DNA of 64,000 nucleotides from Planctomycetaceae bacterium (GTDB taxonomy: Bacteria; Planctomycetota; Planctomycetia; Pirellulales; Lacipirellulaceae), in NCBI GenBank assembly GCA_003233055.1, contig QIKP01000039.1, forward strand, positions 1 to 64,000, given 5' to 3'. Below, in pieces: positions 1 through 64,000 of this stretch. How positions within the stretch are numbered: the first letter of the stretch is position 1; each line of letters opens with the position of its first letter. The position numbers and the translations under genes were made by a program. A model generated the notes under the pieces. The model had not been told where the DNA came from and made no database searches. It saw only the letters and a list, made by a program, of their open reading frames with translations.

Positions 1-74
1 TCGGCTGCCAGCATCACGTCGGCTTCTCGCAGCTTCTTGATGATCTGTGCCGGATTGTGCTTCTTCCCTTGCAT
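1..74 (-). CDS. IS3-family transposase OrfA, N-terminus only
   Basis: Reading 74 to 1 on the minus strand gives MQGKKHNPAQIIKKLREADVMLAA. This matches the helix-turn-helix start common in IS3-family OrfA proteins (consensus like KKRxxPEQIIxKLREAEV). The gene starts at the ATG at 74 and continues out of the window. It is too short for the ORF track. OrfA binds the element ends and is normally fused to the DDE integrase OrfB by frameshifting; nothing of OrfB is visible here. Family assignment rests on 24 residues, but the pattern is characteristic. Confidence 0.7.
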   Translation of the reverse strand, partial: MQGKKHNPAQIIKKLREADVMLAA

Positions 75-146
75 CGAAAGTCCTTCTGCCCATCCGGGCG
101 GTTAGACTCTCATAACACATGGATCAGCTTTTGGGGAGCACGCCAA
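1..146 (-). mobile_element. Left end of an IS3-family insertion sequence (partial)
   Basis: The reverse strand carries the first codons of an IS3-type OrfA, preceded by about 70 bp of non-coding DNA that starts near a TGGCGTGCTCCCC-like sequence at 133-145. A terminus containing GCTCCCC is typical of IS3-family ends as I remember them. Only this end lies in the window, so element size, the other inverted repeat and a target duplication cannot be judged. The outer boundary is approximate. Confidence 0.55.
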
Positions 147-846
147 TGTCTTATTCCAGCAAGATGGGTAACTACGCATGGCGGACTACTCTAGCTGAGT
201 GGGATAATTGGAACTGCTACTGCGTTATTGACAGATGCATCAGGAATTTCACTTAGGCGAATTCCAGTTTGGCTGGTGAGGTAAGAGCCTGATCGACGTT
301 GCTATGTAATTGTTCGACATCTTCCGGCGGGGCCTTTGCTGCAACCCTCTTCACGGAAGCCAGGGAAGAAAAACCACGAATTGCGCGAATCCTACGAATA
401 CAGGAAGAAAGGAGTGGAATGCTTGGCTTCTCTTCTTTTTTGCAACGTCCTTGGACAACGATTCGTTTGATTCGTGGTTCAATCTTCCGGCGTCGAAAGC
501 GTCGTTCCGCCAAGAAGCCACGGACGCACTGGCCGACGGATCGAGATCAGCGAGCCACCTACGCCGAGCGAAAGCTGGAATAGACCCAGCCTACAGAAGA
601 GATTGGCCCCCAACCCGCTCGACCCCTCTACCTATTTCAAAAGATGGTCAGCCGTAGCTGTAGCCGCCATGGCGCGGGTTGCAAGGGTTATTTTCAGGCC
701 CAAGCAAAGATTATTGATTTTTTCTGGGAGCTAACGAGTTGAATTCCATGCGTTCAATCGATGGACTCACCGGCACTCTCGGCCGCCCATGCGGAACCAA
801 AAGTGGTCGCCAATCGTTTGCATGTTGAGAGCTTTGAAAATCTGAG
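147..846. other. Long non-coding stretch with a family D repeat
   Basis: About 700 bp without a convincing gene. The ORFs listed here (253-513, 299-583, 310-657, 474-734) overlap each other in conflicting frames and have low-complexity, arginine-rich translations, so I treat them as spurious. The one recognisable structure is a family D inverted repeat at 368-480. The remainder shows nothing I can name. Confidence 0.5.
368..480. repeat. Family D inverted-repeat element (copy D1)
   Basis: The left arm AAACCACGAATTGCGCGAAT and the right arm CGATTCGTTTGATTCGTGGTTC are roughly complementary across an unrelated centre of about 60 bp. Similar arms recur at 6.7, 9.6, 18.55, 28.0, 32.0, 41.0 and 46.2 kb. 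Confidence 0.6.
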
Positions 847-1290
847 CTACAAGTACTGCTGGTACGCAGCGACCGCCAGTTCATCGACGCGGTCGTTCTC
901 GGGGTGGCCGCTGTGGCCGGCGACGCGGGTGTATTGGACGGTGTGCGTGGCGAGCAGGGCGTCGAGTTCTTGCCAGAGATCCACGTTTTTGACCTCGGCC
1001 CATTTTTTTCCTTCGCGCCGCCGCCAGCCGTTCGCCTTCCACTTAGGCATCCACTCGCTCATCCCCTTGCCGACGTAAACGCTATCGGTAAACAGCTCGA
1101 CTTCGCTGGCTCGTTTGAGCGTTTCGAGCCCCTTGACCACGGCGGTCAGCTCCATCCGGTTGTTGGTCGTGTTAGGTGTGCCGCCCGAGCCTTCGAGTTC
1201 TTTGCCGGAGGAGGGATGACGCATCAAGAATGCCCACCCTCCCGGGCCAGGGTTTCCGCTGCAACCGCCGTCGGTGTAGAGATGGATCAT
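847..1290 (-). CDS. rnhA: Ribonuclease HI
   Basis: Degrades the RNA strand of RNA-DNA hybrids in the cytoplasm, acting on Okazaki primers and R-loops. The 147 residues match the usual length of bacterial RNase HI (about 150). The catalytic carboxylates are visible: Asp7 in LYTDGGCSGNPGPGG, the Glu of NRMELTAV, the Asp of LFTDSVYV, and the C-terminal Asp in HSGHPENDRVDELA. The basic handle region (WRRREGKKW) that improves hybrid binding is present. The ATG at 1290 begins exactly at the first beta strand; no Shine-Dalgarno sequence precedes it. It lies downstream of the sensor kinase on the same strand but is separated by 265 bp holding a repeat, so it is probably its own unit. Confidence 0.95.
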   Translation of the reverse strand: MIHLYTDGGCSGNPGPGGWAFLMRHPSSGKELEGSGGTPNTTNNRMELTAVVKGLETLKRASEVELFTDSVYVGKGMSEWMPKWKANGWRRREGKKWAEVKNVDLWQELDALLATHTVQYTRVAGHSGHPENDRVDELAVAAYQQYL

Positions 1291-1398
1291 CGGTAAAATT
1301 CAGGGGGGAGAAAAAAGTTCGTTGCCTTGCCCGAGTAGGCGGGGCCGTTCTTTGGAGAAGGGCATTTTATACCGTTCGCGGTTTTGGCAAAAGTAGGC

Positions 1399-1508
1399 AG
1401 GCCGCCCCAGGAGAACTGCAAAGTCATTTTTGAACCGCCAAGTTACGCCAAGTACGCCTTGGCGGTTTCTTTTATTCGGCGACTTTGAAAGCGTCCTGTA
1501 GGCCGCCC
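1399..1508. repeat. Family E element with flanking direct repeats (copy E1)
   Basis: An 89-bp imperfect palindrome (1409-1497) runs from AGGAGAACTGCAAAGTC through GAACCGCCAAG and CTTGGCGGTTT to ATTCGGCGACTTTGAAAGCGTCCT. It is flanked on both sides by a perfect 9-bp direct repeat, AGGCCGCCC (1399-1407 and 1500-1508). The same ends recur at 9433-9746. It fills most of the gap between rnhA and the upstream kinase gene. Confidence 0.75.
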
Positions 1509-1555
1509 GTCGACAACTGCTACTGCGCGCCGCCCCCTCCTTGTCGGCAACTCCG

Positions 1556-3472
1556 CTACGACTCGGCTTTCCCTGCTGGCAGAAAGTCGCCCACGACCGG
1601 TCGGGCGAGCGCGGCGACTTGTTCCTTGAGTTGGGTGCCAAGGTCTCGCGTCGGTTCGATTTTCCATGGCAAGAGGACGGTGAAAGTGCTTCCTTTGCCA
1701 ACGACGCTCGACAGCGTCACGTCGCCCCCCAGCAACCGGCACAACTCGCGGACGATCGACAACCCGAGGCCGGTGCCGGAATGTTCGCGGGTCATGGCAT
1801 CCCCGCCCGGCAAGACGGCGGTTCCTTGGCGAAACTTCTCGAAGACCAAGGACTGCTCGCTCTCGCTGATGCCAATGCCGGTGTCGCTGACGGTAATTTC
1901 AAGTCGCCCGGAGGCATCTTGGGCAGCCGCGATCGAAATTCGGCCCCCCTCCGGCGTGAATTTAATCGCGTTGGAAAGCAGGTTGTTCAAAATCTGCTGG
2001 ACCTTCGCCTGATCCTGCTCCACTCTTGGCATTTGAGGTTCGAAGGTGCAGTCGAGGTCGATGTTTTTCTTTTCGGCAAGAGGCCGGGCCATGTCGCAAA
2101 GCGAGCCGATGATCGATTCGATGGGGAACTGCGTCGGCCGGACTTCCATCCGCCCACTTTCCATTTTTGCCAGATCCAAAATATCGTTAATCATATCGAG
2201 CAGCAGATTCCCCGACCTGGCGATGTTGCCGACGTACCGCTTCTGCTTTTCGTCGAGTGAGTCGATTTCGCCCAGCACTTCGCTAAAGCCAAGAATGCTA
2301 TTGAGGGGCGTGCGAAGTTCGTGGCTCATCGTGGCGAGGAAGTCGCTCTTGAGGCGGTTCATTTCGTAGAGCCGCATGTTGGCCTGAGCCAGTTCGTCGA
2401 GCTTGCCATCGAGTTCGCCATTCACATGGAGCAATTCATCTCGTTGCCTGAGCAGTTGGCGCACCATCCGGTTAAACGCGGCAGCCAGCTCCTCGAATTC
2501 GTCGCCGGTGTAGATCTCCGCCCGCTGTTCGACATCCCCCTCACGCACCGCATTGGCCACGTCGCGCAGGTGCTGCACCGGTCGGACAATAACGTATCGC
2601 ACGACGAACCAAAGCAGCACCATCGACAAAAATCCGGTGACGATCGCAGCGGTCCAAAGCATGGCGGTATTCTTGGCGAGTTCCTTGGCGGTCGGGCCAT
2701 GGTCGAACGAGATGCGCATGATCGCTAGGAGTTCGCCCGCTTTGAGCGACTTACGTGCGCTGTCGCCCATGTATTTGTGACACGCGACACAACTCTCGTG
2801 GGCAAACATGGGTCGATAGTATTGGTACATCTGCTGCCCCTCGACTTCGACGACGCGGTCGACCGGTGCCGCCTCGGGAGGAAGCCTCTCCGTGTCGCGC
2901 AATTCTGCGTCGCCCTCCGCCGGCACCGATTCGAAGGGCAAGACAATGGCGGAGTACTTCGCCAGAAGGTCTTTTTCAAAAGGATCTTGGGGGGAATTCA
3001 GGCCCTTCTTCCCCTTGTCGCTATTCGCTGGCAAGATCGTATCCCAACGAAAGTCGGTGCCATAACGCCGGCCTTCTTCGATGAGGTCCTTGTACCAATG
3101 CGTCCCGCCAGCCGGCCCGTCCCCCAGGTCGGAATCGCCCGACGGATCGTCTGCCGGCTTTTGCCCCAGGAGCCCGAAGGTCTTGGGGTCGACGCTTCGG
3201 TGGGCCTCGGAATAGGCGGTCCGAACCAGTTGTTTTCCCGATTCGCGGCTCTGGTCATAAACCAGCTTCTTCGTCCGCTCGCCGTACCAAAAGAAACTCA
3301 AGAAGATCAACAGCCCCAGCGACACCCCAAACCACCAGCGGCACTTCCGCTCGAGGCTCGATTCGGTGAAGACACGTTTGAAGGATTGGTAAGACAAAGG
3401 GAGGTCCCGAGTCGAGAGCAGGAAGAAAACGGTTGTCTGGCCATTGTAGGGGATCGACCCGACGGGAGCCAA
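1556..3472 (-). CDS. Membrane sensor histidine kinase with a c-type-haem sensor domain
   Basis: A 638-residue two-component sensor. TM1 lies near residues 47-63 and TM2 near 271-295. Between them is a periplasmic DUF3365/Tll0287-like domain with a haem-attachment motif CVACH at 228-232. After TM2 come a HAMP linker, a coiled stretch, a HisKA domain with the phospho-acceptor His384 in SHELRTP, and a HATPase_c domain (NLLSNAIKF, SDTGIGI, GTGLGLSIV). No receiver domain is attached and no response regulator is adjacent. By inference it senses redox state or a gaseous ligand through a covalent haem. The ORF-track start is TTG at 3472; a second TTG at 3403 is equally possible, and no good ATG lies before TM1. 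Confidence 0.88.
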   Translation of the reverse strand: MAPVGSIPYNGQTTVFFLLSTRDLPLSYQSFKRVFTESSLERKCRWWFGVSLGLLIFLSFFWYGERTKKLVYDQSRESGKQLVRTAYSEAHRSVDPKTFGLLGQKPADDPSGDSDLGDGPAGGTHWYKDLIEEGRRYGTDFRWDTILPANSDKGKKGLNSPQDPFEKDLLAKYSAIVLPFESVPAEGDAELRDTERLPPEAAPVDRVVEVEGQQMYQYYRPMFAHESCVACHKYMGDSARKSLKAGELLAIMRISFDHGPTAKELAKNTAMLWTAAIVTGFLSMVLLWFVVRYVIVRPVQHLRDVANAVREGDVEQRAEIYTGDEFEELAAAFNRMVRQLLRQRDELLHVNGELDGKLDELAQANMRLYEMNRLKSDFLATMSHELRTPLNSILGFSEVLGEIDSLDEKQKRYVGNIARSGNLLLDMINDILDLAKMESGRMEVRPTQFPIESIIGSLCDMARPLAEKKNIDLDCTFEPQMPRVEQDQAKVQQILNNLLSNAIKFTPEGGRISIAAAQDASGRLEITVSDTGIGISESEQSLVFEKFRQGTAVLPGGDAMTREHSGTGLGLSIVRELCRLLGGDVTLSSVVGKGSTFTVLLPWKIEPTRDLGTQLKEQVAALARPVVGDFLPAGKAES

Positions 3473-3518
3473 CCGCGGCGGGACGAACTTCCGCTGGCTC
3501 GAGGCCCTCGACCCCTTC

Positions 3519-5822
3519 TCACATCATATCGGAGGGGTCGATGTCGAGGATCCATTGCACGTCGTCAGGCGTCTTGAGCTTGCCCGCGAGTGGGGTGAGG
3601 ACCTTGAGGAGCGTGGCATGGTCGGGAGCTTTGACGATCATGTGAAAACGATAGTTGTCGCGGAGTTTCGCCAACGGGCAAGGCGCGGGGCCGACGACAT
3701 GGACCGTTTCGGTCGTCGTCGCTGCAAGATCACGAATTGCCTCGGCGATCGTCTCCGCAAAGGCCAGCGTCATCTGGTCCTTCGCCCCGCGAACGACCAG
3801 CCGCGCGAGCCGACCGAACGGCGGATAGCCGAGCATCTCGCGCTCGGGGAGTTCCCCTGCAGCAAACGCCTCGTAGTCATGCTTCATTGCCGCGACAAGC
3901 GCCGGGTGGTCGGGCGAGAGTGTCTGCACCAGTACGCGACCTCCCCGCTCGCCGCGCCCCGTCCGCCCGGCGACTTGCGTGACCAAGTGAAAGGTTCGCT
4001 CGGCAGCGCGAAAGTCGGGCCAGTGGAGCGCGGTATCGGCATTCACCACACCGACGAGTGTCACGTTCGGGAAATCAAGCCCCTTGGCGATCATTTGCGT
4101 CCCGAGCAAAATCTGCACGTCGCCGCGGCGGAATGCATCGAGCGCCTCTTCGTGACTGCCAGGGCGGCGCATGCTGTCGGAGTCCATTCGCAGCACCGCT
4201 GACTTGGGAAACCGAGCACGGACTTCTGCTTCGAGCTTTTGCGTGCCAAACCCACCGTAGCGAATGTTGGCGTCCTTGCAGTCAGGACAGTGCGTGGGGG
4301 GGGGCTCGTGGTGATCGCACCAGTGACAGGCCACGTAATTCGCCTGTCGGTGAAACACCATCGACACGTCGCACGCGGGGCACTTCAACGCGAAACCACA
4401 CTTGGGACACTGCACATGCGTCGAGAACCCGCGCCGGTTGAGCAGCAGCATCACCTGCCCCCCCTCCTTTAATGCCGCGTCCATCGCTTGGTGCATCGGG
4501 CGCGACAGCGCACCGCGGCTCCCCTTGGCGTGCGATTCGTCGCGCAAATCAATCGCCCGAACGGCCGGCATCGGCAGGTCCGAAACACGCTTGGGCAGCG
4601 AGACCAACCGGTACTCACCCCGCTTGGCCGCTTGCCACGATTCGAGCGATGGCGTCGCGCTCCCGAGCACCAGCGGTACCCCTTCTTCGCAGGTCCGGCG
4701 AAGAGCCACCTCGCGGGCATGGTAGCGAGGGACGGTGCTTTGTTTGAAGGAGGTTTCGTGTTCTTCATCAATCACGACGAGTCCCAAGTGAGGCGTCGGC
4801 GCGAAGATAGCGCTCCGTGCACCAACCACCACTTGCACCGTTCCCGAGGCGATGCGCTTCCACTGCCGGTGCCGTTCGACATCGCTTTGATGACTATGGA
4901 GCACCGCGACGTGGTCGAACCGCTCTCGAAACCGCCCGACCGTCTGTGGCGTAAGGCTAATTTCGGGGACAAGCACGATCGCTTGGCGGCCGAAGCTCAC
5001 GACCTTTTCGATCGCCTGAATGTAGACCTCCGTCTTCCCGCTACCGGTCACGCCATGCAATAAAAACGTCTCCGGTTCGCGCGCGTCGAGCGACAATTCA
5101 ATGGTCTTCAGCGCGGCAGCTTGATCGCCATTGAGCGATAGCGGTTGGGTCCGTTCGACCGTTTCTTCGAAGAGCGGGTCGGTGTCGATTCGCTCGACAT
5201 GCGACTCGATCAGCCCTTTCTTCCGAAGGGCGTTGATCGGCCCAGAGGTACACTCAGCGCGGGCCATCAGCTGGCGCATGGCGAGCGGTTTTGGGCTGGC
5301 GGCAAGAATCTGGAGGGCCTTTTTTTGTTTCTCCGGAAGTTCGATCTGCGTGATCTTCGCCGCCACCTTGGTCAGTACGGAGAAGAGGGTCGTCTCGCGC
5401 GTCCCTGCTTTACCGCGAACGCCGGCCGGCAAAATTCCTTCGAGGACCTGGCCAAGCGGCGCAAGATAATACTCCGCAATCGACTCTCCAAGCTGCAACA
5501 TGCGGGCCGAAAGGAGCGGCGCGGTGTCGATCACCGCCGCGACGGACTTGAGCTTGCGCCCCCCCGAGGGCCGAACCGCGACCTCGGTGCAGTAGCCCAC
5601 CACCGAACGGTTCCCCCGCCCAAACGGGACGCGCATTCGCCGCCCCGCCTCGGCAAAGGATTCACTGTTCTTCTCGTCGGCAAAGGAGTCCGGGACGAGA
5701 TAGTCAAACGGCCCCGCAGGCCCTGACGACATCACGATCCTCGCGATGCGAACCTGCTCAGCGTCGTCCATTTCCCACGGCGCGGGCTCGGTGTCGAAAA
5801 GTTGTTGTTGGTGAGCCGGCAT
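3519..5822 (-). CDS. priA: Primosomal protein N' (replication restart helicase PriA)
   Basis: A 3'-5' superfamily 2 helicase that reloads the replisome at abandoned forks. Seen in order: the N-terminal 3'-DNA-binding domain (ARIVMSSGPAGPFDYLVP), Walker A GVTGSGKTE, Walker B with DEEH (VVIDEEHETSFKQ), the zinc region with paired cysteines (CPKCGFALKCPACD, CHWCD, CPDCKD), and helicase motifs GTQMIAKGLDFPNVTLVGVVNAD and QVAGRTGRG. About 767 residues, normal for PriA. The track ORF starts at 5897, but residues 1-25 would translate a palindromic repeat (5848-5911). The ATG at 5822 (MPAHQQQLF) is therefore the better start. It is divergent from nadD. Confidence 0.95.
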   Translation of the reverse strand: MPAHQQQLFDTEPAPWEMDDAEQVRIARIVMSSGPAGPFDYLVPDSFADEKNSESFAEAGRRMRVPFGRGNRSVVGYCTEVAVRPSGGRKLKSVAAVIDTAPLLSARMLQLGESIAEYYLAPLGQVLEGILPAGVRGKAGTRETTLFSVLTKVAAKITQIELPEKQKKALQILAASPKPLAMRQLMARAECTSGPINALRKKGLIESHVERIDTDPLFEETVERTQPLSLNGDQAAALKTIELSLDAREPETFLLHGVTGSGKTEVYIQAIEKVVSFGRQAIVLVPEISLTPQTVGRFRERFDHVAVLHSHQSDVERHRQWKRIASGTVQVVVGARSAIFAPTPHLGLVVIDEEHETSFKQSTVPRYHAREVALRRTCEEGVPLVLGSATPSLESWQAAKRGEYRLVSLPKRVSDLPMPAVRAIDLRDESHAKGSRGALSRPMHQAMDAALKEGGQVMLLLNRRGFSTHVQCPKCGFALKCPACDVSMVFHRQANYVACHWCDHHEPPPTHCPDCKDANIRYGGFGTQKLEAEVRARFPKSAVLRMDSDSMRRPGSHEEALDAFRRGDVQILLGTQMIAKGLDFPNVTLVGVVNADTALHWPDFRAAERTFHLVTQVAGRTGRGERGGRVLVQTLSPDHPALVAAMKHDYEAFAAGELPEREMLGYPPFGRLARLVVRGAKDQMTLAFAETIAEAIRDLAATTTETVHVVGPAPCPLAKLRDNYRFHMIVKAPDHATLLKVLTPLAGKLKTPDDVQWILDIDPSDMM

Positions 5823-5847
5823 GGGGTACTCGTAGAGAACAGCCGGA

Positions 5848-5911
5848 CCGCCACGCGGTCCGTGAAATGCATGGCATCGCGGTGCTACCGCTATCACGGA
5901 CCGCGTGGCGG
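5848..5911. repeat. Family B palindrome: 18-bp perfect inverted repeat
   Basis: CCGCCACGCGGTCCGTGA (5848-5865) is exactly complementary to TCACGGACCGCGTGGCGG (5894-5911), leaving a 28-nt loop. It lies in the divergent promoter region between priA and nadD. Shorter relatives occur at 20175-20200 and 14882-14903. Confidence 0.85.
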
Positions 5912-5976
5912 CCTAGCTTGGGGACTGTTACCATACCAGTTCGTCCGTTCCCTTCCCCAGCCCCCCGTCCCAACCG

Positions 5977-6636
5977 ATGCGACTTGGCCTGTTTGGTGGT
6001 AGCTTCGATCCGGTGCATCTCGGGCACTTGGAGCTGGCTCGCGCTTGCCAAGAGCAGGCGAGGCTCGACGAAGTTTGGTTCCTTCCGACAGCGACCCAGC
6101 CATTAAAAAAACGTGGCCCCGTGGCTTCGGAGGCCGACCGCTGTGCAATGCTGGAACTGGCGATGCTGGAGCTGGCGATCGCGGACGAAACTTCTTGGCG
6201 GATGGATCGTCTGGAGATTGACCGAGGTGGCGTGAGCTACACGGTCGACACGCTGCGCGAAGTCGATGCCCGGAAGCCGGATGCCGAGCTTTTCTTTCTA
6301 ATGGGTGCCGACTCACTGCATGACTTGCCCAAGTGGCGCGAGCCCGACGCGATCCTGAATCTGGCAACCCCCTTGGTCGTCGCCCGTGCTGGCGAGCCGG
6401 CACCCCATTTTGAGGGGTTAGCGGAACTCTGCTCACCCCAGCGCATCCAGGAGATTTCCGAAGCGAGGGTCGAGATGCCTGCGATGGCCATTTCGAGCAC
6501 CGAAATCCGTAAGCGGGTGGCGGCCGGTGAAAGCCTGGTCCGCATGGTTCCCTCCTCCGTGGCCGATTTCATCGCGCAACGCCGAATCTACCAGCGTTCA
6601 AGAGCGTCCCGATCGGGGGCGTCTTCGCGGGGCTAG
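5977..6636 (+). CDS. nadD: Nicotinate-nucleotide adenylyltransferase
   Basis: Transfers AMP from ATP to nicotinate mononucleotide, giving deamido-NAD, the central step of NAD synthesis. The nucleotidyltransferase signature GLFGGSFDPVHLGHL (first residues) contains the HxGH motif. The downstream ISSTEIRKRV box binds the ATP phosphates. Length is 219 aa, as expected. LPTATQPLKKRGP is the usual substrate loop. There is a short in-frame duplication, CAMLELAMLELAIA, in the helix after the substrate loop. The start ATG at 5977 opens directly on the first beta strand, without a visible ribosome site. It stands alone on the plus strand; the next plus gene is 300 bp away. Confidence 0.93.
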   Translation: MRLGLFGGSFDPVHLGHLELARACQEQARLDEVWFLPTATQPLKKRGPVASEADRCAMLELAMLELAIADETSWRMDRLEIDRGGVSYTVDTLREVDARKPDAELFFLMGADSLHDLPKWREPDAILNLATPLVVARAGEPAPHFEGLAELCSPQRIQEISEARVEMPAMAISSTEIRKRVAAGESLVRMVPSSVADFIAQRRIYQRSRASRSGASSRG

Positions 6637-6644
6637 CCCTGCCC

Positions 6645-6728
6645 AAGCTTGGTCAGGGCTGGGAGCCCTCTTCAGCGGCGATTCGTTCGATTCGTGATTT
6701 TCCTGCCTTCGCTTTCGTGAACGGTGAC
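6645..6728. repeat. Palindrome plus family D half-element (copy D2)
   Basis: AGCCCTGCCCAAGCTTGGTCAGGGCT forms a short palindrome directly after nadD. It is followed by CGATTCGTTCGATTCGTGATTT...TTTCGTGAACGGT (6679-6725), the right half of family D. The palindrome could end nadD transcription, although it lacks a clean U-tract. Confidence 0.5.
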
Positions 6729-6944
6729 GAAAAAAGTGGCGGCGCGGATTCTATCGCGTTGTGCTTGAGTTGTCCGCTCGATTGCGACGATAGGTCTAAG
6801 GTGGTCGTAAACGCCGGCCATGCCACGAGTTAAGCAGCTTCTCCTCGGCAAACGAGCGGGCTTACCGAGAAGCGGCAAAGTGGGCGAAATATCCGCCCTG
6901 CGGGTGAATTTAGGGTGCTCTCGACACCAGTATGGGAGAATGCG

Positions 6945-7766
6945 ATGCAAGGCGGCTTGACGGTGAATCCCTCCGCTCTGGAGAACGAACTTCGGCTTCT
7001 GAAGGAAGACCTTCGGCGAGCGCAAAGCATGGCAGCGCTCGGCGAGTTGGCCAGCACCACGACGCACGAATTCAACAACGTGCTCATGACAATCCTCAAC
7101 TACGCCAAGCTCGGGCTGCGCCACCCCGACGACGCGACCCGCACCAAGGCGCTTGAAAAAATCCTCAAAGCGGCCGAACGTGCCAACAAAATCACCAACA
7201 GCGTTCTGGGAATGGCTCGCAACCGGGGCAACGATCCCGCACCAACCGACCTGGCAGAACTGGTCGAGGAGACGCTCGTTCTGATGGAGAAGGAGATGTC
7301 CAAGTACCGCGTGGCCGTCGAGCGACAGTTTGCCGACGTGCCGAAGGCGATGGTCGTCGGCAATCAGATTCAGCAGGTGCTGCTCAACCTGATGACCAAC
7401 GCCCGGCAAGCGATGCCCAAGGGAGGCCAGATTCTCCTTGCACTCCGTTACGAAGCCAATTCGGACACCATCGACCTCATGGTTCGCGACACGGGCGACG
7501 GCATCCCTGCCGATCAACTGCCGAAGATTTTTGATCGCGGATTTAGTACCAAAAGCGGCCCTGACGAATCGGGCAAAGGGGGCGCGGGCGTCGGGCTCTC
7601 GGCTTGTCGCGATATCATCGAAAACATCGGGGGGCGGATTCGCGTCCAAAGCAGCCCCGGTCGCGGCACCGCCTTCACACTCCGGCTCCCCGCAGCCAAA
7701 GAGGCCGACACCAACCCCGCCAACCAGCCCGTCGTGCAACTCGGCCGGCAATCGGTTTCTGCGTAA
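6945..7766 (+). CDS. Soluble histidine kinase without sensor domain
   Basis: About 273 residues: a short N-terminal helix, a HisKA-like dimerisation helix with His41 in TTTHEFNNVLMTIL, and a HATPase_c domain (NLMTNARQAMP, VRDTGDGIP, GGAGVGLSACRDII, GRGTAFTLRLP). The HEFNN variant of the H-box is typical of NtrB/PhoQ-unlike soluble kinases that follow a coiled coil. No membrane segment, PAS or GAF domain is present, so the input must come from a partner protein. The track ORF begins at 6915, but the ATG at 6945 is preceded by GGGAGAA at a suitable distance and is the likely start. No response regulator is adjacent. Confidence 0.85.
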   Translation: MQGGLTVNPSALENELRLLKEDLRRAQSMAALGELASTTTHEFNNVLMTILNYAKLGLRHPDDATRTKALEKILKAAERANKITNSVLGMARNRGNDPAPTDLAELVEETLVLMEKEMSKYRVAVERQFADVPKAMVVGNQIQQVLLNLMTNARQAMPKGGQILLALRYEANSDTIDLMVRDTGDGIPADQLPKIFDRGFSTKSGPDESGKGGAGVGLSACRDIIENIGGRIRVQSSPGRGTAFTLRLPAAKEADTNPANQPVVQLGRQSVSA

Positions 7767-7828
7767 GGCAACGACGGCACAGAACGATTGTAAAGTCACA
7801 GCGGAGAGCGGAGGAGCTTTCACCCCAA

Positions 7829-7853
7829 TAGCCGACGAGCTACGTCTCGTCGA
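7829..7853. repeat. Family A palindrome (copy A1)
   Basis: TAGCCGACGAGCTACGTCTCGTCGA: an 8-bp stem CCGACGAG/CTCGTCG(A) around CTACGT. It lies between two convergent genes, where it could work as a bidirectional transcript end. Confidence 0.75.
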
Positions 7854-7898
7854 GCCCTTGGCGATCTTGTCGATTCAAAAAGGACTTTGCAATCGTCC
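7854..7898 (-). repeat. Family E half-element (copy E3)
   Basis: On the minus strand, AGGACGATTGCAAAGTCCTTTTTGAATCGACAAGATCGCCAAGG aligns over about 44 positions with the left end of E2 (9432-9475). The right half is missing. It directly abuts family A copy A1. Confidence 0.65.
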
Positions 7899-7901
7899 TG
7901 A

Positions 7902-8798
7902 CTACGGCACCGGCGTTACGCTCATTGGTACACTCGGCGCGTTGGCGAGACGGGCCTGGATGTCGGCAAGGATTTTCTGTTCGAGGGGCACGTCCCGACC
8001 GTAGGAAATCCAAAAGGGCGACAAACGGGTAAGGCTGACCTGCCGGAGACCAACGGGCGGGAGCGAGCCATCGTTGCGGAACGACGTCGCCCCAGCCGTC
8101 GCGTGCTCCGGCTTCGGCAAGTCTTCAAGCTCTCGAATCACCTCGACGCCAACAAGGTAGCCGGTCGCCTCGGGCGTCACGCTCACCACCGCTCGGCGAC
8201 GGATCGTCTGCAACGTGCTTTGCCATCGGTTGAACCCACCGACCGAGTCTTTTCGCTGCGGTTCGAACAAGGTTGCCCCCGTTTGGTACGGCGTTTCGAT
8301 TCTCCCCTCGGTCCAGAGGTTTCCCGTAAGCTGTGCCCGCTGCTCGAAGGCAATCGGAAAATACTCGCTCACCACGTCGACGATTTGATCCCAAGCAAAA
8401 TCATGATTCCCCACCGGCACCTGCACCGGATTCGGCCCTTGCGAGGCGACTTCAGCACCTGGGAGCCCAAACTCCGGCGCTATCCCCCCATTCAGACTCC
8501 CGATGAAGGGCCCCCTCATCCCCGGTACTGCGAACGGCGGGGGCTGCGTCGTGGTCAGTGGCTCCGGAAACCGGGGCAACCCACCCGGCAAACTCCCCAA
8601 CGATGGCGAAGCGGGAGCCCCAAAAAGTGGCGTTGAACCGCTCCCCACTGGCGCGGTCGGCAAGAGAATCGCTCCCCCCTGAGGGGGGCCGAACGACTGA
8701 CATCCCAGCAGAGGGCACCCCACACCGGCAACGACTGCTAGCAGCGTTAGCGGAATAAGTCGAACAGAGCTCGGTGAGCGGTTCCTTGCAGTCATCAC
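7902..8798 (-). CDS. Predicted lipoprotein of unknown function
   Basis: A 298-residue protein with an N-terminal signal (RLIPLTLLAVVAGVGCPLLGCQS) that ends in a plausible lipobox LLGC; the cysteine is near residue 33. A proline/glycine-rich linker of about 100 residues follows. The C-terminal globular part starts at NHDFAWDQIVDVVSEYFPIAFEQRAQLTGNLWTEG. I recognise this architecture as common among planctomycete lipoproteins but know no function. It would sit in the periplasm, anchored by lipid. Two ATG codons in tandem (8798, 8795) are possible starts. It stands alone, convergent with the kinase upstream on the plus strand. Confidence 0.75.
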   Translation of the reverse strand: MMTARNRSPSSVRLIPLTLLAVVAGVGCPLLGCQSFGPPQGGAILLPTAPVGSGSTPLFGAPASPSLGSLPGGLPRFPEPLTTTQPPPFAVPGMRGPFIGSLNGGIAPEFGLPGAEVASQGPNPVQVPVGNHDFAWDQIVDVVSEYFPIAFEQRAQLTGNLWTEGRIETPYQTGATLFEPQRKDSVGGFNRWQSTLQTIRRRAVVSVTPEATGYLVGVEVIRELEDLPKPEHATAGATSFRNDGSLPPVGLRQVSLTRLSPFWISYGRDVPLEQKILADIQARLANAPSVPMSVTPVP

Positions 8799-9301
8799 AA
8801 CAGGCAGGAGTCAGGAGGAGAGGAGTAGTGGTACGGACACCCCGTTTTTTTCGGGCCTAACCATGCGCGACGGCGCGAGCGAGAGGATCGCGGAAACCAC
8901 GGAATGAAGCAAGCCCGGTCCGAGACGAAAAAACCGGCGGGGGGCAACGACCGATAGCAGACCTCTTCGCCAAGCTAGAAGTCGACCGCGGCTCACCGTT
9001 CGGGTAGAGTCGCTTCCGCCTTGTAAATCGCAGTCGAAAACGGAAGCGTTGCGAATGCTTGTCACGAACGGAAAGAGACACCCGAAGGAAAATGGGTTGC
9101 GCCAGACGGTCGCCCCAGCAGGGTTCGATGGAAGATGGTATTGCTCACGACCAGCAGCTCCCCTGGCAGATTTTCACCAATACGCCAGACAGCTTGTGCG
9201 ACGATCGGGGCTTCCAGCACCGGATTTCCAGCACTGGAAGTGTCGCGAGAAGAGGGGTCTCCGCGATCGGAGCGCTGGCTAGAATCCACAGCCAAAAGAA
9301 G
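8799..9301. other. Intergenic stretch between lipoprotein and tRNA gene
   Basis: About 500 bp. The overlapping ORFs on both strands (9049-9282, 9059-9364, 9062-9328, 9145-9498) conflict with one another. Several run through the tRNA gene, producing the familiar spurious peptide VAQLDRALVFGTRGCRFESC. I see no supported gene here. The lipoprotein promoter presumably lies at its left end. Confidence 0.5.
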
Positions 9302-9375
9302 TACACCCGGCAGGACTCGAACCTGCAACCCCTGGTTCCGAAGACCAGTGCTCTATCCAATTGAGCTACGGATGC
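9302..9375 (-). tRNA. tRNA-Arg, anticodon UCG (codon CGA)
   Basis: The minus strand folds as a complete cloverleaf. The acceptor stem GCATCCG/CGGGTGT has 7 pairs with G-U wobbles. The D arm is GCTCAATTGGATAGAGC. The anticodon arm CTGGT-CTTCGGA-ACCAG gives anticodon TCG. The T arm contains GGTTCGAGTCC. The discriminator is A and CCA is not encoded. UCG reads the arginine codon CGA. Confidence 0.95.
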
Positions 9376-9418
9376 GTGTCCCCCGTTTATAGAGTATTGG
9401 GGGCGTGACTCCAAGTAG

Positions 9419-9755
9419 CTCGCGGCCCACTCTGGAGAACTGCAAAGTCTTTTTTGAACCGCCAAGATCGCCAAGGCGCCAAGAAACAAGGACGCCAAGA
9501 AAAATGTCGACGGAAGCAGAAAACCACCGGATTGTTAATTCTGTCACCGTTCATGAGTCGAAAGAAAGAAACCACGAACCCAAAGAGATAGTTGGTGTCC
9601 TTTTGGCCGCTATTCGTATCGATTCGCACGAATTCGTGGTTTCCCCTGCCTCCGATTCGGTGAACGTTTGCCTCTCTCCTCCAACTCTTCTTGGCGTACT
9701 TGGCGCCTTGGCGGTTTTTTTAATTCGGCGACTTTGAAAGCGTCCTCGCGGCCCA
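9419..9755. repeat. Family E element enclosing a family D element (copy E2 with D3)
   Basis: The left end GGAGAACTGCAAAGTC (from 9433) and the right end GGCGACTTTGAAAGCGTCCT (to 9746) match E1. The pair is flanked by a perfect 11-bp direct repeat, CTCGCGGCCCA (9419-9429 and 9745-9755). Unlike E1, the centre holds about 200 extra bp, including a family D inverted repeat at 9543-9668 (GTCACCGTTCATGAGTCGAAAG...GAAACCACGAA against TTCGTGGTTTC...GATTCGGTGAAC). No gene lies inside. Confidence 0.75.
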
Positions 9756-9761
9756 GTCCGG

Positions 9762-9998
9762 TTAAAGGGCCCACGTGATTAACTGCACCACCCCGGCAAC
9801 CCCGCCCATGAAGAGGGCGATCCACAGGGCAAAGCGCCAGGCGTGGTTCAAGATGGGGGGGAGTTCCTCGTGCCTCGTGGCGGCGTAAACGAGGCTGACG
9901 CTTACCAAGAGGGGCAAGGCGTACCAGAGGCGGTTGCCCAACTCCGCTAGGGGGAAGGCGATCACGTGCAAGAGCGTCGGTAGCATGGCGTCACCCAT
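9762..9998 (-). CDS. Small two-helix membrane protein
   Basis: A 78-residue protein (or 74 if started at the ATG at 9986). It has two hydrophobic stretches, about residues 22-40 (WYALPLLVSVSLVYAA) and 55-77 (FALWIALFMGGVAGVVQLITWAL), joined by the charged loop TRHEELPPILNHAWR. It lies 27 bp downstream of the DUF6677 gene on the same strand and is probably co-transcribed. I do not recognise a family. A role as a small partner of the upstream membrane protein is a guess based on position. Confidence 0.7.
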   Translation of the reverse strand: MGDAMLPTLLHVIAFPLAELGNRLWYALPLLVSVSLVYAATRHEELPPILNHAWRFALWIALFMGGVAGVVQLITWAL

Positions 9999-10006
9999 TC
10001 GTCGTA

Positions 10007-10038
10007 GGTTTACTTGGAATCGGGTTTACTTGGAATCG
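10007..10038. repeat. 16-bp tandem duplication at a stop codon
   Basis: GGTTTACTTGGAATCG occurs twice back to back (10007-10022, 10023-10038). The second unit contains the last codons and the TAA stop of the DUF6677 gene, read on the minus strand as GAT TCC AAG TAA. The first unit duplicates them just downstream. Confidence 0.85.
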
Positions 10039-10688
10039 TCAGGCTTGTCGCCCGTCTCTTTTGTGGGAGGTGCCACGAACGGGCCCCAACGGGCATCGCA
10101 GATCGCCAGGACATTGAGGAGCCCCGCCATCAGCGTGTAGGCAGTCCCCAGTTCGTAACGAAAGGCCAAGTCATGGTGCCACTTTTGGTACTCACTCTTG
10201 TGGTAAACCAGGTTGTCGTCTTGGTCTTTCGTGCTGAAAAATCTCTTGTCCCGTTCGGCCTGCGTCATCGACTCCCCAAACAACGTCTCGGCATCCGATC
10301 GCGTGTAGGGAGGGCGCAGAAAGTTGTCGCCCAGGAGTGGTTCTTTGCCATGCTCGACGCGCCACGTTTGGATCAAGGCAGGGAGTACCGGCAATCCGAT
10401 GCCAAGCTGGCACGCGTAGACCCATCGTTCACGAAATTTGGAAAATTGGCCGACGGGGTTAACCGTCGAGGCATAGACGACACGGCCTCCGCCGATGTGC
10501 AATCCGTAGGCAAAGGTTCCCAGGATGCAGATCATGAAGAGCAACCCCTTGCCGGTCCGCCCCTGGTAGAGATGCCCGAACCCCGGGACGAGCCATGCCA
10601 GGAAGGTTGCCAACCGGGGGTCGCGGAGATCCATTTCCGGAAGGGGCGGGACGCCCGCGGCGGTGGGGGGGTCTTTCGTGTCGGCCAT
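10026..10688 (-). CDS. DUF6677 family membrane protein
   Basis: A 220-residue inner-membrane protein. A short polar N-terminus is followed by LATFLAWLVPGFGHLYQGRTGKGLLFMICILGTFAYGLHIGG (about residues 28-70), a helical hairpin of the kind found in TM2-like proteins. Further hydrophobic segments occur near 120-135 and 180-200. I recall the whole protein as a planctomycete-specific DUF6677 family; its function is unknown. It is the first gene of a likely two-gene operon with the small membrane protein downstream. Its last codons are tandemly duplicated. Confidence 0.75.
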   Translation of the reverse strand: MADTKDPPTAAGVPPLPEMDLRDPRLATFLAWLVPGFGHLYQGRTGKGLLFMICILGTFAYGLHIGGGRVVYASTVNPVGQFSKFRERWVYACQLGIGLPVLPALIQTWRVEHGKEPLLGDNFLRPPYTRSDAETLFGESMTQAERDKRFFSTKDQDDNLVYHKSEYQKWHHDLAFRYELGTAYTLMAGLLNVLAICDARWGPFVAPPTKETGDKPDDSK

Positions 10689-10844
10689 GGAACGGTCGGT
10701 TGGTTCGCAGGGAACAGGGAAAGCGGCGCAAAGGGAAAAGGTCGTTCGCCATCGGGAATCGACTATTGTGGTCTAATTCACGAGAATTTGCCAGATTGGG
10801 GCCCGGCGGCATCCAGGAGAGGCAGCTCCGTTGTCATTTCGTTG

Positions 10845-10945
10845 GGAGCGTCCCCGGCTGGGAGCCCCGCCGTCCCCGGCCGAGGACGGCAGGGCTCACA
10901 AGCCGGCGGGGTTCACAGCGGTGGGGTTCACAGCGGCGGGGCGTT
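10845..10945. repeat. Short palindrome and direct repeats before DUF6677
   Basis: An imperfect palindrome, AGCCCCGCCGTCC...GGACGGCAGGGCT, is followed by two copies of GGGGTTCACAGCGG in direct order. They fill the gap between the ychF end and the DUF6677 gene start. I know no function for them. Confidence 0.5.
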
Positions 10946-10955
10946 CGCTGTCCGC

Positions 10956-12047
10956 CTAGACGTTAAAGAGGAAGTGGCAAATGTCGCCATCTTGCATGGT
11001 GTAAGTCTTCCCTTCAATGCGCATCTTGCCCGCCTCGCGGATTGCCTTTTCGCTTTCGAACTCCACGAGGTCGTTGACCGAGTAAACCTCCACTCGAATA
11101 AATCCTCGCTCAAAATCGGTATGGATCACGCCGGCCGATTGCGGGGCGGTCGCGCCGATTGGAATCGTCCATGCTCGCACTTCCTTTTCGCCCGCGGTGA
11201 AGTAGCTCTGCAAAGTGAGCAGCTTGTAGGATGCTCGGGCAAGTGAGGCGAGTGCGGGCTCGGTGAGGCCAACGCTTTCGAGCATTTCTTGTTGGTCGCT
11301 GGGGTCGAGTTCGGCCAGTTCCGATTCGAGCCGGGCACAGACCGGCACCACTTCGCCTCCCTCCACCACCGCACGCTCCCGAACCTTTTTCACATGGGGC
11401 CCTTCCCCCTGCAGGTCCCCCTCGTCGACATTGGCCACGTAAAGAACGCGTTTGCTGGTGAGAAGCTGCAGCCCGGCGATTTCCTTGACGACGCTTGGGT
11501 CGTCTGTCTGCAAAGCTCTCACGGGCTTGCCATCGGCTAGCAGTCCCTTACACATTTCGAGAAGTTCGACACGGCGCTTCGCCTCTTTGTCGCCCGTTCG
11601 GGCAGTACGTCGCGCTTTGTCGAGCGAACCCTCGACACTTTCCAGGTCGGCCAGCATGAGTTCGGTGTCGATTGTCTCGATGTCGCGAATCGGGTCGACC
11701 GAGCCATCGACATGGGTGATGTCGTCGTCCTCGAAGCATCGGACTAAGTGGACGATGGCATCGACGTTGCGAATGTGAGTCAGGAATTTATTGCCAAGCC
11801 CCTCCCCTTCCGACGCCCCACGGACGATGCCGGCGATGTCGACCAGTTGGAGCATGGCGGGGATGACCTTCTCCGTCGGGATGTATTTCTGGATGGTCGC
11901 CAGCCGGGCGTCAGGAACCGGTACAGCACCGACGTTGGGTTCGATGGTGCAGAAGGGGTAGTTTTCGCTAGCAATGCCCGCAGCAGTGAGGGCGTTGAAG
12001 AGCGTGCTTTTACCGACATTCGGCAATCCAACAATGCCTGCCTCCAT
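10956..12047 (-). CDS. ychF: Redox-regulated ATPase YchF (OLA1/Obg-related)
   Basis: A 363-residue P-loop ATPase of the Obg/OLA1 group that binds the ribosome and is linked to stress responses. The N-terminal G domain has [14 protein letters not shown], the [20 protein letters not shown] switch region, and an NVDE-type motif (VANVDEGD) in place of NKxD, which explains the ATP preference in this family. The central coiled coil is rich in charged residues. The C-terminal TGS domain includes [10 protein letters not shown]-like [35 protein letters not shown]. Length and layout are standard (E. coli 363 aa). The start at 12047 ([14 protein letters not shown]) is unambiguous. Confidence 0.95.
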
Positions 12048-12432
12048 GTTCGATTCCTTGTGGTGAGGGATGATTCGTGGAGGGTCTAAGGTCCGAGATT
12101 TTGGGCCCAGAGTCTAGGGGCAAGCCTCTGCAATCGCCCTGCTTGCCATCGCCACGGGCCAACGAGCGGCAATCCTTGGGTTGGGTTGGCTCTTGGCTAG
12201 CAGGCCAGGACAAGACCGGTTGCCCCTTTCCTTCCAGCCGGAATTCCCCGCTATGTTGCCCCCCCAGTTTCGGTGCCTGTCCGATAGACTTCTTTGAACC
12301 GCAAGTTCTGCACGGATCGGGAAAGGTGAAGAGGACGCTCCACGTCGTCGACGGTCAGGTGGTTGCGCGCATTCTTTCGGATGCGCATCGCCCGGGCAAT
12401 TTTTGGACCATCGGCGTGCAGAACCGCTTGTC
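12048..12432. other. Intergenic region between ychF and glyQS
   Basis: 385 bp between two minus-strand genes. It must hold the ychF promoter and any glyQS terminator. I see no supported ORF, no strong hairpin with a U-tract, and no member of the repeat families found elsewhere. The track ORF at 12077-12562 runs antisense into glyQS and is a shadow. Confidence 0.5.
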
Positions 12433-13887
12433 CTACCTTACCCGTGATTCGACCTCGGCGACCACGTCGTCGAGTTTCACACGGATTTGCTCGAGCGAGT
12501 CGCGGTCACGCAGGGTGACGGTCTTGTCCTTAAGCGTGTCGCCGTCGATGGTGATGCAGTAAGGAGTGCCGATTTCGTCCTGCCGGCGATAGCGGCGGCC
12601 GATCGCCCCCTTCTCGTCGTAAAAGACTGGAAACTTTTGCTTGAGCGCACGGTACAACTCGCGTGCGATTTCTGGCATGCCATCTTTTTTGACCAAAGGG
12701 AGCACTGCCGCTTTCATCGGCGCGAGGCGAGGGTGAAACTTCATCAGCGTCCGGGTTTTCATGTTCCCTTTGTCGTCGGGTGCTTCGTCCTCGGTGTAGG
12801 CTTCGCAAAGGAACGCGAGTGTCGCCCGGTCGGCACCGGCAGAAGGTTCGATGACGTGCGGGGTAAAACGCTCGTTGGTCTGGTCGTCGCGATACGTCAG
12901 GTCGCGTCCCGAGCCTTTGTAGAGTGGTTTGCCATCTTCGCCTTTCTCGACTTCCAGCGGGCAGCTTTTCGGATCGAGCTTTCCTTCCATGTGACTGCGA
13001 AGGTCGAAGTCGCCGCGATGGGCAATTCCTTCCAGCTCGCCAAATTCCCCCTCGGCGAGGAACGGGAAGGCGTATTCGATATCGGCCGTCCCGGTCGAGT
13101 AGTGGCTCAGCTCGTCGGGATCGTGGTCTCGCAGTTGCAGTCGCCCTTCGGCCAAGCCATGGTCGATGTACCATTGGAAGCGGCGGTTTCGCCAAAACTG
13201 GTACCACTCCTTCGAGGTCTTCGGGTGACAGAAGAATTCGATCTCCATTTGCTCGAATTCCCGCGAACGAAACGTGAAATTCCGCGGCGTGATTTCATTC
13301 CGAAAACTCTTGCCCACCTGGGCGATCCCAAACGGCACCTTCACTCGCGTGCTATCGCAGACGTTCTTGAAGTTGACGAAGATGCCTTGGGCCGTCTCGG
13401 GGCGGAGGAACGCCTCGTCGTCTTTGGTTCCCATCGCTCCGATAATGGTTTTGAACATCAGGTTGAATTCACGCGCCTCGGTCAGGTCGCATGCCTTGAA
13501 TTCCCCGGGCTTCTTGCTTGGCTTGAGTGGGCACTCGCTGGTCCCCAGGTGATCCTCGCGAAACCGGCTCTTGCACCCATCTGCCCGACAATCGACCATC
13601 CTGTCGCTGAACAAATCGTAATGCCCGCTCACTTTCCAAACTTGCGGGTGCATGATGATCGAGCAATCAAGGCCCGTCATTTCGTACGATGCCGGCGCGC
13701 CGGGCAAGGTCGAGATGTCGTCGTGGCGGGCGACCATATCTTGCCACCACGCCTCCTTCACGTTCCGCTTCAGCTCGACACCGAGTGGCCCATAGTCCCA
13801 GAATCCATTGAGCCCGCCATAAATCTCGCTCGACTGAAAAAGAAATCCGCGACGGCGGCAGAGCGAGACGATTTTTTCCATGTCCAT
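12433..13887 (-). CDS. glyQS: Glycine--tRNA ligase, dimeric type
   Basis: Charges tRNA-Gly with glycine. It is the single-chain alpha2 class II synthetase, not the alpha2beta2 form. The 484-residue protein starts with RRRGFLFQSSEIYGGLNGFWDYGPLGVELKRNVK, the family hallmark. It contains motif 2 (VGKSFRNEITPRNFTFRSREFEQMEIEFF) and motif 3 (VIEPSAGADRATLAFL). The C-terminal anticodon-binding domain includes GAIGRRYRRQDEIGTPYCITID. The LGTSECPLKPSKKP segment after CKSRFREDH belongs to the insertion found in bacterial homologues. ATG at 13887 or the second Met (13881) may start it. Confidence 0.95.
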   Translation of the reverse strand: MDMEKIVSLCRRRGFLFQSSEIYGGLNGFWDYGPLGVELKRNVKEAWWQDMVARHDDISTLPGAPASYEMTGLDCSIIMHPQVWKVSGHYDLFSDRMVDCRADGCKSRFREDHLGTSECPLKPSKKPGEFKACDLTEAREFNLMFKTIIGAMGTKDDEAFLRPETAQGIFVNFKNVCDSTRVKVPFGIAQVGKSFRNEITPRNFTFRSREFEQMEIEFFCHPKTSKEWYQFWRNRRFQWYIDHGLAEGRLQLRDHDPDELSHYSTGTADIEYAFPFLAEGEFGELEGIAHRGDFDLRSHMEGKLDPKSCPLEVEKGEDGKPLYKGSGRDLTYRDDQTNERFTPHVIEPSAGADRATLAFLCEAYTEDEAPDDKGNMKTRTLMKFHPRLAPMKAAVLPLVKKDGMPEIARELYRALKQKFPVFYDEKGAIGRRYRRQDEIGTPYCITIDGDTLKDKTVTLRDRDSLEQIRVKLDDVVAEVESRVR

Positions 13888-14071
13888 GACGGTTGGCTGC
13901 TTTCTATCGAACGGGAAGGATGCAAGAGGCCCATTCTAACGGCGAAGCCGCTCGAGCGCCTACGCGGGGTCCCGGAGCCCGCTCGTCTCCGAGCCGGGAG
14001 GGTCTACCACCAATATTGGCACCAACATCGGCACCAACAGTTGGCACCGGGGGCGGGGAGGCCTCGGCTCC

Positions 14072-14827
14072 CTAGAGGATCCGTAGAGACCCCGACGGGC
14101 GGTCGAGTGTGGGAAGGACCGGCTTCGAGTCGATTTGGGCAGCGACCACCAAATCCTCGTCGTGGCCGATCGCCAGCAGGTTTTTCCCACCCGGTGTATC
14201 GCGAAGTTCGAGGGCGAGCTGCTCGCTTGGCGACCGACCGAGCGCGGCAGCGGTTGTCTGAAGTTCCTGCCACTCACCCATCACGCTCTTGGCCGAAGCG
14301 TTCAACTCCCGTGGCGAGCGGGCTGTGAGTCGATCCGCAATCGCCCCCGCCGCCAGCAGGTCGTCGCGCGAGACATGGCCATTCGTGCCCGCGCAAAGCA
14401 GATGAACGGCCCTTTCGCTGGCCAAACTTTCCACCACGGCCGACACATTCGCCGCCGCGCCAATCACCACCCGCGACGCCAGCCGGGCGTGATGGAGGGC
14501 CCGTGTGCCATTGGTCGTGGTGAAGAGAATCCGCTTGCCAAACACCACCTGGGCAATGTAGTCGACCGGCGAATTCCCCAGGTCGAAACCGGTAACTCGC
14601 TCTCCCTGCCGCTCGCCACCCAGCAGTATCTCGCTCCGATCGTAGGCTTCGGCGGCGTGAAAGACCTCATCGACTTCCACAAACGGCACCACATCACGGG
14701 CCCCGGCAGCCAGGGCGTGGCAAATCGTGGTCGATGCACGCAACAGATCGATCACCACCACGGCGGCATCTGCCAAATCATGTTCGCGGACGAATTGGGG
14801 CAAGTAGTGAACGTGGAGTGTCGGCAT
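14072..14827 (-). CDS. comB: 2-phosphosulfolactate phosphatase family protein (ComB)
   Basis: A 251-residue ComB-family enzyme. In methanogens ComB removes phosphate from 2-phosphosulfolactate during coenzyme M synthesis; in bacteria its homologues often act in sulfolactate metabolism or have unknown substrates. Family features are the N-terminal VVVIDLLRASTTICHALAAGA, the LLGGERQGERVTGFDLGNSP loop, and GKRILFTTTNGTRALHHA. There is no other coenzyme M or sulfolactate gene nearby, so the substrate is open. It is divergent from menG with a 120-bp gap that contains a short family B-like palindrome at 14882-14903. Confidence 0.85.
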   Translation of the reverse strand: MPTLHVHYLPQFVREHDLADAAVVVIDLLRASTTICHALAAGARDVVPFVEVDEVFHAAEAYDRSEILLGGERQGERVTGFDLGNSPVDYIAQVVFGKRILFTTTNGTRALHHARLASRVVIGAAANVSAVVESLASERAVHLLCAGTNGHVSRDDLLAAGAIADRLTARSPRELNASAKSVMGEWQELQTTAAALGRSPSEQLALELRDTPGGKNLLAIGHDEDLVVAAQIDSKPVLPTLDRPSGSLRIL

Positions 14828-14881
14828 GGGTGGTTGGAAAATCGTAGGGGAGAGATTCTACTGGGGGCTGCCAGTCTCTAG

Positions 14882-14903
14882 CCGAACCGCCACGTGGCGA
14901 CCT
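14882..14903. repeat. Short family B-like palindrome
   Basis: CCGAACCGCCACGTGGCGACC contains CGCCACGTGGCG, a perfect 12-bp palindrome related to the CCGCCACGCGG core at 5848 and 20175. It lies between the divergent comB and menG starts. Confidence 0.45.
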
Positions 14904-14949
14904 GGATAGAGCGAGGACTCTACGATAACCCAACCGCTTGCAACTCGCT

Positions 14950-15696
14950 ATGTCGACGCCTTCCACGACCGACACCACCGTCGACAAATCCTCGGCGAGG
15001 GTGCGCCGCATGTTTGGCGAGATTGCCCCTCGATACGATTTCCTGAACCATGCCCTCTCGATGAACGTCGATCGCTACTGGCGGTGGCGAACCGTGCGTC
15101 GGGTCCCTCCGCTCGACGATCGAGGCCCCCTGTTGGATGTCTGTACGGGCACGGGCGACTTGGCGCTGGCCTACGACCGTGCGGCGGGAGGCAAGCTGCC
15201 AATCGTTGCCGCAGACTTTTGCCACGAAATGCTGACCCTGGGTCGCGCGAAGAGCGAACGGCGCGGGAGTACCGAGCGAGTCGCCTTCATCGAGGGGGAT
15301 GCGGAGCAATTGCCACTGGCAGACGACCAATTCCAAATCGTCTCGGTCGCGTTTGGACTGCGCAACGTGGCCGACACCGATCGCGGACTCGCGGAGATGA
15401 CGCGAGTCTGCCAGCCGGGCGGCAAAGTGGCGGTGCTCGAGTTCACCACGCCCCGGCGAAATCCCATGAAGGCCTTTTACAGCTGGTACTTCCGCAACGT
15501 GTTGCCACGAATCGGACAATGGTTGATGAAAAACAACTCCGCTGCCTACGAGTACCTGCCTGAGAGCGTCGGCGGATTTTTGCAGTACGAAGCGCTGACC
15601 GAACGTATGGAAGCGGCCGGACTCGCCAAGGTTCAGTTCTATCCCATGACTTTCGGCATCGCTACACTTTACGTCGGCGAGAAACCTATTTCGTAG
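14950..15696 (+). CDS. menG: Demethylmenaquinone methyltransferase (MenG/UbiE)
   Basis: A SAM-dependent C-methyltransferase for the last step of menaquinone synthesis, at the cytoplasmic face. The 248 residues show VRRMFGEIAPRYDFLNHALSMNVDRYWR, the UbiE family signature; motif I LLDVCTGTGDLAL; DFCHEML; and RNVADTDRGLAEMTRVCQPGGKVAVLEF with the usual downstream YLPESV. The ATG at 14950 (MSTPSTTD) is preferred over the TTG at 14938 used by the ORF track. A ubiX gene follows on the same strand, which fits a quinone-related pair. Confidence 0.92.
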   Translation: MSTPSTTDTTVDKSSARVRRMFGEIAPRYDFLNHALSMNVDRYWRWRTVRRVPPLDDRGPLLDVCTGTGDLALAYDRAAGGKLPIVAADFCHEMLTLGRAKSERRGSTERVAFIEGDAEQLPLADDQFQIVSVAFGLRNVADTDRGLAEMTRVCQPGGKVAVLEFTTPRRNPMKAFYSWYFRNVLPRIGQWLMKNNSAAYEYLPESVGGFLQYEALTERMEAAGLAKVQFYPMTFGIATLYVGEKPIS

Positions 15697-15750
15697 GGTG
15701 CCTGCGATGCCCCCTGCCTTTCACCCTGGTGCATTGCATGCACCTTACGA
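15694..15750. repeat. Imperfect inverted repeat between menG and ubiX
   Basis: GTAGGGTGCCTGCGATGCCCC and GGTGCATTGCATGCACCTTAC are imperfect reverse complements spaced by about 12 nt. It fills almost the whole gap and overlaps the menG stop. It could attenuate transcription into ubiX or be another dispersed palindrome. Confidence 0.55.
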
Positions 15751-15753
15751 GCC

Positions 15754-16353
15754 ATGCTCCCACCCATTGTTATCGGCATCACCGGCGCGAGTGGTGCGAG
15801 GTACGCCGTCCGGCTAATCGAAGTGCTGCTCCGCGCAGGACAAGAGGTCCACCTGTCGATTAGCCCTTCGGGTCGCGAAGTGATTCGGCAGGAAATGGGA
15901 CTCGAAGTGGATCTCGACGCGTTTCGCCCCGAGATGCTCCTGGGGGCCAGCGGCGAAGGGGTTCTCCGCTACCATCCCTACCAAGATTTCATGGCCCCGA
16001 TCGCGAGCGGGTCGTTCGTGACGGGCGGAATGGTCGTTTGCCCCTGTTCCGGGACGACCCTGAGCGCCATTGCAGCCGGTGCGTCGGGCAACTTGATCCA
16101 GCGCGCCGCGGAGGTTCACCTCAAAGAACGCCGGCGGCTGGTGCTGGTCCCCCGCGAAACACCGCTGTCGCTCCCCACGATGGACAACATGCGTCGCGCG
16201 CACCAAGCTGGTGCGGTTCTCCTGCCGGCGTCACCCGGATGGTACCATGGGGTGAATCGAGTCGACGACTTGGTCGACTTCGTCGTGGCGAGGATTCTCG
16301 ATCAATTAGAGATCAAGAACGAATTGATCCCGCGATGGGGCGACGCCCCTTGA
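15754..16353 (+). CDS. ubiX: Flavin prenyltransferase UbiX
   Basis: Attaches a dimethylallyl group to FMN to make prenylated FMN, the cofactor of UbiD-type decarboxylases. The 199 residues start at PPIVIGITGASGARYAVRLIEVLL, the FMN-binding GITGASG loop. Also present are DFMAPIASGSF, MVVCPCSGTTLSAIAAGASGNLIQRAAEV, the RRLVLVPRETPLS stretch and MDNMRRAHQAGAVLLPASPGWYHG. No ubiD is in the window. With menG upstream it may serve a menaquinone route, possibly the futalosine pathway; that link is inferred. ATG at 15754. Confidence 0.93.
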   Translation: MLPPIVIGITGASGARYAVRLIEVLLRAGQEVHLSISPSGREVIRQEMGLEVDLDAFRPEMLLGASGEGVLRYHPYQDFMAPIASGSFVTGGMVVCPCSGTTLSAIAAGASGNLIQRAAEVHLKERRRLVLVPRETPLSLPTMDNMRRAHQAGAVLLPASPGWYHGVNRVDDLVDFVVARILDQLEIKNELIPRWGDAP

Positions 16354-16392
16354 GGCGACTGCTCGCAGCTCCCCATCCTGGCTTCCCTGCTC

Positions 16393-17685
16393 CTAAAGCC
16401 CTCGGCGATGCCTTCGCCCTCGGCGCGCCCCTGGTGCAGGAGGAGGCTTGGGTTTTTCGGGCTCGGTGGGGGCAGCCCCGTTGGGGCTAGGGGCACCGGC
16501 AACCGGCGCGATGGTGGAGAAACCTTCAATCTCGTCCCGCTTGAGCAGGCGATTGATGAGCATCTCGATCTGCGTGAGTTGCTGGCCTTCTTCGGTCGTG
16601 ACAAACGTAAACGCCACCCCCTCGCGGCCCATCCGGCCGGTCCGCCCGACACGGTGGACGTAGTCGTCCGAGGCTTGGGGAATGTCGTAGTTGACGATGT
16701 GGGAGATACTCGTCACGTCGATCCCTCGTCCCACCACGTCGGTCGCTACAAGGACCTTGACCTGGTTGGCGCGGAACCGCTTCATCACGCTATCACGTGC
16801 CCCTTGGGTCATATCGCCATGAATGCAATCAACCCAGTCAAAGGACTTAACGAGCTTACGCTGGATCCGGTCTGTCGAACGCTTGGTACGGCAGAAAACG
16901 ATCGCCTGCTCCGGCTGCTCTCGCTTGAGTAGCTTGACCAGCAAGTCGTACTTTCGGGGCTGCTCGACGGTGAAGTAGAACTGCTCGATCGTGTCGACCG
17001 TCTTGGTCTTGTCCGAGAAATCCATCACCACAGGTTCGTGCATGTAACGCTGGGCAAGCCGCTCGACGGCCGGCGCGACGGTAGCGGAGAGGAGCAACGT
17101 TTGCCGCTTGGAGGGGCAACGCCGGAGGATTTTTTCGATGTCGGGGCGGAACCCGATGTCGAGCATCCGGTCGGCCTCGTCAAGGACCACGCACCGCAAG
17201 CCTTGCAGTACCAAGGTGCCGCGGCTCAGGTGGTCGAGGACGCGTCCTGGAGTGCCGACGATAATCTCGGCTCCCTTTTCCATCTTCGTGATCTGCTGGC
17301 GTATCGGTTTTCCGCCATAAACGGCAATCGTTCGAACGTTGCGACCGTGGGAGAGCCTGTCGATCTCATCGCGGACCTGGACGGCAAGCTCGCGCGTCGG
17401 AACCAGCACGAGCGCTTGCGGTGGTGCATTGCGGCCGAGATCTTCCAGTCGCTCGAGAATGGGGATGCCAAACGACGCCGTCTTGCCGGTCCCCGTCCGA
17501 GCCTGGCCCAAGACATCGGTTCCTTGGACCGCGACGGGGATGACTCCCGCCTGCACCGGGCTTGGCTCGTGGTATTCCACGCGCGCCAGCGAATCGAGCA
17601 TGGTTTGCGACAGACCGAGGTCTGCGAAAGAAGGCGTTTTGTCGGGCGCTTGGGGGGCGGCGGAGCTTTTTTGGGAGGCGGTCAC
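16393..17685 (-). CDS. DEAD-box RNA helicase, RhlE-like
   Basis: A 430-residue ATP-dependent RNA helicase that remodels RNA in the cytoplasm. The motifs appear in order: Q motif (FADLGLSQTMLDSLARVEYHEPSPVQ), motif I ARTGTGKTAS, Ia VPTRELAVQ, GG and TPGR, II VLDEADRMLD, III SATVAP, then the C-terminal RecA domain with VFCRTKRSTD, DVVGRGIDV and HRVGRTGRMGR. The tail (PTEPEKPKPPPAPGARRGRRHRRGL) is basic and disordered, as in RhlE-type proteins. It overlaps nothing; its end lies 39 bp from the ubiX end, in convergent orientation. Confidence 0.92.
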   Translation of the reverse strand: MTASQKSSAAPQAPDKTPSFADLGLSQTMLDSLARVEYHEPSPVQAGVIPVAVQGTDVLGQARTGTGKTASFGIPILERLEDLGRNAPPQALVLVPTRELAVQVRDEIDRLSHGRNVRTIAVYGGKPIRQQITKMEKGAEIIVGTPGRVLDHLSRGTLVLQGLRCVVLDEADRMLDIGFRPDIEKILRRCPSKRQTLLLSATVAPAVERLAQRYMHEPVVMDFSDKTKTVDTIEQFYFTVEQPRKYDLLVKLLKREQPEQAIVFCRTKRSTDRIQRKLVKSFDWVDCIHGDMTQGARDSVMKRFRANQVKVLVATDVVGRGIDVTSISHIVNYDIPQASDDYVHRVGRTGRMGREGVAFTFVTTEEGQQLTQIEMLINRLLKRDEIEGFSTIAPVAGAPSPNGAAPTEPEKPKPPPAPGARRGRRHRRGL

Positions 17686-17856
17686 GTCGGCGGGTATCGG
17701 TCCTAAGTTCTGGATTCGTTTGAGCTTAGGCTAACAGGGTCGACTTGGCAGGTCAACGCCGGTCGAAACGGGGGGGGAAGAAGAAATCTAGCAGCCTACT
17801 AGGCGAATAGCCCTCTACTGCCCGTTTTCGGTGAGGGACTCTCCCAAAAGAAAGGC

Positions 17857-17900
17857 GAAAAAGAAAGGCTGGCAGAATCGCCGTAGCGGTTCTGCCAGCC
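17857..17900 (-). terminator. Rho-independent terminator of the H1-like gene
   Basis: On the minus strand, GGCTGGCAGAA pairs with TTCTGCCAGCC over 11 bp around a 12-nt loop. It is followed by TTTCTTTTTCGCC, a U-rich tail. It lies 45 bp after the stop of the lysine-rich protein, the right place and orientation. Confidence 0.85.
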
Positions 17901-17945
17901 TTGTCGGTTGCTTGGAAGGGTCGCCCTAGGGCGACTGGCAGCGGA

Positions 17946-18248
17946 CTATTTTTTCCGCTTGGTGGTCTTCCGTCGGGTCGTTTTTGGCTTGGTCGATTTA
18001 GCCTTACGCTTGGTCGTCTTTTTCTTCGTCGATTTACGCTTGGTAGCCGATTTCTTGGTTGCCTTGCGTTTCGTCGTCTTTTTCTTGGGCGACTTTTTCT
18101 TGGTCGACTTGCGCTTGGTGGCGGTTTTCTTAGCCGCTTTGCGCTTCGTCGACTTCTTCGTCGTTGCCTTTTTCTTCGTCGACTTACGCTTGGTTGCTGT
18201 CTTCGACTTGACCGTCTTTCGTTTCGCGGTCGTCTTACGTGCTGCCAT
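17946..18248 (-). CDS. Lysine-rich histone H1-like DNA-binding protein
   Basis: About 100 residues made almost entirely of Lys, Thr, Ala, Arg and Ser, in repeats such as TKRKSTKKK, TTKRKATKKSA and SPKKKTTKRKA. These resemble the AAKK/SPKK-type tails of eukaryotic H1 and of chlamydial Hc2. Such a protein would bind DNA or RNA non-specifically and compact the nucleoid. No globular domain is visible. AAGGAG precedes the ATG at 18248 (MAARKTTAK) by nine bases and fixes that start over the TTG at 18254. A strong terminator follows. A long, repeat-filled leader region lies upstream. Confidence 0.85.
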   Translation of the reverse strand: MAARKTTAKRKTVKSKTATKRKSTKKKATTKKSTKRKAAKKTATKRKSTKKKSPKKKTTKRKATKKSATKRKSTKKKTTKRKAKSTKPKTTRRKTTKRKK

Positions 18249-18934
18249 TTTCAATGGCTCCTTCTACGCGCGCCCGTGGTTGTGTGAATGGCCTTTCCCT
18301 TTGGGCGCTCGAAGAAAAGGAAAGACCGGTGTTCACCTCCAAAGAGGGGAGATCAGGGGGTTCTTTACTCATGGACCACTAAACACCCTTATCTGGCGAG
18401 GATTGAAGCAAGTCTTCCCCGCGCGTGTCAAGCCGAATGTGAATGAAATATCGCGTAGCGGGAAAGTTTTCTTGGCGATCACCGGCTCTTGCTCTTCGCC
18501 CCGCCGCGCAGAAAGAGAAGAGTCACTGTTCGCGGAATCCGAGGTGGGAAAAACCACGAATCGACACGAATAACGGCTATTCGTCCGATTCGTGGTTGCG
18601 ACTTCCGACTCGTGAACGACCCGCCCCTCTGTTTCTTCGCGCCTTGGCATGAGGATTCTTTTCCTGGCGTTCAGAGCCGGGGGGTTTTTAACGCCAAGAC
18701 GCAAAGGAAGAAAAGAATGGGCCGCAGAGAATCGCAGAAGAACGCTCATCGGCGCTCATCGACGCTAATTGGATTAGTGAAGATTAGTGTTCCTCTCTTT
18801 GGCTCCTCTCACGCGAATTTCTGACGTGACAAGTTGCCTGGAACAACAACAACCATCGACGGCGGCGGCTATCTGCGCTTATCGGTGGCACAGGTTCCCA
18901 TTTATCCAAAACATCGGTGCAGCCCGTGGTTCCT
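18249..18934. other. Long intergenic region with composite repeat
   Basis: About 690 bp between two minus-strand genes. The first 200 bp are the leader of the H1-like gene and show no family repeat. The rest (18549-18825) is a composite of family D and family C modules. ORFs here translate repeat sequence and are not supported. Confidence 0.55.
18549..18825. repeat. Composite family D + C repeat block (D4/C1)
   Basis: It opens with a hairpin of AACCACGAATCG-ACACGAATA against TATTCGTCCGATTCGTGGTT. ACTCGTGAACGACCCGCCCC follows, then a CTTCGCGCCTTGGC / GCCAAGACGCAAAGG inverted pair, and finally the family C run ACGCTAATTGGATTAGTGAAGATTAGTGTTCCTCTCTTTGGCTCCTCTCACGCGAA. The same modules recur in another order at 27.9-28.3 kb. 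Confidence 0.7.
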
Positions 18935-20140
18935 TCAATCGGCGGCGCTGTGTCGCTCGGCCCACTCCAGGAGCCTACGATACTGCTCCGCGAAGTCATG
19001 CTCGTCGCTCCCGAGCGGGCTCTTGAAGAAGCTCGCTAGGTGCGCGAGCGGCCCTGATTCGCCTGCGCGGCTCGACCGTTCGAGCAGCCGCACTAAGTCG
19101 AGAACCAGAGGGGCTGCGAGCGCCGAATCGGAGCCTTGCCACGTGCATTGGAGGGTCATGGGAGTGCCTAGAAAACCCCGGAAATGGACGTGGTCCCAGG
19201 CTGTTTTCCAGTCGCCCAGGCTCTTAATGTATTCGATGGAGACGAGCGTCTGGGGATCGTAACCGAGCGTTCCCCCGAGCACCTTGTCCTTTGTTTGGAT
19301 CTTCGCCGCCCGGTTTTCTGGATCGTTGAGCACGCTGCCATCCAGGTTGCCAAAAATATTGTGGCCGACCCAACTCATGACTTCGAGGTTTCGATGGGCG
19401 AACATCGGGGCGAGGACCGTCTTGAGCAGGGTCTCGCCCGTCTTGCCATCTTGTCCGGCATGGCAGACGCCACGACGCCGGGCCAGGTCGTCGATCGCCG
19501 GAAGCGACGCCCCCGCCGAGGGCGTGAAGTTCACGAAGGGGAGGCCCCTTTCCAACGCGGTGATCGCGTAGAGCGAGCTAGCCCGCAGCGATGTTTCCCC
19601 AGTTTCTTCCAGTAGTGGCTCCAGCTCGGTCCAAGTCGTTGGCAGCTCGCCGCCGGTCAGGGGCTCCGTCGAAGCGAGATAGACGACCACGACTTGGTCG
19701 ACTCCTTCACGGTCACGAAATGCCTGGAGATCGCTTTGTATCTGCGAGAGAAAGGTGCGAGGGCTAACGTCGTCTGGGGCCAGTGGCATATCGGCCAGCG
19801 CGCGAATCGTCTTGCCGCATCGATAGGCGATTCCAGGCTGGATGCGCGACTCGACCTCCGCGAGGTCCTCCCGGCAGGCGTCGAGCAGATCGCGAGGGAC
19901 GACCCCTTCGGCCGCCAGTCGCTCGGCTGTCGCGGTCATGCAGGGAGAGCGAATGTCGTGGCCGCCGACGACCATCGACTGCCAGGAAGCCAAACCGAGC
20001 TTGGCGAAGGGAGGTAACTCCGTCACCAACCCAGCATTCGTCGTCATGCCCTTTTGGAGGGCGAAAAGCCCTAGCGTTGCGGTGGTCGCAACATTGCCAC
20101 AAGCACCCACGAGCCAGATTCCGAGTTTTTTGTCCGCCAT
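18935..20140 (-). CDS. Inositol-3-phosphate synthase family protein
   Basis: Converts glucose 6-phosphate to 1L-myo-inositol 3-phosphate with NAD as internal redox cofactor. About 401 residues from ATG 20140 (MADKKLGIWLVGACGNVATTATLGL, the dinucleotide-binding loop). Diagnostic stretches follow: FVNFTPSAGASLPAIDDLA, AGQDGKTGETLLKTVLAPMF, VGHNIFGNLDGSVLNDPENRAAKIQTKDKVL, and DHVHFRGFLGTPMTLQCTWQGSDSALAAPLVLDLVRLLE. The 15 extra N-terminal residues of the track ORF are unlikely to be translated. Inositol could feed phosphatidylinositol or a compatible solute; no partner gene is visible nearby. Confidence 0.9.
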   Translation of the reverse strand: MADKKLGIWLVGACGNVATTATLGLFALQKGMTTNAGLVTELPPFAKLGLASWQSMVVGGHDIRSPCMTATAERLAAEGVVPRDLLDACREDLAEVESRIQPGIAYRCGKTIRALADMPLAPDDVSPRTFLSQIQSDLQAFRDREGVDQVVVVYLASTEPLTGGELPTTWTELEPLLEETGETSLRASSLYAITALERGLPFVNFTPSAGASLPAIDDLARRRGVCHAGQDGKTGETLLKTVLAPMFAHRNLEVMSWVGHNIFGNLDGSVLNDPENRAAKIQTKDKVLGGTLGYDPQTLVSIEYIKSLGDWKTAWDHVHFRGFLGTPMTLQCTWQGSDSALAAPLVLDLVRLLERSSRAGESGPLAHLASFFKSPLGSDEHDFAEQYRRLLEWAERHSAAD

Positions 20141-20174
20141 GAAATGCGATATCTGCGTCTGGAGTAAAAAAAGC

Positions 20175-20200
20175 CGGCCCGCCACGCGGTCCGGCCAGGC
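20175..20200. repeat. Family B palindrome (second site)
   Basis: GGCCCGCCACGCGGTCCGGCCAGGCGGG shares CCGCCACGCGGTCCG (one mismatch) with the priA-nadD palindrome. It lies in the divergent region between the inositol-phosphate synthase and the aminotransferase. Confidence 0.6.
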
Positions 20201-20313
20201 GGGGGTCCAACGAACACTTGGAACGCGCTGGAGCCCACTCTATAACGATTGTCGCAGCGCTGGCCCCGTAGCGTCAACCGAATGATTCCCCCTTTCATCC
20301 CGCTCATTGCACT

Positions 20314-21510
20314 ATGTTTCAGACCATCGAACTTGCCCCACGCGACCCGATTCTTGGTTTGACCGAAGCCTTTAAGGCCGATCGGAATCCCGAAAAGATT
20401 AATCTGGGGGTGGGCGTCTATCAGGACGCCTCGGGCAAGACACCGCCGCTTGGCACCGTCGCGGAGGCAGCCAAACGCCTCGCAGAGGCGAATGGGAGCT
20501 TGTCTTATTTGCCGATTCCTGGGTTGGCGGAATACACCTTGGCTGTGCAGCAGCTATTGTTTGCTACGGACCACGAAGTCCTTGCGACCGGGAGAGCCAA
20601 GACGGCGCAAACACCGGGGGGCACCGGCGCCCTGCGCGTGACGGGCGATTTCCTCAAGCAGAATTTTCCGAACGCCACGGTCTGGGTAACCGACCCGACT
20701 TGGGCCAACCACCCGGGAGTCTTTCAAGCGGCGGGTGTCCGGGTCGAGAAGTTTCCCTACTTCGACAGGCAGTCCAATGGCATTGCGATCGAGGAAATGC
20801 TCGAAGCGATTGGCAAGATGCCAGCGGGCGATGCGGTGCTGCTGCATGGCTGTTGTCATAACCCGACCGGTGCGGACCCGACCGCCGACCAGTGGCAGCA
20901 GATCGCCGACGCGGTTTATGGCCAAGGCCTGTTGCCGATCGTCGACTTTGCTTACCAGGGATTTGCTACGGGCATCGAAGAGGATGCTGCCGGCTTGCGG
21001 GCGATGGTTCGTCCTGGCGAGGAGATGATCGTTTGCAGTTCCTTCTCCAAGAATTTCGGCCTGTATTGCGAACGGGTTGGCGCAGTGACGCTGGTTGTCG
21101 CCGATGCCGATCAAGCAGCGGTCGTTGAGAGCCAAGTCAAGCGGGTGATCCGCACCAACTATTCGAATCCGCCTGCCCATGGTGCCCGACTCGTTGCGAT
21201 GATTCTCGGCGACGACACGTTGCGAGACCAATGGCAGGAGGAAGTGGCAACGATGCGAGATCGAATCAATGGCATGAGAGCGCTATTGGTCGAGAAGTTG
21301 ACCGAAAAGGGTCTGCCGGGCGATTACTCGTTTATCCAGAAGCAGCGAGGCATGTTCTCCTTCTCGGGCCTCACCAAGGACCAGGTCCATGCCCTTCGTA
21401 AGAAACATGCGATCTATATCGTCGACTCGGGACGGATCAATGTCGCGGGGATCAACGAGCGGAACGTCGATCGCCTCACCCAAGCGATGGCGGACGTCGT
21501 AGGCAAGTAG
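20314..21510 (+). CDS. Aspartate/aromatic aminotransferase, class I
   Basis: A PLP-dependent transaminase of the AspC/TyrB type (398 aa). It interconverts aspartate or aromatic amino acids with their keto acids, using 2-oxoglutarate. Typical sequences: N-terminal LAPRDPILGLTEAFKADRNPEKINLGVGVYQDASGKTP, TPGGTGALRVTGDFL, WVTDPTWANHPGVF, LHGCCHNPTGADPT, DFAYQGFATG, and the PLP-binding lysine in SSFSKNFGLYCERVG. The final part (QRGMFSFSGLTKDQVHALRKKHAIYIVDSGRINVAGIN) is also diagnostic. AspC and TyrB cannot be separated from this reading. A family A palindrome follows the stop codon directly. Confidence 0.93.
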   Translation: MFQTIELAPRDPILGLTEAFKADRNPEKINLGVGVYQDASGKTPPLGTVAEAAKRLAEANGSLSYLPIPGLAEYTLAVQQLLFATDHEVLATGRAKTAQTPGGTGALRVTGDFLKQNFPNATVWVTDPTWANHPGVFQAAGVRVEKFPYFDRQSNGIAIEEMLEAIGKMPAGDAVLLHGCCHNPTGADPTADQWQQIADAVYGQGLLPIVDFAYQGFATGIEEDAAGLRAMVRPGEEMIVCSSFSKNFGLYCERVGAVTLVVADADQAAVVESQVKRVIRTNYSNPPAHGARLVAMILGDDTLRDQWQEEVATMRDRINGMRALLVEKLTEKGLPGDYSFIQKQRGMFSFSGLTKDQVHALRKKHAIYIVDSGRINVAGINERNVDRLTQAMADVVGK

Positions 21511-21536
21511 CAGCCGATGAGCTACGCCTCATCGGG
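21511..21536. repeat. Family A palindrome (copy A2)
   Basis: CAGCCGATGAGCTACGCCTCATCGGG. Both arms carry matching changes (GATGAG and CTCATC), so pairing is kept relative to the consensus. It starts one base after the aminotransferase stop codon. Confidence 0.8.
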
Positions 21537-21538
21537 AG

Positions 21539-21603
21539 GTCGGGTGCCAGGGCCGGGAGAGGCATTGTTCCGGCCGTGCGGGTTGCACGCCTGGAGGCCC
21601 GAC
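21539..21603 (+). ncRNA. Possible three-way-junction RNA structure in the glgA leader
   Basis: An outer stem GTCGGG/CCCGAC plus CCAGG/CCTGG encloses two hairpins: GCCGG...CCGGC and CGTGC-GGGTT-GCACG. The helices meet without spare bases, and TTTT follows. It could be a structured leader element or a terminator of the aminotransferase transcript. I do not recognise a known riboswitch. Confidence 0.4.
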
Positions 21604-21672
21604 TTTTCTGATTCCACGCCCTGGGTCGACTTAACTGCCTGCCTGAAGTTTGCCGATCGTGATATCATGGAG

Positions 21673-21696
21673 CGAGACCGGGGGGGCCCCGGCTCG
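21673..21696 (+). promoter_or_regulatory. GC-rich hairpin upstream of glgA
   Basis: CGAG-A-CCGGGG-GGG-CCCCGG-CTCG forms a strong hairpin with one bulged A. It lies 25 bases before the glgA ATG at 21722 and may limit ribosome access. Confidence 0.45.
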
Positions 21697-21721
21697 AACG
21701 CCTGCCAACGCCGTATTTGCC

Positions 21722-23203
21722 ATGAAAATTCTCTTTGCCACCGCCGAAGCCGTTCCGTTCTGCAAAACAGGTGGGTTGGGCGACGTCTGTGGATCGCTGC
21801 CGGTGGAGTTGGCCCTTCGTGGGCATCAGCCGATCGTCCTGCTTCCCGCTTTTCGTCAGGCGCTCGAATCGGGCCAACCGATCGAACGGACCGGCATCGA
21901 GTTTGAGGTACCGATCGGGGGGAAGCCGGTTCGCGGGACTTTGCTGCGGAGTCGCCTGCCCGATTCGAACGTGCCTGTTTATTTGGTAGAGCAGCCCGAC
22001 TACTACGATCGCGCAGAGCTTTATCAGGAGCAGGGCTCCGACTACAACGACAACTGCGAGCGTTTTGTCTTTTTCTCGCGAGCCGTTCTCGAGGTGATCG
22101 AGCAGGTTGCCCCTGAGACAGAGCTCGTGCATTGTCACGACTGGACGACCGGCCTGGTGCCTGCCTATCTCAAGACGCTTGCTGGGAGGAATGTCGATTT
22201 TAGTCAAATTGCCTCGCTCTTTACCATTCACAATCTTGCCTACCAGGGTACCTTCTGGCACTGGGATATGGAGCTCACCGGGCTCGACTGGAAGTACTTT
22301 AACTGGCAACAGATGGAGTTTTACGGCCAGCTCAATTTTTTGAAGACAGCGCTCGCCTTTGCCGATGCCTTGAGCACGGTGAGTCCAACCTACGCCCAGG
22401 AGATTCAATTACCCGAACATGGTTGCGGACTCGATGGCGTGCTTCGGCAGCGCGCGGAGGACTTGTTTGGTGTGCTCAATGGTTGCGACTATGGCGAGTG
22501 GAACCCGGCAACCGACCCGCATCTGGCCCGCCAATATTCGGTCCACGATTTTTCTGCAGGGAAAGCCGCCTGCAAGCAAGCCCTGCAGCACGAGATGGGG
22601 TTGCCGGAAATCGCCGACACGCCACTCTTGGTAATGGTGGGCCGGCTCGCCGACCAGAAGGGGCTCGACCTCTTGGCGACCCTCATTCCGCAATATGCCG
22701 AGCGGGGGGAGGTGCAATGGGCCTTCCTCGGGACGGGCGATCCGAAATACCACAAGCTACTCGCGGACCTTGCCACACGCTATCCGAAGCAGGTGGCGGT
22801 CCGGCTGGAGTTTTCGAACCCGCTGGCCCATCGCATGGAGGCGGGGGGGGATCTCTTTCTCATGCCGAGCCGGTACGAGCCGTGCGGACTCAACCAGATG
22901 TACAGCCTCCGCTATGGCACCGCGCCGGTCGTCCGCAGCACGGGGGGCTTGGCCGACACCATCACCGATGCCTCGGACCAGGCGATGTCCCAAGGCACGG
23001 CCAACGGGTTCAGCTTTTCTGAATATAGCCCCGAAGCACTTGGCGCAACCCTCGAGCGGGCCATCGCCCTCTATCGCAACCCCGATCGCTGGCGGCAACT
23101 TCTCCTGACCGGTATGCAGCAAGACTGGTCGTGGTCGACCAGTGCCGAACGTTACGGCGAAGTCTATCGCGAGACACTCGCGCGCGTGGCATTGGCGGTC
23201 TGA
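21722..23203 (+). CDS. glgA: Glycogen synthase (ADP-glucose type)
   Basis: Extends alpha-1,4-glucan chains from ADP-glucose (GT5 family). From the ATG at 21722: MKILFATAEAVPFCKTGGLGDVCGSLP, whose Lys15 in KTGGLGD binds the nucleotide-sugar phosphates. Further: HCHDWTTGLVPAYL, TIHNLAYQG, LSTVSPTYAQEI, GVLNGCDYGEWNPATD, VGRLADQKGLDLL, and MPSRYEPCGLNQMYSLRYGTAPVVRSTGGLADTI. About 493 residues, normal for GlgA. The ORF-track start at 21650 would translate through the leader hairpin and adds nothing conserved. No other glg gene is visible. Confidence 0.95.
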   Translation: MKILFATAEAVPFCKTGGLGDVCGSLPVELALRGHQPIVLLPAFRQALESGQPIERTGIEFEVPIGGKPVRGTLLRSRLPDSNVPVYLVEQPDYYDRAELYQEQGSDYNDNCERFVFFSRAVLEVIEQVAPETELVHCHDWTTGLVPAYLKTLAGRNVDFSQIASLFTIHNLAYQGTFWHWDMELTGLDWKYFNWQQMEFYGQLNFLKTALAFADALSTVSPTYAQEIQLPEHGCGLDGVLRQRAEDLFGVLNGCDYGEWNPATDPHLARQYSVHDFSAGKAACKQALQHEMGLPEIADTPLLVMVGRLADQKGLDLLATLIPQYAERGEVQWAFLGTGDPKYHKLLADLATRYPKQVAVRLEFSNPLAHRMEAGGDLFLMPSRYEPCGLNQMYSLRYGTAPVVRSTGGLADTITDASDQAMSQGTANGFSFSEYSPEALGATLERAIALYRNPDRWRQLLLTGMQQDWSWSTSAERYGEVYRETLARVALAV

Positions 23204-23216
23204 CTGTCTTGAACGG

Positions 23217-23594
23217 TTAAAAGAAAACAACGGCCCCGACCACGCTTGCCCCGATCGCCGCCACCAGCACGGCCGCGCTCGCCACATCGAGCGCGTCACG
23301 AATTTCTGGGTGCTCGTCGCGTGTGATCGCACGGGCCAAGTGTTCGATCGCCGTGTTGAAGAGTTCGGCAGAGAGGACGATTGTGATGCAGAGCAGGAGC
23401 GCGATCCAATCGGCTTGCGAAACACCAAGCCACGCCGCAGCGCCAACCACCAGCGCGGCGGCAGGCAGGTGGACGTAGAAACTGTTCTGTCCACGAATGC
23501 CAACGGCAACGCCCCGCAGTGCGCAGGCAAATTTGCAGCACCAGCGGACGGCGAGAGAATCGGAGATTGGGAGTCGGGGTTTCGGTTTGCTCAT
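23217..23594 (-). CDS. dgkA: Diacylglycerol kinase / undecaprenol kinase (DgkA family)
   Basis: A small integral membrane lipid kinase, about 125 residues from ATG 23594 (MSKPKPRLPISD). The N-terminal amphipathic part FACALRGVAVGIRGQNSFYVHLPAAALVVGAAAWLG is followed by the conserved ALLLCITIVLSAELFNTAIEHLARAIT, with the catalytic Glu and Asn residues. A final helix is ASAAVLVAAIGASVVGAVVFF. The Gram-positive-type enzyme of this family phosphorylates undecaprenol; which lipid is used here is unknown. It follows the LptD-like gene on the same strand, with a heptamer tandem repeat in between. Confidence 0.9.
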   Translation of the reverse strand: MSKPKPRLPISDSLAVRWCCKFACALRGVAVGIRGQNSFYVHLPAAALVVGAAAWLGVSQADWIALLLCITIVLSAELFNTAIEHLARAITRDEHPEIRDALDVASAAVLVAAIGASVVGAVVFF

Positions 23595-23646
23595 GCGATC
23601 AATGTTTTTTGGCGGTCCGCTTTCCGCCTGGAACGGCTTGGTGTTG

Positions 23647-23677
23647 CTGCCCACTGCCCACTGCCCACTGCCCACTA
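23647..23677. repeat. Heptamer tandem repeat, four units of CTGCCCA
   Basis: Four perfect CTGCCCA units (minus strand TGGGCAG) start immediately after the TAG stop codon of the LptD-like gene and end 50 bp before dgkA. A different heptamer array lies at 58541-58579. Confidence 0.9.
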
Positions 23678-26600
23678 TTCTAACCCAAACGCACCTGCTG
23701 GGGGGATTGCAATGCCGGTGCTGCGGGTGAGGGTGAGGCGTGGGAGGAAGCGGGGTTCGATGAGGAAATTGACGCCGACGTTGTCCTTCGACTCGTCGAT
23801 GTTTGCCCCTATCGAGACGATCAGCGATTCGCCAATGCGGCTAAAGGTGATGCGCTGGCCAATGTTGCCTGCCTCGCTAAAGTCGACCACCGCGCTAGCC
23901 GAAGCGAGCCACTTCGGCCCGAGGCGGTAGTTAACCGTGGCGGTGAGGACGTCGGCCGTGAAGGGACCACGGAGCGTACGGTAGCCGAGATAGAGATTCC
24001 CGCGACTCGGGCGGTTCATGAGGACACCGGCCGAAACCGTCCGCAACCCGTCGCCAAACATATCGGCCGCCCCGTCCGAGAGGATCGTAAATCGGTCGCC
24101 CAAGTGCCAACGGAAGTCGTAGTCGGCCAGTCCTAACTCCGAACCAAAATTGTCGCGCCCACTGCTAGGAAACCACGTAACGTTCGAGTCGAGGGTGATC
24201 CAATCGACCAGATGTTGTCGGCCAGGAAGCCCCCGTTTGGTTTGCAGTCGGTGCCGCATTCCGAACCGAACCAAAGTTTGGTCCTCCACCACCTCCAGGG
24301 CAGGCGACGTGACCGAGCCTTGGGTATTGCTGCGCAGCAAGTAAAAACGAGGGTCGAATCTGGGATCGATGGTGGTGGGGGATGCGACCGGGTCGAATCG
24401 CCCGCCAGCGAGCGCTCCGCCGAAGGGCGCGAAGAAAAGCCGGCGGCGGATATCGTCGAAGATATCGTCGTCGATTTCGTCGTAGAGCGGAAACTCCGTC
24501 AGGTTGCGGTTGGCGTCGGCATGGGAGGCCTCCATGTCGAATACCACTTTGTGCGCAAGCCCGTTGAGGTTAAAGACCGGATCCTGAACGTTGGGATTGA
24601 CGGACCAAAAGGGGATGCTCGCCCGGACGCCAGCTTGGAAGTAGGCCCGCTGGATGTCATTCCCCTCAAGGTCGGCCCCCCAGTGGCCAAGTTCACCAAG
24701 GGCAAACGGCACGATCTTGAACGGTTCGAAGTTCAGCGGCATATCAATTTCATTGCGCGTAATCACGCGTTCACCCCTCGGCGAGGCGCGGTCGCCTGCG
24801 GCATTTTGCTCCCAGGGTAGCAGGGCGAACTGACCCGCTAGCTCGGCGCTCGTTGGCGAGCGGGCGATCTCTTGATTCGCATAGCCGGCAGTCGTACGGG
24901 AGTAGAGCGTAAAAGTATCGGCTCCAAATTCCTGCCCTAGCACGTAGTAGTCCAGCCTTGGCAGCCACTGCGTCTGCGTGAAAAAATCATTCAGCCGCAC
25001 GTTGGCCTCAATCGATAGGGATCGATTGTCGCGAATCCGTTTGAGACGCACGCCGGTCGTCTGGTCCTTGCGGTTGTCCCATTCCTGTTCGTAGTACTGT
25101 TCGAGGAAGGTTCGGTCGCTGATCCAGCCAGCCTCCGCCTGGACAGTCCATCCGGCGAAGAACCCTTCGTCCAGCTTCTGCCGATGGTTCCAAAGCAGCC
25201 GGCCGCGAAAGCTCTTCTCGGGAACGATATTTCTCCGCCCAAATCCGAGATTGTCGTTTCCGCTGTCGTTGATGGCCCAGAAATCGAGCAGCCCACTCGT
25301 CGGGCCGATCGTGTCGAAGAATCGGTCCCGGTTGTATTGTACGGTGGTGCCGTAACCAAATCCCCGATCGCTCAGGTAGTCGAGACTCGCGTCCCATTCG
25401 ACGCCTCGCGGAGCGTTGCGAGCCCCTAGGAGCTGAAAGACATCGAGGTCCACGAGAGTTTGGAATCCAAAAATACTATCGTTGCGAATCCGTAAATTAT
25501 CGACGTAAAAACTCGGTTCCTCCAAGTTGGTCGCAATCGTCGGCCAGTAGAAGACCGGCACATTACCCAAGTAAAGGAAGTTGTTCTGGCTCTCCGCGAG
25601 GCTGGTGTGTTCGAATTCCAACTCACCCGTTGCCGGATTGCGCGCTTGCGTTCCAGTGAAGGGATTGATCTTCGGACGCTGGACATCTTCGAATTGAATC
25701 GTCTGCGAACCGAGGTGGTAGTTGGGGACTTCGAGCCGGCTAGTGGTGAGGAGTGCGTCGTAGGCGACAAACCGAGAGGCGTCGAGCTGCTCGATCACTC
25801 CTGCCTTAAGCCGCACGAGGCCCTGGTATTCGTAGTCCCCTACTTGAGGTAACGGGGTGATGAGTTCGGCGTTCAGGATGGTCCCGACTTTGCGGCGGAC
25901 ATCGTAGTACATCCGTTCGGCATAGACGGTTCGCTCCCCTTGTCGAAAAACGATGTTCCCTTCCAAATAGATTTCGAGCGGCACCTCGCTCGACTGTTCG
26001 ATTTGCCCGCCACCAAATAACGCGCTCGAGGTCCAGATCACGGCCCGATCGGCCTGGATGTCGAGGTTGTCGACCGACCCCAGTGCGGAGGGAAGCCCGT
26101 CAGTTTGCAGCCCTTCGATGGCCATATGGACGCCGCCGGTAACGGTCGTCGCGAACTCGCCGCTTGGCAATGGATGGGCGTCGACCTGCATCCCCACATC
26201 ACTGCGAGGGCCAAAGCGAATTCGCCGGACGCCCAGCGGGTTGGTCACGACGGGAGCGGGGGACGGAACCAGTTGCTCAAACTGCACCAACTCGATCGAG
26301 CTGGCGGCGGCACTTTCCGTCGCGACGAGAACATCGTTATCGGGGCCAAATCGCGCCAGCCCGCGACTGTGGATCGCTGGCAACGACGAGGGGGCCTCGC
26401 GCTGTTGAGTGACTCGCCAATCGACGGGGGTGCGGCTCAGCCAACGCCCAAACCAGGTCGGCACCGACTGCCGCGCTGGTTGCCCGATCGGGGCACGATG
26501 GGAGAGGACCACCGAAGTGGCCGGCAGCGACTCGGCGTAGACGATGATCTTCGTGCGAGCCTCCGGGTTGGCTGGGTCGGGCGATTCGATCCAGAGCACC

Positions 26601-26845
26601 GCCTCGCTGGCATCGACCCGGTTCGCACCCTGGGTCAGCGAGCAGCCGCCCGTCAGATGCCAAACCTCATAGATTCCCTCGCGCCACTTGGCTGCCGACG
26701 CGGCGGTGACGGTGATGGCCGGATCGTCGATCGGCCTCGGCAAATAGACTTCGCCCGCCGCCGATGGCCCCGACGGTTGCACCATCGAGAAGAGCCAACC
26801 GAGCAGCATGGCGCGCGCAACGGTTGCGCCAAGTGTGTTACACAC
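23675..26845 (-). CDS. LptD/OstA-like outer-membrane protein
   Basis: A protein of more than 1000 residues resembling LptD, the outer-membrane translocon that inserts lipopolysaccharide. A signal-like segment (ARAMLLGWLFSMVQPSGPSAAG) is followed by a periplasmic OstA-like jellyroll region (LEIYLEGNIVFRQGERTVYAERMYYDVRRKVGTILNAELITPL). Then come NNFLYLGNVPVFYWPTIATNLEEPSFYVDNLRIRNDSIFGFQ and a long aromatic-rich beta-barrel part up to RLTLTRSTGIAIPPAGAFGLE. The track ORF starts at 26977, but its first 30 codons translate a family F repeat. I prefer the GTG at 26845; an ATG at 26809 is another option. LptE is not visible. Confidence 0.8.
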   Translation of the reverse strand: MCNTLGATVARAMLLGWLFSMVQPSGPSAAGEVYLPRPIDDPAITVTAASAAKWREGIYEVWHLTGGCSLTQGANRVDASEAVLWIESPDPANPEARTKIIVYAESLPATSVVLSHRAPIGQPARQSVPTWFGRWLSRTPVDWRVTQQREAPSSLPAIHSRGLARFGPDNDVLVATESAAASSIELVQFEQLVPSPAPVVTNPLGVRRIRFGPRSDVGMQVDAHPLPSGEFATTVTGGVHMAIEGLQTDGLPSALGSVDNLDIQADRAVIWTSSALFGGGQIEQSSEVPLEIYLEGNIVFRQGERTVYAERMYYDVRRKVGTILNAELITPLPQVGDYEYQGLVRLKAGVIEQLDASRFVAYDALLTTSRLEVPNYHLGSQTIQFEDVQRPKINPFTGTQARNPATGELEFEHTSLAESQNNFLYLGNVPVFYWPTIATNLEEPSFYVDNLRIRNDSIFGFQTLVDLDVFQLLGARNAPRGVEWDASLDYLSDRGFGYGTTVQYNRDRFFDTIGPTSGLLDFWAINDSGNDNLGFGRRNIVPEKSFRGRLLWNHRQKLDEGFFAGWTVQAEAGWISDRTFLEQYYEQEWDNRKDQTTGVRLKRIRDNRSLSIEANVRLNDFFTQTQWLPRLDYYVLGQEFGADTFTLYSRTTAGYANQEIARSPTSAELAGQFALLPWEQNAAGDRASPRGERVITRNEIDMPLNFEPFKIVPFALGELGHWGADLEGNDIQRAYFQAGVRASIPFWSVNPNVQDPVFNLNGLAHKVVFDMEASHADANRNLTEFPLYDEIDDDIFDDIRRRLFFAPFGGALAGGRFDPVASPTTIDPRFDPRFYLLRSNTQGSVTSPALEVVEDQTLVRFGMRHRLQTKRGLPGRQHLVDWITLDSNVTWFPSSGRDNFGSELGLADYDFRWHLGDRFTILSDGAADMFGDGLRTVSAGVLMNRPSRGNLYLGYRTLRGPFTADVLTATVNYRLGPKWLASASAVVDFSEAGNIGQRITFSRIGESLIVSIGANIDESKDNVGVNFLIEPRFLPRLTLTRSTGIAIPPAGAFGLE

Positions 26846-27294
26846 TTTCTCGCAGTTCAGGCGTAGCAAACGGGTGATGATCGAGTTGGCGTCCCCAGTA
26901 GGCCAGGCTTTCAGCCTGACATATCCTAGTAGGTTAGGCTTCCAGCCTGACTTGTAGCGAAAGTGTCGTCCTGTCAATCGGACCTGTTAGTCGGAAGAGA
27001 CTGACCTACGGCCGCTCCCTCCGCGCAGCCTTTCCGCGCAGAGACAAAGGCGGCGGAGTATAGGAGCCAATCGCTCCCCGGGTCAAGGCGTGTTCGCTGG
27101 AGCTCTAGCGAACGTAAAGTGTTTCGCATGCACGGGTTGCGTAAATCTCAGATGCTTAACTGGGGGGCCACACCTCGCGCGGGGCTCGCTGCATTGCTTT
27201 GGTGCTGGCATTGCGATAGGGTTTCGCCTGCTGTCGAGATATTCCTCTTTCCGTCCCTCCCTTTCTTCTCTGCCCTACCTGGAGCCAACGAACC
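26846..27294. other. Divergent intergenic region between LptD-like and fae
   Basis: 449 bp that must carry both promoters. It includes the two direct family F repeats at 26897-26951. Beyond them I see no gene or other clear structure. Confidence 0.5.
26897..26951. repeat. Two direct family F repeats
   Basis: AGTAGGCCAGGCTTTCAGCCTGAC (26897-26920) and AGTAGGTTAGGCTTCCAGCCTGAC (26928-26951) match in all but four or so positions and sit 31 bp apart. Each contains AGGCT...AGCCT arms. A third copy lies inverted at 28070-28093. Confidence 0.8.
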
Positions 27295-27843
27295 ATGTCC
27301 GAACGAATCATCCTACGAACGGGCGAAAGCCTTGTTGCTGGCGGGCCCCCTTTTACCGCAGCCGAGCCAGAGGTCGTCATTGGCGAACTCGATGGCCCCG
27401 TCGGTACCGCACTCGCCACGCTCACCGGCAATCAGTCGGCGGGCCACTCCAAGGTCTACGCGATCCTGAATACCGATATCCAGGTCCGTCCCGTCACGCT
27501 CTGCGTGAGCAAAGTCACCGTGAAGAACACCCGGTACACGAACATCCTCATGGGGACGGTGCAAGCAGCCATTGCTAACGGAGTGCTCGACGCGGTCCGC
27601 AGTGGCGCAATTCCCAAGGAGAAAGCCAACGACCTCGGTATCATTTGCAGCGTCTGGCTCAATCCGGGGGTTGCTACCGACGACAACCTCGACCACCAAG
27701 CGCTGTTCGATATCCATCGGAAAGCGATGACGCAGGCGATCGAAAAGGCAATGAACCACCAGCCCTCGATCGACTGGCTCCTCGAGCATCAAGAAGAAAT
27801 CACCCACAAGTATTTCCAAATGGGCCTGGATGGGAAGATTTAA
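27295..27843 (+). CDS. Formaldehyde-activating enzyme (Fae) family protein
   Basis: A 182-residue member of the Fae family, which couples formaldehyde to tetrahydromethanopterin in methylotrophs. Matches to the family by eye are VVIGELDGPVGTALATLTG, KVTVKNTRYTNILMGTVQAAIANGVLDAVRSGAIPKEKANDLGIICSVWLNP, and IHRKAMTQAIEKAMNHQPS. Planctomycetes are known to hold tetrahydromethanopterin C1 genes. Oddly, the catalytic His17 of the Methylorubrum enzyme appears to align with Glu or Ala here, and the NNKHG loop is changed, so activity may differ. No other C1 gene lies in the window. The ATG at 27295 is the only sensible start. Confidence 0.8.
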   Translation: MSERIILRTGESLVAGGPPFTAAEPEVVIGELDGPVGTALATLTGNQSAGHSKVYAILNTDIQVRPVTLCVSKVTVKNTRYTNILMGTVQAAIANGVLDAVRSGAIPKEKANDLGIICSVWLNPGVATDDNLDHQALFDIHRKAMTQAIEKAMNHQPSIDWLLEHQEEITHKYFQMGLDGKI

Positions 27844-27909
27844 GGGAACCGCTCACGTCGAGGTTCCGCCCTGGCGATGCCGCTTCAGCGGCAGGCGCGT
27901 CGGAGCGGA

Positions 27910-28306
27910 GGGCCGAGATTAGCGAAGATTAGCGTTCCTCTCCTTGGCTCCTCTCACGCGAAGTCCTGATGCAATGCGTTGCGTGGAATCACCAACAAAT
28001 CTATCTGCAATTCTCTGCGGCGATTCGTGGTTCCCTCTCTTTCGAATGGTGAACGGTTGCAAAAAAAACGTCGGGCTGGAAGCCCAACCTACTCGCCGTG
28101 AACGACCCGCCCCTGTTTCTTCGCGCCTTGGCGTGAAGCTTCTTTTCGTGACGTTTGGAGCCCGGAATTGTCTCACGCAAAGGCGCGGAGGCGCAAAGGA
28201 AAAAAGAATGGGACGCAGATCAGCGCAGATGTTTCGGTTGAAGAACGCTAATCTTCACTAATCAACGCTAATCCGATTAGTGGAAATTAGCAAAGATTAG
28301 TGCTTA
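27910..28306. repeat. Composite family C + D + F repeat block (C2/D5/F2/C3)
   Basis: Order: GATTAGCGAAGATTAGCGTTCCTCTCCTTGGCTCCTCTCACGCGAA (C2, closely matching 18773-18825); a family D part with GCGATTCGTGGTT and GTGAACGGTTGC; an inverted family F copy (28070-28093); GTGAACGACCCGCCCCTGTTTCTTCGCGCCTTGGCGTGA with a distant TCACGCAAAGGCGCGGAGG partner; then the C3 hairpin of CTAATCTTCACTAATC and GATTAG units. It fills the gap between two convergent genes, with no ORF. Confidence 0.75.
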
Positions 28307-30625
28307 CTGATTCAGCGAGTACATCAGCACGTTGATCCCTATCCGGCCGGCGTCGGTTTGGGTGTAGCCGCGGCATTCGACCGCTTCATGCTTTTCTAGC
28401 GCGCAGCTCAAGTCGAGCGGCGAGAAAATGACCGCCCAGCGGCCATCGATCTGGATTCCCTCCAGTTGGGGCGCGATCTGCCGAACGCGGGCGGCGAGCG
28501 GGCGGTCGTCGCTCGCGGGTTGCGGGTCACGGATGCTCACGAGGTGCAAGTCGTACGCGCCGAAAGCGGTCGAAAGCAGTGGGTCGTTTGCCGGGATGCG
28601 CTCGATCGGGTGATCGGGCATCACCCGTGCCATCTCGCGACGAAACGCTTTGGTGAACGGACTGCTCGCGCAAATCGAGTCGGCTAGCAACAGGCCACCA
28701 TTTTGAAAGTACGTTTGCAGGTTCTTTCGCTCGGCAGGTGTGAACCGAAAGTCATGCCGGCCATGCATGAAGACAAAATGGTAGCGGAAGAGTTCCTTGC
28801 CTCCCGCGCCGACCAACCGATCGTCCGTCGAGATGCGGAGCTTGATGTCGCCTTGCGAAGCGGTCCGCAACAAGTTGGCCAGCGCGCCGGGCGCGTCGTT
28901 GCACCCTCCGCCATGCCGCAATTTGGCGACTTCGATCACGCCTCGGCCTTGGATCCGATGGGCGGAGTCGGTGGAAAATTCGTCGACAAAACTTTGCTCT
29001 TTCCCCTTCGGCTCGCGATTCGTCGCATAGGTCAGCACGTTGATGCCGATGGTCAGTGCGTCGTCCACATGCTGCTGGATCGCCTTGGGGTAACCCTCTC
29101 GCTGGCCGGGGCGGTTGAGTTCCCAGTAGCAAGAGAGGTCTTCTTCGCAAAGGATCACACAAGTCCGGCACCCATACTCAACGGCCCAAATCTTGCCAAT
29201 GTAGGGCGACTCGGGACGCGTCAGTTTTTCCATCCGCCAGATCGGGTGGCTTGGGCGTAGCTGGCGCAACCGGTACTCCGGTTCGGGGAACATCTTGGCG
29301 ATCAGGTCGCGGAAGCCCGTGCCGAAGGCGTCGGACTTGCGGCAACAGGACTCGGCAAAAAGAAACCCGCCGCGGTCGATGTAGTCGCGAAGTTTCTTCG
29401 CCTGGGCATCGAGCCCTGGTCTCTTACTACCGCTGATGTAGAGCACGGGCGTTTGCAGCAGTTCTTCGACGCTCGCCGTTGCGGGATTCAGAATCTGCCA
29501 AGTCAGGTCGAGGCCCCACTGTTTTTCGGCAAACGTGGTGAGGTTGGCGGCGTCGCGACGATGGTGGTCCCAGTCGTCGCCCCGGCCATGGATTAGTTTC
29601 CCCATCACCACCGGGCGCCGGCCTTTGGAGAGAAACAAGAGCGCCATCGAGGTAACAACATGCGGGTTCGATTCGCCGGTCAACGAGCCTTTCCAGTAAT
29701 GGGCGAGCGGGTCTTGGTGGTTGACCAAGTATTCGGCCCCCTCGCGATACCAATCGCTTTTGCCGATGAGCCGGTGCGCGGTGAGCCGACCGACTCGCTC
29801 GACTCCGTACAGGTAGTAGTAGTGCCACAAGGCCCCTCGTTCGCGAGAGCCTGGGTTACGTTCGACGGAGAAGTGTTTGCCAAGCCAATTCAGGCCGGCT
29901 TGGAGCTCCTTATTGTTTTGGTGAGGTCGGCAGCAGAGGACTCGGCCATCGCGGACCACGGCGTCTCCTTCGTCGACGGCAAGCGACGTGATGACCATCG
30001 CGCCGACGCCGGCGCAGGTCATGCTGCCGGAAGGCGTGTCGCCACGATACTGCCATGAACCATCGGCATTTTGCGAACGTCGCCAGTAGGCGGCAGCCAG
30101 TTTCCAGGTCTCGGGCTTGACCTTCACGCCAACGCGATGCGCTTCGTGCAGCGCGAGTACGGCAAACTGCGAGTTGCTTTTGTCGGCCCCCGCACCAGGA
30201 TACGACCAGCCCCCTGAGCTTGCCCCTTCTTGGATTTGGGTCTTTTCCAGCCAGGCAACACTCCGTTCGATAAGCAAACGATCTCGCTTCGGCTCGGCAG
30301 CACAAAGCGCCATCGTTCGGAGGGCGACGCTGTAGGTTTTCTTGAATTCGTTCGCCCGAAGAGCCCGGAGAGCTTTTTGGATGACCGGTTCGTCCGCTTC
30401 GACCCCGGAATTGAGTAGTGCAAGGGTGCAAATCGCCGTGACACCGCCCGGGTACTGGCCCATATCGGCCCAAGTTCCTCGGGGCGACTGCTCCCGGATG
30501 AGGTAATCTCGCCCTCGGTCGATGGCCGCTAGCACATCGGCAGCGTTGAGTTCCGCCCACGCAGGGCTGGCAGTTGTGCCGATGGAAGCGAACGCAAGGA
30601 TTAGGGCGGCACTAAGATTCCGCAT
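28304..30625 (-). CDS. Secreted alpha/alpha-toroid protein with two DUF4159 domains
   Basis: A 773-residue exported protein with signal peptide MRNLSAALILAFASIGTTASPAWA. The N-terminal half holds prenyltransferase/squalene-oxidase-like repeats (GRDYLIREQSPRGTWADMGQYPGG, WSYPGAGADKSNSQFAVLALHEA, WRRSQNADGSWQYRG). The C-terminal half contains two DUF4159-like units: LRDYIDRGGFLFAESCC...LSCYWE...ALTIGINVLTYATN, and LQTYFQNGGLLLADSIC...LSCALE...DAGRIGINVLMYSLNQ. DUF4159 is a flavodoxin/GATase-like fold of unknown role that is often encoded with MoxR-VWA genes. Here it is divergent from moxR by about 250 bp. A periplasmic partner role for the MoxR system is inferred. Confidence 0.82.
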   Translation of the reverse strand: MRNLSAALILAFASIGTTASPAWAELNAADVLAAIDRGRDYLIREQSPRGTWADMGQYPGGVTAICTLALLNSGVEADEPVIQKALRALRANEFKKTYSVALRTMALCAAEPKRDRLLIERSVAWLEKTQIQEGASSGGWSYPGAGADKSNSQFAVLALHEAHRVGVKVKPETWKLAAAYWRRSQNADGSWQYRGDTPSGSMTCAGVGAMVITSLAVDEGDAVVRDGRVLCCRPHQNNKELQAGLNWLGKHFSVERNPGSRERGALWHYYYLYGVERVGRLTAHRLIGKSDWYREGAEYLVNHQDPLAHYWKGSLTGESNPHVVTSMALLFLSKGRRPVVMGKLIHGRGDDWDHHRRDAANLTTFAEKQWGLDLTWQILNPATASVEELLQTPVLYISGSKRPGLDAQAKKLRDYIDRGGFLFAESCCRKSDAFGTGFRDLIAKMFPEPEYRLRQLRPSHPIWRMEKLTRPESPYIGKIWAVEYGCRTCVILCEEDLSCYWELNRPGQREGYPKAIQQHVDDALTIGINVLTYATNREPKGKEQSFVDEFSTDSAHRIQGRGVIEVAKLRHGGGCNDAPGALANLLRTASQGDIKLRISTDDRLVGAGGKELFRYHFVFMHGRHDFRFTPAERKNLQTYFQNGGLLLADSICASSPFTKAFRREMARVMPDHPIERIPANDPLLSTAFGAYDLHLVSIRDPQPASDDRPLAARVRQIAPQLEGIQIDGRWAVIFSPLDLSCALEKHEAVECRGYTQTDAGRIGINVLMYSLNQ

Positions 30626-30779
30626 GGCGATTTCCTCTTGCGTGATCGATTGGAAGGCGACTCGCGGACCGGACGATAAGTATCGTACGCTACGGTAGTT
30701 GCATCAGCAAACGGGCGGTTGCGGAGATTGCCGCAAACAGCCAGCCGCCGTAGAATGATCTCGCGAAGAGGCAAGCGAT

Positions 30780-30835
30780 CGACCGATCGTTGGCGTCGGT
30801 CGTTTAGGTCGGTTGCTTGCGTCGGTCGTTGGCGT
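30780..30835. repeat. Short degenerate direct repeats before moxR
   Basis: GATCGACCGATCGTTGGCGTCGGTCGTTTAGGTCGGTTGCTTGCGTCGGTCGTTGGCG contains two copies of GCGTCGGTCGTT and relatives. It lies just upstream of the moxR start and could be an operator or simple slippage. Confidence 0.45.
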
Positions 30836-30875
30836 TTTTGCGAAGCAGCGAAGCACAGGAACAAGGAAAAATCGC

Positions 30876-31916
30876 TTGAGCACCACCGCCGGTAAAACAC
30901 GTAACCTGGGCGATATTCTCCAGGAGTTTCGCCAGCATCGCCTTGTGATGCAGCAGGAATTGCAAAAGATCATCATCGGGCAAGACCTGGTGATCGAGCA
31001 GCTCTTCGCCGCCATCTTTACGCGAGGGCACTGCCTCTTGGAAGGGGTGCCCGGGCTGGCGAAGACGCTGATGGTGAGCACGCTCTCGCAAATCCTGGAC
31101 CTCGACTTCAAGAGGATTCAGTTCACGCCCGACTTGATGCCTTCGGACATCACCGGGACCAACGTCCTGGAAGAAGACGACCAGGGGCGGCGGAACTTTC
31201 GATTTGTCGAGGGGCCGATCTTTACCAACATCCTCCTTGCTGACGAAATCAATCGCACCCCGCCAAAGACTCAAGCCGCGCTGCTCCAAGCGATGCAAGA
31301 GCGCCAAGTGACCGTCGGCCAAGAGACCTACGACTTGCCCGCCCCGTTTTTCACCATCGCCACACAGAACCCGATCGAGCAGGAAGGGACCTACCCGCTT
31401 CCCGAGGCGCAGCTCGACCGGTTCATGTTTAACATCAAGATCGACTACCCGTCGCTCAGCGAAGAGGAGCGAATCCTCGCGGCGACGACGCGTGGCGAGA
31501 AGCCGACGGTGAACAAGGTCCTTTCGTCCCGGGCGATCTTGAATTTGCAAAAGCTGGTCAGTTCGGTCGCCGTGAGCGAATACATCATCCAGTACGTCGC
31601 GTCGCTCGTGCGCGCCACGCGCCCTCGCGACGACTCGGCTCCGCAGTTTGTCAAGGATTTGGTCGAATGGGGTGCGGGCCCGCGCGCGGGGCAGTTCCTC
31701 ATCCAAGGGGGCAAAGCGCTCGCCGCCATGGATGGCCGATTTAGCGTGTCGATCGACGACGTGCAAAAGGTTGCCATCCCCGTCCTACGACACCGAGTCA
31801 GCACCAATTTCCAGGCCCAGGCCGAAGGGATGACGACCGAAGACGTGGTCAACCGATTGGTCAAGGAAATCCCGACCCCGGAAATTCCGAAGTTTGCGGA
31901 CAGTGGAGGGCAGTAA
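30876..31916 (+). CDS. MoxR-type AAA+ ATPase
   Basis: About 346 residues. The AAA+ motifs are Walker A EGVPGLAKT, Walker B NILLADEINRTPPKTQAALLQAMQE, sensor 1 FTIATQNPIEQEGTYPLPEAQLDRF, and the C-terminal lid. MoxR ATPases act as chaperones that help VWA-domain partners insert metals or assemble envelope complexes. The TTG at 30876 is preceded by AAGGA and yields MSTTAGKTRNLGDILQEF, so it fits better than the upstream start at 30813. It opens a plus-strand run of DUF58, BatA-like and VWA genes. Confidence 0.92.
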   Translation: MSTTAGKTRNLGDILQEFRQHRLVMQQELQKIIIGQDLVIEQLFAAIFTRGHCLLEGVPGLAKTLMVSTLSQILDLDFKRIQFTPDLMPSDITGTNVLEEDDQGRRNFRFVEGPIFTNILLADEINRTPPKTQAALLQAMQERQVTVGQETYDLPAPFFTIATQNPIEQEGTYPLPEAQLDRFMFNIKIDYPSLSEEERILAATTRGEKPTVNKVLSSRAILNLQKLVSSVAVSEYIIQYVASLVRATRPRDDSAPQFVKDLVEWGAGPRAGQFLIQGGKALAAMDGRFSVSIDDVQKVAIPVLRHRVSTNFQAQAEGMTTEDVVNRLVKEIPTPEIPKFADSGGQ

Positions 31917-32004
31917 GCCGTGGATGGTGAAGAGCGAGTGAAGGTGGAAGGAGTGACGGTGGAAGTATGACCGCAGAGAACGCGGCGAGGGAGCAGGAGG
32001 AACG

Positions 32005-32113
32005 CGAATCGAAACGAATCGCTGCAAAAGGGCGTTCACTCTTCGTCCGATTTGTGGTTCACTCTTTCGACTCGTGAACGGTTACCTTTTTCCTTGGCGC
32101 CTTTGCGAGAGAC
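32005..32113. repeat. Family D element (copy D6)
   Basis: GCGAATCGAAACGAATCG...CTCTTCGTCCGATTTGTGGTTC, then CTTTCGACTCGTGAACGGTTACC and CCTTGGCGCCTTTGCGAGAG. The 260 bp between moxR and the DUF58 gene hold only this repeat. Confidence 0.6.
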
Positions 32114-32176
32114 TTTTTTTGGTTGCGGCCGTGGCTGCGCTAAGTTCTTCGTGCCTTCTGTGGTTAATAAAAATCG

Positions 32177-33073
32177 ATGGCCACCGCCGAACAGTACCTT
32201 AAGCCCGAAGTGATTCGCCATATCTCTCGGCTTGACTTGCGCGCCCAGTTTATCGTCAAAGGTTTCATGCAGGGGATGCATGCGAGTCCGTTTCAGGGGT
32301 TCTCGGTCGAGTTTAGCGAGCACCGCAAGTACACGCCGGGCGACGATCCAGCGGACATCGACTGGCTTGTCTACGCCAAGACCGACAAGTACTACACCAA
32401 GAAGTTCGAGGCCGAGACCAATATCACGGGGTACCTCGCGATGGATTGCAGCCGGAGCATGGCGTACACCTATCGGCAGGATCTCACCAAGTTTGACTAC
32501 TCCATCTGCCTTGCGGCGGCGCTTTGCTATTTGATGGTTCACCAGCACGATCCGGTTGGGCTCGTCACGTTTGGCGAGAAGATCGAAAAATTCCTGAAGC
32601 CGAAGAGCAAGCGTCAGCAGATTGCCAGCGTGCTGTCGGTCCTTGCGAAGCTGGAGCCTTCCGGGAAAACCGACATTGCGAAGAGCCTTACCCAACTCGC
32701 CGCGATGCTCAAGCATGCCAGTTTGATAATGGTCTTTACCGATTTGCTTGGCGACACCGATGAGACGATCGCCTCGCTCCGGCAGCTTCGGCATGGTGGG
32801 AACGACGTGATTCTTTTCCACATCCTGGACGAGGCGGAAGTCGCCTTTCCGTTTAACGGGCTCGTGGAACTCGAAGAACCTGAGACGCATGACAAGCTGG
32901 AAGTCGACGCCGACAATTTCCGAAGCGATTACTTGGAAGAAGTCGCGGCCTTCCGTGAGCGCTACCGTGCCGAGTGCTTCCAAAGCGGGATCGACTACGT
33001 CCCATTGGATACCAGCATGCCGTTCGACAAAGCACTGACCGAGTATTTGGTGATGCGTCGCGGAAGAGCGTAG
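32177..33073 (+). CDS. DUF58 domain protein
   Basis: A 298-residue DUF58 protein, the usual partner of MoxR. The family core GMHASPFQGFSVEFSEHRKYTPGDDPADIDWLVYAKTDKYYTKKFEAET is followed by a VWA-like part with a MIDAS-type DCSRSM (residues near 90). It has no membrane helix, unlike longer DUF58 proteins, so it is probably cytoplasmic or peripheral. The next gene starts about 100 bp later on the same strand. ATG at 32177. Confidence 0.9.
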   Translation: MATAEQYLKPEVIRHISRLDLRAQFIVKGFMQGMHASPFQGFSVEFSEHRKYTPGDDPADIDWLVYAKTDKYYTKKFEAETNITGYLAMDCSRSMAYTYRQDLTKFDYSICLAAALCYLMVHQHDPVGLVTFGEKIEKFLKPKSKRQQIASVLSVLAKLEPSGKTDIAKSLTQLAAMLKHASLIMVFTDLLGDTDETIASLRQLRHGGNDVILFHILDEAEVAFPFNGLVELEEPETHDKLEVDADNFRSDYLEEVAAFRERYRAECFQSGIDYVPLDTSMPFDKALTEYLVMRRGRA

Positions 33074-33175
33074 CAAGTGAGCCGGGTCGTCCCCGACCCC
33101 GGTGGCATTCGCATTGATTTCATAACCTGGCTCGCTACGACCTGGCTCACCTCACCACGACGAACTTTTGCATCC

Positions 33176-35320
33176 ATGTCCTTTCTCACTCCAGCATTAC
33201 TTGGCGGAATGGCGCTCATGGCTTTGCCCATCGTGCTGCACCTGGTGATGCGCCGTGAGCCGAAGAAGGTGGAATTCCCCGCGTTGCGATTTGTTCGTGC
33301 CCGGCAATCGACCAACCAGCACCGGTTGCAATTGCGGCACTGGCTGCTGCTCGCATTGCGGTGCCTGTTTGTGTTGCTGCTGGCGCTCGCGCTGGCGAGG
33401 CCCGTGCTGCGAGGGTCGGGACTCTTGGGAGGGGGCGATGCGGGGCTAGCGGCGGCGCTGGTCTTCGACACCTCTCCTCGGATGCAGTATCGCCAAAAGA
33501 ACACCACCCGACTCGACGCCGCGAAAGAAATGGCCGGCTGGTTGCTGGAGCAACTTCCGGCCAAGGCCCAGGTCGCCATCGTCGATCCGGGCCGTGCGCG
33601 ACGGGCCAAGCTGGCCGACCGCGATCGGGCGATCCTCCGCACCGAGCGGCTTCACCTCTCCGCTGCCACTCCCTCTCTGGCCGATGCGATCGCCGATGCG
33701 ATCGGTCTTGTCCACGAACGGCCCGACCACCGTCGCGAGGTCTATGTCTTCACCGACTTGGCCGAAGTGGTTTGGAACGATACGGCGTTGGCTCGCATTG
33801 GCGAGTCGCTCGATGCGGCGAAGGGAGTAAATCTCTACTTGGTCGACGTTGGTGTTCTCCAACCAGGGAATGTCGGCCTCGGCGCGGTCGAGCTCTCCGC
33901 CGAGCATTTGGCGACGGGCGAGCCGCTCACGCTGCAAACCAACCTCCACCGCACCGGGGCTGTCGGCTCTGGCAACGTGAAGGTCGAACTCTGGGTTGCC
34001 GGCGCCGATCGCCAGCCGGAGAAACGGGGCGAACGATTCGTCGACTTCGACGCGCCGGGCGACGCGACGACCAACGCCATCGAGTTCCCCCTTGCGGGCC
34101 TTGGTCCCGGTCTGCATCAAGGTTCCTTGCGCGTGCTCGGCGACGACCCGCTCCCGATCGACAACCGACGGTACTTTACCATCCATGTGGAGACGCCGCC
34201 GCGGCTTCTTCTTGTCGGTCGCAGCGACAAAAGCCGACTGCTGCTACGCGAAGCGCTCGCCCCTCGTTCCCTTGCGCAGACCGCCGCGCCACGTTTCGAG
34301 TGCGAATCGATCGACCTTGATCGGCTCTCGGCCAGACAACTCGCCACGTTCGATGCGGTGGCGCTCGTCGATCCTTCCTCCCCTTCGAACAAAGCATGGC
34401 GACAACTGTCGGACTTCGTGCAATCGGGCGGCGGGCTGGCGATTTTTTTAGGGCGCAACGCCGTCGGGCACTTGGATCATTTCAACGGCCCCGCAGCAAG
34501 GCTCCTGTTGCCAGGCCAACTCAAGTGGGTTTCTAGCACCCCCCGGTACTTGCAACCGAGGAGCTACGAACACCCGGTACTGAAGGGGCTGGCCGACATC
34601 GGTTCGGCGACTCCCTGGCCAGCGTTCCCCGTTTTCAAGAGCTGGCAACTCGGCACGCTCGACCCGACCGCAGTGGTGGTTGCCCGGTTTGCGGATGGTT
34701 CGCCAGCGATTGTCGAAGGGATGTTTGGTTCGGGACGCGTGTTGCTCATGGCGACGTCCGTTTCCGATTCAGCCAGCGGTGCCCCGTGGAACCTGCTGCC
34801 GACCAACCCCGACCCATGGCCCTTCCTCGCGCTGGTCGAGGGAATGGCCGACTACTTGGTCGGTGCCGACCATCGTCCTCTTAACTTCGCATCGGGCCGC
34901 GTCGCGTCGCTCCCACTCCCGCGAGGAAGCAACCTGGCAACCTACGTACTGATCCCTCCCACGAGCGACCCGTTGCCGCAAAGTCTTGCTCCGGGACAAA
35001 CGGAGATCGTCATCACCAGTACCGACGAAGTCGGCAACTATCGCGTTACGTCGGGTGGCCAAGGGGCCAGGCTTAATCGCGGGTTTACCGTGAATGCTTC
35101 CGGTGATGTCGGGCGTCTCGACCGCGCCGCATCCCGTACTATCACGGAAAGCTTGGGAAAAGACCGCGTCAAAATTTCCCGCCAACGCCAAGAACTCGCC
35201 AGCACCATCGACGTCGGTCGTGTCGGGCGAGAGCTTTACCCTTGGATCATCGTCCTGGTGGCGATCGCTTTTGGCTGCGAACAATGGCTGGCCGATCGAT
35301 TTTATGGAGAAAGGAATTAG
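33176..35320 (+). CDS. BatA-type membrane protein with VWA-like domain
   Basis: About 714 residues from ATG 33176. The N-terminal BatA region SFLTPALLGGMALMALPIVLHLVMRREPKKVEFPALRFVR and a second helix (WLLLALRCLFVLLLALALARPVL) precede a VWA-like fold, whose MIDAS site looks degenerate (VFDTSPRMQYRQ). A further GATase-like fold follows (LATFDAVALVDPSSPSNKAWRQLSDFVQSGGGLAIFLGRNA). A last helix, LYPWIIVLVAIAFGCEQWLADRFYG, ends the protein. Such proteins are inner-membrane partners of MoxR. The GTG start of the track (33077) gives a poorly conserved lead. Confidence 0.85.
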   Translation: MSFLTPALLGGMALMALPIVLHLVMRREPKKVEFPALRFVRARQSTNQHRLQLRHWLLLALRCLFVLLLALALARPVLRGSGLLGGGDAGLAAALVFDTSPRMQYRQKNTTRLDAAKEMAGWLLEQLPAKAQVAIVDPGRARRAKLADRDRAILRTERLHLSAATPSLADAIADAIGLVHERPDHRREVYVFTDLAEVVWNDTALARIGESLDAAKGVNLYLVDVGVLQPGNVGLGAVELSAEHLATGEPLTLQTNLHRTGAVGSGNVKVELWVAGADRQPEKRGERFVDFDAPGDATTNAIEFPLAGLGPGLHQGSLRVLGDDPLPIDNRRYFTIHVETPPRLLLVGRSDKSRLLLREALAPRSLAQTAAPRFECESIDLDRLSARQLATFDAVALVDPSSPSNKAWRQLSDFVQSGGGLAIFLGRNAVGHLDHFNGPAARLLLPGQLKWVSSTPRYLQPRSYEHPVLKGLADIGSATPWPAFPVFKSWQLGTLDPTAVVVARFADGSPAIVEGMFGSGRVLLMATSVSDSASGAPWNLLPTNPDPWPFLALVEGMADYLVGADHRPLNFASGRVASLPLPRGSNLATYVLIPPTSDPLPQSLAPGQTEIVITSTDEVGNYRVTSGGQGARLNRGFTVNASGDVGRLDRAASRTITESLGKDRVKISRQRQELASTIDVGRVGRELYPWIIVLVAIAFGCEQWLADRFYGERN

Positions 35321-35390
35321 CGATGCCGGCGTCTCCTTCCTCGGTCGTAGAAATCGGGTCGGAATGACCCAAAGGTAGTCCCCCTACTTC

Positions 35391-37712
35391 ATGCACCTCA
35401 CCTACCATCCCGTTGGCGGCTATGGGTTCGTGGCGATGATCGCCGCGTTGCTGCTGGTGCTCCTTGCGCGCGTCGGGCCGCAGCATGTCGAGCTACCTTT
35501 CGGGCGCAAGCTGACGCTGAAGATGCTGCGAGTTGGTGCGATCTTGCTACTGATCATCGCGATGCTTCGCCCGACGTTTCAGTTCACGCGATCGGTACCG
35601 CAAGACGCCACCCTGCTGGTGCTGATCGACCGCTCGCGCAGCATGCAGGTCGAGGATTCCCTCGACAACCGATCCCGCTGGGACGCGGTAAAACTGGTGC
35701 TGGGCGAAGCGTCGGACCATTTTGAGTCGATGAGCGACCACTGGACCGTTACCCCCTACACCTTCGCCGAAACCCTCGACCCCCTGGCGGGCTCGCTTCA
35801 GCGGGCCGGTGCATCTCCTCCAGGTCGTGCGATGGAAGCCCTCTCCCCCACGGGCGACCAATCGGCACTCGGTGCCGCACTCCAGGAACTCCTCGAGCGC
35901 GAGGGGGACGAGCGGCTTCGTGGCCTGCTCCTCCTCAGCGACGGTGCCCAGCGCGCCGTACCGCCACTTGATGCGGCTCCGCAACTCGTCGCCCGGCAGT
36001 TTGCCGCCGAGTCGATCCCGATCTACACCTTCTGTTTCGGTCAATCGGGCGGTAGCGACCGTGCCGACCTCGCCATCGAAGACATGCTCAGTAGCGGTGC
36101 CATCTTTGCCGGCGCCCCGATGCGAGTCACGGGACAACTACGGGCCGTAGGGTACGCCAACCGCTTGGCCAAAGTGCAATTGCTGTGGGAAAACGAGGAA
36201 GGCGAAATGGAAGTCGTCGACACCCTACAGCAAACAATCGCCCTCGCCGATAGCCGGACACCCTTGTCGCTGAGCCACACGCCCGAAATTCCCGGCGAGT
36301 ACAAGTTGACGCTCCGGGTCGTTGCGCCCGAGGGAGAGCTCATCACCACCAACAACGAAGCGAGCACGTTTGTCACGGTTCGCGAGGGGGGGATCCAGGT
36401 CCTCTACCTGAGCGGTGCGACCCGAATCCGTGGCGGGCCTGGTCTGGAGCAACGATTCGTCCGAAGCACCCTGGCCGAGTCCCCCGACTTGCTCGTCACC
36501 CGCCGAGTGATGAACTACCGACGGACCCGGATCGACTTTCGCAAGGAATTTCAGCCCGAAGGGTACGATGTGGTGATGCTCGACAATGTCGACAAGGACG
36601 CGATGAACAGCGAAAGCTGGAAGGCCCTGGCCGATCGAGTTCGTGCGGGGACAGGGCTCTACATGGGGGGCGGGTTTCATAGTTTCGGGCCGGGTGGTTT
36701 TCGTACGTCGCCTCTCGCCGCGGTGCTGCCGATCGGCATTGGACCAGCCGAGCGACAGAACTTTCGCGACTCGCTGCGCGACGACGTGCATGTCGCGGGT
36801 CCCCTTAAAATGCAACCGACCGATCCGCTCGGCATGGCGCACCCGATCATGCAACTCGCCTCGAGCGGGAAATTGCTCCCGGTCTGGCGCGAACTCCCAC
36901 CGCTTGACGGCGCGAATCTTTTTTCAAAAAACCGCCTCAAGCCCAACTCACAGATTCTCGCCGAAACGGCGGACGCCCATCGCCGTCCGCTCCTGGTGGC
37001 GGGCCAAGCGGGCGCGGGACGGACGCTTGCCTTTGCGGGTGACTCGACCTGGCGTTGGCAACTCGAGGGCAAGGGCGATGCGCACCGGCGATTTTGGCGA
37101 CAAGTGGTGCTCTGGCTTGCAAAAAAAGAGGGCCAACCCGAAGGCGATGTCTGGATCGATCTCGCCATGCGCCGGGTGAGCCGGGGCGGACGAATCGACG
37201 TCGAAGTCGGATCGTCCCTTGCTCCCCCCTCAGGAGCCAATGACAGCAGCGGAGCCCCCATTGAACTGCAAGTATCGATCCTCGACCCTGCCGGCAACCG
37301 CCAGTCACTCGCCACGGTAGCCACGGCCAAAGGCAGCCGCACGGGGACTTTCACCGCCACCGACCAGATGGGCGACTACGTGGCGGAAGTCGTTGCCAGC
37401 CGTGAAGGCAAGGAGTTGGGCCGGGCCCGCGCAAGGTTCCTCGTGCCAACACAAGATCTGGAACTCGACCGCCCTGGTGCCGAGCCCGCACTGCTCGCTG
37501 GCCTTGCCCGAATCACCGAAGCGGCAGGCGGCCAATCTTTCGCCCCCGAGGAGCTACCGCAATTAATTCGTGAACTCGCCAACGAACCACCCGAAGTAAG
37601 GACCGAAGTGATCGAGCGGCAAACCTACTGGGACAAGTGGCCCTTCTTTTTGCTCTTCGTCGGACTGGTTGGCGCGGAATGGTTTCTCCGCAAGCGATGG
37701 GGGTTGGTTTAG
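35391..37712 (+). CDS. Membrane VWA protein with glutamine-amidotransferase-like domain
   Basis: A 773-residue protein. Two N-terminal helices (FVAMIAALLLVLLARV; MLRVGAILLLIIAMLRPTF) precede a VWA domain with an intact MIDAS-type motif LIDRSRSMQ. An Ig-like part follows (GEYKLTLRVVAPEGELITTNNEASTFVTV), then a GATase1-like part (GYDVVMLDNVDKDAMNSESWKALADRVRAGTGLYMGGGFHSFGPGGF). A C-terminal helix (WPFFLLFVGLVGAEWFLRKRWG) closes it. This is the common last member of planctomycete MoxR-BatA clusters. The most likely role is as a membrane receptor or scaffold for the ATPase. Two opposed family A palindromes follow the stop. Confidence 0.87.
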   Translation: MHLTYHPVGGYGFVAMIAALLLVLLARVGPQHVELPFGRKLTLKMLRVGAILLLIIAMLRPTFQFTRSVPQDATLLVLIDRSRSMQVEDSLDNRSRWDAVKLVLGEASDHFESMSDHWTVTPYTFAETLDPLAGSLQRAGASPPGRAMEALSPTGDQSALGAALQELLEREGDERLRGLLLLSDGAQRAVPPLDAAPQLVARQFAAESIPIYTFCFGQSGGSDRADLAIEDMLSSGAIFAGAPMRVTGQLRAVGYANRLAKVQLLWENEEGEMEVVDTLQQTIALADSRTPLSLSHTPEIPGEYKLTLRVVAPEGELITTNNEASTFVTVREGGIQVLYLSGATRIRGGPGLEQRFVRSTLAESPDLLVTRRVMNYRRTRIDFRKEFQPEGYDVVMLDNVDKDAMNSESWKALADRVRAGTGLYMGGGFHSFGPGGFRTSPLAAVLPIGIGPAERQNFRDSLRDDVHVAGPLKMQPTDPLGMAHPIMQLASSGKLLPVWRELPPLDGANLFSKNRLKPNSQILAETADAHRRPLLVAGQAGAGRTLAFAGDSTWRWQLEGKGDAHRRFWRQVVLWLAKKEGQPEGDVWIDLAMRRVSRGGRIDVEVGSSLAPPSGANDSSGAPIELQVSILDPAGNRQSLATVATAKGSRTGTFTATDQMGDYVAEVVASREGKELGRARARFLVPTQDLELDRPGAEPALLAGLARITEAAGGQSFAPEELPQLIRELANEPPEVRTEVIERQTYWDKWPFFLLFVGLVGAEWFLRKRWGLV

Positions 37713-37720
37713 GTCGTTGT

Positions 37721-37784
37721 CTAGCCGACAAGCTACGTCTTGTCGGTTATGTTGGACCTCCGACGAGACGTAGCTCGTCGGCTA
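37721..37784. repeat. Two opposed family A palindromes (copies A3, A4)
   Basis: CTAGCCGACAAGCTACGTCTTGTCGG (37721-37746) and CCGACGAGACGTAGCTCGTCGGCTAC (37759-37784) lie head to head 13 bp apart. A3 has paired substitutions in both arms. They may terminate transcription of the VWA gene. Confidence 0.8.
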
Positions 37785-37839
37785 CTGTATCTAAAACCTG
37801 AGTGTCGTGACACGACCGTACCACTTATACTAAACGCCC

Positions 37840-39393
37840 ATGCCCAGCCGGACCAATACCTACCGATTCCTCCTCTTTGCCCTCCTTGGCATCGCCGCCT
37901 ACCTCGCGATTACCCTGCCGCCGAAGGTCATGGAGCAGTACAACGTGGCCGCCGAGCGGAGTGCGGTGATTGGCTACCTGTACTTGGCCATCGTTAGCGC
38001 TGGGGCAATCGTGCTGGGTTGGCTTACCTGCTTGATTCTCTGGCGAGTCTGGCGAAACACACGACGCAAGGAAATCTCCGAACGCCGCCGAGGAAAAAAC
38101 CCGAACCAGCTTTCCGCAGCCGACAAGCGGGCCGAAGTGGCCGACAATCTAGAGACCGGGCGAGAGTTTGCCGCCACAGGGGGAATTAACGATGCGGTGC
38201 GGGCGGAGATCGAAAAGGCGGTCGCCCAGATGGAGGCCAAACGCGAGGCAGAGCGGCTTGAAATCGTCGCGTTCGGGGCAATCTCTAGCGGCAAGTCGTC
38301 GCTGCTCAACGCGCTGGCCGGACGCGACGTCTTTCGCACCAACGTCGTGGGCGGGACAACCATCGCTCAAAGCCAAATCGCGTGGCCCGGCAGCGACAAA
38401 GTGATCCTTACCGACACCCCCGGCCTGGCCGAAGTCGCCGGCGAAGCACGCGGCAAGGGTGCGGCCGACGCCGCCAAAAATGCCGATCTCATTCTCATGG
38501 TGGTCGACGGGCCGCTGCGAGACTACGAACATGAGCTACTGGTGTCGCTCGCCGGTATGGAAAAGCGAGTCCTCGTCTGCCTCAACAAGGCCGATTGGTT
38601 TACCGACGAAGAACGTGCCGAACTGTGTGACCAGATCGCGACCCAGGTCGAGTCGCTTGTCGATGCGGAGGACGTCGTGAGTGTTCGCTCTCAGTCGGTC
38701 GAGCGACCGATCGTAAAAATTTTGCCCGATGGAACCGAGACAGAGGGAACCGTTACCGAGCCGCCCAATATCGAACCCCTTGCGTCGCGACTCTTGCAAA
38801 TCGTTTCCCAAGAACGTGAATCGCTTCTCCTCGCCAATCTTCTGATGCAATCGCGAGGATTGGTCGACGACGCCAAGGAGCGAGTCCTCGCGGCACTCGA
38901 CGACGAAGCGGAACGCGTGGTAAACCGGTACATGTGGGCTGCCGCCGGCGCCACGGCGGTCAATCCGGTGCCGCTCCTCGACATAGCGGGCGGGACGGCA
39001 ATTACGGTGAAGATGGTTCTCGACTTAGCGGCCATCTACAAGCAGAAGATCGACTCGGAAACGATCATCGAACTTCTGTCGCAGCTTACCAAGAGCCTCC
39101 TCGTCCTACTCGGTGCAAGCGCCGCGGCCCCCATGCTCATCGGATCGATCGGCACACTCCTTAAAACCATCCCCGGCATCGGCACCCTTGCGGGAGGTAT
39201 GCTTGTGGGTCTTGCACAGGCTCTGGTGACCCGCTGGATTGGCCGGGTCTTCATGCAATACTTCCGCCACGAGATGCAGCCCCCCGCAGGCGGCTTCGCC
39301 GAACTGGCCCGCCGAGAATGGAGCAAAGTCACCCAACCCGAACAACTGAGGAAACTAATCGTAACGGGCCGAAAGATGCTCCGCGATGATTAG
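37840..39393 (+). CDS. Membrane GTPase with C-terminal DUF697-like domain
   Basis: A 517-residue protein. Two N-terminal membrane helices (FLLFALLGIAAYLAITLP; YLYLAIVSAGAIVLGWLTCLILW) are followed by a basic linker and an Era/dynamin-like G domain: G1 GAISSGKSSLLNAL, G2 Thr in GGTTIAQSQ, G3 DTPGL, G4 NKAD. The C-terminal hydrophobic part (NPVPLLDIAGGTAITVKMVLDLAAIYKQ...GIGTLAGGMLVGLAQALVTRWIGRVFMQYF) resembles DUF697. Similar GTPases are thought to work on membranes, but the target is unknown. A related GTPase gene follows 125 bp downstream, which suggests a pair. Confidence 0.82.
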   Translation: MPSRTNTYRFLLFALLGIAAYLAITLPPKVMEQYNVAAERSAVIGYLYLAIVSAGAIVLGWLTCLILWRVWRNTRRKEISERRRGKNPNQLSAADKRAEVADNLETGREFAATGGINDAVRAEIEKAVAQMEAKREAERLEIVAFGAISSGKSSLLNALAGRDVFRTNVVGGTTIAQSQIAWPGSDKVILTDTPGLAEVAGEARGKGAADAAKNADLILMVVDGPLRDYEHELLVSLAGMEKRVLVCLNKADWFTDEERAELCDQIATQVESLVDAEDVVSVRSQSVERPIVKILPDGTETEGTVTEPPNIEPLASRLLQIVSQERESLLLANLLMQSRGLVDDAKERVLAALDDEAERVVNRYMWAAAGATAVNPVPLLDIAGGTAITVKMVLDLAAIYKQKIDSETIIELLSQLTKSLLVLLGASAAAPMLIGSIGTLLKTIPGIGTLAGGMLVGLAQALVTRWIGRVFMQYFRHEMQPPAGGFAELARREWSKVTQPEQLRKLIVTGRKMLRDD

Positions 39394-39439
39394 GAAAGAA
39401 GAGGAACACGAAAGCGCTGATGCCCAGTTATTGAAAGAA

Positions 39440-39504
39440 GGAACACTAATCTTCGCTAATCTCCACTAATAGAATTAGCGCCGATTAGCGAAGATTAGTG
39501 TTCC
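39440..39504. repeat. Family C hairpin with perfect 22-bp arms (copy C4)
   Basis: GGAACACTAATCTTCGCTAATC (39440-39461) is the exact reverse complement of GATTAGCGAAGATTAGTGTTCC (39483-39504), with partial pairing in the 21-nt centre. It lies 13 bases before the ATG of the second GTPase gene. Confidence 0.9.
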
Positions 39505-39517
39505 CCAAAACGACCTT

Positions 39518-40870
39518 ATGGCCGATTCCGAAACCCAAAATGCGACCACAACCGACGACCACCAGCTTACCGATGCGCTGGAGGCGGTGGAGCATGCGCT
39601 GGGGCAATTGGACGATTGCTCCGAAAAGGAACGGGAGGCGCTCGCCGCCGACATACGCAGCCTTCACGACATGCTCGACAAACTGCGAGGCGGGAAAGTG
39701 CATATTGCCGTCTTTGGCGAAATCAGCACGGGAAAAAGCGCGCTCATCAACGCCTTGGTTGGCAAAGAAGTCGCCGACGTGAGCATTCGTGGAGGGTGGA
39801 CCAAGGACGTTTGGCATGTCCCGTGGGAGGCGGACGGGTACGAGGTGCCTGGGTTCGAGGACTCGGGCGTCGTGCTTCTTGATACGCCAGGACTCAACGA
39901 AGTCGATGGTGCGGCGCGGACCGAGATGTCGCGAGACACTGCCGAGCGGGCCGACTTGGTGCTCTTCGTCACCGACTCCGATCTCAACGAAACCGAATAC
40001 TCGGCACTCGTGGAACTCGCAAGCGGGCACAAGCCGATCCTTCTCGTGGTCAACAAGACCGATCTTTACACCGAGGAGCAGTTGGATGATTTGCTCACGC
40101 TTTTTCGCGGCTCGCGGCTCGCGGGGATCGTCGAGCCGGAGAACATTGTTTGCGTCGCGGCAGATCCCCGCCCCGTCGAATACCACATCGAGTCGCCCGG
40201 CGGCCAAGTCCGAAAGGAATGGCGAGAGCCGGAGCCTGATATCGGCGCGCTGCGGGCAAGAATCCTGGAAGTGCTTGCCCACGATGGATCGGACCTGATC
40301 GCCCTCAACGCAACGATGTTTGCCGCCGACCGAAGTGATCGGGTCGGCGCACTGCGCGTGCAGATGCGTGCCGACCGGGCGACGAGCATCGTCTGGAGCT
40401 ACGCGGTGGTCAAGTCGCTTGCGGTGTCGCTCAACCCAGGTGCCGTCCTCGACGTACTGGGAGGAACCGCCGTCGATGCCGCCATGGTCGCCACGCTCGG
40501 CAAAGTCTACGGCATCGAAATCACAACCGCCAACGCTCGGCAACTGGTGACCTCCATCCTCAAAGCAGCTGGCTGGGTCATGCTGGGAGAAGCGGTCGTG
40601 AGCTACGTTTCGAGCTTTTTCAAAGGTCTCACCTGGGGCGGCAGCACGGCCATCTCCGCACTCCCCCAAGGCGCGGCAGCCGGCTACGGCTCGTACATCG
40701 TCGGGCAAGCAGCTCGGTACTACTTCGAGCATGGTGCAAGCTGGGGTGAAAAAAGCGCCAAGCGAGTCGTGAGCCGCATCCTTGAAAATACCGATAAGCA
40801 ATCCGTCATCGACCACCTGCGGACCGAAATCAAAAGCAAACTATCCGAGAACCGGTACTCGGCCAAATGA
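39518..40870 (+). CDS. Dynamin-like GTPase, second of a pair
   Basis: A 450-residue GTPase. After an acidic helical N-terminus (about residues 1-55) the G domain shows G1 GEISTGKSALINAL, a TKDVW stretch in the switch I region, G3 DTPGLNEVDG and G4 NKTD. The C-terminal half is a hydrophobic, glycine-rich domain (LNPGAVLDVLGGTAVDAAMVATLGKVYGIEITTANARQLV...GWVMLGEAVVSYVSSFFKGL), similar in plan to the neighbouring GTPase. It lacks N-terminal membrane helices. The two proteins probably act together, perhaps as a hetero-oligomer on the membrane. Translation may be affected by the strong hairpin right before the start codon. Confidence 0.82.
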   Translation: MADSETQNATTTDDHQLTDALEAVEHALGQLDDCSEKEREALAADIRSLHDMLDKLRGGKVHIAVFGEISTGKSALINALVGKEVADVSIRGGWTKDVWHVPWEADGYEVPGFEDSGVVLLDTPGLNEVDGAARTEMSRDTAERADLVLFVTDSDLNETEYSALVELASGHKPILLVVNKTDLYTEEQLDDLLTLFRGSRLAGIVEPENIVCVAADPRPVEYHIESPGGQVRKEWREPEPDIGALRARILEVLAHDGSDLIALNATMFAADRSDRVGALRVQMRADRATSIVWSYAVVKSLAVSLNPGAVLDVLGGTAVDAAMVATLGKVYGIEITTANARQLVTSILKAAGWVMLGEAVVSYVSSFFKGLTWGGSTAISALPQGAAAGYGSYIVGQAARYYFEHGASWGEKSAKRVVSRILENTDKQSVIDHLRTEIKSKLSENRYSAK

Positions 40871-41057
40871 GACGGGTGCGGTGCCAACCCAGGACGTTGA
40901 GAGTGCCATTCAACGGGATTCAAGCCGGCATCCTCTTTTGCCCATAGAATGGAAGTTCATCCGACTGAGGCAGAGTGCAGGAGCCTCCTCGGCTATGATT
41001 CGTGGGATTGGTTCGATCGTGGTTTCCCTGCCTTGGCCTCCCACGAACGGCTATCGT

Positions 41058-41813
41058 TTACGACGGATGAAGTGGGGATTCGTCGCTGACGTGTGGCGAA
41101 TCGCTGATGGCAGAACGCCGGCAGCTACGGGCGATCAACCCCGCCATGTACCCCGCTTTAAAACCGGCGTCGATATTCACGACCGCGACGTTCGCGGCGC
41201 AGCTGTTGAGCATCGAAAGCAGTGCCGAAATACCGCCAAAGTTGGCTCCGTAGCCAACGCTCGTCGGCACGGCGATCACCGGCACGGCGACATGCCCCGC
41301 AACGACACTTGGCAGCGCCCCTTCCATACCGGCGACGACCACCACGGTGTCGGCCGACTGAAACTCGGCAAGCCGCGACGGCAGGCGGTGGGGACCGGCG
41401 ACACCCACATCGTGGATCATGGTCACCGAGACCCTCATCCAGTCGAGCGTTTCGCGAGCTTCCTCCGCGACCGGCAAGTCGCTGGTACCGGCGGTGATGA
41501 TCGCGACGCATCCCATCCGATCGGTCCGCTTCGCGTCAGGCAAATCGATCCGCACGGTGCGGGCCATGTCGTTATAGCGGGCTAAGGAAAATTTCTCCGC
41601 CACGGCTGCGGCCTTGCCCGCATCGACGCGCGTCATCAAGACGCTTTCGCCACGTGCCAAGAGTTCTGCCGCAATCGCTGAGAGCGCCTCGGACGTTTTC
41701 CCCTCGCCGTAAATCACCTCGGGGTAACCACATCGGTTCGTGCGATCGGTGTCGAGCGTCACGGCGTGGTCGTCGATGCGGTGGGTCGATGGGTCGGGCT
41801 GCCGGTCGGTCAT
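41058..41813 (-). CDS. larB: Nickel-pincer cofactor biosynthesis protein LarB
   Basis: LarB carboxylates and hydrolyses the pyridinium ring of nicotinic acid adenine dinucleotide in the first step of the nickel-pincer nucleotide made for lactate racemase-type enzymes. The 251-residue protein has the family layout: GYPEVIYGEGKTSEALSAIAAELLARGESVLMTRVD at the front, then an AIR-carboxylase-like (PurE-type) domain with VAIITAGTSDLPVAEEARETL, HDVGVAGPHRL, VVVVAGMEGALPSVVAGHVAVPVIAVPTSVGYG and FGGISALLSMLNSCAANVAVVNIDAGFKAGYMAGLI. LarC and LarE are not in the window. It stands alone with 127 bp to the next minus-strand gene. Confidence 0.93.
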   Translation of the reverse strand: MTDRQPDPSTHRIDDHAVTLDTDRTNRCGYPEVIYGEGKTSEALSAIAAELLARGESVLMTRVDAGKAAAVAEKFSLARYNDMARTVRIDLPDAKRTDRMGCVAIITAGTSDLPVAEEARETLDWMRVSVTMIHDVGVAGPHRLPSRLAEFQSADTVVVVAGMEGALPSVVAGHVAVPVIAVPTSVGYGANFGGISALLSMLNSCAANVAVVNIDAGFKAGYMAGLIARSCRRSAISDSPHVSDESPLHPS

Positions 41814-41940
41814 CCGTGCAGTTTACTGGGGCAACGCCCAGCAAGGAAGCCGCTCATCGCGAGAAGCGGAAAGAAAAGGGCAACCGCCACCTGACCGCCA
41901 CGCCGGCTGTTTAGAAGTCTGACTAGAGTGGTCCGCAGAA

Positions 41941-42765
41941 TCACGCGGCCCGAGCGAAGGCGAGTTCGTTGGCAACCGACTCGATGAGCGGCGCGTCGAT
42001 CGACTCCGCCATGCCGGCGTAACCCACCAACAGCGCGAGGTCGCCAAGTCGATTGATCCGGCGAGGCACGCCTTGGGCAATGTACTGCAAGGCGTCGATC
42101 GCTGCCGGCGTAAAAATCTCCCGCTGCGCGCCTGCCGCGCGCATTCGATGTTCAACGTAGAGGGGGACTTCCTCCGGTTCGAGTGGTTCGAGGAGCGCCG
42201 TGATGTCGAGGCGCTCTTCCAGTCGCGGTGTTCGCCCCAAGGTCGAGAGCAAGGAAGTCTGTCCAACGAGCAGCAAGGTCACCAGCGGCCGACCCTTCGA
42301 TTGCAAGTTGAGAAGAAGGCGAACCGTCTCGAGCGCGCCGGTATCTTCGAGCAGTTGGGCTTCATCCATCACCACGAGCGGTCGCGATTCCTGTTCGCTC
42401 GACTTGGTGAGCGCCGTTTCAATCTGCATCCAACTCTGGTCAACCGTCGGGACCAGGCTCCCCGAATCGCCGCCCGGGCCCAGGCGAGCCGCCAGGTAGG
42501 CGAGCAACTCGCGACTCGTCATTTGCGGATAGACCACCTTGACCACTTGCGAAAAGACTTCCGGCAATTGATCGATGAGCGTATCGACCAACAACGTTTT
42601 TCCCACACCGCTCGGCCCTGCAATCACCGCCGCGCCTCGGCCGCTCTCCATGGCGTAGCGGATTTTGAGGAGGGCGCCACGATGCGACTCGGACGGATAG
42701 AAGAACCCCCCGGTGGTGTCGGGCTCAAAGGGTTTGCGGTCAAGTTGCCAGTAGACGGTGTACAT
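41941..42765 (-). CDS. ExeA-like AAA ATPase
   Basis: About 274 residues from ATG 42765 (MYTVYWQLDRKPFEPDTTGGFFYPSESHRGALLKIRYAM, the GspA/ExeA family start). Walker A is AGPSGVGKTLLVD, Walker B LVVMDEAQLLED, and the sensor region includes LLLVGQTSLLSTLGR and RLDITALLEPLEPEEVPLYVEHRM. ExeA drives secretin assembly in type II secretion when fused to a peptidoglycan-binding domain; that domain is absent here, so this is the ATPase part alone. It lies downstream of a CpaE/ParA-like ATPase and a membrane protein on the same strand, about 100 bp apart, and the three probably form one unit. Confidence 0.85.
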   Translation of the reverse strand: MYTVYWQLDRKPFEPDTTGGFFYPSESHRGALLKIRYAMESGRGAAVIAGPSGVGKTLLVDTLIDQLPEVFSQVVKVVYPQMTSRELLAYLAARLGPGGDSGSLVPTVDQSWMQIETALTKSSEQESRPLVVMDEAQLLEDTGALETVRLLLNLQSKGRPLVTLLLVGQTSLLSTLGRTPRLEERLDITALLEPLEPEEVPLYVEHRMRAAGAQREIFTPAAIDALQYIAQGVPRRINRLGDLALLVGYAGMAESIDAPLIESVANELAFARAA

Positions 42766-42867
42766 CGCTCGCGCCTCTAAAAAAAACAAGGAAGACTGGG
42801 GGAGATCGAAGAACCGAGAACAGGAAAGAACAAAAGAGTCGGGCTGGTTCCTTTCCTTCTCTTCCCA

Positions 42868-43851
42868 TTAGGCCGCCTGCACAACCCCGGCCACCTCAAG
42901 GCCCTGGTCGTTCAGTTGTTGGAGGGTCGCAGCGAATTGGGCGTCGGTCGAGGGTGGCGCAACGGTCGCAATCAGATGGTCCACGCCCATCGCGGCTGCC
43001 AGTTGCATCGCCAGAGATGCGTCTCCCTTCTCCGCAACGGGCGATCCCAGGTCGACGATCACCCTTTGGTAGTTTCGCCGGAGCATTCCTGCCGCCAGCG
43101 AAACGCGAAACCGTGCCGTGGCGTTCAGGTCATTCGACGACGAAGGGCCAGCAAGCAGCAAGTCGACGCCGACTTCACCGGAGGAGACCAGCGCCGGCGC
43201 GACCGTGTGGCTTGTTTGCATGAGCTGGTTCCATGGCTCGAAGACCTTCATCGCCACCTGATTAGCAATCGACGGGCTCGCAAGGTCGGCGTCGACGAGA
43301 ACCGTCGAGTAGCCAAGCGCAGCCGAGCGGAGCGCCAGGCAGAGCGCCGTGGTCGTGCATCCCACTCCACCAGTCGCCCCGACAATGCCCAGGACCACGC
43401 TCGCACCGGTACCGGCTGCCAGCTTTCGCAACACGATGTCGTACTGATCGGCGGCAGCGGCAAGCAATTGCTGGCAAACAACGGGCCAAGTCGGCTGTGG
43501 GGCAACCCTCGGTTCGGCATGCAATGCTTCCGAAGGCCTCTCTGGCGTAATTAATTTTGGCGTGATCGATTTTGGCGTGATCGATTGGTTCGCGGAGCGG
43601 AGCGACGACAACGGCCGCTTGGTCCGTCGCGTGCCGACCTGGCCGAACCGGAAAGGGCTCGAAAACGCAGTCGCCTGCGAGGCCGGTTCTTCCCGGATAA
43701 TCTGCGGCAAGTCTTGGGGTAACTCGGCAGGCGATGCGGCGGAGACAAACTCCGACGTGCCAACAAACGGCACGCCCTCACCCGTTACCACCGATCGGCC
43801 CGCCGCTGGCGACCGAAAGGCATTAATGAAGGCTTGATTCGTGCTGGTCAT
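42868..43851 (-). CDS. ParA/MinD-superfamily protein with atypical P-loop (CpaE/CapB-like)
   Basis: About 327 residues. A disordered N-terminus of roughly 120 residues includes three ITPK/ITPE units (SITPKSITPKLITPERP, encoded by a tandem DNA repeat). The ATPase domain follows: VVLGIVGATGGVGCTTTALCLALRSAALGYSTVLVDADLASPSIANQ. The P-loop reads GGVGCTT, with Cys in place of the catalytic Lys, as in some CpaE/TadZ proteins. Later parts are RVIVDLGSPVAEKGDASLAMQLAAAMGVDHLIATVAPPSTDAQF. It may place a pilus or polysaccharide machine rather than segregate DNA. The ATG at 43851 overlaps the end of the upstream gene by 29 bp. Confidence 0.78.
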   Translation of the reverse strand: MTSTNQAFINAFRSPAAGRSVVTGEGVPFVGTSEFVSAASPAELPQDLPQIIREEPASQATAFSSPFRFGQVGTRRTKRPLSSLRSANQSITPKSITPKLITPERPSEALHAEPRVAPQPTWPVVCQQLLAAAADQYDIVLRKLAAGTGASVVLGIVGATGGVGCTTTALCLALRSAALGYSTVLVDADLASPSIANQVAMKVFEPWNQLMQTSHTVAPALVSSGEVGVDLLLAGPSSSNDLNATARFRVSLAAGMLRRNYQRVIVDLGSPVAEKGDASLAMQLAAAMGVDHLIATVAPPSTDAQFAATLQQLNDQGLEVAGVVQAA

Positions 43852-45028
43852 GCTTGGCCTGCTGGGGGATGGACTGAACGGAACCTGTAAAACGGGCTGT
43901 CGGCAAAGGGCAACCCGGCAAGAGAATCTCTGACGCGCCGGTCGATGCGTAAGAGGGTCGACCCGACGCGACCGACGAAGCGCGAGGGACACGGTGAGGC
44001 TCGATCGGCGTAATCGCGTCGAATCGCTCGATCGGCAACGACGTCAAACGATTCGATGCCAAACGATTCGACGTCAAACGATTCGGCTCGCGAACACGCC
44101 CGCTGGGTCCCCGCGCCAAGGCAGCGACTTTCTCGGCGTTCCCCCTCTCGCTACCCCTCTCGTTGGTCGTTGTCGCGAGAGCCCTTTCTTCGGGAGCCGG
44201 CGCGACTTCTGAATCGGTCGCGGGACTCGTCGGCCCGGCTGCGGCGGGAGTCAACGCCTCGGGCGCAGGAAACGTCGTCTTGCTTTGCCCCTGCAACACG
44301 AGCATCATCAAACCGGCTGCCGTAAAAAGCGCCAGTAACACGATCACGCGATGATGCCGGTGAATCCCGGCGTCAATCGAGGCAACTCGCTGATGCCAAA
44401 TCGTCGGTTCGCTCTGGCGAACGAGCCGCTCCCGGTTGGGCGCGGTCTGCCCCATCGTTTCGGGCGCACCGGTCGTTTCAGGTACATCGAAACGCCATTG
44501 TTTCTCGTCGGTCGGCGAGTCGGCCAACTCGCGCATCGCTTGCTGGTGAGCCGGCAGGAGTGTCGCCGGATCGGGCCGAGTAATCGACCGCTCCGCCACA
44601 CTCGCGCGGAGCACTTCGTCGGTGGCTCGGACCTGACGAGCGGCTACCTGGATGTCGGCTTCCTCGGGCGAGCCCGTCGGCGGGGGCGACGTGGTCCTCG
44701 GCATCCTCTTCGGCGAGTCCACTCGCCACTGCGTAAAATCACTGCTCGAAGTCACTCCCAAGTCGGGCGATGCAACGATTTCATGCGGGCGGAACAAGGC
44801 CGGATCGAGCCGTTGCGGCTCTGCCGAGGGCCCTGAAATCGACGGGGCTTCCACCATCCACGGAACCTGAGCCAGCACCGGTGGGGCCGACTTTTTTGCC
44901 GTGGCCATCTCGCTGGCCGCCAAAGCGCTCGTCGTGCGCGATGCGGCCGCGCCCATTTCACTCGAAGGTTTTGCTTCCACGTGCCCCACGTCCCTAAAAT
45001 TAGGCGATGAATCGATGGACTCCCACAC
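43823..45028 (-). CDS. Single-helix membrane protein, unknown function
   Basis: A 401-residue protein with one central membrane helix (VIVLLALFTAAGLMMLVLQG, about residues 228-247) between two long, polar, proline- and serine-rich regions. No enzyme domain is recognisable. Its short segment SNRLASNRLTSLPIERF contains small tandem repeats (RLTSNRLASNRLTS), also visible in the DNA. The end overlaps the CpaE-like gene by 29 bp, so the two are translationally coupled. By position it could be the membrane anchor or partner of the two ATPases downstream. The start is uncertain: GTG at 45028 with no clear ribosome site, and internal Met codons are possible. Confidence 0.68.
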   Translation of the reverse strand: MWESIDSSPNFRDVGHVEAKPSSEMGAAASRTTSALAASEMATAKKSAPPVLAQVPWMVEAPSISGPSAEPQRLDPALFRPHEIVASPDLGVTSSSDFTQWRVDSPKRMPRTTSPPPTGSPEEADIQVAARQVRATDEVLRASVAERSITRPDPATLLPAHQQAMRELADSPTDEKQWRFDVPETTGAPETMGQTAPNRERLVRQSEPTIWHQRVASIDAGIHRHHRVIVLLALFTAAGLMMLVLQGQSKTTFPAPEALTPAAAGPTSPATDSEVAPAPEERALATTTNERGSERGNAEKVAALARGPSGRVREPNRLTSNRLASNRLTSLPIERFDAITPIEPHRVPRASSVASGRPSYASTGASEILLPGCPLPTARFTGSVQSIPQQAKHDQHESSLH

Positions 45029-45277
45029 GGCCTACCTGCCATGCGCAGGTGGTCCCATGGGAGAGTATCGGAATCGGTTACAATGACCTTGAGGATTCGT
45101 CGGCCTGCAACGTCGCTGCACCCCTCCGTCGCATCGATCTTGCGACGCTAGCAGTGAAAGCAAGAGAAGATAAGTCCGGCTTTCTAACCAGGCCTTAGAG
45201 CCTATCAAACGGGACAACGAGAAACGAAACGGACCAGCTTCGAGCCCTTGATTCCTAACTCTACCGAGAGCACCGCC

Positions 45278-45973
45278 GTGAAGAAACCAACCTTCGAAAT
45301 CCTTGCCTACGAACCAACCGACCTCGGCATCCTCTGCCTGCGACGGCGCGAGCTGCTCGGTGAGCCAGGAACTTGGGTGACCGAAGTCACCCTCGATCAT
45401 GAATTCTTGATGAGCAGCTACCTCGTTGCCTCGGAGCAGGCGCTCGCGCAGGTAGCGATCGAAATGCATGGGGGAAAGGAACTGGACGTGCTTGTGGGGG
45501 GGCTCGGGCTTGGTTACACGGCGCACGCGGCGATCACCTCCCAACAGGTCGAGGAAGTCGAAGTGGTCGAGTATTTGCCCCAGGTGATCGACTGGCTGGA
45601 TCAACGACTCGTTCCGCTAGCCGAGGAACTGTGTGCCGAACCTCGCATGACAGTCACCCAGGGCGACATCTACGCTCGGCTTGCCAGCCGACCAGAAGGC
45701 CGATTGCACGACTTGATCCTGATTGATGTCGACCACTCGCCCGACGACTGCCTTGGAAAAACGAGCGGCCGATTCTATACCACCGAGGGACTCCAACAGG
45801 CGCGAGAGCACCTAACGCCCAGCGGCCTGCTAGGGGTCTGGTCGTATGCCGAGAGTTCCCCCTTCGCAGAGGCGATGCGGAACGCCTTCGAGGAAGTCCG
45901 CGTCGAGCCGATCACCGTTCGCAACCCGCTGATCGACCAGGACCAAACCGACTGGCTCTTTTTCGGCCGGTGA
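45278..45973 (+). CDS. Spermidine-synthase-like methyltransferase-fold protein
   Basis: About 231 residues with a Rossmann fold like spermidine synthases. Recognisable parts are RRELLGEPGTWVTEVTLDHEFLMSSYLVASEQALAQVAIEM, the nucleotide loop LDVLVGGLGLGYTAHAAI, VEVVEYLPQVIDWL, MTVTQGDIYARLA, and DLILIDVDHSPDD. Aminopropyl donor residues cannot be judged by eye, and many planctomycete homologues are annotated only as spermidine synthase-like. GTG at 45278, preceded by GAGAG, is chosen over the TTG at 45248. It is divergent from the membrane protein gene; no polyamine genes are nearby. Confidence 0.75.
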   Translation: MKKPTFEILAYEPTDLGILCLRRRELLGEPGTWVTEVTLDHEFLMSSYLVASEQALAQVAIEMHGGKELDVLVGGLGLGYTAHAAITSQQVEEVEVVEYLPQVIDWLDQRLVPLAEELCAEPRMTVTQGDIYARLASRPEGRLHDLILIDVDHSPDDCLGKTSGRFYTTEGLQQAREHLTPSGLLGVWSYAESSPFAEAMRNAFEEVRVEPITVRNPLIDQDQTDWLFFGR

Positions 45974-46022
45974 ATGTCGGAGCCATACGCCACGCATCCC
46001 AATTTTCAGTCATGCCAAAGCA

Positions 46023-46049
46023 CTAGCCGACGAGCTACGCCTCGTCGGG
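46023..46049. repeat. Family A palindrome (copy A5)
   Basis: CTAGCCGACGAGCTACGCCTCGTCGGG matches the family consensus exactly over 25 bases. It lies 50 bp after the spermidine-synthase-like gene. Confidence 0.85.
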
Positions 46050-46200
46050 GGGACCGATCATGGTTGCGAGGAGGGAGACTCGCTGCGGCTAGTGCGAGCC
46101 GCACACGCATGTTCCGGTCACGGCGCTGCTATTTCAGCGTCCAACGATTGCCTTAGCGGAACATCCGATTGATCACTGCTCTAATTCCTTTCTTCTTACG

Positions 46201-46344
46201 CTATTCGTCGGATTCGTTCGATTCATGGTTGCCTTTTTCCCGGCCGTGAACCTCCCACCCCTGTTTCTGCACGCCTTTGCGTGAGGACTTTTTTCTCGAC
46301 GTTCGGAGCCGGGAATTGTCGAACGCAAACGCGCGAAGGAACGG
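46201..46344. repeat. Family D extended element (copy D8)
   Basis: CTATTCGTCGGATTCGTTCGATTCATGGTTGCC, then CCGTGAACCTCCCACCCCTGTTTCTGCACGCCTTTGCGTGAGGACTTTTTTCTCGACGTTCGGAGCCGGGAATTGTCGAACGCAAACGCGCGAAGG. The second part is shared with the blocks at 18.6 and 28.1 kb. Confidence 0.65.
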
Positions 46345-46775
46345 TTGCAAAGCACCGGAGAGGCGAGTGGCTCACAAATAAGGCTCGCTTTCGAGTGCGA
46401 ACAGGCTCTAATGAACGTAGCCGTAATAAAAGTAGCCGTTCCCGTTCGGAAGAAGCAACCGTGAATAGCGACGAAGGAACGGACCGTTGTGACACGCTTC
46501 GCCTTGGCAAAGCGATCGCTCTTTGACAATTCGAAACAAGACAAAAGAAGGCCCGCTTCTTTCCTTCGGAATCGGGCGGCAGAGCTGCTACAGGCGATGT
46601 TTGCGAACCGCCCGCAGTCAGAGCCTTCTCTTTTTTGGCAACTCCTCGCGATTTTGAGGAAAAAGGGGCATTAATTGGGCAAAAAATGCCTTATTTTCCC
46701 CTCCCGCACGGTCGAATTGAGTCTCTTTGGTCCGGCGTTCCACCGGCCAAAATAGGGACGCAACGAATCGGTAGG

Positions 46776-49400
46776 CTACGCCTCGACGATCGACTGCAAA
46801 CAGTCGCGGATCTCGCGGCAGCGAGTTTCGCCGGTCGGCTTCGTTCCATCTCGTTCGCTCAAGTAGAAGACGTCGACGACTTGGTCGACATGGGTTCCGA
46901 TCTTTGCAAAGCGAATGTTCAGCGTGAGTTCATGGAGCGCTCGAGCCAAGTCGTAGAGAAGCCCCAGCCGGTCGAAGGCAAACACTTCGACGACCAGATA
47001 GTCGGGCGAAATCTCGGAGTCGATTCGGACTTCGATTGGCAGGTCGGTGAGCGACGAACTCTCTTCGTCTTGCTTACTTCCCCAGAGAGCACGGAAGGTC
47101 GGACGCTCTTCGCTGTCGACCGACTCGATGAGTGCTTGGACAATCTCTTGCAGGCGACTTTCTTCCGTCGGGCCATTCGACCGAGTATCCGTTGCTTGGT
47201 AGTGGAACAGAACGACGCCCTCCTCCAGCGGCACGGTCTCGGCCGCAAGGATGCTCATTCCACGACTACTCAAGACACCGGCCATCGACGAGAAGATGCC
47301 TCGGCCCGCTGCTTGGCGGACGCCGGCGGTGAACTCGACGGTATGCGAGTCGGCCAAGTTTCGCCCCCATGCCGTCGCAGCTCGTGGGTCGAGCTGCCAG
47401 ATTCGGCTCAACGTACTGGCGACTTCCATCGGTGTGCGCGAGGTGACAAACGACCGAGGAAGGGCACGAAACTGCAAATCGAACCAGGGGTCCTTTCTCT
47501 TCTCCTCCCCCAGTTCTTGCCAGATGGCTTCCCTGAACGCGGCGGTTTGCTCACGAGGAGTCCTCCGCTCCTCCTTCCCTCCATGCGCTTTCAACCGACG
47601 ATAGAAATCGCCGAGCATGTCGATCTTCCAATCGTTGAGCACCTCCGGGCCAACGGCGGCTAGATCCGCCAGGGTGAGCAGGTAGAGCATGTCGAGTTGC
47701 TCGCCGCCTCCAACTTCCTCGGCGAATTGCCGGATGAAATCGGGGTCGCTGGTGTCGCGGCGAAACGCCGCATGCGACATCTTGAGATGATCTCGCACGA
47801 GGCATGCCGCGACTTGGGTCGTCCCCTCGTCGAGGCCAAGCCGCTCGCCAATTCGGTGGACGATCTCGACGCCGCGCACGCAATGGTCCTCGGCATAGCC
47901 TTTCCCCAAGTCATGCACCAGCAGCACCAAATGCAACAGGCCTTTTCGGGTAAGTCCCCGATACGTTTCGCCCGCAAGATCGTTCCGTTTGCCCAGACGC
48001 GTCACCTCTTCCACCGCTTTGATGCAGTGTTCGTCCACCGTGTATTTGTGATAGCGATTGAACTGCAACAAATAGCGGGCATGGCTAAAGTCGGGGAGCA
48101 CTTTTTCAAGGATTCCCAGATCACGCATCCTCCGAAGCGCCTGCCCCAAGTCGGTGGGGTTTTCGAGTACTTCGAGAAACTGGGAGATGGTCTCCTCATC
48201 GAGGTCTGAAGAATAGCCTGGAGCCGCACGGTAGACGGAGTACCAAGTCCCCTGGGCGATGCGCTTGCCGTGAATGCGTGCCAAGTCGACCAATCGAATT
48301 GCCATGCTCAACCGAGCTTTGAGTTTAGCGGCGCCGCGTTGGGTCGCGGCGATCTCGCGCAACCCGACGCGAAAGTCGCCCGACACGCTCTTGCTGAGGA
48401 CCGGATCGAGTACTCGGGAAACAACCGGCGGCGGCGAAACAAGTTCGCAAAGCCGCATCGTGAGGAACGACACATGGTCCGTGTGCCGAAAATACTCTCG
48501 CATCAAGAGTTCTACCGGAAGCATTCCCTCGCGAGCACGAAACCCCCTGACTCCCGCGATTCGCATTTGTTCCGCCCGATTCAGCACGTCGTTCGCTCCG
48601 CCGGCCGCGAAATGCATCTCATTGCGAATCGCAAGCAGAAACTTCTGCGACGACATCAGACGGCGGTGATCGAACTTCGAGATCACCCCTTTAAGGAACA
48701 GCCGATTAGGATCGGGCTCCCCGCTCCGAGCGTACCAGAGCCATCGAAGCAAATGGATATCTCGCAGCCCTCCGGGGGAACGCTTGATGTTCGGCTCCAA
48801 GAGAAAGACCGTGTCGCCTACCTTGCGCCGTTCTTCTTGCCGGGCAGCGATGAAATCGCGGCACATGGTTTTCTGCCGATGCTGAACCATCTGGCGAAAG
48901 GCTGCCTTAAATTCCTCAAACAGGCTTAGCGACCCGATGAGAAGCCGGGCCTCGATGAGCGAAGTGCAGATCACCACGTCGGAGCGCGCCAGCAGAACCG
49001 CTTCGGCCGGTTCGCGCAAACTGTGTCCTGGCTGAAGTCCCGCGTCGTACAGGTCTTGGGTCAACCGCGTTACGAAGCCAAGCAGTTGGTCGTCGAGCCC
49101 CCCGGCATGAAGGATCATCAAGTCGACGTCGGAGTAGGGCGCGAGCTGCCGGCGGCCATATCCGCCGATCGCCACGAGCGCGACTCGCGAGCGCATTCCT
49201 TCGCCTTGTCCGGCGGGCAGATCGTCGATCGCCGCGTTGAACAGGAGCGTGAGAATGGCATCGACAGCAGCGGACCGGCGAGCGCACACCTCCACGCTCG
49301 CTAGTCCGCTCTTGTTCAGCCGGAGGCCGTTGTCCAGAGCGGCGTTCGCCTTATCGCGGGCTGCGAGCACGCTGGGGCGAAGTCGCACGGTGCTGGACAT
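46776..49400 (-). CDS. glnD: [Protein-PII] uridylyltransferase / uridylyl-removing enzyme
   Basis: The sensor of glutamine that adds UMP to PII at Tyr51 when nitrogen is scarce and removes it when glutamine is high. The 874 residues show the nucleotidyltransferase domain (GGYGRRQLAPYSDVDLMIL, residues 79-97), a GlnD linker (LEPNIKRSPGGLRDIHLLRWL), the HD hydrolase domain (TVDEHCIKAVEEV...LVLLVHDLGKGYAEDHCVRG) and two C-terminal ACT domains (MSILAAETVPLEEGVVLFHYQ; VVEVFAFDRLGLLYDLARALHELTLNIRFAKIGTHVDQVVDVFYL). Both activities should therefore be intact. It lies 84 bp downstream of glnB, in an amtB-glnB-glnD run. Confidence 0.95.
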   Translation of the reverse strand: MSSTVRLRPSVLAARDKANAALDNGLRLNKSGLASVEVCARRSAAVDAILTLLFNAAIDDLPAGQGEGMRSRVALVAIGGYGRRQLAPYSDVDLMILHAGGLDDQLLGFVTRLTQDLYDAGLQPGHSLREPAEAVLLARSDVVICTSLIEARLLIGSLSLFEEFKAAFRQMVQHRQKTMCRDFIAARQEERRKVGDTVFLLEPNIKRSPGGLRDIHLLRWLWYARSGEPDPNRLFLKGVISKFDHRRLMSSQKFLLAIRNEMHFAAGGANDVLNRAEQMRIAGVRGFRAREGMLPVELLMREYFRHTDHVSFLTMRLCELVSPPPVVSRVLDPVLSKSVSGDFRVGLREIAATQRGAAKLKARLSMAIRLVDLARIHGKRIAQGTWYSVYRAAPGYSSDLDEETISQFLEVLENPTDLGQALRRMRDLGILEKVLPDFSHARYLLQFNRYHKYTVDEHCIKAVEEVTRLGKRNDLAGETYRGLTRKGLLHLVLLVHDLGKGYAEDHCVRGVEIVHRIGERLGLDEGTTQVAACLVRDHLKMSHAAFRRDTSDPDFIRQFAEEVGGGEQLDMLYLLTLADLAAVGPEVLNDWKIDMLGDFYRRLKAHGGKEERRTPREQTAAFREAIWQELGEEKRKDPWFDLQFRALPRSFVTSRTPMEVASTLSRIWQLDPRAATAWGRNLADSHTVEFTAGVRQAAGRGIFSSMAGVLSSRGMSILAAETVPLEEGVVLFHYQATDTRSNGPTEESRLQEIVQALIESVDSEERPTFRALWGSKQDEESSSLTDLPIEVRIDSEISPDYLVVEVFAFDRLGLLYDLARALHELTLNIRFAKIGTHVDQVVDVFYLSERDGTKPTGETRCREIRDCLQSIVEA

Positions 49401-49484
49401 GCGGTGGCCACTGCTTGGGGAAAAGAAAGGAGCTAGGCTTGAGCCGAGAGCAACGACGCTCGGTTCAAGGTCGTTCGATCGGCG

Positions 49485-49835
<351 letters not shown>

Positions 49836-49911
49836 TTAATGGAGGTTGCTTGCTCTACCGATCGCCAAACACCGGCAGTGCATCTATTGTAACAAAGAGG
49901 AAGCCTGCTGG

Positions 49912-49947
49912 GAGCCGGGCCGGTGTTTTTTTAAGCCAGCCCGGCTC
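49912..49947 (-). promoter_or_regulatory. Hairpin between amtB and glnB
   Basis: GAGCCGGGC (49912-49920) and GCCCGGCTC (49939-49947) pair over 9 bp. The loop holds a seven-base run (TTTTTTT on plus, A-run in the minus transcript). It lies 13 bases after the amtB stop and could lower read-through or protect the upstream transcript. It is not a normal terminator, because no U-tract follows the stem. Confidence 0.5.
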
Positions 49948-49959
49948 TCCTGCTCGGCT

Positions 49960-51414
49960 TTAGAACAAGATATATCCTTCTTCCTCGTGCTGACTCAGGT
50001 CGAGTCCCTGCCGCTCTGCCGCTTCGTCGACTCGGAGGCCAATCACCATGTCAACGATTTTGAGGAGAACGAAAGTGACGACGAGGCTGTAAATCCAAGT
50101 GACCGCCACAGCAACGATCTGCCCGACAAGAATGCGGGTGTCTCCTCCCGTTTCGAGGAGGCCCAGCTTATTGCCATCGTCGATGTCCCAGCACGCACGA
50201 GTGGCGAAGACTCCGGTGAGGATCGCTCCGAGTGTTCCACCGATACCATGGACGCCAAACGCATCGAGCGAATCGTCGTAGCCAAACGCTTGCTTGAGCT
50301 TGCTACAAGAAAACGCGCAGACAACGCCGGCGATGGCTCCCATGGCCAAGGCAGGCATCGTGTTGACGAACCCAGCGGCAGGAGTGATGCAAACCAACCC
50401 GGCAACCGCGCCCGACGCGGTCCCTAGAACACTAGGCTTGCCCCGCAAGATCCATTCGTAGAGAGCCCACGACACAGCACCTGCTGCCGCGGAAAAATGA
50501 GTTACCGCAAAGGCACTGGTCGTCAGGCCATCGCTCAACAATTCGCTGCCTGCGTTAAACCCGAACCAACCGACCCACAGCATCGCTGCACCAAGTACGG
50601 TGTAAGTCAGGTTATGGGGACGCATGTCATCCTGGCCGAACCCAACACGACGACCCAGCACGAGCGCACAAACTAGCGCCGAGACACCGGAGCTAATATG
50701 CACCACCGTTCCGCCAGCGAAGTCGAGCGCGCCACCGGCCCAAGAAGTTCCCTTCCCGGCTTGAATGTCAGCGGTCGTATTGAAGGCAAGAATGCCACCA
50801 TCCCATACCCAATGGCAGAGCGGGCAGTAGACGACGGTGCCCCAAAGCACGAGGAACACGACCATCGCACTGAATTTCATTCGCTCGGCAAAGGCACCGC
50901 AAATGAGCGCTGGGGTGATGATGAAAAACATGCCTTGAAACAGCATGTGGGTAAGCGTGGAGATCGGAATTTCGGGATCGAAAAGGGGCGTCTCAGCTTG
51001 GCCCGTCGCGTCGTTCCAGTAACGCTCCACTCCCTGCATGAAGAGGTATTCGCCATCACCGACGTACAGCCCTCCGCCGCCAAACGCAAGCGAATAGCCG
51101 TAGAGCGCCCACAGTACGGTCATCAGTCCCATCAGAAATAGGCACTGCATCATCACGCTCAGGACGTTCTTCTTGCGAACCAAGCCACCATAGAAGAGGG
51201 CAAGGCCAGGCGCGGTCATGAACAGCACCAACGCACAGCAAGTGAGCATCCAGGCGGTATGGCCAGCAAACTCTCCCTGGTCGACCGACTCGCACGTCAG
51301 CACGGGGGCCGCAGAGTCAGGAGAGTCTTCCTGGGCAATAACAGGGGATGTGGCGAGAAAAACGCCGAGCAACGCAATCGCAAACAAGCGACGGCAATGA
51401 GCGGATTGGCCCAT
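49960..51414 (-). CDS. amtB: Ammonium transporter, Amt family
   Basis: An inner-membrane ammonium channel of about 484 residues with a cleavable signal (CRRLFAIALLGVFLATSPVIAQ) and eleven predicted helices. Amt hallmarks: AWMLTCCALVLFMTAPGLALFYGGLVRKKNVLSVMMQCLF, FAERMKFSAMVVFLVLWGTVVYCPLCHWVWDGG, LDFAGGTVVHISSGVSALVCALVLG, PHNLTYTVLGAAMLWVGWFGFNAGSEL, and DDSLDAFGVHGIGGTLGAILTGVFA. GGAGGTG precedes the ATG at 51414 by six bases and fixes that start. The downstream PII and GlnD genes in the same direction form a regulatory unit for ammonium uptake. Confidence 0.95.
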   Translation of the reverse strand: MGQSAHCRRLFAIALLGVFLATSPVIAQEDSPDSAAPVLTCESVDQGEFAGHTAWMLTCCALVLFMTAPGLALFYGGLVRKKNVLSVMMQCLFLMGLMTVLWALYGYSLAFGGGGLYVGDGEYLFMQGVERYWNDATGQAETPLFDPEIPISTLTHMLFQGMFFIITPALICGAFAERMKFSAMVVFLVLWGTVVYCPLCHWVWDGGILAFNTTADIQAGKGTSWAGGALDFAGGTVVHISSGVSALVCALVLGRRVGFGQDDMRPHNLTYTVLGAAMLWVGWFGFNAGSELLSDGLTTSAFAVTHFSAAAGAVSWALYEWILRGKPSVLGTASGAVAGLVCITPAAGFVNTMPALAMGAIAGVVCAFSCSKLKQAFGYDDSLDAFGVHGIGGTLGAILTGVFATRACWDIDDGNKLGLLETGGDTRILVGQIVAVAVTWIYSLVVTFVLLKIVDMVIGLRVDEAAERQGLDLSQHEEEGYILF

Positions 51415-51629
51415 CGTCTTCACCTCCTCAATACCAAGATACGGATTGGTTGAGTAGGAGACGCCGCCTTGGAAGCCATACAATCGACCACCACGCCCTA
51501 CAGCAAGAGAGCCGAGTATAGTCGAACCGCACCGAGAAAGTAAAGGGGTGCCGACTCGCTATTTTTAGGCGCTATTGTTTCTGGCGATATTGCTCCAAAT
51601 GAAGAAGGGTCAGCGACCAGGGGGAGAAA

Positions 51630-52211
51630 TTACTTGGCAACCTTTTGCCAAGGGACATCCTCCTCGCCTCCAATCTGATTGACAGCCCGTGTCAGAACGA
51701 ACAACAGGTCGCTCAGCCGATTGAGGTAGAGAAGCGCCTCGGATCGCAACTCGGCTTCTCGAAACAACGTCACCACCAGCCGTTCCGCACGTCGGCAAAC
51801 AGCCCGAGCGACATGCAGTCTGGCGGCTGCGGGGCAACCACCCGGTAAGATGAACGCCTTGAGTGGTGGCAACTCCTCCTGCCATCGGTCGATCGCCCTT
51901 TCGAGCGTCTCGGTATGCCGAGGCCCGAGCAAGTCGGTTCTCTTCGCCGCCGGCTCGGGAGTGGCGATCTCCGCGCCAAGGTCGAAGAGCTCGTTCTGCA
52001 CTCGACCCACTAGCTGGTCGATTTCGCCGAGTGGGTCGGGCTCGCGGGGCGATTTTTTCATGGCCACCAATTCAGCTCGAACCACCCCCAACTGGGCGTT
52101 CAGTTCGTCGACGGTCCCGCACGCTTCGATTCGCAAGTGATCCTTCGCCACGCGCTCGCCACCATAGAGCGAAGTCTCTCCCCCGTCGCCTGTTTTAGTG
52201 TAGATCTTCAT
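51630..52211 (-). CDS. ATP:cob(I)alamin adenosyltransferase, PduO type
   Basis: Makes adenosylcobalamin from cob(I)alamin and ATP. The 193 residues begin MKIYTKTGDGGETSLYGGERVAKDHLRIEACGTVDELNAQLGVVRAEL, with the TKTGD ATP-binding motif. They include FILPGGCPAAARLHVARAVCRRAERLVV, where the RxxxRRAER arginines contact the substrate, and LLYLNRLSDLLFVLTRAVN. Length is right for a stand-alone PduO/MMAB enzyme. No cobalamin riboswitch was found upstream, and no B12-dependent enzyme gene lies next to it. Confidence 0.94.
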   Translation of the reverse strand: MKIYTKTGDGGETSLYGGERVAKDHLRIEACGTVDELNAQLGVVRAELVAMKKSPREPDPLGEIDQLVGRVQNELFDLGAEIATPEPAAKRTDLLGPRHTETLERAIDRWQEELPPLKAFILPGGCPAAARLHVARAVCRRAERLVVTLFREAELRSEALLYLNRLSDLLFVLTRAVNQIGGEEDVPWQKVAK

Positions 52212-52306
52212 CGTCTTTATCGTAGGAGGAAATGTCCCGTGTTACAACGCGCAGCACCCGCGTTTCCATCGGTCCCGAGCAATTCGTCGCGGAGGGGCGC
52301 CAACAT

Positions 52307-52355
52307 GCCAACGAGCTACGCCTCGCCGGGGGCCGCGTAGCTCGTCGGCTATTGG
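52307..52355. repeat. Two opposed family A palindromes (copies A6, A7)
   Basis: GCCAACGAGCTACGCCTCGCCGGGGG is followed directly by GGCCGCGTAGCTCGTCGGCTATTGG. The pair is degenerate in single arms but in opposite orientation as at 37.7 kb. It lies between the HD-GYP gene end and the pduO gene start. Confidence 0.65.
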
Positions 52356-52389
52356 CGCAATGGAAGTGGTTGGCGAAGCACGTTTTTTC

Positions 52390-53730
52390 TCAGGCCGCCG
52401 AGAGGGTCGGCAGCGGTTTCTGAATACTGAGGTTGGACCTCTTTTCCAGGTCGAGAATCTCCGGCGTGGCCTCGGTCTCTCCGACTCGCCAGGCTTCGAC
52501 GATCGGCCGGTAGTAATTCGAGGCGTTGGCGCGCAAAACACGTGCGACTCGGTCATCGGAGAGCCTCACGTACGATCCAATAGGAAAGAGTGAAATCGTC
52601 TTCAGCAGCGCTCGGACGGACGAACTATCGAACTGCCCCGACTTGACTCCGTGGAGCATGTATTCGACGGCATAGTAAGGCATGAGCGCAGGCCGGTGGG
52701 GGCGGGGGGAGACCAGCGCGACATAAACGTCGGCAATGGCCGCCACCTTGGAAGCGTCGTGAATCGCCTTCCCTTTTCGTTTTCGTGGATAGCCCGATCC
52801 GTCGCATCGTTCGTGGAGTTGGTAGGCGACCATTCGGCTCGCCAGTGGTACTTGGCCCAGGTGGTCTTCCAAGAGATCGAACGTATGGAAGGGATGGGGG
52901 CTAATCAGGTCGAATTGCTTGTCGTCGAGAACGACATCTTTGCTGTGGAGATGAGCCGGCACGTTGACCATTCCGACGTCATGCATCAAGCATCCGACGC
53001 CCAGTTCGACCAAGGTCTTCCTATCCCATCCGAGGTTGACGCCGACCGCCGTGGCGAGCATGGCCGTGTGCAGACTATGGTGCCCCGGGTAGCCATCGCC
53101 AACGGGATTGGCACCGAGACGTACGAAAAGATCGATGTCCTGCGTTGCCTGCACGAGCGTCTCGCGAACGATGGTTTCGTGGGCGTCGCCGACGATCGAC
53201 CTTCCCTCTTCTAAAGTCGCAACAAGCGATTCGACCTGCTGCGTCGAGGCAAGAAATTTTTCGGAAATTTTTGCCTCGGTCTCGGGATGGTACGGGAGCG
53301 CGCCGAGCTTGACGATCACGTTCGAGAAGGGAACCCCCGTCGGCCGGACGGCGAGCCGATCGCCCTGCGTCACGGCCTCGTCGATCAATTGGCTTGCTTT
53401 GGTTTGAATCAAGCATTCGTTCGTGCTTCGGGCACGGAGTGGCTTGGTGGCGACCCCTTGTGGCTGGCCGACTTGGGGACGTTGGTGGTCAACCGGTCGA
53501 GGGCGAGCAGGCAATGCCGAAGGAGCAATAAGACGCGCGTTGCCGGCGCAGTCGGAGGGAGCCTCCTCCAGCCGGATGGCGCGGTAATGGGTGCCACAGC
53601 GGACGCAGGCCCAACTCTGCCCCTTCTCCCCCGCACGAATCGGGCGTATCGGGAGCGGTAGCCGGCATTGGACGCATGCCGCGGTGAGCGAAACCTCTGC
53701 GACAGCGTTTCCGCTGAGCAAGCTGGACAT
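52390..53730 (-). CDS. HD-GYP domain protein with N-terminal zinc-ribbon
   Basis: A 446-residue candidate cyclic-di-GMP phosphodiesterase. Residues 15-50 form a zinc-ribbon-like motif with two CxxC pairs (C19/C22 and C42/C45). The HD-GYP domain begins around GHHSLHTAMLATAVGVNLGWDRKTLVELGVGCLMHDVGM, with the HD pair, and continues to HPFHTFDLLED and QLHERCDGSGYPRKRKG, a near-standard HHExxDGxGYP motif in which the first His is replaced by Leu. VSPRPHRPALMP matches the usual later motif. Signal input probably comes through the ribbon or partner proteins. No GGDEF or receiver domain is visible. Confidence 0.85.
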   Translation of the reverse strand: MSSLLSGNAVAEVSLTAACVQCRLPLPIRPIRAGEKGQSWACVRCGTHYRAIRLEEAPSDCAGNARLIAPSALPARPRPVDHQRPQVGQPQGVATKPLRARSTNECLIQTKASQLIDEAVTQGDRLAVRPTGVPFSNVIVKLGALPYHPETEAKISEKFLASTQQVESLVATLEEGRSIVGDAHETIVRETLVQATQDIDLFVRLGANPVGDGYPGHHSLHTAMLATAVGVNLGWDRKTLVELGVGCLMHDVGMVNVPAHLHSKDVVLDDKQFDLISPHPFHTFDLLEDHLGQVPLASRMVAYQLHERCDGSGYPRKRKGKAIHDASKVAAIADVYVALVSPRPHRPALMPYYAVEYMLHGVKSGQFDSSSVRALLKTISLFPIGSYVRLSDDRVARVLRANASNYYRPIVEAWRVGETEATPEILDLEKRSNLSIQKPLPTLSAA

Positions 53731-53996
53731 GGTGCTAGACTCTTACTGGTGCATTGCTTCTCTCGGCTGGCGTAGCCGCTAAAGCGGGCGTGCCGGGCGG
53801 GGATCATAGGAGAAGGGCCCCTGCCTCGAAAACACCAATCGGGCCCGATCCGATCGACTTGGTTGAAAATCGCCGTCAAATTCCGCAAAATAGTGAAAAT
53901 AAGCAAAGTAGGGTCAGCCCGCGCACTCCCCCTCGGGCCTTCCTGCTTCACTTCCCGTCCCATCCTTCCCCCATTTTCCCTCGGAAGTCCCGTCCC

Positions 53997-55706
53997 ATGA
54001 AGAACTCTCTGCTCCTGAACACCTCTTCTGAAACCGGGAAAAGCGGCGTTCCCGCTGGATGCTTTCGCATCCTGTTCGCCCGTTCGGGAGATCGACTTCG
54101 GCTCGGTTTGTTGCTTGCGATGCTCGTTGCATCGGCGGACAGGGTGGGTGCCGAAAAGCCCCCCTCGGAGCCCGCCAACGCAGCGACCCGTAGCAACAAC
54201 ACGGAGGGCGAGTCGCTAGAAAACGGGGCCGAAAGTGATGGGGAGAAGGACGAGGAAAGCAAGGACAACGAAAACAACGACGAGGAGAGCGACCGCGAGA
54301 CGCTCACGATCCAACTTGCGCCGTTCAAAATCAGCCACGAGTCGGACGTCCGATTCGTGGCGAGCAAGATGGCCCCGGTAAAACTCGAACCGAAGGCATG
54401 GGAGGATTTCGAGATCGTCGAAGTGGTCTCGCACGGCGCTACGGTCCGTCAAGGAGAGGTGGTGGTTCGCTTTGACGGCAAGGAACTGAAAGAAGCGATC
54501 GAGGAACTGGAACTGAACCAACGCCTGGAAGAACTGGCCCTTATCCAATCCGAACAGGAGCTGCCGCGGCTCGAGAAATCGATCCGTGAGAACTTCGAGC
54601 GAGCCGAACGAACACTCGCCGAAGCCCTCCTGGACTACGACCACTACCAGCAAACGGGCCGCGATTTGATGCTCCAGGGAATTGAGATGAGCCTCCAGGG
54701 GACGCAGCAGCACGTCGAGTCGGTACGTGAGGAACTCCGACAACTGGAGAAAATGTATGAGGCGGATGATCTTACCGAAGAGACGGAGGAAATCATTCTC
54801 AAACGACAACGAGCGGCCGTCGAGCAGGCAGAATACTCCCTGAAACAGGCGAAGGTTGCTCACGCCCGAAACCTCGAAGTCTTTGTCCCCCGTTATGACA
54901 TTCAAGAGAAAGAGTACGTCGACGACGTGCGGATGGAGTTGGAGCGGGCAAGGACTGCGATGGAAACCGAGATAAGCCAAGCCCGATATGAGCTGGAGAA
55001 GGCGAGACGCGAGCAAGCCGAGTCCTTGGAGAAGCACGCCGAGCTGACGAGTGATCTCGGACAGCTCACGCTCCGCGCCCCGTCGGATGGCGTCGTCTAC
55101 TATGGAGAATGCGAGGAAGGCGAATGGACGGAGATGGCGGACCTCGTAGGCAGCCTCCAGCCCAAAGAGAGCGTGGAGGTCGACTCGATCGTGATGACCA
55201 TCGTTCAGCCCCGCCCCCTCTATGCCCTCTCGAGCGTCGAGGAATCGCATCGGCCAAGTGTTCGACTGGGCCTTTCGGCGTCGATCCAACCGACCGCGAT
55301 AGGGAGCGCCAAGCTTTCAGCCACCATCTCCCAACTGTCGAGCATTCCTGTCGACGACGACAAGTTCTCCATGGAATTGAAGCTCCACGGGAACGACCAG
55401 CCCGAGTGGCTTGTTGCGGGCATGACCGGGAAGGTGAAAATCACGACCTACGCCAAGGCCGAGGCGATCGTCGTTCCCCAGGCGGCCGTTCATGAAGACG
55501 AAACGAACGACGACTCGAATTACGTCTGGATCGTCCAGGAGGGCGACCTCGAGAAACGGCCAGTCGTGACGGGCCGAACGAAGGGAGACGACATCGAGAT
55601 TACCGACGGGTTGGAAGAGGGGGAGGTCCTCTCGCTCGAGGAAGAAGACGACAAAGTAGAAGACGAGGACCAGGAAAACGAAGACAAGGACGACGAAGAT
55701 GAATAG
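53997..55706 (+). CDS. HlyD-family periplasmic adaptor with acidic ends
   Basis: About 569 residues from ATG 53997, preceded by GGAAG. A long N-terminus with a signal-like helix (LRLGLLLAMLVASADRVGA, residues 34-52) leads into a very acidic stretch (ESDGEKDEESKDNENNDEESDRE). The lipoyl-like half ends in EVVSHGATVRQGEVVVRFDGKELKEAIEELELNQRLEELAL. A long coiled coil (about 250 residues of heptads) follows, then the second half (TLRAPSDGVVYYGECEEGEW), a beta-barrel part, and an acidic tail (EEEDDKVEDEDQENEDKDDEDE). It overlaps the next gene by 8 bp. No ABC or RND exporter is adjacent, so its partner is unknown. Confidence 0.82.
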   Translation: MKNSLLLNTSSETGKSGVPAGCFRILFARSGDRLRLGLLLAMLVASADRVGAEKPPSEPANAATRSNNTEGESLENGAESDGEKDEESKDNENNDEESDRETLTIQLAPFKISHESDVRFVASKMAPVKLEPKAWEDFEIVEVVSHGATVRQGEVVVRFDGKELKEAIEELELNQRLEELALIQSEQELPRLEKSIRENFERAERTLAEALLDYDHYQQTGRDLMLQGIEMSLQGTQQHVESVREELRQLEKMYEADDLTEETEEIILKRQRAAVEQAEYSLKQAKVAHARNLEVFVPRYDIQEKEYVDDVRMELERARTAMETEISQARYELEKARREQAESLEKHAELTSDLGQLTLRAPSDGVVYYGECEEGEWTEMADLVGSLQPKESVEVDSIVMTIVQPRPLYALSSVEESHRPSVRLGLSASIQPTAIGSAKLSATISQLSSIPVDDDKFSMELKLHGNDQPEWLVAGMTGKVKITTYAKAEAIVVPQAAVHEDETNDDSNYVWIVQEGDLEKRPVVTGRTKGDDIEITDGLEEGEVLSLEEEDDKVEDEDQENEDKDDEDE

Positions 55707-56928
55707 GAAAGCAACGGTGCGGAGCGTGGCGATGGCGTTCGCGCTGCTGGTATTGGGCAAAGCGATCGCGGTCGAAGCGGACAAGGGCGTCGCTTCGCCT
55801 CCGATTTCGCCGTTGGCCACCACCGGCCCGGTCCCGCATGCCATCGTGGCTCCGTCCCAGAAAACGATCCGGGCGTCGATCGAGCGGGGCGTCGATTTTT
55901 TGCTTCGTGACCAGCGGCCAAGTGGTGGCTGGGGAAGCGCGGAACAGACGAAAGGTTTGAACATCTACGCCCCGGTGCCTGGAGCGCACCATGCCTTTCG
56001 CACGGCCGTCTGTGGATTGGTGGTCGAAGCCTTGGTGGAGGCGGAGCCACGCCTCACGGGCGACTTGAAGCTTCGGGTCACCAAGGCGATCGATCGGGGC
56101 GAAAAGTGGCTACTCGAAAATGCGGACGACGTGCGCCGCGCAGAAATGGACGCCCTCTACAATACTTGGGGGCATTCCTTCGGCACGACCGGGCTGGTGC
56201 GGCTCTACCAGCGAGCCGAAGGGGACGACCCGCGGCAGGAGAAGCTCCGAGAGGCGATTGAAATTCAGGTCGAAAAACTCCACCGCTACGCCTTCGTCAA
56301 TGGCGGATGGGGCTACTACGACTTCGAACACCATACCCAAGTCCCGGGGGGGAGCCCCAATAGTTTTACGACGGCGACCGCGCTGATCTCGCTGCGTCAG
56401 GCTCAAGCGATGGGCGTGGAGTTTCCTCAAAAGGAGATTGGCGAGGCGATCGCATCGATCCAGCGGCAACGGAATCCTGACTTCACTTACGCCTATGGCG
56501 AGTACTTGCGGATGCGGCCAATGCGGCCGATCAACCGGGCCGGGGGTAGCCTTGGTCGCTCGCAAGCCTGCAATCTTGCTTTGCGACTCTACGGCGATAA
56601 GCGAGTAACGGACGAAGTGCTCAAGACCTGGCTCAACCGACTCTTTGCCCGAAATGGATGGCTTAGCCTCGGCCGCAAACGCCCCCGCCCTCATGAGTCG
56701 CACTTCGCGGTGGCGGGTTACTTTTACTACTACGGGCACTACTACGCCAGCAAGACGATCGAGCAGCTTCCGGAGGCGGAACGCCCTCATTTCCAGGATC
56801 ATCTCGCGAACATTCTGATCCCTTTGCAAGAAAAAGGGGGGAGTTGGTGGGACTTTCCGTTCTACAACTACCACCAGCAATACGGCACCGCGATGGCCGT
56901 GACGTCTCTACTCCACTGCGAGCGGTAG
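55699..56928 (+). CDS. Secreted alpha/alpha-toroid (prenyltransferase-like) protein
   Basis: A 409-residue exported protein. Signal peptide: MNRKATVRSVAMAFALLVLGKAIAVEA. The mature part has repeats like those of squalene-oxidase/terpene-cyclase toroids: IERGVDFLLRDQRPSGGWGSAEQ, AFRTAVCGLVVEALVEA, YAFVNGGWGYYDFEHHTQVPGGSPNSFTTATALISLRQAQAMG. It lacks the DCTAE or DxDD catalytic motifs of cyclases, so a binding role is more likely. Translation is coupled to the HlyD-like gene (ATGAATAG overlap), which implies that the two proteins act together in the envelope. Confidence 0.8.
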   Translation: MNRKATVRSVAMAFALLVLGKAIAVEADKGVASPPISPLATTGPVPHAIVAPSQKTIRASIERGVDFLLRDQRPSGGWGSAEQTKGLNIYAPVPGAHHAFRTAVCGLVVEALVEAEPRLTGDLKLRVTKAIDRGEKWLLENADDVRRAEMDALYNTWGHSFGTTGLVRLYQRAEGDDPRQEKLREAIEIQVEKLHRYAFVNGGWGYYDFEHHTQVPGGSPNSFTTATALISLRQAQAMGVEFPQKEIGEAIASIQRQRNPDFTYAYGEYLRMRPMRPINRAGGSLGRSQACNLALRLYGDKRVTDEVLKTWLNRLFARNGWLSLGRKRPRPHESHFAVAGYFYYYGHYYASKTIEQLPEAERPHFQDHLANILIPLQEKGGSWWDFPFYNYHQQYGTAMAVTSLLHCER

Positions 56929-57250
56929 CCTCGCCCCCGGTGGTTGGGGGGGCACGCGTGCCACGATGTCGCGGATCGGCTACGTCTCGCGGCATTTCGA
57001 CCGTCGGTTGCGGTATTTTCGCTACGTCGCTTCCAACTTCTGCCACCCGAGTCGGGTCGTGCCGATTGCGCCCCTGACGGGTGGTGTCGATTTCTCTGTC
57101 GAGACGGGATCGACTTTCAACGCATCGCCTGGGGTGAACTAGGATTGAGTGGACACCCATTCCGCGAGCTGCATTCTCCCCGCCCTGGGGTCCCCCGGGT
57201 CGGGGAGAACCTGGCTCGCTGATCCCCACCTGAAATATCGAGAATTGTCG
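56929..57250. other. Intergenic region with a strong hairpin
   Basis: 322 bp. It holds a 12-bp perfect palindrome GGCACGCGTGCC (56951-56962) and, nearer the next gene, the hairpin listed at 57174-57209. The track ORF at 56944-57222 reads in no clear coding pattern. I see nothing else. Confidence 0.5.
57174..57209 (+). promoter_or_regulatory. Stable hairpin in the leader of the next gene
   Basis: TTCTCCCCG (57174-57182) pairs perfectly with CGGGGAGAA (57201-57209). Inner pairs CCC/GGG and GGGG/CCCC extend the stem. It ends 41 bases before the ATG at 57251. It could be a terminator-like or leader element, but no U-tract follows. Confidence 0.5.
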
Positions 57251-57952
57251 ATGGGCTTTTTAAAGACATTTTTTGACGACGTATTTGCCGACGAGCGCCC
57301 CAGCCTCGTGGTTCCGCCACCTGAAGTGAGCACCTTTGAGCAAGTCAGTGACGACGAGCTCGAGGCCCACTTGAAGATCGAGCGGTACGGCGACTTCGTT
57401 CTCACTGACGCGATCCGCCCCTCCTTTAATCTGGATGTCGTCCCGACGGCTGGATATCGCCATGATGTTTATCGTGACGAGGAGAATGGTGCCGATGTGC
57501 CCGTCTTGATGGCAGCCGTCTCTCGTGACGGAATGCTCGACCTTTTCATGGAGTTGATCGAGCAGCTAGGGCCAACGGTCGACGTGGTACTCGAAACGAG
57601 CCATGGCCATCGCTCCGGCCACCACACCGACCTCTACCGCGAACAGATCGACATGCCGATTCTTCAAAGCATCCTTTGGGACTTTGAAGACCTGCTGATG
57701 AACGACGGGTGCACGGGGATCGCTGTATTGAATCCACGGATTCCCCAGGAAGTGCAACTCGACGAACACAAGCTGCTCATCGCGTACGGTTCGGACCTCG
57801 GCGTGTATGAAAATCTCCTGAAAGAGGGCCAAATCCCTTGCCAAGACAAGATGAAATTTCTCACCGAAGCGGAGCATGTCCATTCCAGCAACGAGCGCTA
57901 CGTCGGGGAATTTGAAGAACTCAAGATGCGACTAGGGATGGACGGAGAGTAG
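57251..57952 (+). CDS. Conserved-looking protein of unknown function
   Basis: A soluble, acidic protein of 233 residues from ATG 57251 (MGFLKTFFDDVFADERPSLVVPP). I do not recognise a family. The middle part, VDVVLETSHGHRSGHHTDLYREQIDMPILQSILWDFEDLLMNDGCTGIAVLN, has several His and Asp residues that could bind metal. The end, VQLDEHKLLIAYGSDLGVYENLLKEGQIPCQDKMKFLTEAEHVHSS, is well ordered. No signal or membrane segment is seen. The track start at 57149 would translate through the hairpin leader and is unlikely. It stands alone on the plus strand, convergent with folA. Confidence 0.7.
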   Translation: MGFLKTFFDDVFADERPSLVVPPPEVSTFEQVSDDELEAHLKIERYGDFVLTDAIRPSFNLDVVPTAGYRHDVYRDEENGADVPVLMAAVSRDGMLDLFMELIEQLGPTVDVVLETSHGHRSGHHTDLYREQIDMPILQSILWDFEDLLMNDGCTGIAVLNPRIPQEVQLDEHKLLIAYGSDLGVYENLLKEGQIPCQDKMKFLTEAEHVHSSNERYVGEFEELKMRLGMDGE

Positions 57953-57963
57953 TTCGAGGGTGG

Positions 57964-58018
57964 GTAGCCGACGAGCTACGCCTCGTCGAAAAGGAATAAG
58001 CTACACCTCGTCGGCACC
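57964..58018. repeat. Family A palindrome and a degraded second copy (A8, A9)
   Basis: GTAGCCGACGAGCTACGCCTCGTCGA (57964-57989) is close to consensus. AATAAGCTACACCTCGTCGGCACC (57995-58018) is a half copy. A9 overlaps the end of folA and provides its stop codon. Confidence 0.8.
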
Positions 58019-58537
58019 AGGCCGACCCTCCCCTTTCCGACGCTCCCATTTCTCCAGCGTCACGGCATATTCGTTCCGCGCATCGGCTGGGTAGTCGGTC
58101 GACTCGACCTGCCGCCAGTCGTGGAGGTCGAGCTCGGGGAGCCAGGCATCGCCCTCGGGACTCGCAAGCACCCGCGTTCGATAGAGTCGGTCGGCTCGGG
58201 GGAGCGCCTGCCGGTAGACCTCGGCCCCGCCGACCACGAAGAGCTCGCTACGGTCCATCGTGGTGGTCGGGACCAGAGCGATCGCTTCGTCCCAATTCCT
58301 GGCGACACGAACGCTCTCCTCGCTCACCAAGAAATCAGCCTGCCGTGTGAGAACGATCGACACGCGCCCAGGCAGCGGGCGGCCGATCGACTCGTACGTC
58401 TTGCGGCCCATCACCAAGGCATGGCCCATCGTCAGCGTTTTGAATCGCTTCAGATCGCCCGAGAGCCGCCATGGCAGCCCCCCGCTCCGACCGATGACTC
58501 GGTTTTCAGCAACGGCAACCACGAGAGAGAGGAGCAT
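58001..58537 (-). CDS. folA: Dihydrofolate reductase
   Basis: Reduces dihydrofolate to tetrahydrofolate with NADPH. The 178 residues start at ATG 58537 with LLSLVVAVAENRVIGRSGGLPWRLSGDLKRFKTLTMGHALVMGRKTYESIGRPLPGR. These are the folate and NADPH loops, with the usual Leu-Pro-Trp and the SGDLKRFK acidic site. LFVVGGAEVYRQALPRADRLYRTRV is the later signature. The track ORF begins at 58831, inside thyA, and is not plausible. The last residues (GADEV) and the stop come from a family A repeat. A heptamer CTCCTCC repeat abuts the start codon. thyA lies upstream in the same direction. Confidence 0.93.
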   Translation of the reverse strand: MLLSLVVAVAENRVIGRSGGLPWRLSGDLKRFKTLTMGHALVMGRKTYESIGRPLPGRVSIVLTRQADFLVSEESVRVARNWDEAIALVPTTTMDRSELFVVGGAEVYRQALPRADRLYRTRVLASPEGDAWLPELDLHDWRQVESTDYPADARNEYAVTLEKWERRKGEGRPGADEV

Positions 58538-58540
58538 GAG

Positions 58541-58579
58541 GGAGGAGGGAGGAGGGAGGAGGGAGGAGGGAGGAGGGAG
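58541..58579. repeat. Heptamer tandem repeat, five GGAGGAG units, in the folA leader
   Basis: Five perfect units plus a partial GGAG. On the minus strand this gives (CTCCTCC)n directly before the folA ATG at 58537, with only CTC in between. The transcript therefore lacks a Shine-Dalgarno sequence and instead carries repeats of CUCCUCC, which resembles the 16S rRNA 3' end itself. Confidence 0.92.
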
Positions 58580-58620
58580 CGACTGGCGATTCCTTTTCGC
58601 CGGTCCTTTGCAGCTCGTCG

Positions 58621-59415
58621 TTACACCGCAATAGGAGCGGGGATGCGGGGATGGGGATCGTAGCCGTTGAGCTGAAAATGTTCGTAACGGAAATCGAAGA
58701 GCGACTTGACCGATGCGTCGAGCTGCATCGTTGGGAGGGGGTGCGGGTCGCGGGCGAGCTGGGTGCGGGCTTGCTCGATATGGTTTTCGTAGAGGTGGGC
58801 ATCGCCAAGGGTGTGGATCAATTCGCCACACGCCAGGCCGGTCACTTGGGCGATCATCATCGTCAGTAGCGCATAAGAGGCGATGTTGAAGGGGACGCCG
58901 AGAAACACATCCGCACTACGCTGATACAATTGGCACGACAGCTTTCCATCCGCCACGTAGAACTGAAACAGCAAGTGGCAAGGAGGAAGCGCCATCTTCG
59001 GCAAGTCGGCCGGGTTCCAGGCGGTGACGATCAGCCGACGGGAATCAGGATTCGTCCGTATCTGCTCGACCACGCCGGCCATCTGGTCGATCACGCGCCC
59101 ATCCCCACACTCCCAAGCCCGCCACTGCCGACCGTAGACTGGCCCCAGTTCGCCATCGTCGCCCGCCCATTCGTCCCAAATCGTCACCCCGTTTTCGTTC
59201 AGTCCCCGCACATTCGTATCGCCGGCCAGAAACCAAAGTAGCTCGTGAAGAATCGACCGCGTGTGGACTTTCTTGGTGGTCACCAGCGGAAACCCCCTCT
59301 CCAAATCAAACCGCATCTGATGTCCAAACAGACTCCGAGTCCCCGTACCGGTCCGGTCGGCTTTGGGGGTTCCCTCTTCGAGAACGCGGCGGAGGAGTTG
59401 TAGGTACTGTTGCAT
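58621..59415 (-). CDS. thyA: Thymidylate synthase
   Basis: Methylates dUMP to dTMP with methylenetetrahydrofolate and produces dihydrofolate, which the neighbouring folA recycles. The 264-residue protein has the same length as the E. coli enzyme. The catalytic Cys146 lies in [12 protein letters not shown]. Also visible are [64 protein letters not shown] and [22 protein letters not shown] at 59415 has no clear ribosome site. It is followed by folA (gap 83 bp) and preceded by a small gene at 22 bp, so the three probably share one transcript. Confidence 0.96.
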
Positions 59416-59437
59416 GGTGCGGGCGTCCCGTTGCCTT

Positions 59438-59701
59438 TTAGCTTTTCGCGAGCAGTTCTTCGACTAATTTTGCGAGCATCGCCGGGTCGTCCTGTTGGCG
59501 TAGGTAGTCAATGCGGTCTTGCTTGAGGCCAAGCTTTTCGAGGGCACCGATGATGTACTTCCACTGCTTCTCGCGACCTTTTCCCTCGGCGAGGTAAAGC
59601 TCCGTCACGAGTTCGCTTAGCCTCTGGAGCGAGACCGCTTCGCGATTGTCGTAGTAGCCCTTGATGATCTTCTGCTGATGCTTGGAATACTGCTTTGCCA
59701 T
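59438..59701 (-). CDS. Small helical protein upstream of thyA
   Basis: 87 residues, mostly helical and charged ([87 protein letters not shown]). I recall similar unnamed proteins in planctomycetes but know no function. The codon pattern and the tight 22-bp gap to thyA support a real gene. No signal or metal motif is seen. By position it may be linked to nucleotide or folate metabolism, but this is only a context argument. Confidence 0.8.
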
Positions 59702-59880
59702 GGATTGATTCGAGTATGCGGGATTCGCGGGAAAACCATGAGTTTATCCGCCTCAGCAGGAGCGGGGAAGTGGGATGCGGGATTTGACACCTTGCGCTCG
59801 TGCCAGGATGCTAGGGGAGGTGGCGAGTGGCCCTGCATTCTCCCCCATCCCCCAGATTCCTCCCGCGAAACATTCCTCCC

Positions 59881-60204
59881 ATGAAACAGATCATTGCTAT
59901 CGTCAAACCTTTTCTTGTCGAGAAGATTCTCGACCATCTCCGTCGTGCGCCGCTCGAAGCGGTGGAAGTCGCGGAGGTCAAGGGCTTCGGCAAACAGAAA
60001 AGTTATCTCGACCATTACACCGACAGCGAATACACGCACGCCTTCTTGCCAAAAGTAGAAATCACGCTGTGGGTCGACGATGCCCGGGCCGACGAGGTGG
60101 TTAGCAAAGTGGTCGAGGTCGCTCGCACCGGTCGAATGGGAGACGGAAAAATAATGGTCTTGCCAGCCGAGTCGTACGAACGGGTGATTTCGATCGACCC
60201 GTAG
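59881..60204 (+). CDS. Second PII-family protein
   Basis: About 107 residues from ATG 59881 (MKQIIAIVKPFLVEKILDHLRRAPLEAVEVAEVKGFGKQKSYLDHYTDSEYTHAFLPK). The T-loop keeps Tyr51 (SEYT), which means GlnD could modify it. The nucleotide-loop glycines (TGRMGDGKIMVLPAESYERV) are conserved. The C-terminal tail is shorter than in GlnB and lacks the RTGE motif. The ORF-track start at 59827 adds a non-conserved lead. It is divergent from the small gene before thyA and convergent with glnE. Together with glnB it gives two PII paralogues in this region; they may differ in partner choice. Confidence 0.9.
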   Translation: MKQIIAIVKPFLVEKILDHLRRAPLEAVEVAEVKGFGKQKSYLDHYTDSEYTHAFLPKVEITLWVDDARADEVVSKVVEVARTGRMGDGKIMVLPAESYERVISIDP

Positions 60205-60297
60205 AACAGCTGGCCTCCCGGTCTCTCGAAGGGAACCATTCACGGAAGCCAAGCCGTCTGGAGCAACGCGGAGGCGCGCAAAGCAGTGCAAAGGAAT

Positions 60298-60323
60298 CCG
60301 ACGAGGCGTAGCTCGTCGGCTAG
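60298..60323. repeat. Family A palindrome (copy A10)
   Basis: CCGACGAGGCGTAGCTCGTCGGCTAG is the reverse complement of the consensus. It lies between the convergent second PII gene and glnE, where it could serve both as a transcript end. Confidence 0.85.
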
Positions 60324-60379
60324 AGGGGTAGCTGACAACAGACAACCAACCACGGCCAACATGGTTGTCGGATTTCGTT

Positions 60380-63300
60380 CTACGAACGGGCGGCGGCGTC
60401 AAATTGCTGGTCGAACCGTTTTCGCGTTTCGACAAACAAATCGAGCGCCTCTTTCTCGAGCGCCGATGCGTCGGGAGCACCCAGCAAAAAGGCCAGCTTT
60501 TCGAGTTCCTGAGAGTCGGTCGGCAACTCATGGCGACCGGTAGCGTTCATCAGGCGGATGCGGGCTTCGACGTTGCGCTGAAACCGATAGCTCCTGCTGA
60601 AAAACGCGGCATCGTCCGAGGACAAGTATCCTGCTGCATCGAGTGCATCGATCGCGGCAAGGGTACCGGGAACGCGGAGGCTCTGGTCGTCGTGGGCATA
60701 CCGGAGCTGGAGCATCTGTACCAAGAATTCCGTGTCGACGGTCCCGCCGCGTCCCCTCTTTAGATTGCGATCGCTGGCCGATTGTTCGAGGCGATGTCGC
60801 ATGGCACGAATTTCTTCCGCCTGTTCGCAAGACCACTCGGGGCCGAACGCCGCCGCGTGGACAGCCTGCATCGCGTATTTGGCAGCCTCGGGAGTCCCAT
60901 AGATGACGCGTGCCTTGCAAAGAGCCTGTCGCTCCCAGAGCTGCGCTTTTCCCGACTGGAAGTAACGAAGAAATCCATCGATTGGCACCGCGAGCGAGCC
61001 GCTCTTGCCGGTCGGTCGCAATCTCGCATCGACCTCGTAGAGCCGGCCGTAGGGACCGATACGGCTGGCCTGCTTGATGATGCGCTGGGCCAGTTCGCTG
61101 AAGTAATGGCTATGGGAGGTCCCTCCCCCTTGGTCTCCGCCATCGGTGGTTCCTTCCGCCTCGTAGAGAAATACCAAATCGAGGTCGCTGTGGTAGTTGG
61201 GCTCACGGCCCCCCAATTTCCCCAGCGCGAGGATCACCAACCCACATCGGCTTCCAGCCCGATCGGCCAGATTGAACCGAAGGCGTCCCAGCCCGCTATC
61301 GGGCGTTTCGTTGTCCGAAGGAGGGGCGATCGTCGGTTCGCCCCACTTCTTTGCGAGCTTCTCTTTTTCGTACTCGGTAATCTGCCGGAGACAGGCTTGG
61401 GCAATGTCGGCGAGGCTAACATGAGTCTGGCGGATGTCGTCTTTGCCCAAAATATCACGAACGCCGACTCGCAGATGGTGGGCATCCTTAAAGCTATGAA
61501 GGATCGGGTCGAGATCTTCCGCTCCTTGCACGAGTTCATCGAGAGCCTCCTCGACCGCCATTTGCGGAGGCAAACTATCAACGAGCAGGCTGTCCATCAG
61601 CTCATCGATCATTCCAGGATTACTCGTGAGGAGACTCGCCAAATAAGGGCAAGCCGCACAGAGCGTGACGTAAAGATGAAGCGATGGCCGGTTCGTGCGA
61701 AAAAGCTCCCACAGCGACGCCTTCCCGCCAAGCGAATCGCTCACGCGGCTCAAATTCATCAGCGTCGCGTCCGGCTCGGGGGCTTCGGAAATCGCGGTAA
61801 GCAATCCGGGGGCGATCGCCGCCAGGAAGTGTCGGCACCGGCGGGTCGACAGGTACCGAATCTTCTCTGTCGCAAGGGCCATCAAATTTTCGTACGCGGC
61901 TTGGACATTCTCAAAGGGATATTTCCCGAGGACTTCCGCAATCCTTTCTTGGCTAGGAGCGGGGTCGTTGACCAAATCGACTTCGGGCTCCGAAGTTTCC
62001 AAGTCGTCGAAAGCGTTGTGCAGGAGATGGTTCAGTATTTTTCGGTTCTGTTCGGTCCGCTCCCGATGGTCTTCCTCAAACGCCGCCAGGGCCGACTGCT
62101 CGATCGTCGGCCGGAATCCCATCCGAATGGCGACCTTCCGAAGTTCGTTCGGGTCTTCCGGCAACGTGTGCGTTTGCAAGTCGAACATGATTTGGAGGCG
62201 ATGCTCGAGCTTCCGTAAGGTGCGGTAGTTTTCCTCCAAAATCGTCCGTTCTTGGTTGCTGAGGCATCCGGCCTGCTCGAGGAGGGCGATTGCCTCGAGC
62301 GTGTTGCCGGTCCGCACTTCGGGCAGCGCGCCGCCATTGAGAAGCTGGAGGAACTGGATGACGAATTCGATATCGCGGATGCCTCCGATGCCGGTCTTCA
62401 CGTCGAGCTTGTGGCCACCGGCGCTTTGGGTCCGATTTTCGATCTGACGCTTAATGGTTCGAATGCCCGTGATATCCGCAAGCGTCAGGTAGCGGCGGTA
62501 AATCCATGGCTGGAGTTCGGCGAGCAGCGACTGCCCCAAGTGGATATCGCCGGCAATCGCTCGGGCTTTGATAAAGGCTTGCCGTTCCCAGGTACGGCCT
62601 TGCACGTCGTAGTAGGTCCGAGCGCGCGCTCGGCTGATACAGACCGGGCCGCGGGAGCCCTCGGGGCGCAGTCGAAGGTCGACGCGGTAGACGACCCCTA
62701 GGTCGGTCGGTTCGGTCAGGAGTTTGACCATGTCGCGCGAAAGCCGCTCGAAGAATTCCTGATTCGAGGTGGCCCGACGCCCGTTGGTTTGGCCCTCTCC
62801 TTCGTAGAGGAGGATCAAGTCGATGTCGCTGGAATAGTTCAACTCCAGTCCTCCCAGCTTACCCAACGCAAGGACCGTAAACTGGGCCCGCCGGTCCTCG
62901 AACTGCGGGACGCCCATTTTTTCTTCCAGGGCGCGACTGGCGAACCGAAACACGGCCTCGACCGAGGCGTCGGCGACGAACGAAATTTGCCTCGAGATGG
63001 TGGTGATCGGCTGCTCTCGGACGATGTCTCCGTAAGCAATCCGCAAGGTCTCTCGACACTTAAAGAGCCTTAGGATGGCCATCGCATCGTTCGGACGCGA
63101 AACCGAGAGGATCTCCTCGACCAGTTCTTGAACCAACAGCTCGCGCGCGACCGGCTGCCCCTCGGTCATTCGCAGCAGGTCGTACGCTTCGTTCTCCACG
63201 ACGAGAAAATCGCTCAGGTACTGGCTCGTCGAGAAGAGGGCCAGCAGCCTCGGCAAGGCTTCTGGATCGCGCTCAAACAGCGCGGTCGTGGCAAGGGGGT

Positions 63301-63541
63301 TTCGCGAAGCGACAACGAACCGCCCAAGATTGTTCCACGCCATGTCGGCGTCGGCAAGCCGAGGAGCGGCAGCGGCAAATTGTTCGCAAAGGTTCGCCAA
63401 GAGGTCGAGCGTGACCCCCGCCTCCGCCATCTTCCACAAGTTGGCGTAACTCGCACTAGAATTCTTCAGCCGAAGCGACGCCATCCATCGCGCGCCGCTG
63501 GCAGGCTGGTCGAGGTACTGACGAAGGAGTTCGGTTTTCAT
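60380..63541 (-). CDS. glnE: Glutamate-ammonia-ligase adenylyltransferase (bifunctional)
   Basis: Adds AMP to, and removes it from, glutamine synthetase in response to PII and glutamine. The 1053-residue protein holds two homologous nucleotidyltransferase halves: ALGKLGGLELNYSSDIDLILLYE (residues 226-247) in the N-terminal adenylyl-removing part and ALGKLGGREPNYHSDLDLVFLYE (about 780) in the C-terminal adenylylating part. Each is followed by a GlnD-like helical domain (KTGIGGIRDIEFVIQFLQLLNG; KRGRGGTVDTEFLVQMLQLRY). Both active sites look intact. Its target glnA is not in the window. It is probably expressed from its own promoter in the 260 bp upstream. Confidence 0.95.
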   Translation of the reverse strand: MKTELLRQYLDQPASGARWMASLRLKNSSASYANLWKMAEAGVTLDLLANLCEQFAAAAPRLADADMAWNNLGRFVVASRNPLATTALFERDPEALPRLLALFSTSQYLSDFLVVENEAYDLLRMTEGQPVARELLVQELVEEILSVSRPNDAMAILRLFKCRETLRIAYGDIVREQPITTISRQISFVADASVEAVFRFASRALEEKMGVPQFEDRRAQFTVLALGKLGGLELNYSSDIDLILLYEGEGQTNGRRATSNQEFFERLSRDMVKLLTEPTDLGVVYRVDLRLRPEGSRGPVCISRARARTYYDVQGRTWERQAFIKARAIAGDIHLGQSLLAELQPWIYRRYLTLADITGIRTIKRQIENRTQSAGGHKLDVKTGIGGIRDIEFVIQFLQLLNGGALPEVRTGNTLEAIALLEQAGCLSNQERTILEENYRTLRKLEHRLQIMFDLQTHTLPEDPNELRKVAIRMGFRPTIEQSALAAFEEDHRERTEQNRKILNHLLHNAFDDLETSEPEVDLVNDPAPSQERIAEVLGKYPFENVQAAYENLMALATEKIRYLSTRRCRHFLAAIAPGLLTAISEAPEPDATLMNLSRVSDSLGGKASLWELFRTNRPSLHLYVTLCAACPYLASLLTSNPGMIDELMDSLLVDSLPPQMAVEEALDELVQGAEDLDPILHSFKDAHHLRVGVRDILGKDDIRQTHVSLADIAQACLRQITEYEKEKLAKKWGEPTIAPPSDNETPDSGLGRLRFNLADRAGSRCGLVILALGKLGGREPNYHSDLDLVFLYEAEGTTDGGDQGGGTSHSHYFSELAQRIIKQASRIGPYGRLYEVDARLRPTGKSGSLAVPIDGFLRYFQSGKAQLWERQALCKARVIYGTPEAAKYAMQAVHAAAFGPEWSCEQAEEIRAMRHRLEQSASDRNLKRGRGGTVDTEFLVQMLQLRYAHDDQSLRVPGTLAAIDALDAAGYLSSDDAAFFSRSYRFQRNVEARIRLMNATGRHELPTDSQELEKLAFLLGAPDASALEKEALDLFVETRKRFDQQFDAAARS

Positions 63542-63645
63542 GGTTGTCGAGGGGAGTTGTTTTCGCTAAGCGATGTCCTCCAGTAGGATCGCTGCCAATG
63601 CTTCACGGGCTGTCGTAAGTGCCGTATTGCACTCAAAACGACAGC

Positions 63646-63780
63646 ATGGGCATTGTACACGAGAAAGGCCAGGAAGTGGCTGCCCGAATCTATAGGCGAA
63701 GCAAGACCGCCGCCGATGCAGAACAGATCGCCAACTCCATTGCCAACAACAGCATCGACTCCGAGCTTACAAAGCGTTAG
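63646..63780 (+). CDS. Possible small ORF of 44 residues
   Basis: Too short for the ORF track. It reads MGIVHEKGQEVAARIYRRSKTAADAEQIANSIANNSIDSELTKR and stops at 63780. Its codons look like those of neighbouring genes (many GCC, ATC, AAC, GAC), and the peptide is amphipathic and helical. No ribosome site is visible before the ATG; an in-frame GTG at 63619 is an alternative. It is divergent from glnE and convergent with the miaB-type gene. It may be real or coincidental. Confidence 0.4.
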   Translation: MGIVHEKGQEVAARIYRRSKTAADAEQIANSIANNSIDSELTKR

Positions 63781-63800
63781 CCTCGCCTATCTCGTCTACT

Positions 63801-64000
63801 TCACTCCAGCGTTACCAACTCTGCCCCCACGTGCTGCGTTACCACCGTTCCGAAGAGCGTGTGCACGTTCGCGTCGTAGATAGCGATCGGCATCGTCTGG
63901 CCAACCTGCCGGCGGTTGCCGTCGAACACCACGATCCGGTCGCACATCGTTCGGCCAATGAGCTGCACCAGCGGCCCGTTGTCCTCCGCCGATGGACTCT
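63801..64000 (-). CDS. miaB: MiaB-type tRNA methylthiotransferase, C-terminal end only
   Basis: The last 65 codons of a gene that continues beyond the right edge: SPSAEDNGPLVQLIGRTMCDRIVVFDGNRRQVGQTMPIAIYDANVHTLFGTVV...ELVTLE. This is a TRAM RNA-binding domain as found at the end of radical-SAM methylthiotransferases. The GRTMCDRIVVFDG stretch is typical of MiaB, which makes ms2i6A37 in tRNA, although RimO or MtaB cannot be fully excluded without the iron-sulfur domains. The stop (TGA) is at 63801-63803. The ORF track missed it because it is cut by the window edge. Confidence 0.75.
   Translation of the reverse strand, partial: SPSAEDNGPLVQLIGRTMCDRIVVFDGNRRQVGQTMPIAIYDANVHTLFGTVVTQHVGAELVTLE

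Follow-up and report, generated by a model that had tools for sequence, protein, structure and literature searches.

The repeats that we call E in this Pirellulales genome very probably form a nested non-autonomous transposon with ISAs1-type ends, which is probably moved in trans by a co-resident ISAs1-family insertion sequence (IS) and holds an older GCCAAG module inside. About 40 full-length copies are present in the genome; two elements (E1 and E2) and a diverged third copy lie in the window, by which we mean the whole 64,000-nucleotide stretch analysed, placed on contig C7 of a 79-contig, 2.78-Mb genome (Table 1). We consider E an ISAs1-type MITE because of its shared 18-bp end, its 10-11 bp duplications, the IS ends resident in the same genome and its absence from syntenic sites in relatives. 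This outer ISAs1-type layer has good support. The interior would be a derivative, without the gene, of a GxxExxY-type iterated-repeat module.

Table 1. Boundaries and parts of the E elements in the window
Feature	Position	Strand	Sequence or remark
Left target-site duplication of E1	1398..1407	+	CAGGCCGCCC
E1, short-form element	1408..1498	+	91 bp; one GCCAAG hairpin between ISAs1-type ends
Right target-site duplication of E1	1499..1508	+	TAGGCCGCCC
Third, diverged E copy	7780..7900	.	Ends CAGAACGATTGTAAAGTC / CAGGACGATTGCAAAGTC; contains GACGAGCTACGTCTCGTC palindrome
Left target-site duplication of E2	9422..9431	+	GCGGCCCACT
E2, long-form element	9432..9747	+	316 bp (family consensus 314 bp)
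Left terminal repeat of E2	9432..9449	+	CTGGAGAACTGCAAAGTC; 17/18 identity with ISAs1 IS end
E2 inner module, left iterated arm	9455..9502	+	GAACCGCCAAGATCGCCAAGGCGCCAAG...
E2 innermost module	9568..9643	.	Arms GAAACCACGAA / TTCGTGGTTTC; CACGAA-type inverted repeat
E2 inner module, right iterated arm	9687..9716	-	AACCGCCAAGGCGCCAAGTACGCCAAG on minus strand
Right terminal repeat of E2	9730..9747	-	GAGGACGCTTTCAAAGTC on minus strand
Right target-site duplication of E2	9748..9757	+	GCGGCCCAGT

A sequence-only reading had described E1 and E2 as MITE-like elements with both ends in common, and we found the sequences and ends as it had given them. The elements that it placed are real, with boundaries that needed slight shifts to those in Table 1; the flanking repeats, which it took to be perfect and 9 and 11 bp long, are 10 bp long with one mismatch at both elements. 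Its MITE interpretation stood, while the identity of the mobiliser (the ISAs1 family) and the nested composition were missing from it. Judged from the full copy set, an E element starts with CAGG and ends with CCTG, and the outermost letters of E2 are mutated (CTGG at the start and CCTC at the end). The third copy is flanked by a 9-bp duplication with one mismatch (ACGACGGCA / ACTACGGCA). No candidate gene, and hence no transposase gene, was found in the interiors of E1 and E2, and the sole match in an Rfam search was the adjoining tRNA-Arg.

Across the genome, the left-end pattern gave 46 matches with at most 3 mismatches versus 0 for the reversed control, and the right-end pattern gave 63 versus 11 under the same threshold. 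From the sequence stretches around these matches we delimited 39 elements of 80-615 bp, with length clusters near 80-90 and 250-346 bp. The consensus of the long copies is 314 bp, with a mean pairwise identity of 83% among them, and most of the others are 89-95% identical to E2. The true ends are CAGGAGAACTGCAAAGTC on the left and, on the minus strand, CAGGACGCTTTCAAAGTC on the right; between the conserved outer CAGGA and the conserved inner AAAGTC, the sequence varies. To measure duplications, we compared the last n bases before each element with the first n bases after it, using mispaired flanks as the control. Flank identity over the 39 copies peaked sharply at n=10 (0.56 versus 0.28 in the control), followed by n=11, and most other values were close to the control. 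Allowing no more than one mismatch, 22 of the 39 copies had a duplication of 7-11 bp compared with 9 of 1482 mispaired flanks, making it about 90 times commoner. The remaining 17 delimited copies showed no duplication under the strict call, being old, degraded or wrongly paired at their ends. The duplications vary from copy to copy and therefore belong to the target site and not to the element. The sequence-only reading had worried that the flanking repeats might be outer parts of the element, which is refuted by the unrelated flanks of other copies; those copies carry unrelated 10-11 bp duplications of their own, in agreement with its target-duplication proposal. When the flanks of the five legible copies (L020, L021, L033, L049 and L063) were read as joined, the junction fell outside any recognisable coding part, and none of these five copies was clearly inside a gene. 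At one place in this genome (G000; C4:1-180 and the end of C59; L026, L149), an IS copy sits beside a short E copy with the same 10-bp GGTAAGGCGG between and flanking both, an arrangement that suggests repeated insertion at one target.

The likely mobiliser was recognised from the same ends. With few or no changes, the 18-bp end terminates ISAs1-family ISs of about 1.23-1.28 kb in relatives (G027, G011, G004, G020, G050 and G021), and the left end of E agrees at 18/18 positions with the IS ends in G027, G011, G004, G020 and others. The right end matches the IS end at 13/18 positions and differs at 5/18, which leaves room for a related ISAs1 lineage as the mobiliser. Between CAGGAGAACTGCAAAGTC ends, the relatives encode an ISAs1-family transposase (NF033564, 148 bits; PF13808; PF01609), and where both flanks are present, these ISs are bordered by 10-11 bp duplications (GCAAATCCCG, ACTAACATTC, CTCTACAGACC). 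The genome's own assembly gave no match to PF13808 and contains no complete ISAs1 transposase. Instead, 12 contig ends break within such an IS, the interior of which is not assembled: an identical IS 5′ end stands at 7 of them and an identical 3′ end at 5, and 4 of these 5 encode the last 23-24 transposase residues (75-78% identity). In each of the contig pairs C59/C4, C33/C28 and C7/C15, the same 10-11 bp duplication stands on either side of the missing IS, and the contig of the window itself ends in such an IS. The genome thus holds at least 7 copies of this IS, visible only at contig ends; the identical IS ends at broken contigs and the paired duplications indicate several recent copies lost to repeat collapse. 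As the assembly lacks a complete ISAs1 transposase, the partnership draws on the contig-end fragments and on the relatives. Duplication lengths agree as well: those of E peak at 10 bp, and those of the IS measure 10-11 bp, both in relatives and at the three own contig pairs.

Two further observations concern this IS subgroup. In several IS copies (L078, L079, L153, L160, L162) the transposase lies in two frames, split at the same place within a conserved A-rich GAA AAA AAG or a close variant, after which the protein goes on in the -1 frame; in one IS copy of G027, a local sequence change leaves a single frame. This site is a likely candidate for programmed -1 frameshifting. Additionally, the same ISAs1-type ends surround quite different hairpin interiors in G034 (L154, L155, L157; 120 matches to ISAs1-type ends in this genome) and in G056 (L156, L158), which are apparently independent MITE families; the palindromic contig end of L154 was left out as a possible assembly artefact.

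We compared the loci with three genomes of the same genus (G001, G002 and G003); G021 belongs to the same family, and other relatives are labelled Pirellulales. A search of these three for the terminal repeat gave no match at all. In G002 and G003, the genes on either side of E1 are neighbours, and the intergenic gap between them is 115-144 bp shorter; G001 has a gap of similar length, filled with unrelated sequence. The gap at the locus of the 7780 copy falls short by 127-144 bp in each of the three genomes; the difference in G002 is exactly 130 bp, the length of the element (121) and one duplication (9) together. The orthologous-site comparison that had been proposed alongside the sequence-only reading thus came out in its favour, with E1 and the 7780 copy absent from syntenic same-genus loci. 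Synteny around E2 is lost within the genus, so that this element offers no empty site. The relatives are only 70-77% identical at the nucleotide level, and the empty sites are therefore syntenic absences rather than base-perfect ones. The E pattern had no exact match among 85,462 GTDB species, apart possibly from its own records, and hence no base-perfect empty site came from there.

Inside the ISAs1-type ends lies a second layer, with the arm sequence GAACCGCCAAGNNCGCCAAG. The interior of E2 consists of inverted iterated arms, AACCGCCAAGATCGCCAAGGCGCCAAG, reversed on the opposite side, within which the further inverted CACGAA-type pair is nested. These inverted arms fit a pattern of about three units, each 6-7 nt long and spaced by 9-11 nt. 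In relatives, GCCAAG arms stand alone between genes, without ISAs1 ends, and various other inverted modules are nested between them. One alternative is that the arms arose inside the ISAs1 MITE and that the bare arms of relatives are decayed remnants that lost their ends. Composites of an arm and an ISAs1-type end do occur in several other genera, but the arm-richest genomes, G018, G044 and G040 (122, 124 and 318 arm matches), have 0, 0 and 5 terminal-repeat matches (G015 has 50 arm matches; reversed controls gave 0-2). Moreover, arms without ISAs1 ends match each other well and are found on both sides of GxxExxY genes. We consider this origin improbable, and favour the capture of an independently existing module by ISAs1-type ends.

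Several other repeats of the window were noted along the way. The palindrome TAGCCGACGAGCTACGYCTCGTCGGCTA occurs in many copies (7822-7852, 21508, 37719/37757, 46021, 52302, 57962 and 60297), partly inside E-like elements (7780-7900, L048). Arrays of GATTAGCGAAGATTAGTG are found at 39440-39504, 18772, 27917 and 28240, with a near-perfect inverted pair at one place, and CTAAT-type units resembling them bracket a GxxExxY gene in L209. The repeat AGCCGGACCGCCACGCGGTCCG is present at 5838-5868, 5894-5918 and 20169, its 5838 copy having several same-genus matches, mostly in G001. A 92-nt family with CGCAAAGGCGC-type arms (18626, 28110, 46258) is probably another iterated-repeat module.

The inner arms of E match those bracketing GxxExxY genes at L182 and L189; at L182 (G015), the gene within the arms scores 133 bits against TIGR04256 and 132 bits against PF13366. 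E itself contains no GxxExxY gene, and the one copy elsewhere in its genome has an arm type different from that of E. Of the 40 relatives, 33 have PF13366 matches, and often more than one. We surveyed 29 GxxExxY loci with full flanks, scoring the inverted similarity of upstream and downstream flanks. The mean was 22.3; mispaired loci gave 9.6, and the distal flanks of the same loci gave 8.9, with a maximum of 11.0. A score of at least 15 was reached at 28 of the 29 loci, and 28 of the 29 genes are bracketed by such arms. The unit varies by locus (CACAGAG, GCCAAG, CGCAGAG, GCAAAG, CTGGATT, CGAATC and others), and the two arms of a locus agree. Over the GxxExxY (PDDEXK_3) loci L182, L186-L215 and L244-L247, bracketing by arms is nearly universal. 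Among plasmid records of other phyla, the loci of Bacteroides, Gemmatirosa, Bernardetia and Sphingomonas are bracketed, that of Treponema is weakly so, and those of Persicobacter and Fusobacteria are not.

The unit looks like a mobile cassette. Sphingomonas parapaucimobilis has it between fabD and fabG, two genes that directly neighbour each other in S. paeninsulae and Rhizobium, where the cassette is missing, and at one locus in the window's genus, the cassette is present in G000, G001 and G002, while G003 has an arm-like remnant and no gene. Such empty sites show that the unit was gained or lost, not its way of moving. The inner arms could be binding or termination signals travelling with the gene. 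We found no GxxExxY relatives in viral contigs or the PDB, nothing relevant in the literature on ISAs1 MITEs, the arm sequences or GxxExxY, and no paper on the arm-bracketed cassette, which looks undescribed. Our confidence is evenly divided on a broader proposal, in which the inner module of E is one member of an undescribed class of mobile cassettes that spans phyla. In this class, short inverted iterated repeats, with a unit varying by cassette, would bracket a GxxExxY gene (PD-(D/E)XK, PF13366/TIGR04256) and gene-less derivatives would abound, E showing such a derivative captured by ISAs1 ends.

Taken together, we propose a putative mechanism for the spread of E. The outermost 18 bp of E are the terminal repeat of an ISAs1-family IS whose ends occur in the same genome, and the ISAs1 transposase most likely works on these ends in trans. 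E would then insert at new, mostly intergenic sites, where a staggered cut would give rise to the 10-11 bp duplication. Inside the ends lies the probably older module of inverted iterated GCCAAG arms, independent in relatives and sometimes carrying a GxxExxY gene there, with more inverted modules nested within it.

Two other explanations fare worse still. E copies might be immobile regulatory hairpins, such as terminators or binding sites, kept static by selection; the few sites examined are all intergenic, and the GCCAAG hairpin of E1 is followed by a T-run, as in a terminator. However, the flanks are unrelated, the duplications are specific to each element, the position is not conserved (E is missing from syntenic sites in the genus) and the ends are identical to those of an IS, which makes this explanation very unlikely. 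Equally implausible is that E belongs with the REP/BIME-like hairpin elements, its hairpin being acted on by an IS200/IS605-type (RAYT, Y1) transposase: E1 does fold into a hairpin, though imperfectly (z about -2 to -3), and some copies hold a short palindrome, but E has terminal repeats and ends matching a DDE-type ISAs1 IS, and its 10-11 bp duplications already contradict Y1 single-strand transposition, which to our knowledge yields neither terminal repeats nor target duplications of that length. REP/BIME insertion is without target duplication, whereas E has 10-bp duplications; REP/BIME elements, unlike E, are not known to have long terminal repeats or target duplications.

As an ISAs1-type MITE, E resembles other bacterial IS-family MITEs in being short, high in copy number and free of a transposase gene, in having short deletion derivatives, and in sharing the terminal repeats of an IS with ends in the same genome and target duplications of equal length. 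It departs from them in its asymmetric ends and in an interior that is a nested foreign iterated-repeat module rather than a deleted IS. With ISAs1-family ISs (IS4-like DDE transposases; PF13808/PF01609), E has in common a terminal repeat starting with CAGG and a duplication of about 10 bp; unlike them, it carries no gene. Tn3-derived TIMEs are non-autonomous miniature inverted-repeat elements, as E is, and can form mosaic transposons (PMC4133298); their transposase family is a different one. REP/BIME elements with RAYT transposases are, like E, short palindromic repeats interspersed in prokaryotic genomes (PMC3733652).

With these findings, a repeat of high copy number from a little-studied phylum is cleanly accounted for and tied to a specific transposase. 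They also expose a layered structure, in which the iterated GCCAAG-type arms of many planctomycete genomes, unexplained in the literature searched, are the very arms found around GxxExxY genes. What GxxExxY and the arm arrays do thereby becomes a set of testable questions.

Follow-up and report, generated by a model that had tools for sequence, protein, structure and literature searches.

Among the described systems that come closest to the repeats analysed here, REPs and TIRtrons occur in planctomycetes (PMC3733652), and intervening sequences of 23S rRNA have replaced tetraloops of rRNA helices (PMC4990558). Repeats of the style considered below are scattered through the genomes of many phyla, their owner so far unstated, and the GxxExxY proteins are a candidate owner. 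The open-access papers searched – preprints and most subscription papers lie outside this scope – yielded nothing equivalent to these elements, and the portions of the GxxExxY and Pfam-accession literature that were retrieved contained no description of arms or mobility.

The window – the whole 64,000-nt stretch of DNA analysed, part of contig 7 of a planctomycete genome (G000; 2.78 Mb in 79 contigs, 90%-complete) – contains intergenic, gene-less repeat blocks that we read, with a probability of roughly 0.7, as palindromic, MITE-like elements that lack a gene, lie nested in one another and are related to GxxExxY selfish elements. A first-pass annotation had described two composite blocks sharing the same repeat parts in different order, and on re-reading the window positions the named parts were present in both where claimed. 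CGATTCGTGGTT lies at 18586-18597 and 28021-28032; GTGAACGACCCGCCCC..TTCGCGCCTTGGC at approximately 18613-18648 and 28098-28131, each followed by inverted partners; and the GATTAG..CACGCGAA line at approximately 18772-18817 and 27917-27962, the 72-nt copies of the two blocks being 83% identical. A third block, at 46201-46344, had been credited with part of the set and does carry a CGAAT arm and a CAAG-type hairpin. The blocks were thus correctly located, but their limits were not (block 1 is larger, about 18533-18935), and extra copies lie outside them, at 372-479, 1400-1504, 9424-9753 and 39440-39504. That the modules are inverted pairs was absent from that annotation and emerged when the arms were annotated. 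The resulting features are as follows, unstranded unless a strand is given:

372-479: stand-alone CGAAT palindrome (20-nt arms, 80% complementary)
1400-1504: bare CCAAG palindrome with an empty centre (paralogous empty form)
9424-9753: CCAAG palindrome of the 1400-1504 type with a CGAAT palindrome inside (filled form; DNA fold z -3.5)
18533-18935: block 1 entire, side-by-side and nested palindromes (outer limits approximate)
18552-18597: CGAAT-type hairpin of block 1 (arms 18552-18563 and 18586-18597, 12 nt, 100% complementary)
18626-18717: CAAG-type hairpin (TTCGCGCCTTGGC .. AACGCCAAGACGCAAAGG), module D of the first-pass annotation
18718-18892: CAGAT-type pair around the CTAAT hairpin (arms 18718-18738 and 18872-18892, 21 nt, 76% complementary)
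18741-18795: CTAAT-type hairpin inside the CAGAT pair, module C of the first-pass annotation
27917-28032: half-onion, right arms only (CTAAT 27917-27938, CAGAT 28000-28020, CGAAT 28021-28032)
28110-28201: CAAG-type hairpin of block 2 (arms about 28116-28136 and 28173-28198, 89% complementary over 18 nt)
28211-28231, plus strand: lone left CAGAT arm of block 2
28240-28303: CTAAT-type hairpin of block 2 (arms 28246-28272 and 28276-28302)
39440-39504: stand-alone CTAAT hairpin (31-nt arms, 3-nt loop, 90% complementary)
46203-46342: block 3, right CGAAT arm (46203-46230) and CAAG-type hairpin (46263-46342)

Across G000 the repeat motifs occur on both strands: GATTAGYGAAGATTAGYG in 89 places with 2 mismatches allowed (reversed control, 0), TTTCTTCGCGCCTTGGCGTGA in 42 places with 3 mismatches (reversed control, 0) and ATTCGTNCGATTCGTGGTT in 214 places with 3 mismatches (reversed control, 1), counts that far exceed chance and confirm the repeats. 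In the arm annotation – about 220 kb of the genome, sampled around motif matches – every module turns out to be an arm with an inverted partner. Arms mostly comprise three copies of a core of about 7 nt (CACGAAT, CGCTAAT, CGCAGAT, CGCAAAG or CGCCAAG) spaced 8-11 bp apart, some window arms having two clear units only. Within these 220 kb, 59 of 76 same-class neighbouring arms stand in facing order, and there are 7-8 nested pairs and 0 crossing ones; annotated strings include (CGAAT (CAGAT CAGAT) CGAAT), (CCAAG (CGAAT CGAAT) CCAAG) and (CTAAT CTAAT). CTAAT arms most often form a tight hairpin whose loop is 3 nt long. The containments found are CCAAG around CGAAT, CGAAT around CAGAT, CAGAT around CTAAT and an AAG type around CTAAT, and smaller and deeper versions of the CCAAG/CGAAT nest lie at C3:55800-56130 and C2:83360-84040.

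Laid out in these terms, block 1 runs from a CGAAT hairpin through one of CAAG type to a CAGAT pair with a CTAAT hairpin inside it, and block 2 opens with half an onion, the right one (CTAAT, CAGAT, CGAAT) – compared here with the full onion at C3:159283-159480 – and continues with a hairpin of CAAG type, a lone arm of CAGAT type and, last, a CTAAT hairpin. The first-pass annotation had taken the differing module order (D-C against C-D-F-D-C) as a sign that modules are shuffled as units. They are indeed discrete and variously combined from block to block, but the order differences do not resemble linear shuffling, which was dropped once the arms were annotated in favour of nesting, which explains the apparent shuffling: the order differs because of palindrome symmetry (every arm is present in both orientations), central nesting and the loss of half-palindromes, and ‘C-D-F-D-C’ is read here as an onion trimmed by partial deletions. 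Nor does the case set against shuffling in that annotation fit, namely that all blocks are one ancestral composite decayed by deletions only. Although some composites have multiplied as units (CGAAT around CAGAT; CCAAG around CGAAT) and a half-deletion is visible in block 2, bare palindromes and stand-alone hairpins are found alongside several different containments, and relatives show other combinations (AAG around CGCGAAT, CAAAG around CAGAG); we consider this account extremely improbable. Part of the nesting may nevertheless reflect composites amplified together.

Comparison with related genomes bears on how the blocks arose. Block 1 sits between a myo-inositol-1-phosphate synthase gene and a Lys-rich histone-like gene (gene names at block gaps were assigned by reading translations). 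Since it is missing from the syntenic gap in all six relatives compared (G001, G002, G004, G006, G007 and G008), it is best read as an insertion specific to the G000 lineage, the relatives’ gaps being too diverged to give exact boundaries. Left of block 2 lies a Fae-like gene; in G009, whose protein is 85% identical, no such repeats were found downstream of this gene, synteny further on not being established there. The gap between gcvT and gcvH holds the full element in G000, G001 and G002, a single remaining arm in G003, a gene-less pair in G005 and, in G012, an outer GAG pair around an inner ACAGGAT pair, again without the gene, and is empty in G004, G006, G007, G013 and G014.

These gaps also bear on the idea that the arms are regulatory or structural sites serving the host – terminators or sites for nucleoid proteins – kept by selection and carried by GxxExxY genes by chance. 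Being intergenic and hairpin-forming (the hairpin-forming window palindromes have DNA fold z values of -2.3 and -3.5), with a repeat spacing near one helical turn, the arms would suit such a role, but they are absent from the relatives’ syntenic gaps, Rfam returned no match for the blocks, and the core tracks the nuclease tree and not the host genome, all of which makes a host function most unlikely. An RNA family was likewise rejected on the Rfam result.

Inverted arms in the style of the window modules directly flank genes of the GxxExxY family (PF13366/TIGR04256; PD-(D/E)XK fold, about 120-150 aa). Among 62 such loci from the same family and order, 60 score above every reversed control, and a strict three-unit pattern occupies both flanks at 35 (against 1 locus when sought on the wrong strand and 0 at distal positions). 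The arms mostly carry three copies of CRCNRAK, the core being common to both arms of an element and different between elements (CACGAAT, CGCTAAT, CACGGAT, CGCAGAT, CGCCAAG, CGCAAAG, CACAGAG and others). The CGAAT, CTAAT, CAGAT and CAAG types of the window follow this grammar; its copies have no GxxExxY gene between their arms and are therefore termed ‘gene-less derivatives’. The sole GxxExxY gene of G000, at C10:41888-42238, has GAG-type arms.

The association extends across phyla, in a set of 80 named loci from other genomes (77 with usable flanks) that includes Acidobacteria, Cyanobacteria, Chloroflexi, Spirochaetes, Bacteroidetes, Proteobacteria and archaea of the Methanosarcinales. Judged against reversed and chunk-shuffled controls, 68 of the 77 exceed the 95th percentile of their own reversed control, and 40 of the 77 show the strict three-unit pattern on both flanks (wrong strand, 2; distal, 0). 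Their cores are nearly all of GAT type: the search profile was the GFLEKVYE alignment subset A2, so the set is biased to such arms, and a mismatched-flank control is uninformative because nearly all members have one core.

Could the palindromes instead be REP- or TIR-type elements moved by RAYT (Y1) transposases? Genes of PF01797 are present in G000 and its relatives, and planctomycetes are known to harbour both REPs and TIRtrons (PMC3733652), but three-unit arms on both flanks were found at 0 of 19 RAYT-like loci, which mostly have quite different inverted repeats of the CCCAGGGC..GCCCTGGG type. On these flank tests REP/RAYT was rejected as the owner of the window modules, and movement by RAYT is very unlikely. 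PF05635 was rejected as arm owner because its arms have a 7-bp-type period. At one RAYT-like locus (L330), a GGAT-type pair lies further out.

An AlphaFold2 model of the GxxExxY protein is confident (pLDDT 96.8). Its nearest solved folds are SSO0001 (TM 0.66), which we take to be a Cas4 protein, and the AddAB nuclease, with a best E of 4e-3, and the best named viral match is a PD-(D/E)XK nuclease of a halovirus. A sequence search of solved structures returned nothing useful (best E 0.15), and PADLOC gave weak Cas4-like similarity only. Residues D61, E71-x-K73 and Q85 are conserved, and they fit an active PD-(D/E)XK site.

The core also follows the protein. On a tree of the 62 proteins, arm class – with some labels hand-set where the pattern failed – changes 12 times, against at least 29 times in 300 shuffles, and arm-class clades cut across genomes. 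Over both sets of loci, every core that ends in T goes with an N at residue 15, where helix 1 ends (77/77), and G-ending cores go with R, K, S, T or C (30/34); the arms of three VYK proteins in the CGAAT clade have lost the final T, most often for an A. When core position 5 is G, residue 3 is T; when it is A, residue 3 is mostly A, S or G. Independent-pair tests of these links point in the same direction but are too few for significance, so the single-residue links are leads, not proofs.

Arms and genes also tend to occur in the same genomes. Across 118 genomes of the order, at least 4 CGAAT arms are present in 9 of the 11 genomes that have a CGAAT-clade gene versus 6 of the 107 that do not (p=2.8e-8, uncorrected for relatedness). 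The CTAAT equivalent is 3 of 4 versus 5 of 114 (p=8e-4, again uncorrected, with one of the four genes broken and the gene calls, taken from a CGAAT-profile search, possibly incomplete). The clearest exception to this association is G000 itself, which leads the 118 genomes in CGAAT arms (96) and has 27 CTAAT arms as well; in its 90%-complete assembly no cognate gene for these commonest arms was found, its one GxxExxY gene being of another class, and no cognate gene was found in G007, G004 and G099, where CTAAT arms are abundant. Gene loss in G000, a gene located in the absent tenth, or the use of another enzyme by the gene-less copies may account for this.

In an alternative account, each palindrome would be a recognition site of the GxxExxY nuclease and the gene a homing gene at its centre, with gene-less palindromes as unoccupied or vacated sites and central breaks capturing other palindromes. 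The gene does lie exactly between inverted arms, palindromes of these classes are often found bare, and nesting is located at centres, but the spread of palindromes to hundreds of sites is not explained by homing alone, and we hold this account to be unlikely.

On our preferred reading, that of nested gene-less relatives of GxxExxY elements, a complete element would comprise one GxxExxY gene, for a PD-(D/E)XK nuclease, between two inverted arms, the protein specifying the core of its own element, probably through binding. Loss of the gene would leave the palindrome behind; palindromes would then multiply in families and come to lie at the centres of others, building onion blocks that partial deletions later trim. 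The arm grammar, gene–arm association, core–protein congruence, gene-less and empty orthologous sites, and bare and nested paralogues are observed; from them we infer that the nuclease would bind and cut the arms, mobilise gene-less copies in trans and preferentially enter palindromes at their centres, as hairpin or cruciform loops. Centre entry is suggested by the series of bare and filled forms and, by analogy, by the 23S rRNA intervening sequences, although composite amplification or tolerated insertions into old repeats could imitate the pattern, and bare forms could also come about through deletion of the centre.

More broadly, and at somewhat less than even odds, GxxExxY may represent an undescribed cross-phylum class of selfish elements, in which a minimal nuclease would read a thrice-repeated core (about one per DNA turn) via residues of its first helix and act on palindromes or cruciforms, one element thereby entering the centre of another; widespread repeats such as CTTCGTGTCCTTCGTGGTT would then be its arms. 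An uncharacterised nuclease family with cores that track its tree offers a testable protein–DNA recognition system and a candidate mobile-element class, and the intervening sequences of 23S rRNA would, if entry at hairpin tips is true, exemplify a wider insertion mode.

With REP/RAYT and TIRYT systems (REPtrons, TIRtrons) these elements share hundreds of small intergenic palindromes and a gene flanked by the same repeats, and, as in REP/RAYT, gene-less copies far outnumber gene copies; they differ in having a protein of PD-(D/E)XK nuclease fold in place of a Y1 transposase, and three-unit arms with a period of about 10 bp where RAYT loci have other inverted repeats. The 23S rRNA intervening sequences with an S23/four-helix-bundle ORF (PF05635) likewise hold one small gene between inverted arms, and their replacement of tetraloops is a precedent for hairpin-tip entry, but the protein is another, the arms have the 7-bp-type period as against the 8-11-bp three-unit grammar, and the window blocks are intergenic and gene-less and not inside 23S rRNA. 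A homing endonuclease gene resembles the arrangement in which a nuclease gene – here a predicted one – stands between two halves of a palindromic, family-specific site, yet there is here no intron, intein or conserved host gene, and there are hundreds of gene-less palindromes. MITEs and insertion sequences have terminal inverted repeats, gene-less derivatives and intergenic insertion, and the window elements show both inverted termini and lineage-specific insertion, but without a DDE or Y1 transposase and with termini made of three internal repeats that differ between protein clades. By analogy, then, the elements would belong with MITEs and REP/RAYT, from which they differ in enzyme and in arm grammar.

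GxxExxY nuclease genes in three congeneric genomes, L100 (G003), L101 (G002) and L110 (G001), lie in what appears to be the same gene neighbourhood. The cores of their inverted arms differ from one to the next – CACAAAG, CACGAAG and ACGACGGAAC – as if arms and protein had changed in concert, or as if the site had been re-occupied.

The window also contains another palindrome family, of sequence TAGCCGACGAGCTACGCCTCGTCGG, distinct from the three-unit repeats and present in about 10 copies over the 64 kb; the three-unit grammar (inverted arms of three ~7-nt cores) is absent from its copies in the window, which include:

7826-7852, TAGCCGACGAGCTACGCCTCGTCGG palindrome
21508-21534, TAGCCGACGAGCTACGCCTCGTCGG palindrome
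37719-37787, TAGCCGACGAGCTACGCCTCGTCGG palindrome
46021-46047, TAGCCGACGAGCTACGCCTCGTCGG palindrome
52302-52355, TAGCCGACGAGCTACGCCTCGTCGG palindrome
57962-57988, TAGCCGACGAGCTACGCCTCGTCGG palindrome
60297-60322, TAGCCGACGAGCTACGCCTCGTCGG palindrome

Beside block 1, a composite palindromic repeat block, lies a gene whose synteny with a myo-inositol-1-phosphate synthase gene is conserved in several relatives:

17946-18254, gene for a histone-like protein that is rich in Lys and has internal repeats

Long inverted repeats of their own, of the type CCCAGGGC..GCCCTGGG, accompany RAYT-like genes of the host family (L327-L342). Gene-less inverted repeats occupy the gcvH-gcvP gap in G007 (L285), G006 (L286) and G004 (L288), and are of the 7-bp style in at least the latter two.

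Inverted arms are also found in relatives beside genes for four-helix-bundle proteins (23S rRNA IVP, PF05635; loci L111-L140, of which L121 lies within G000, the genome of the window itself). These arms consist of tandem ~7-bp units, such as GGTCAGC and CAGTAGG, and the pairing of gene and arms points to a sister kind of element, located outside rRNA.
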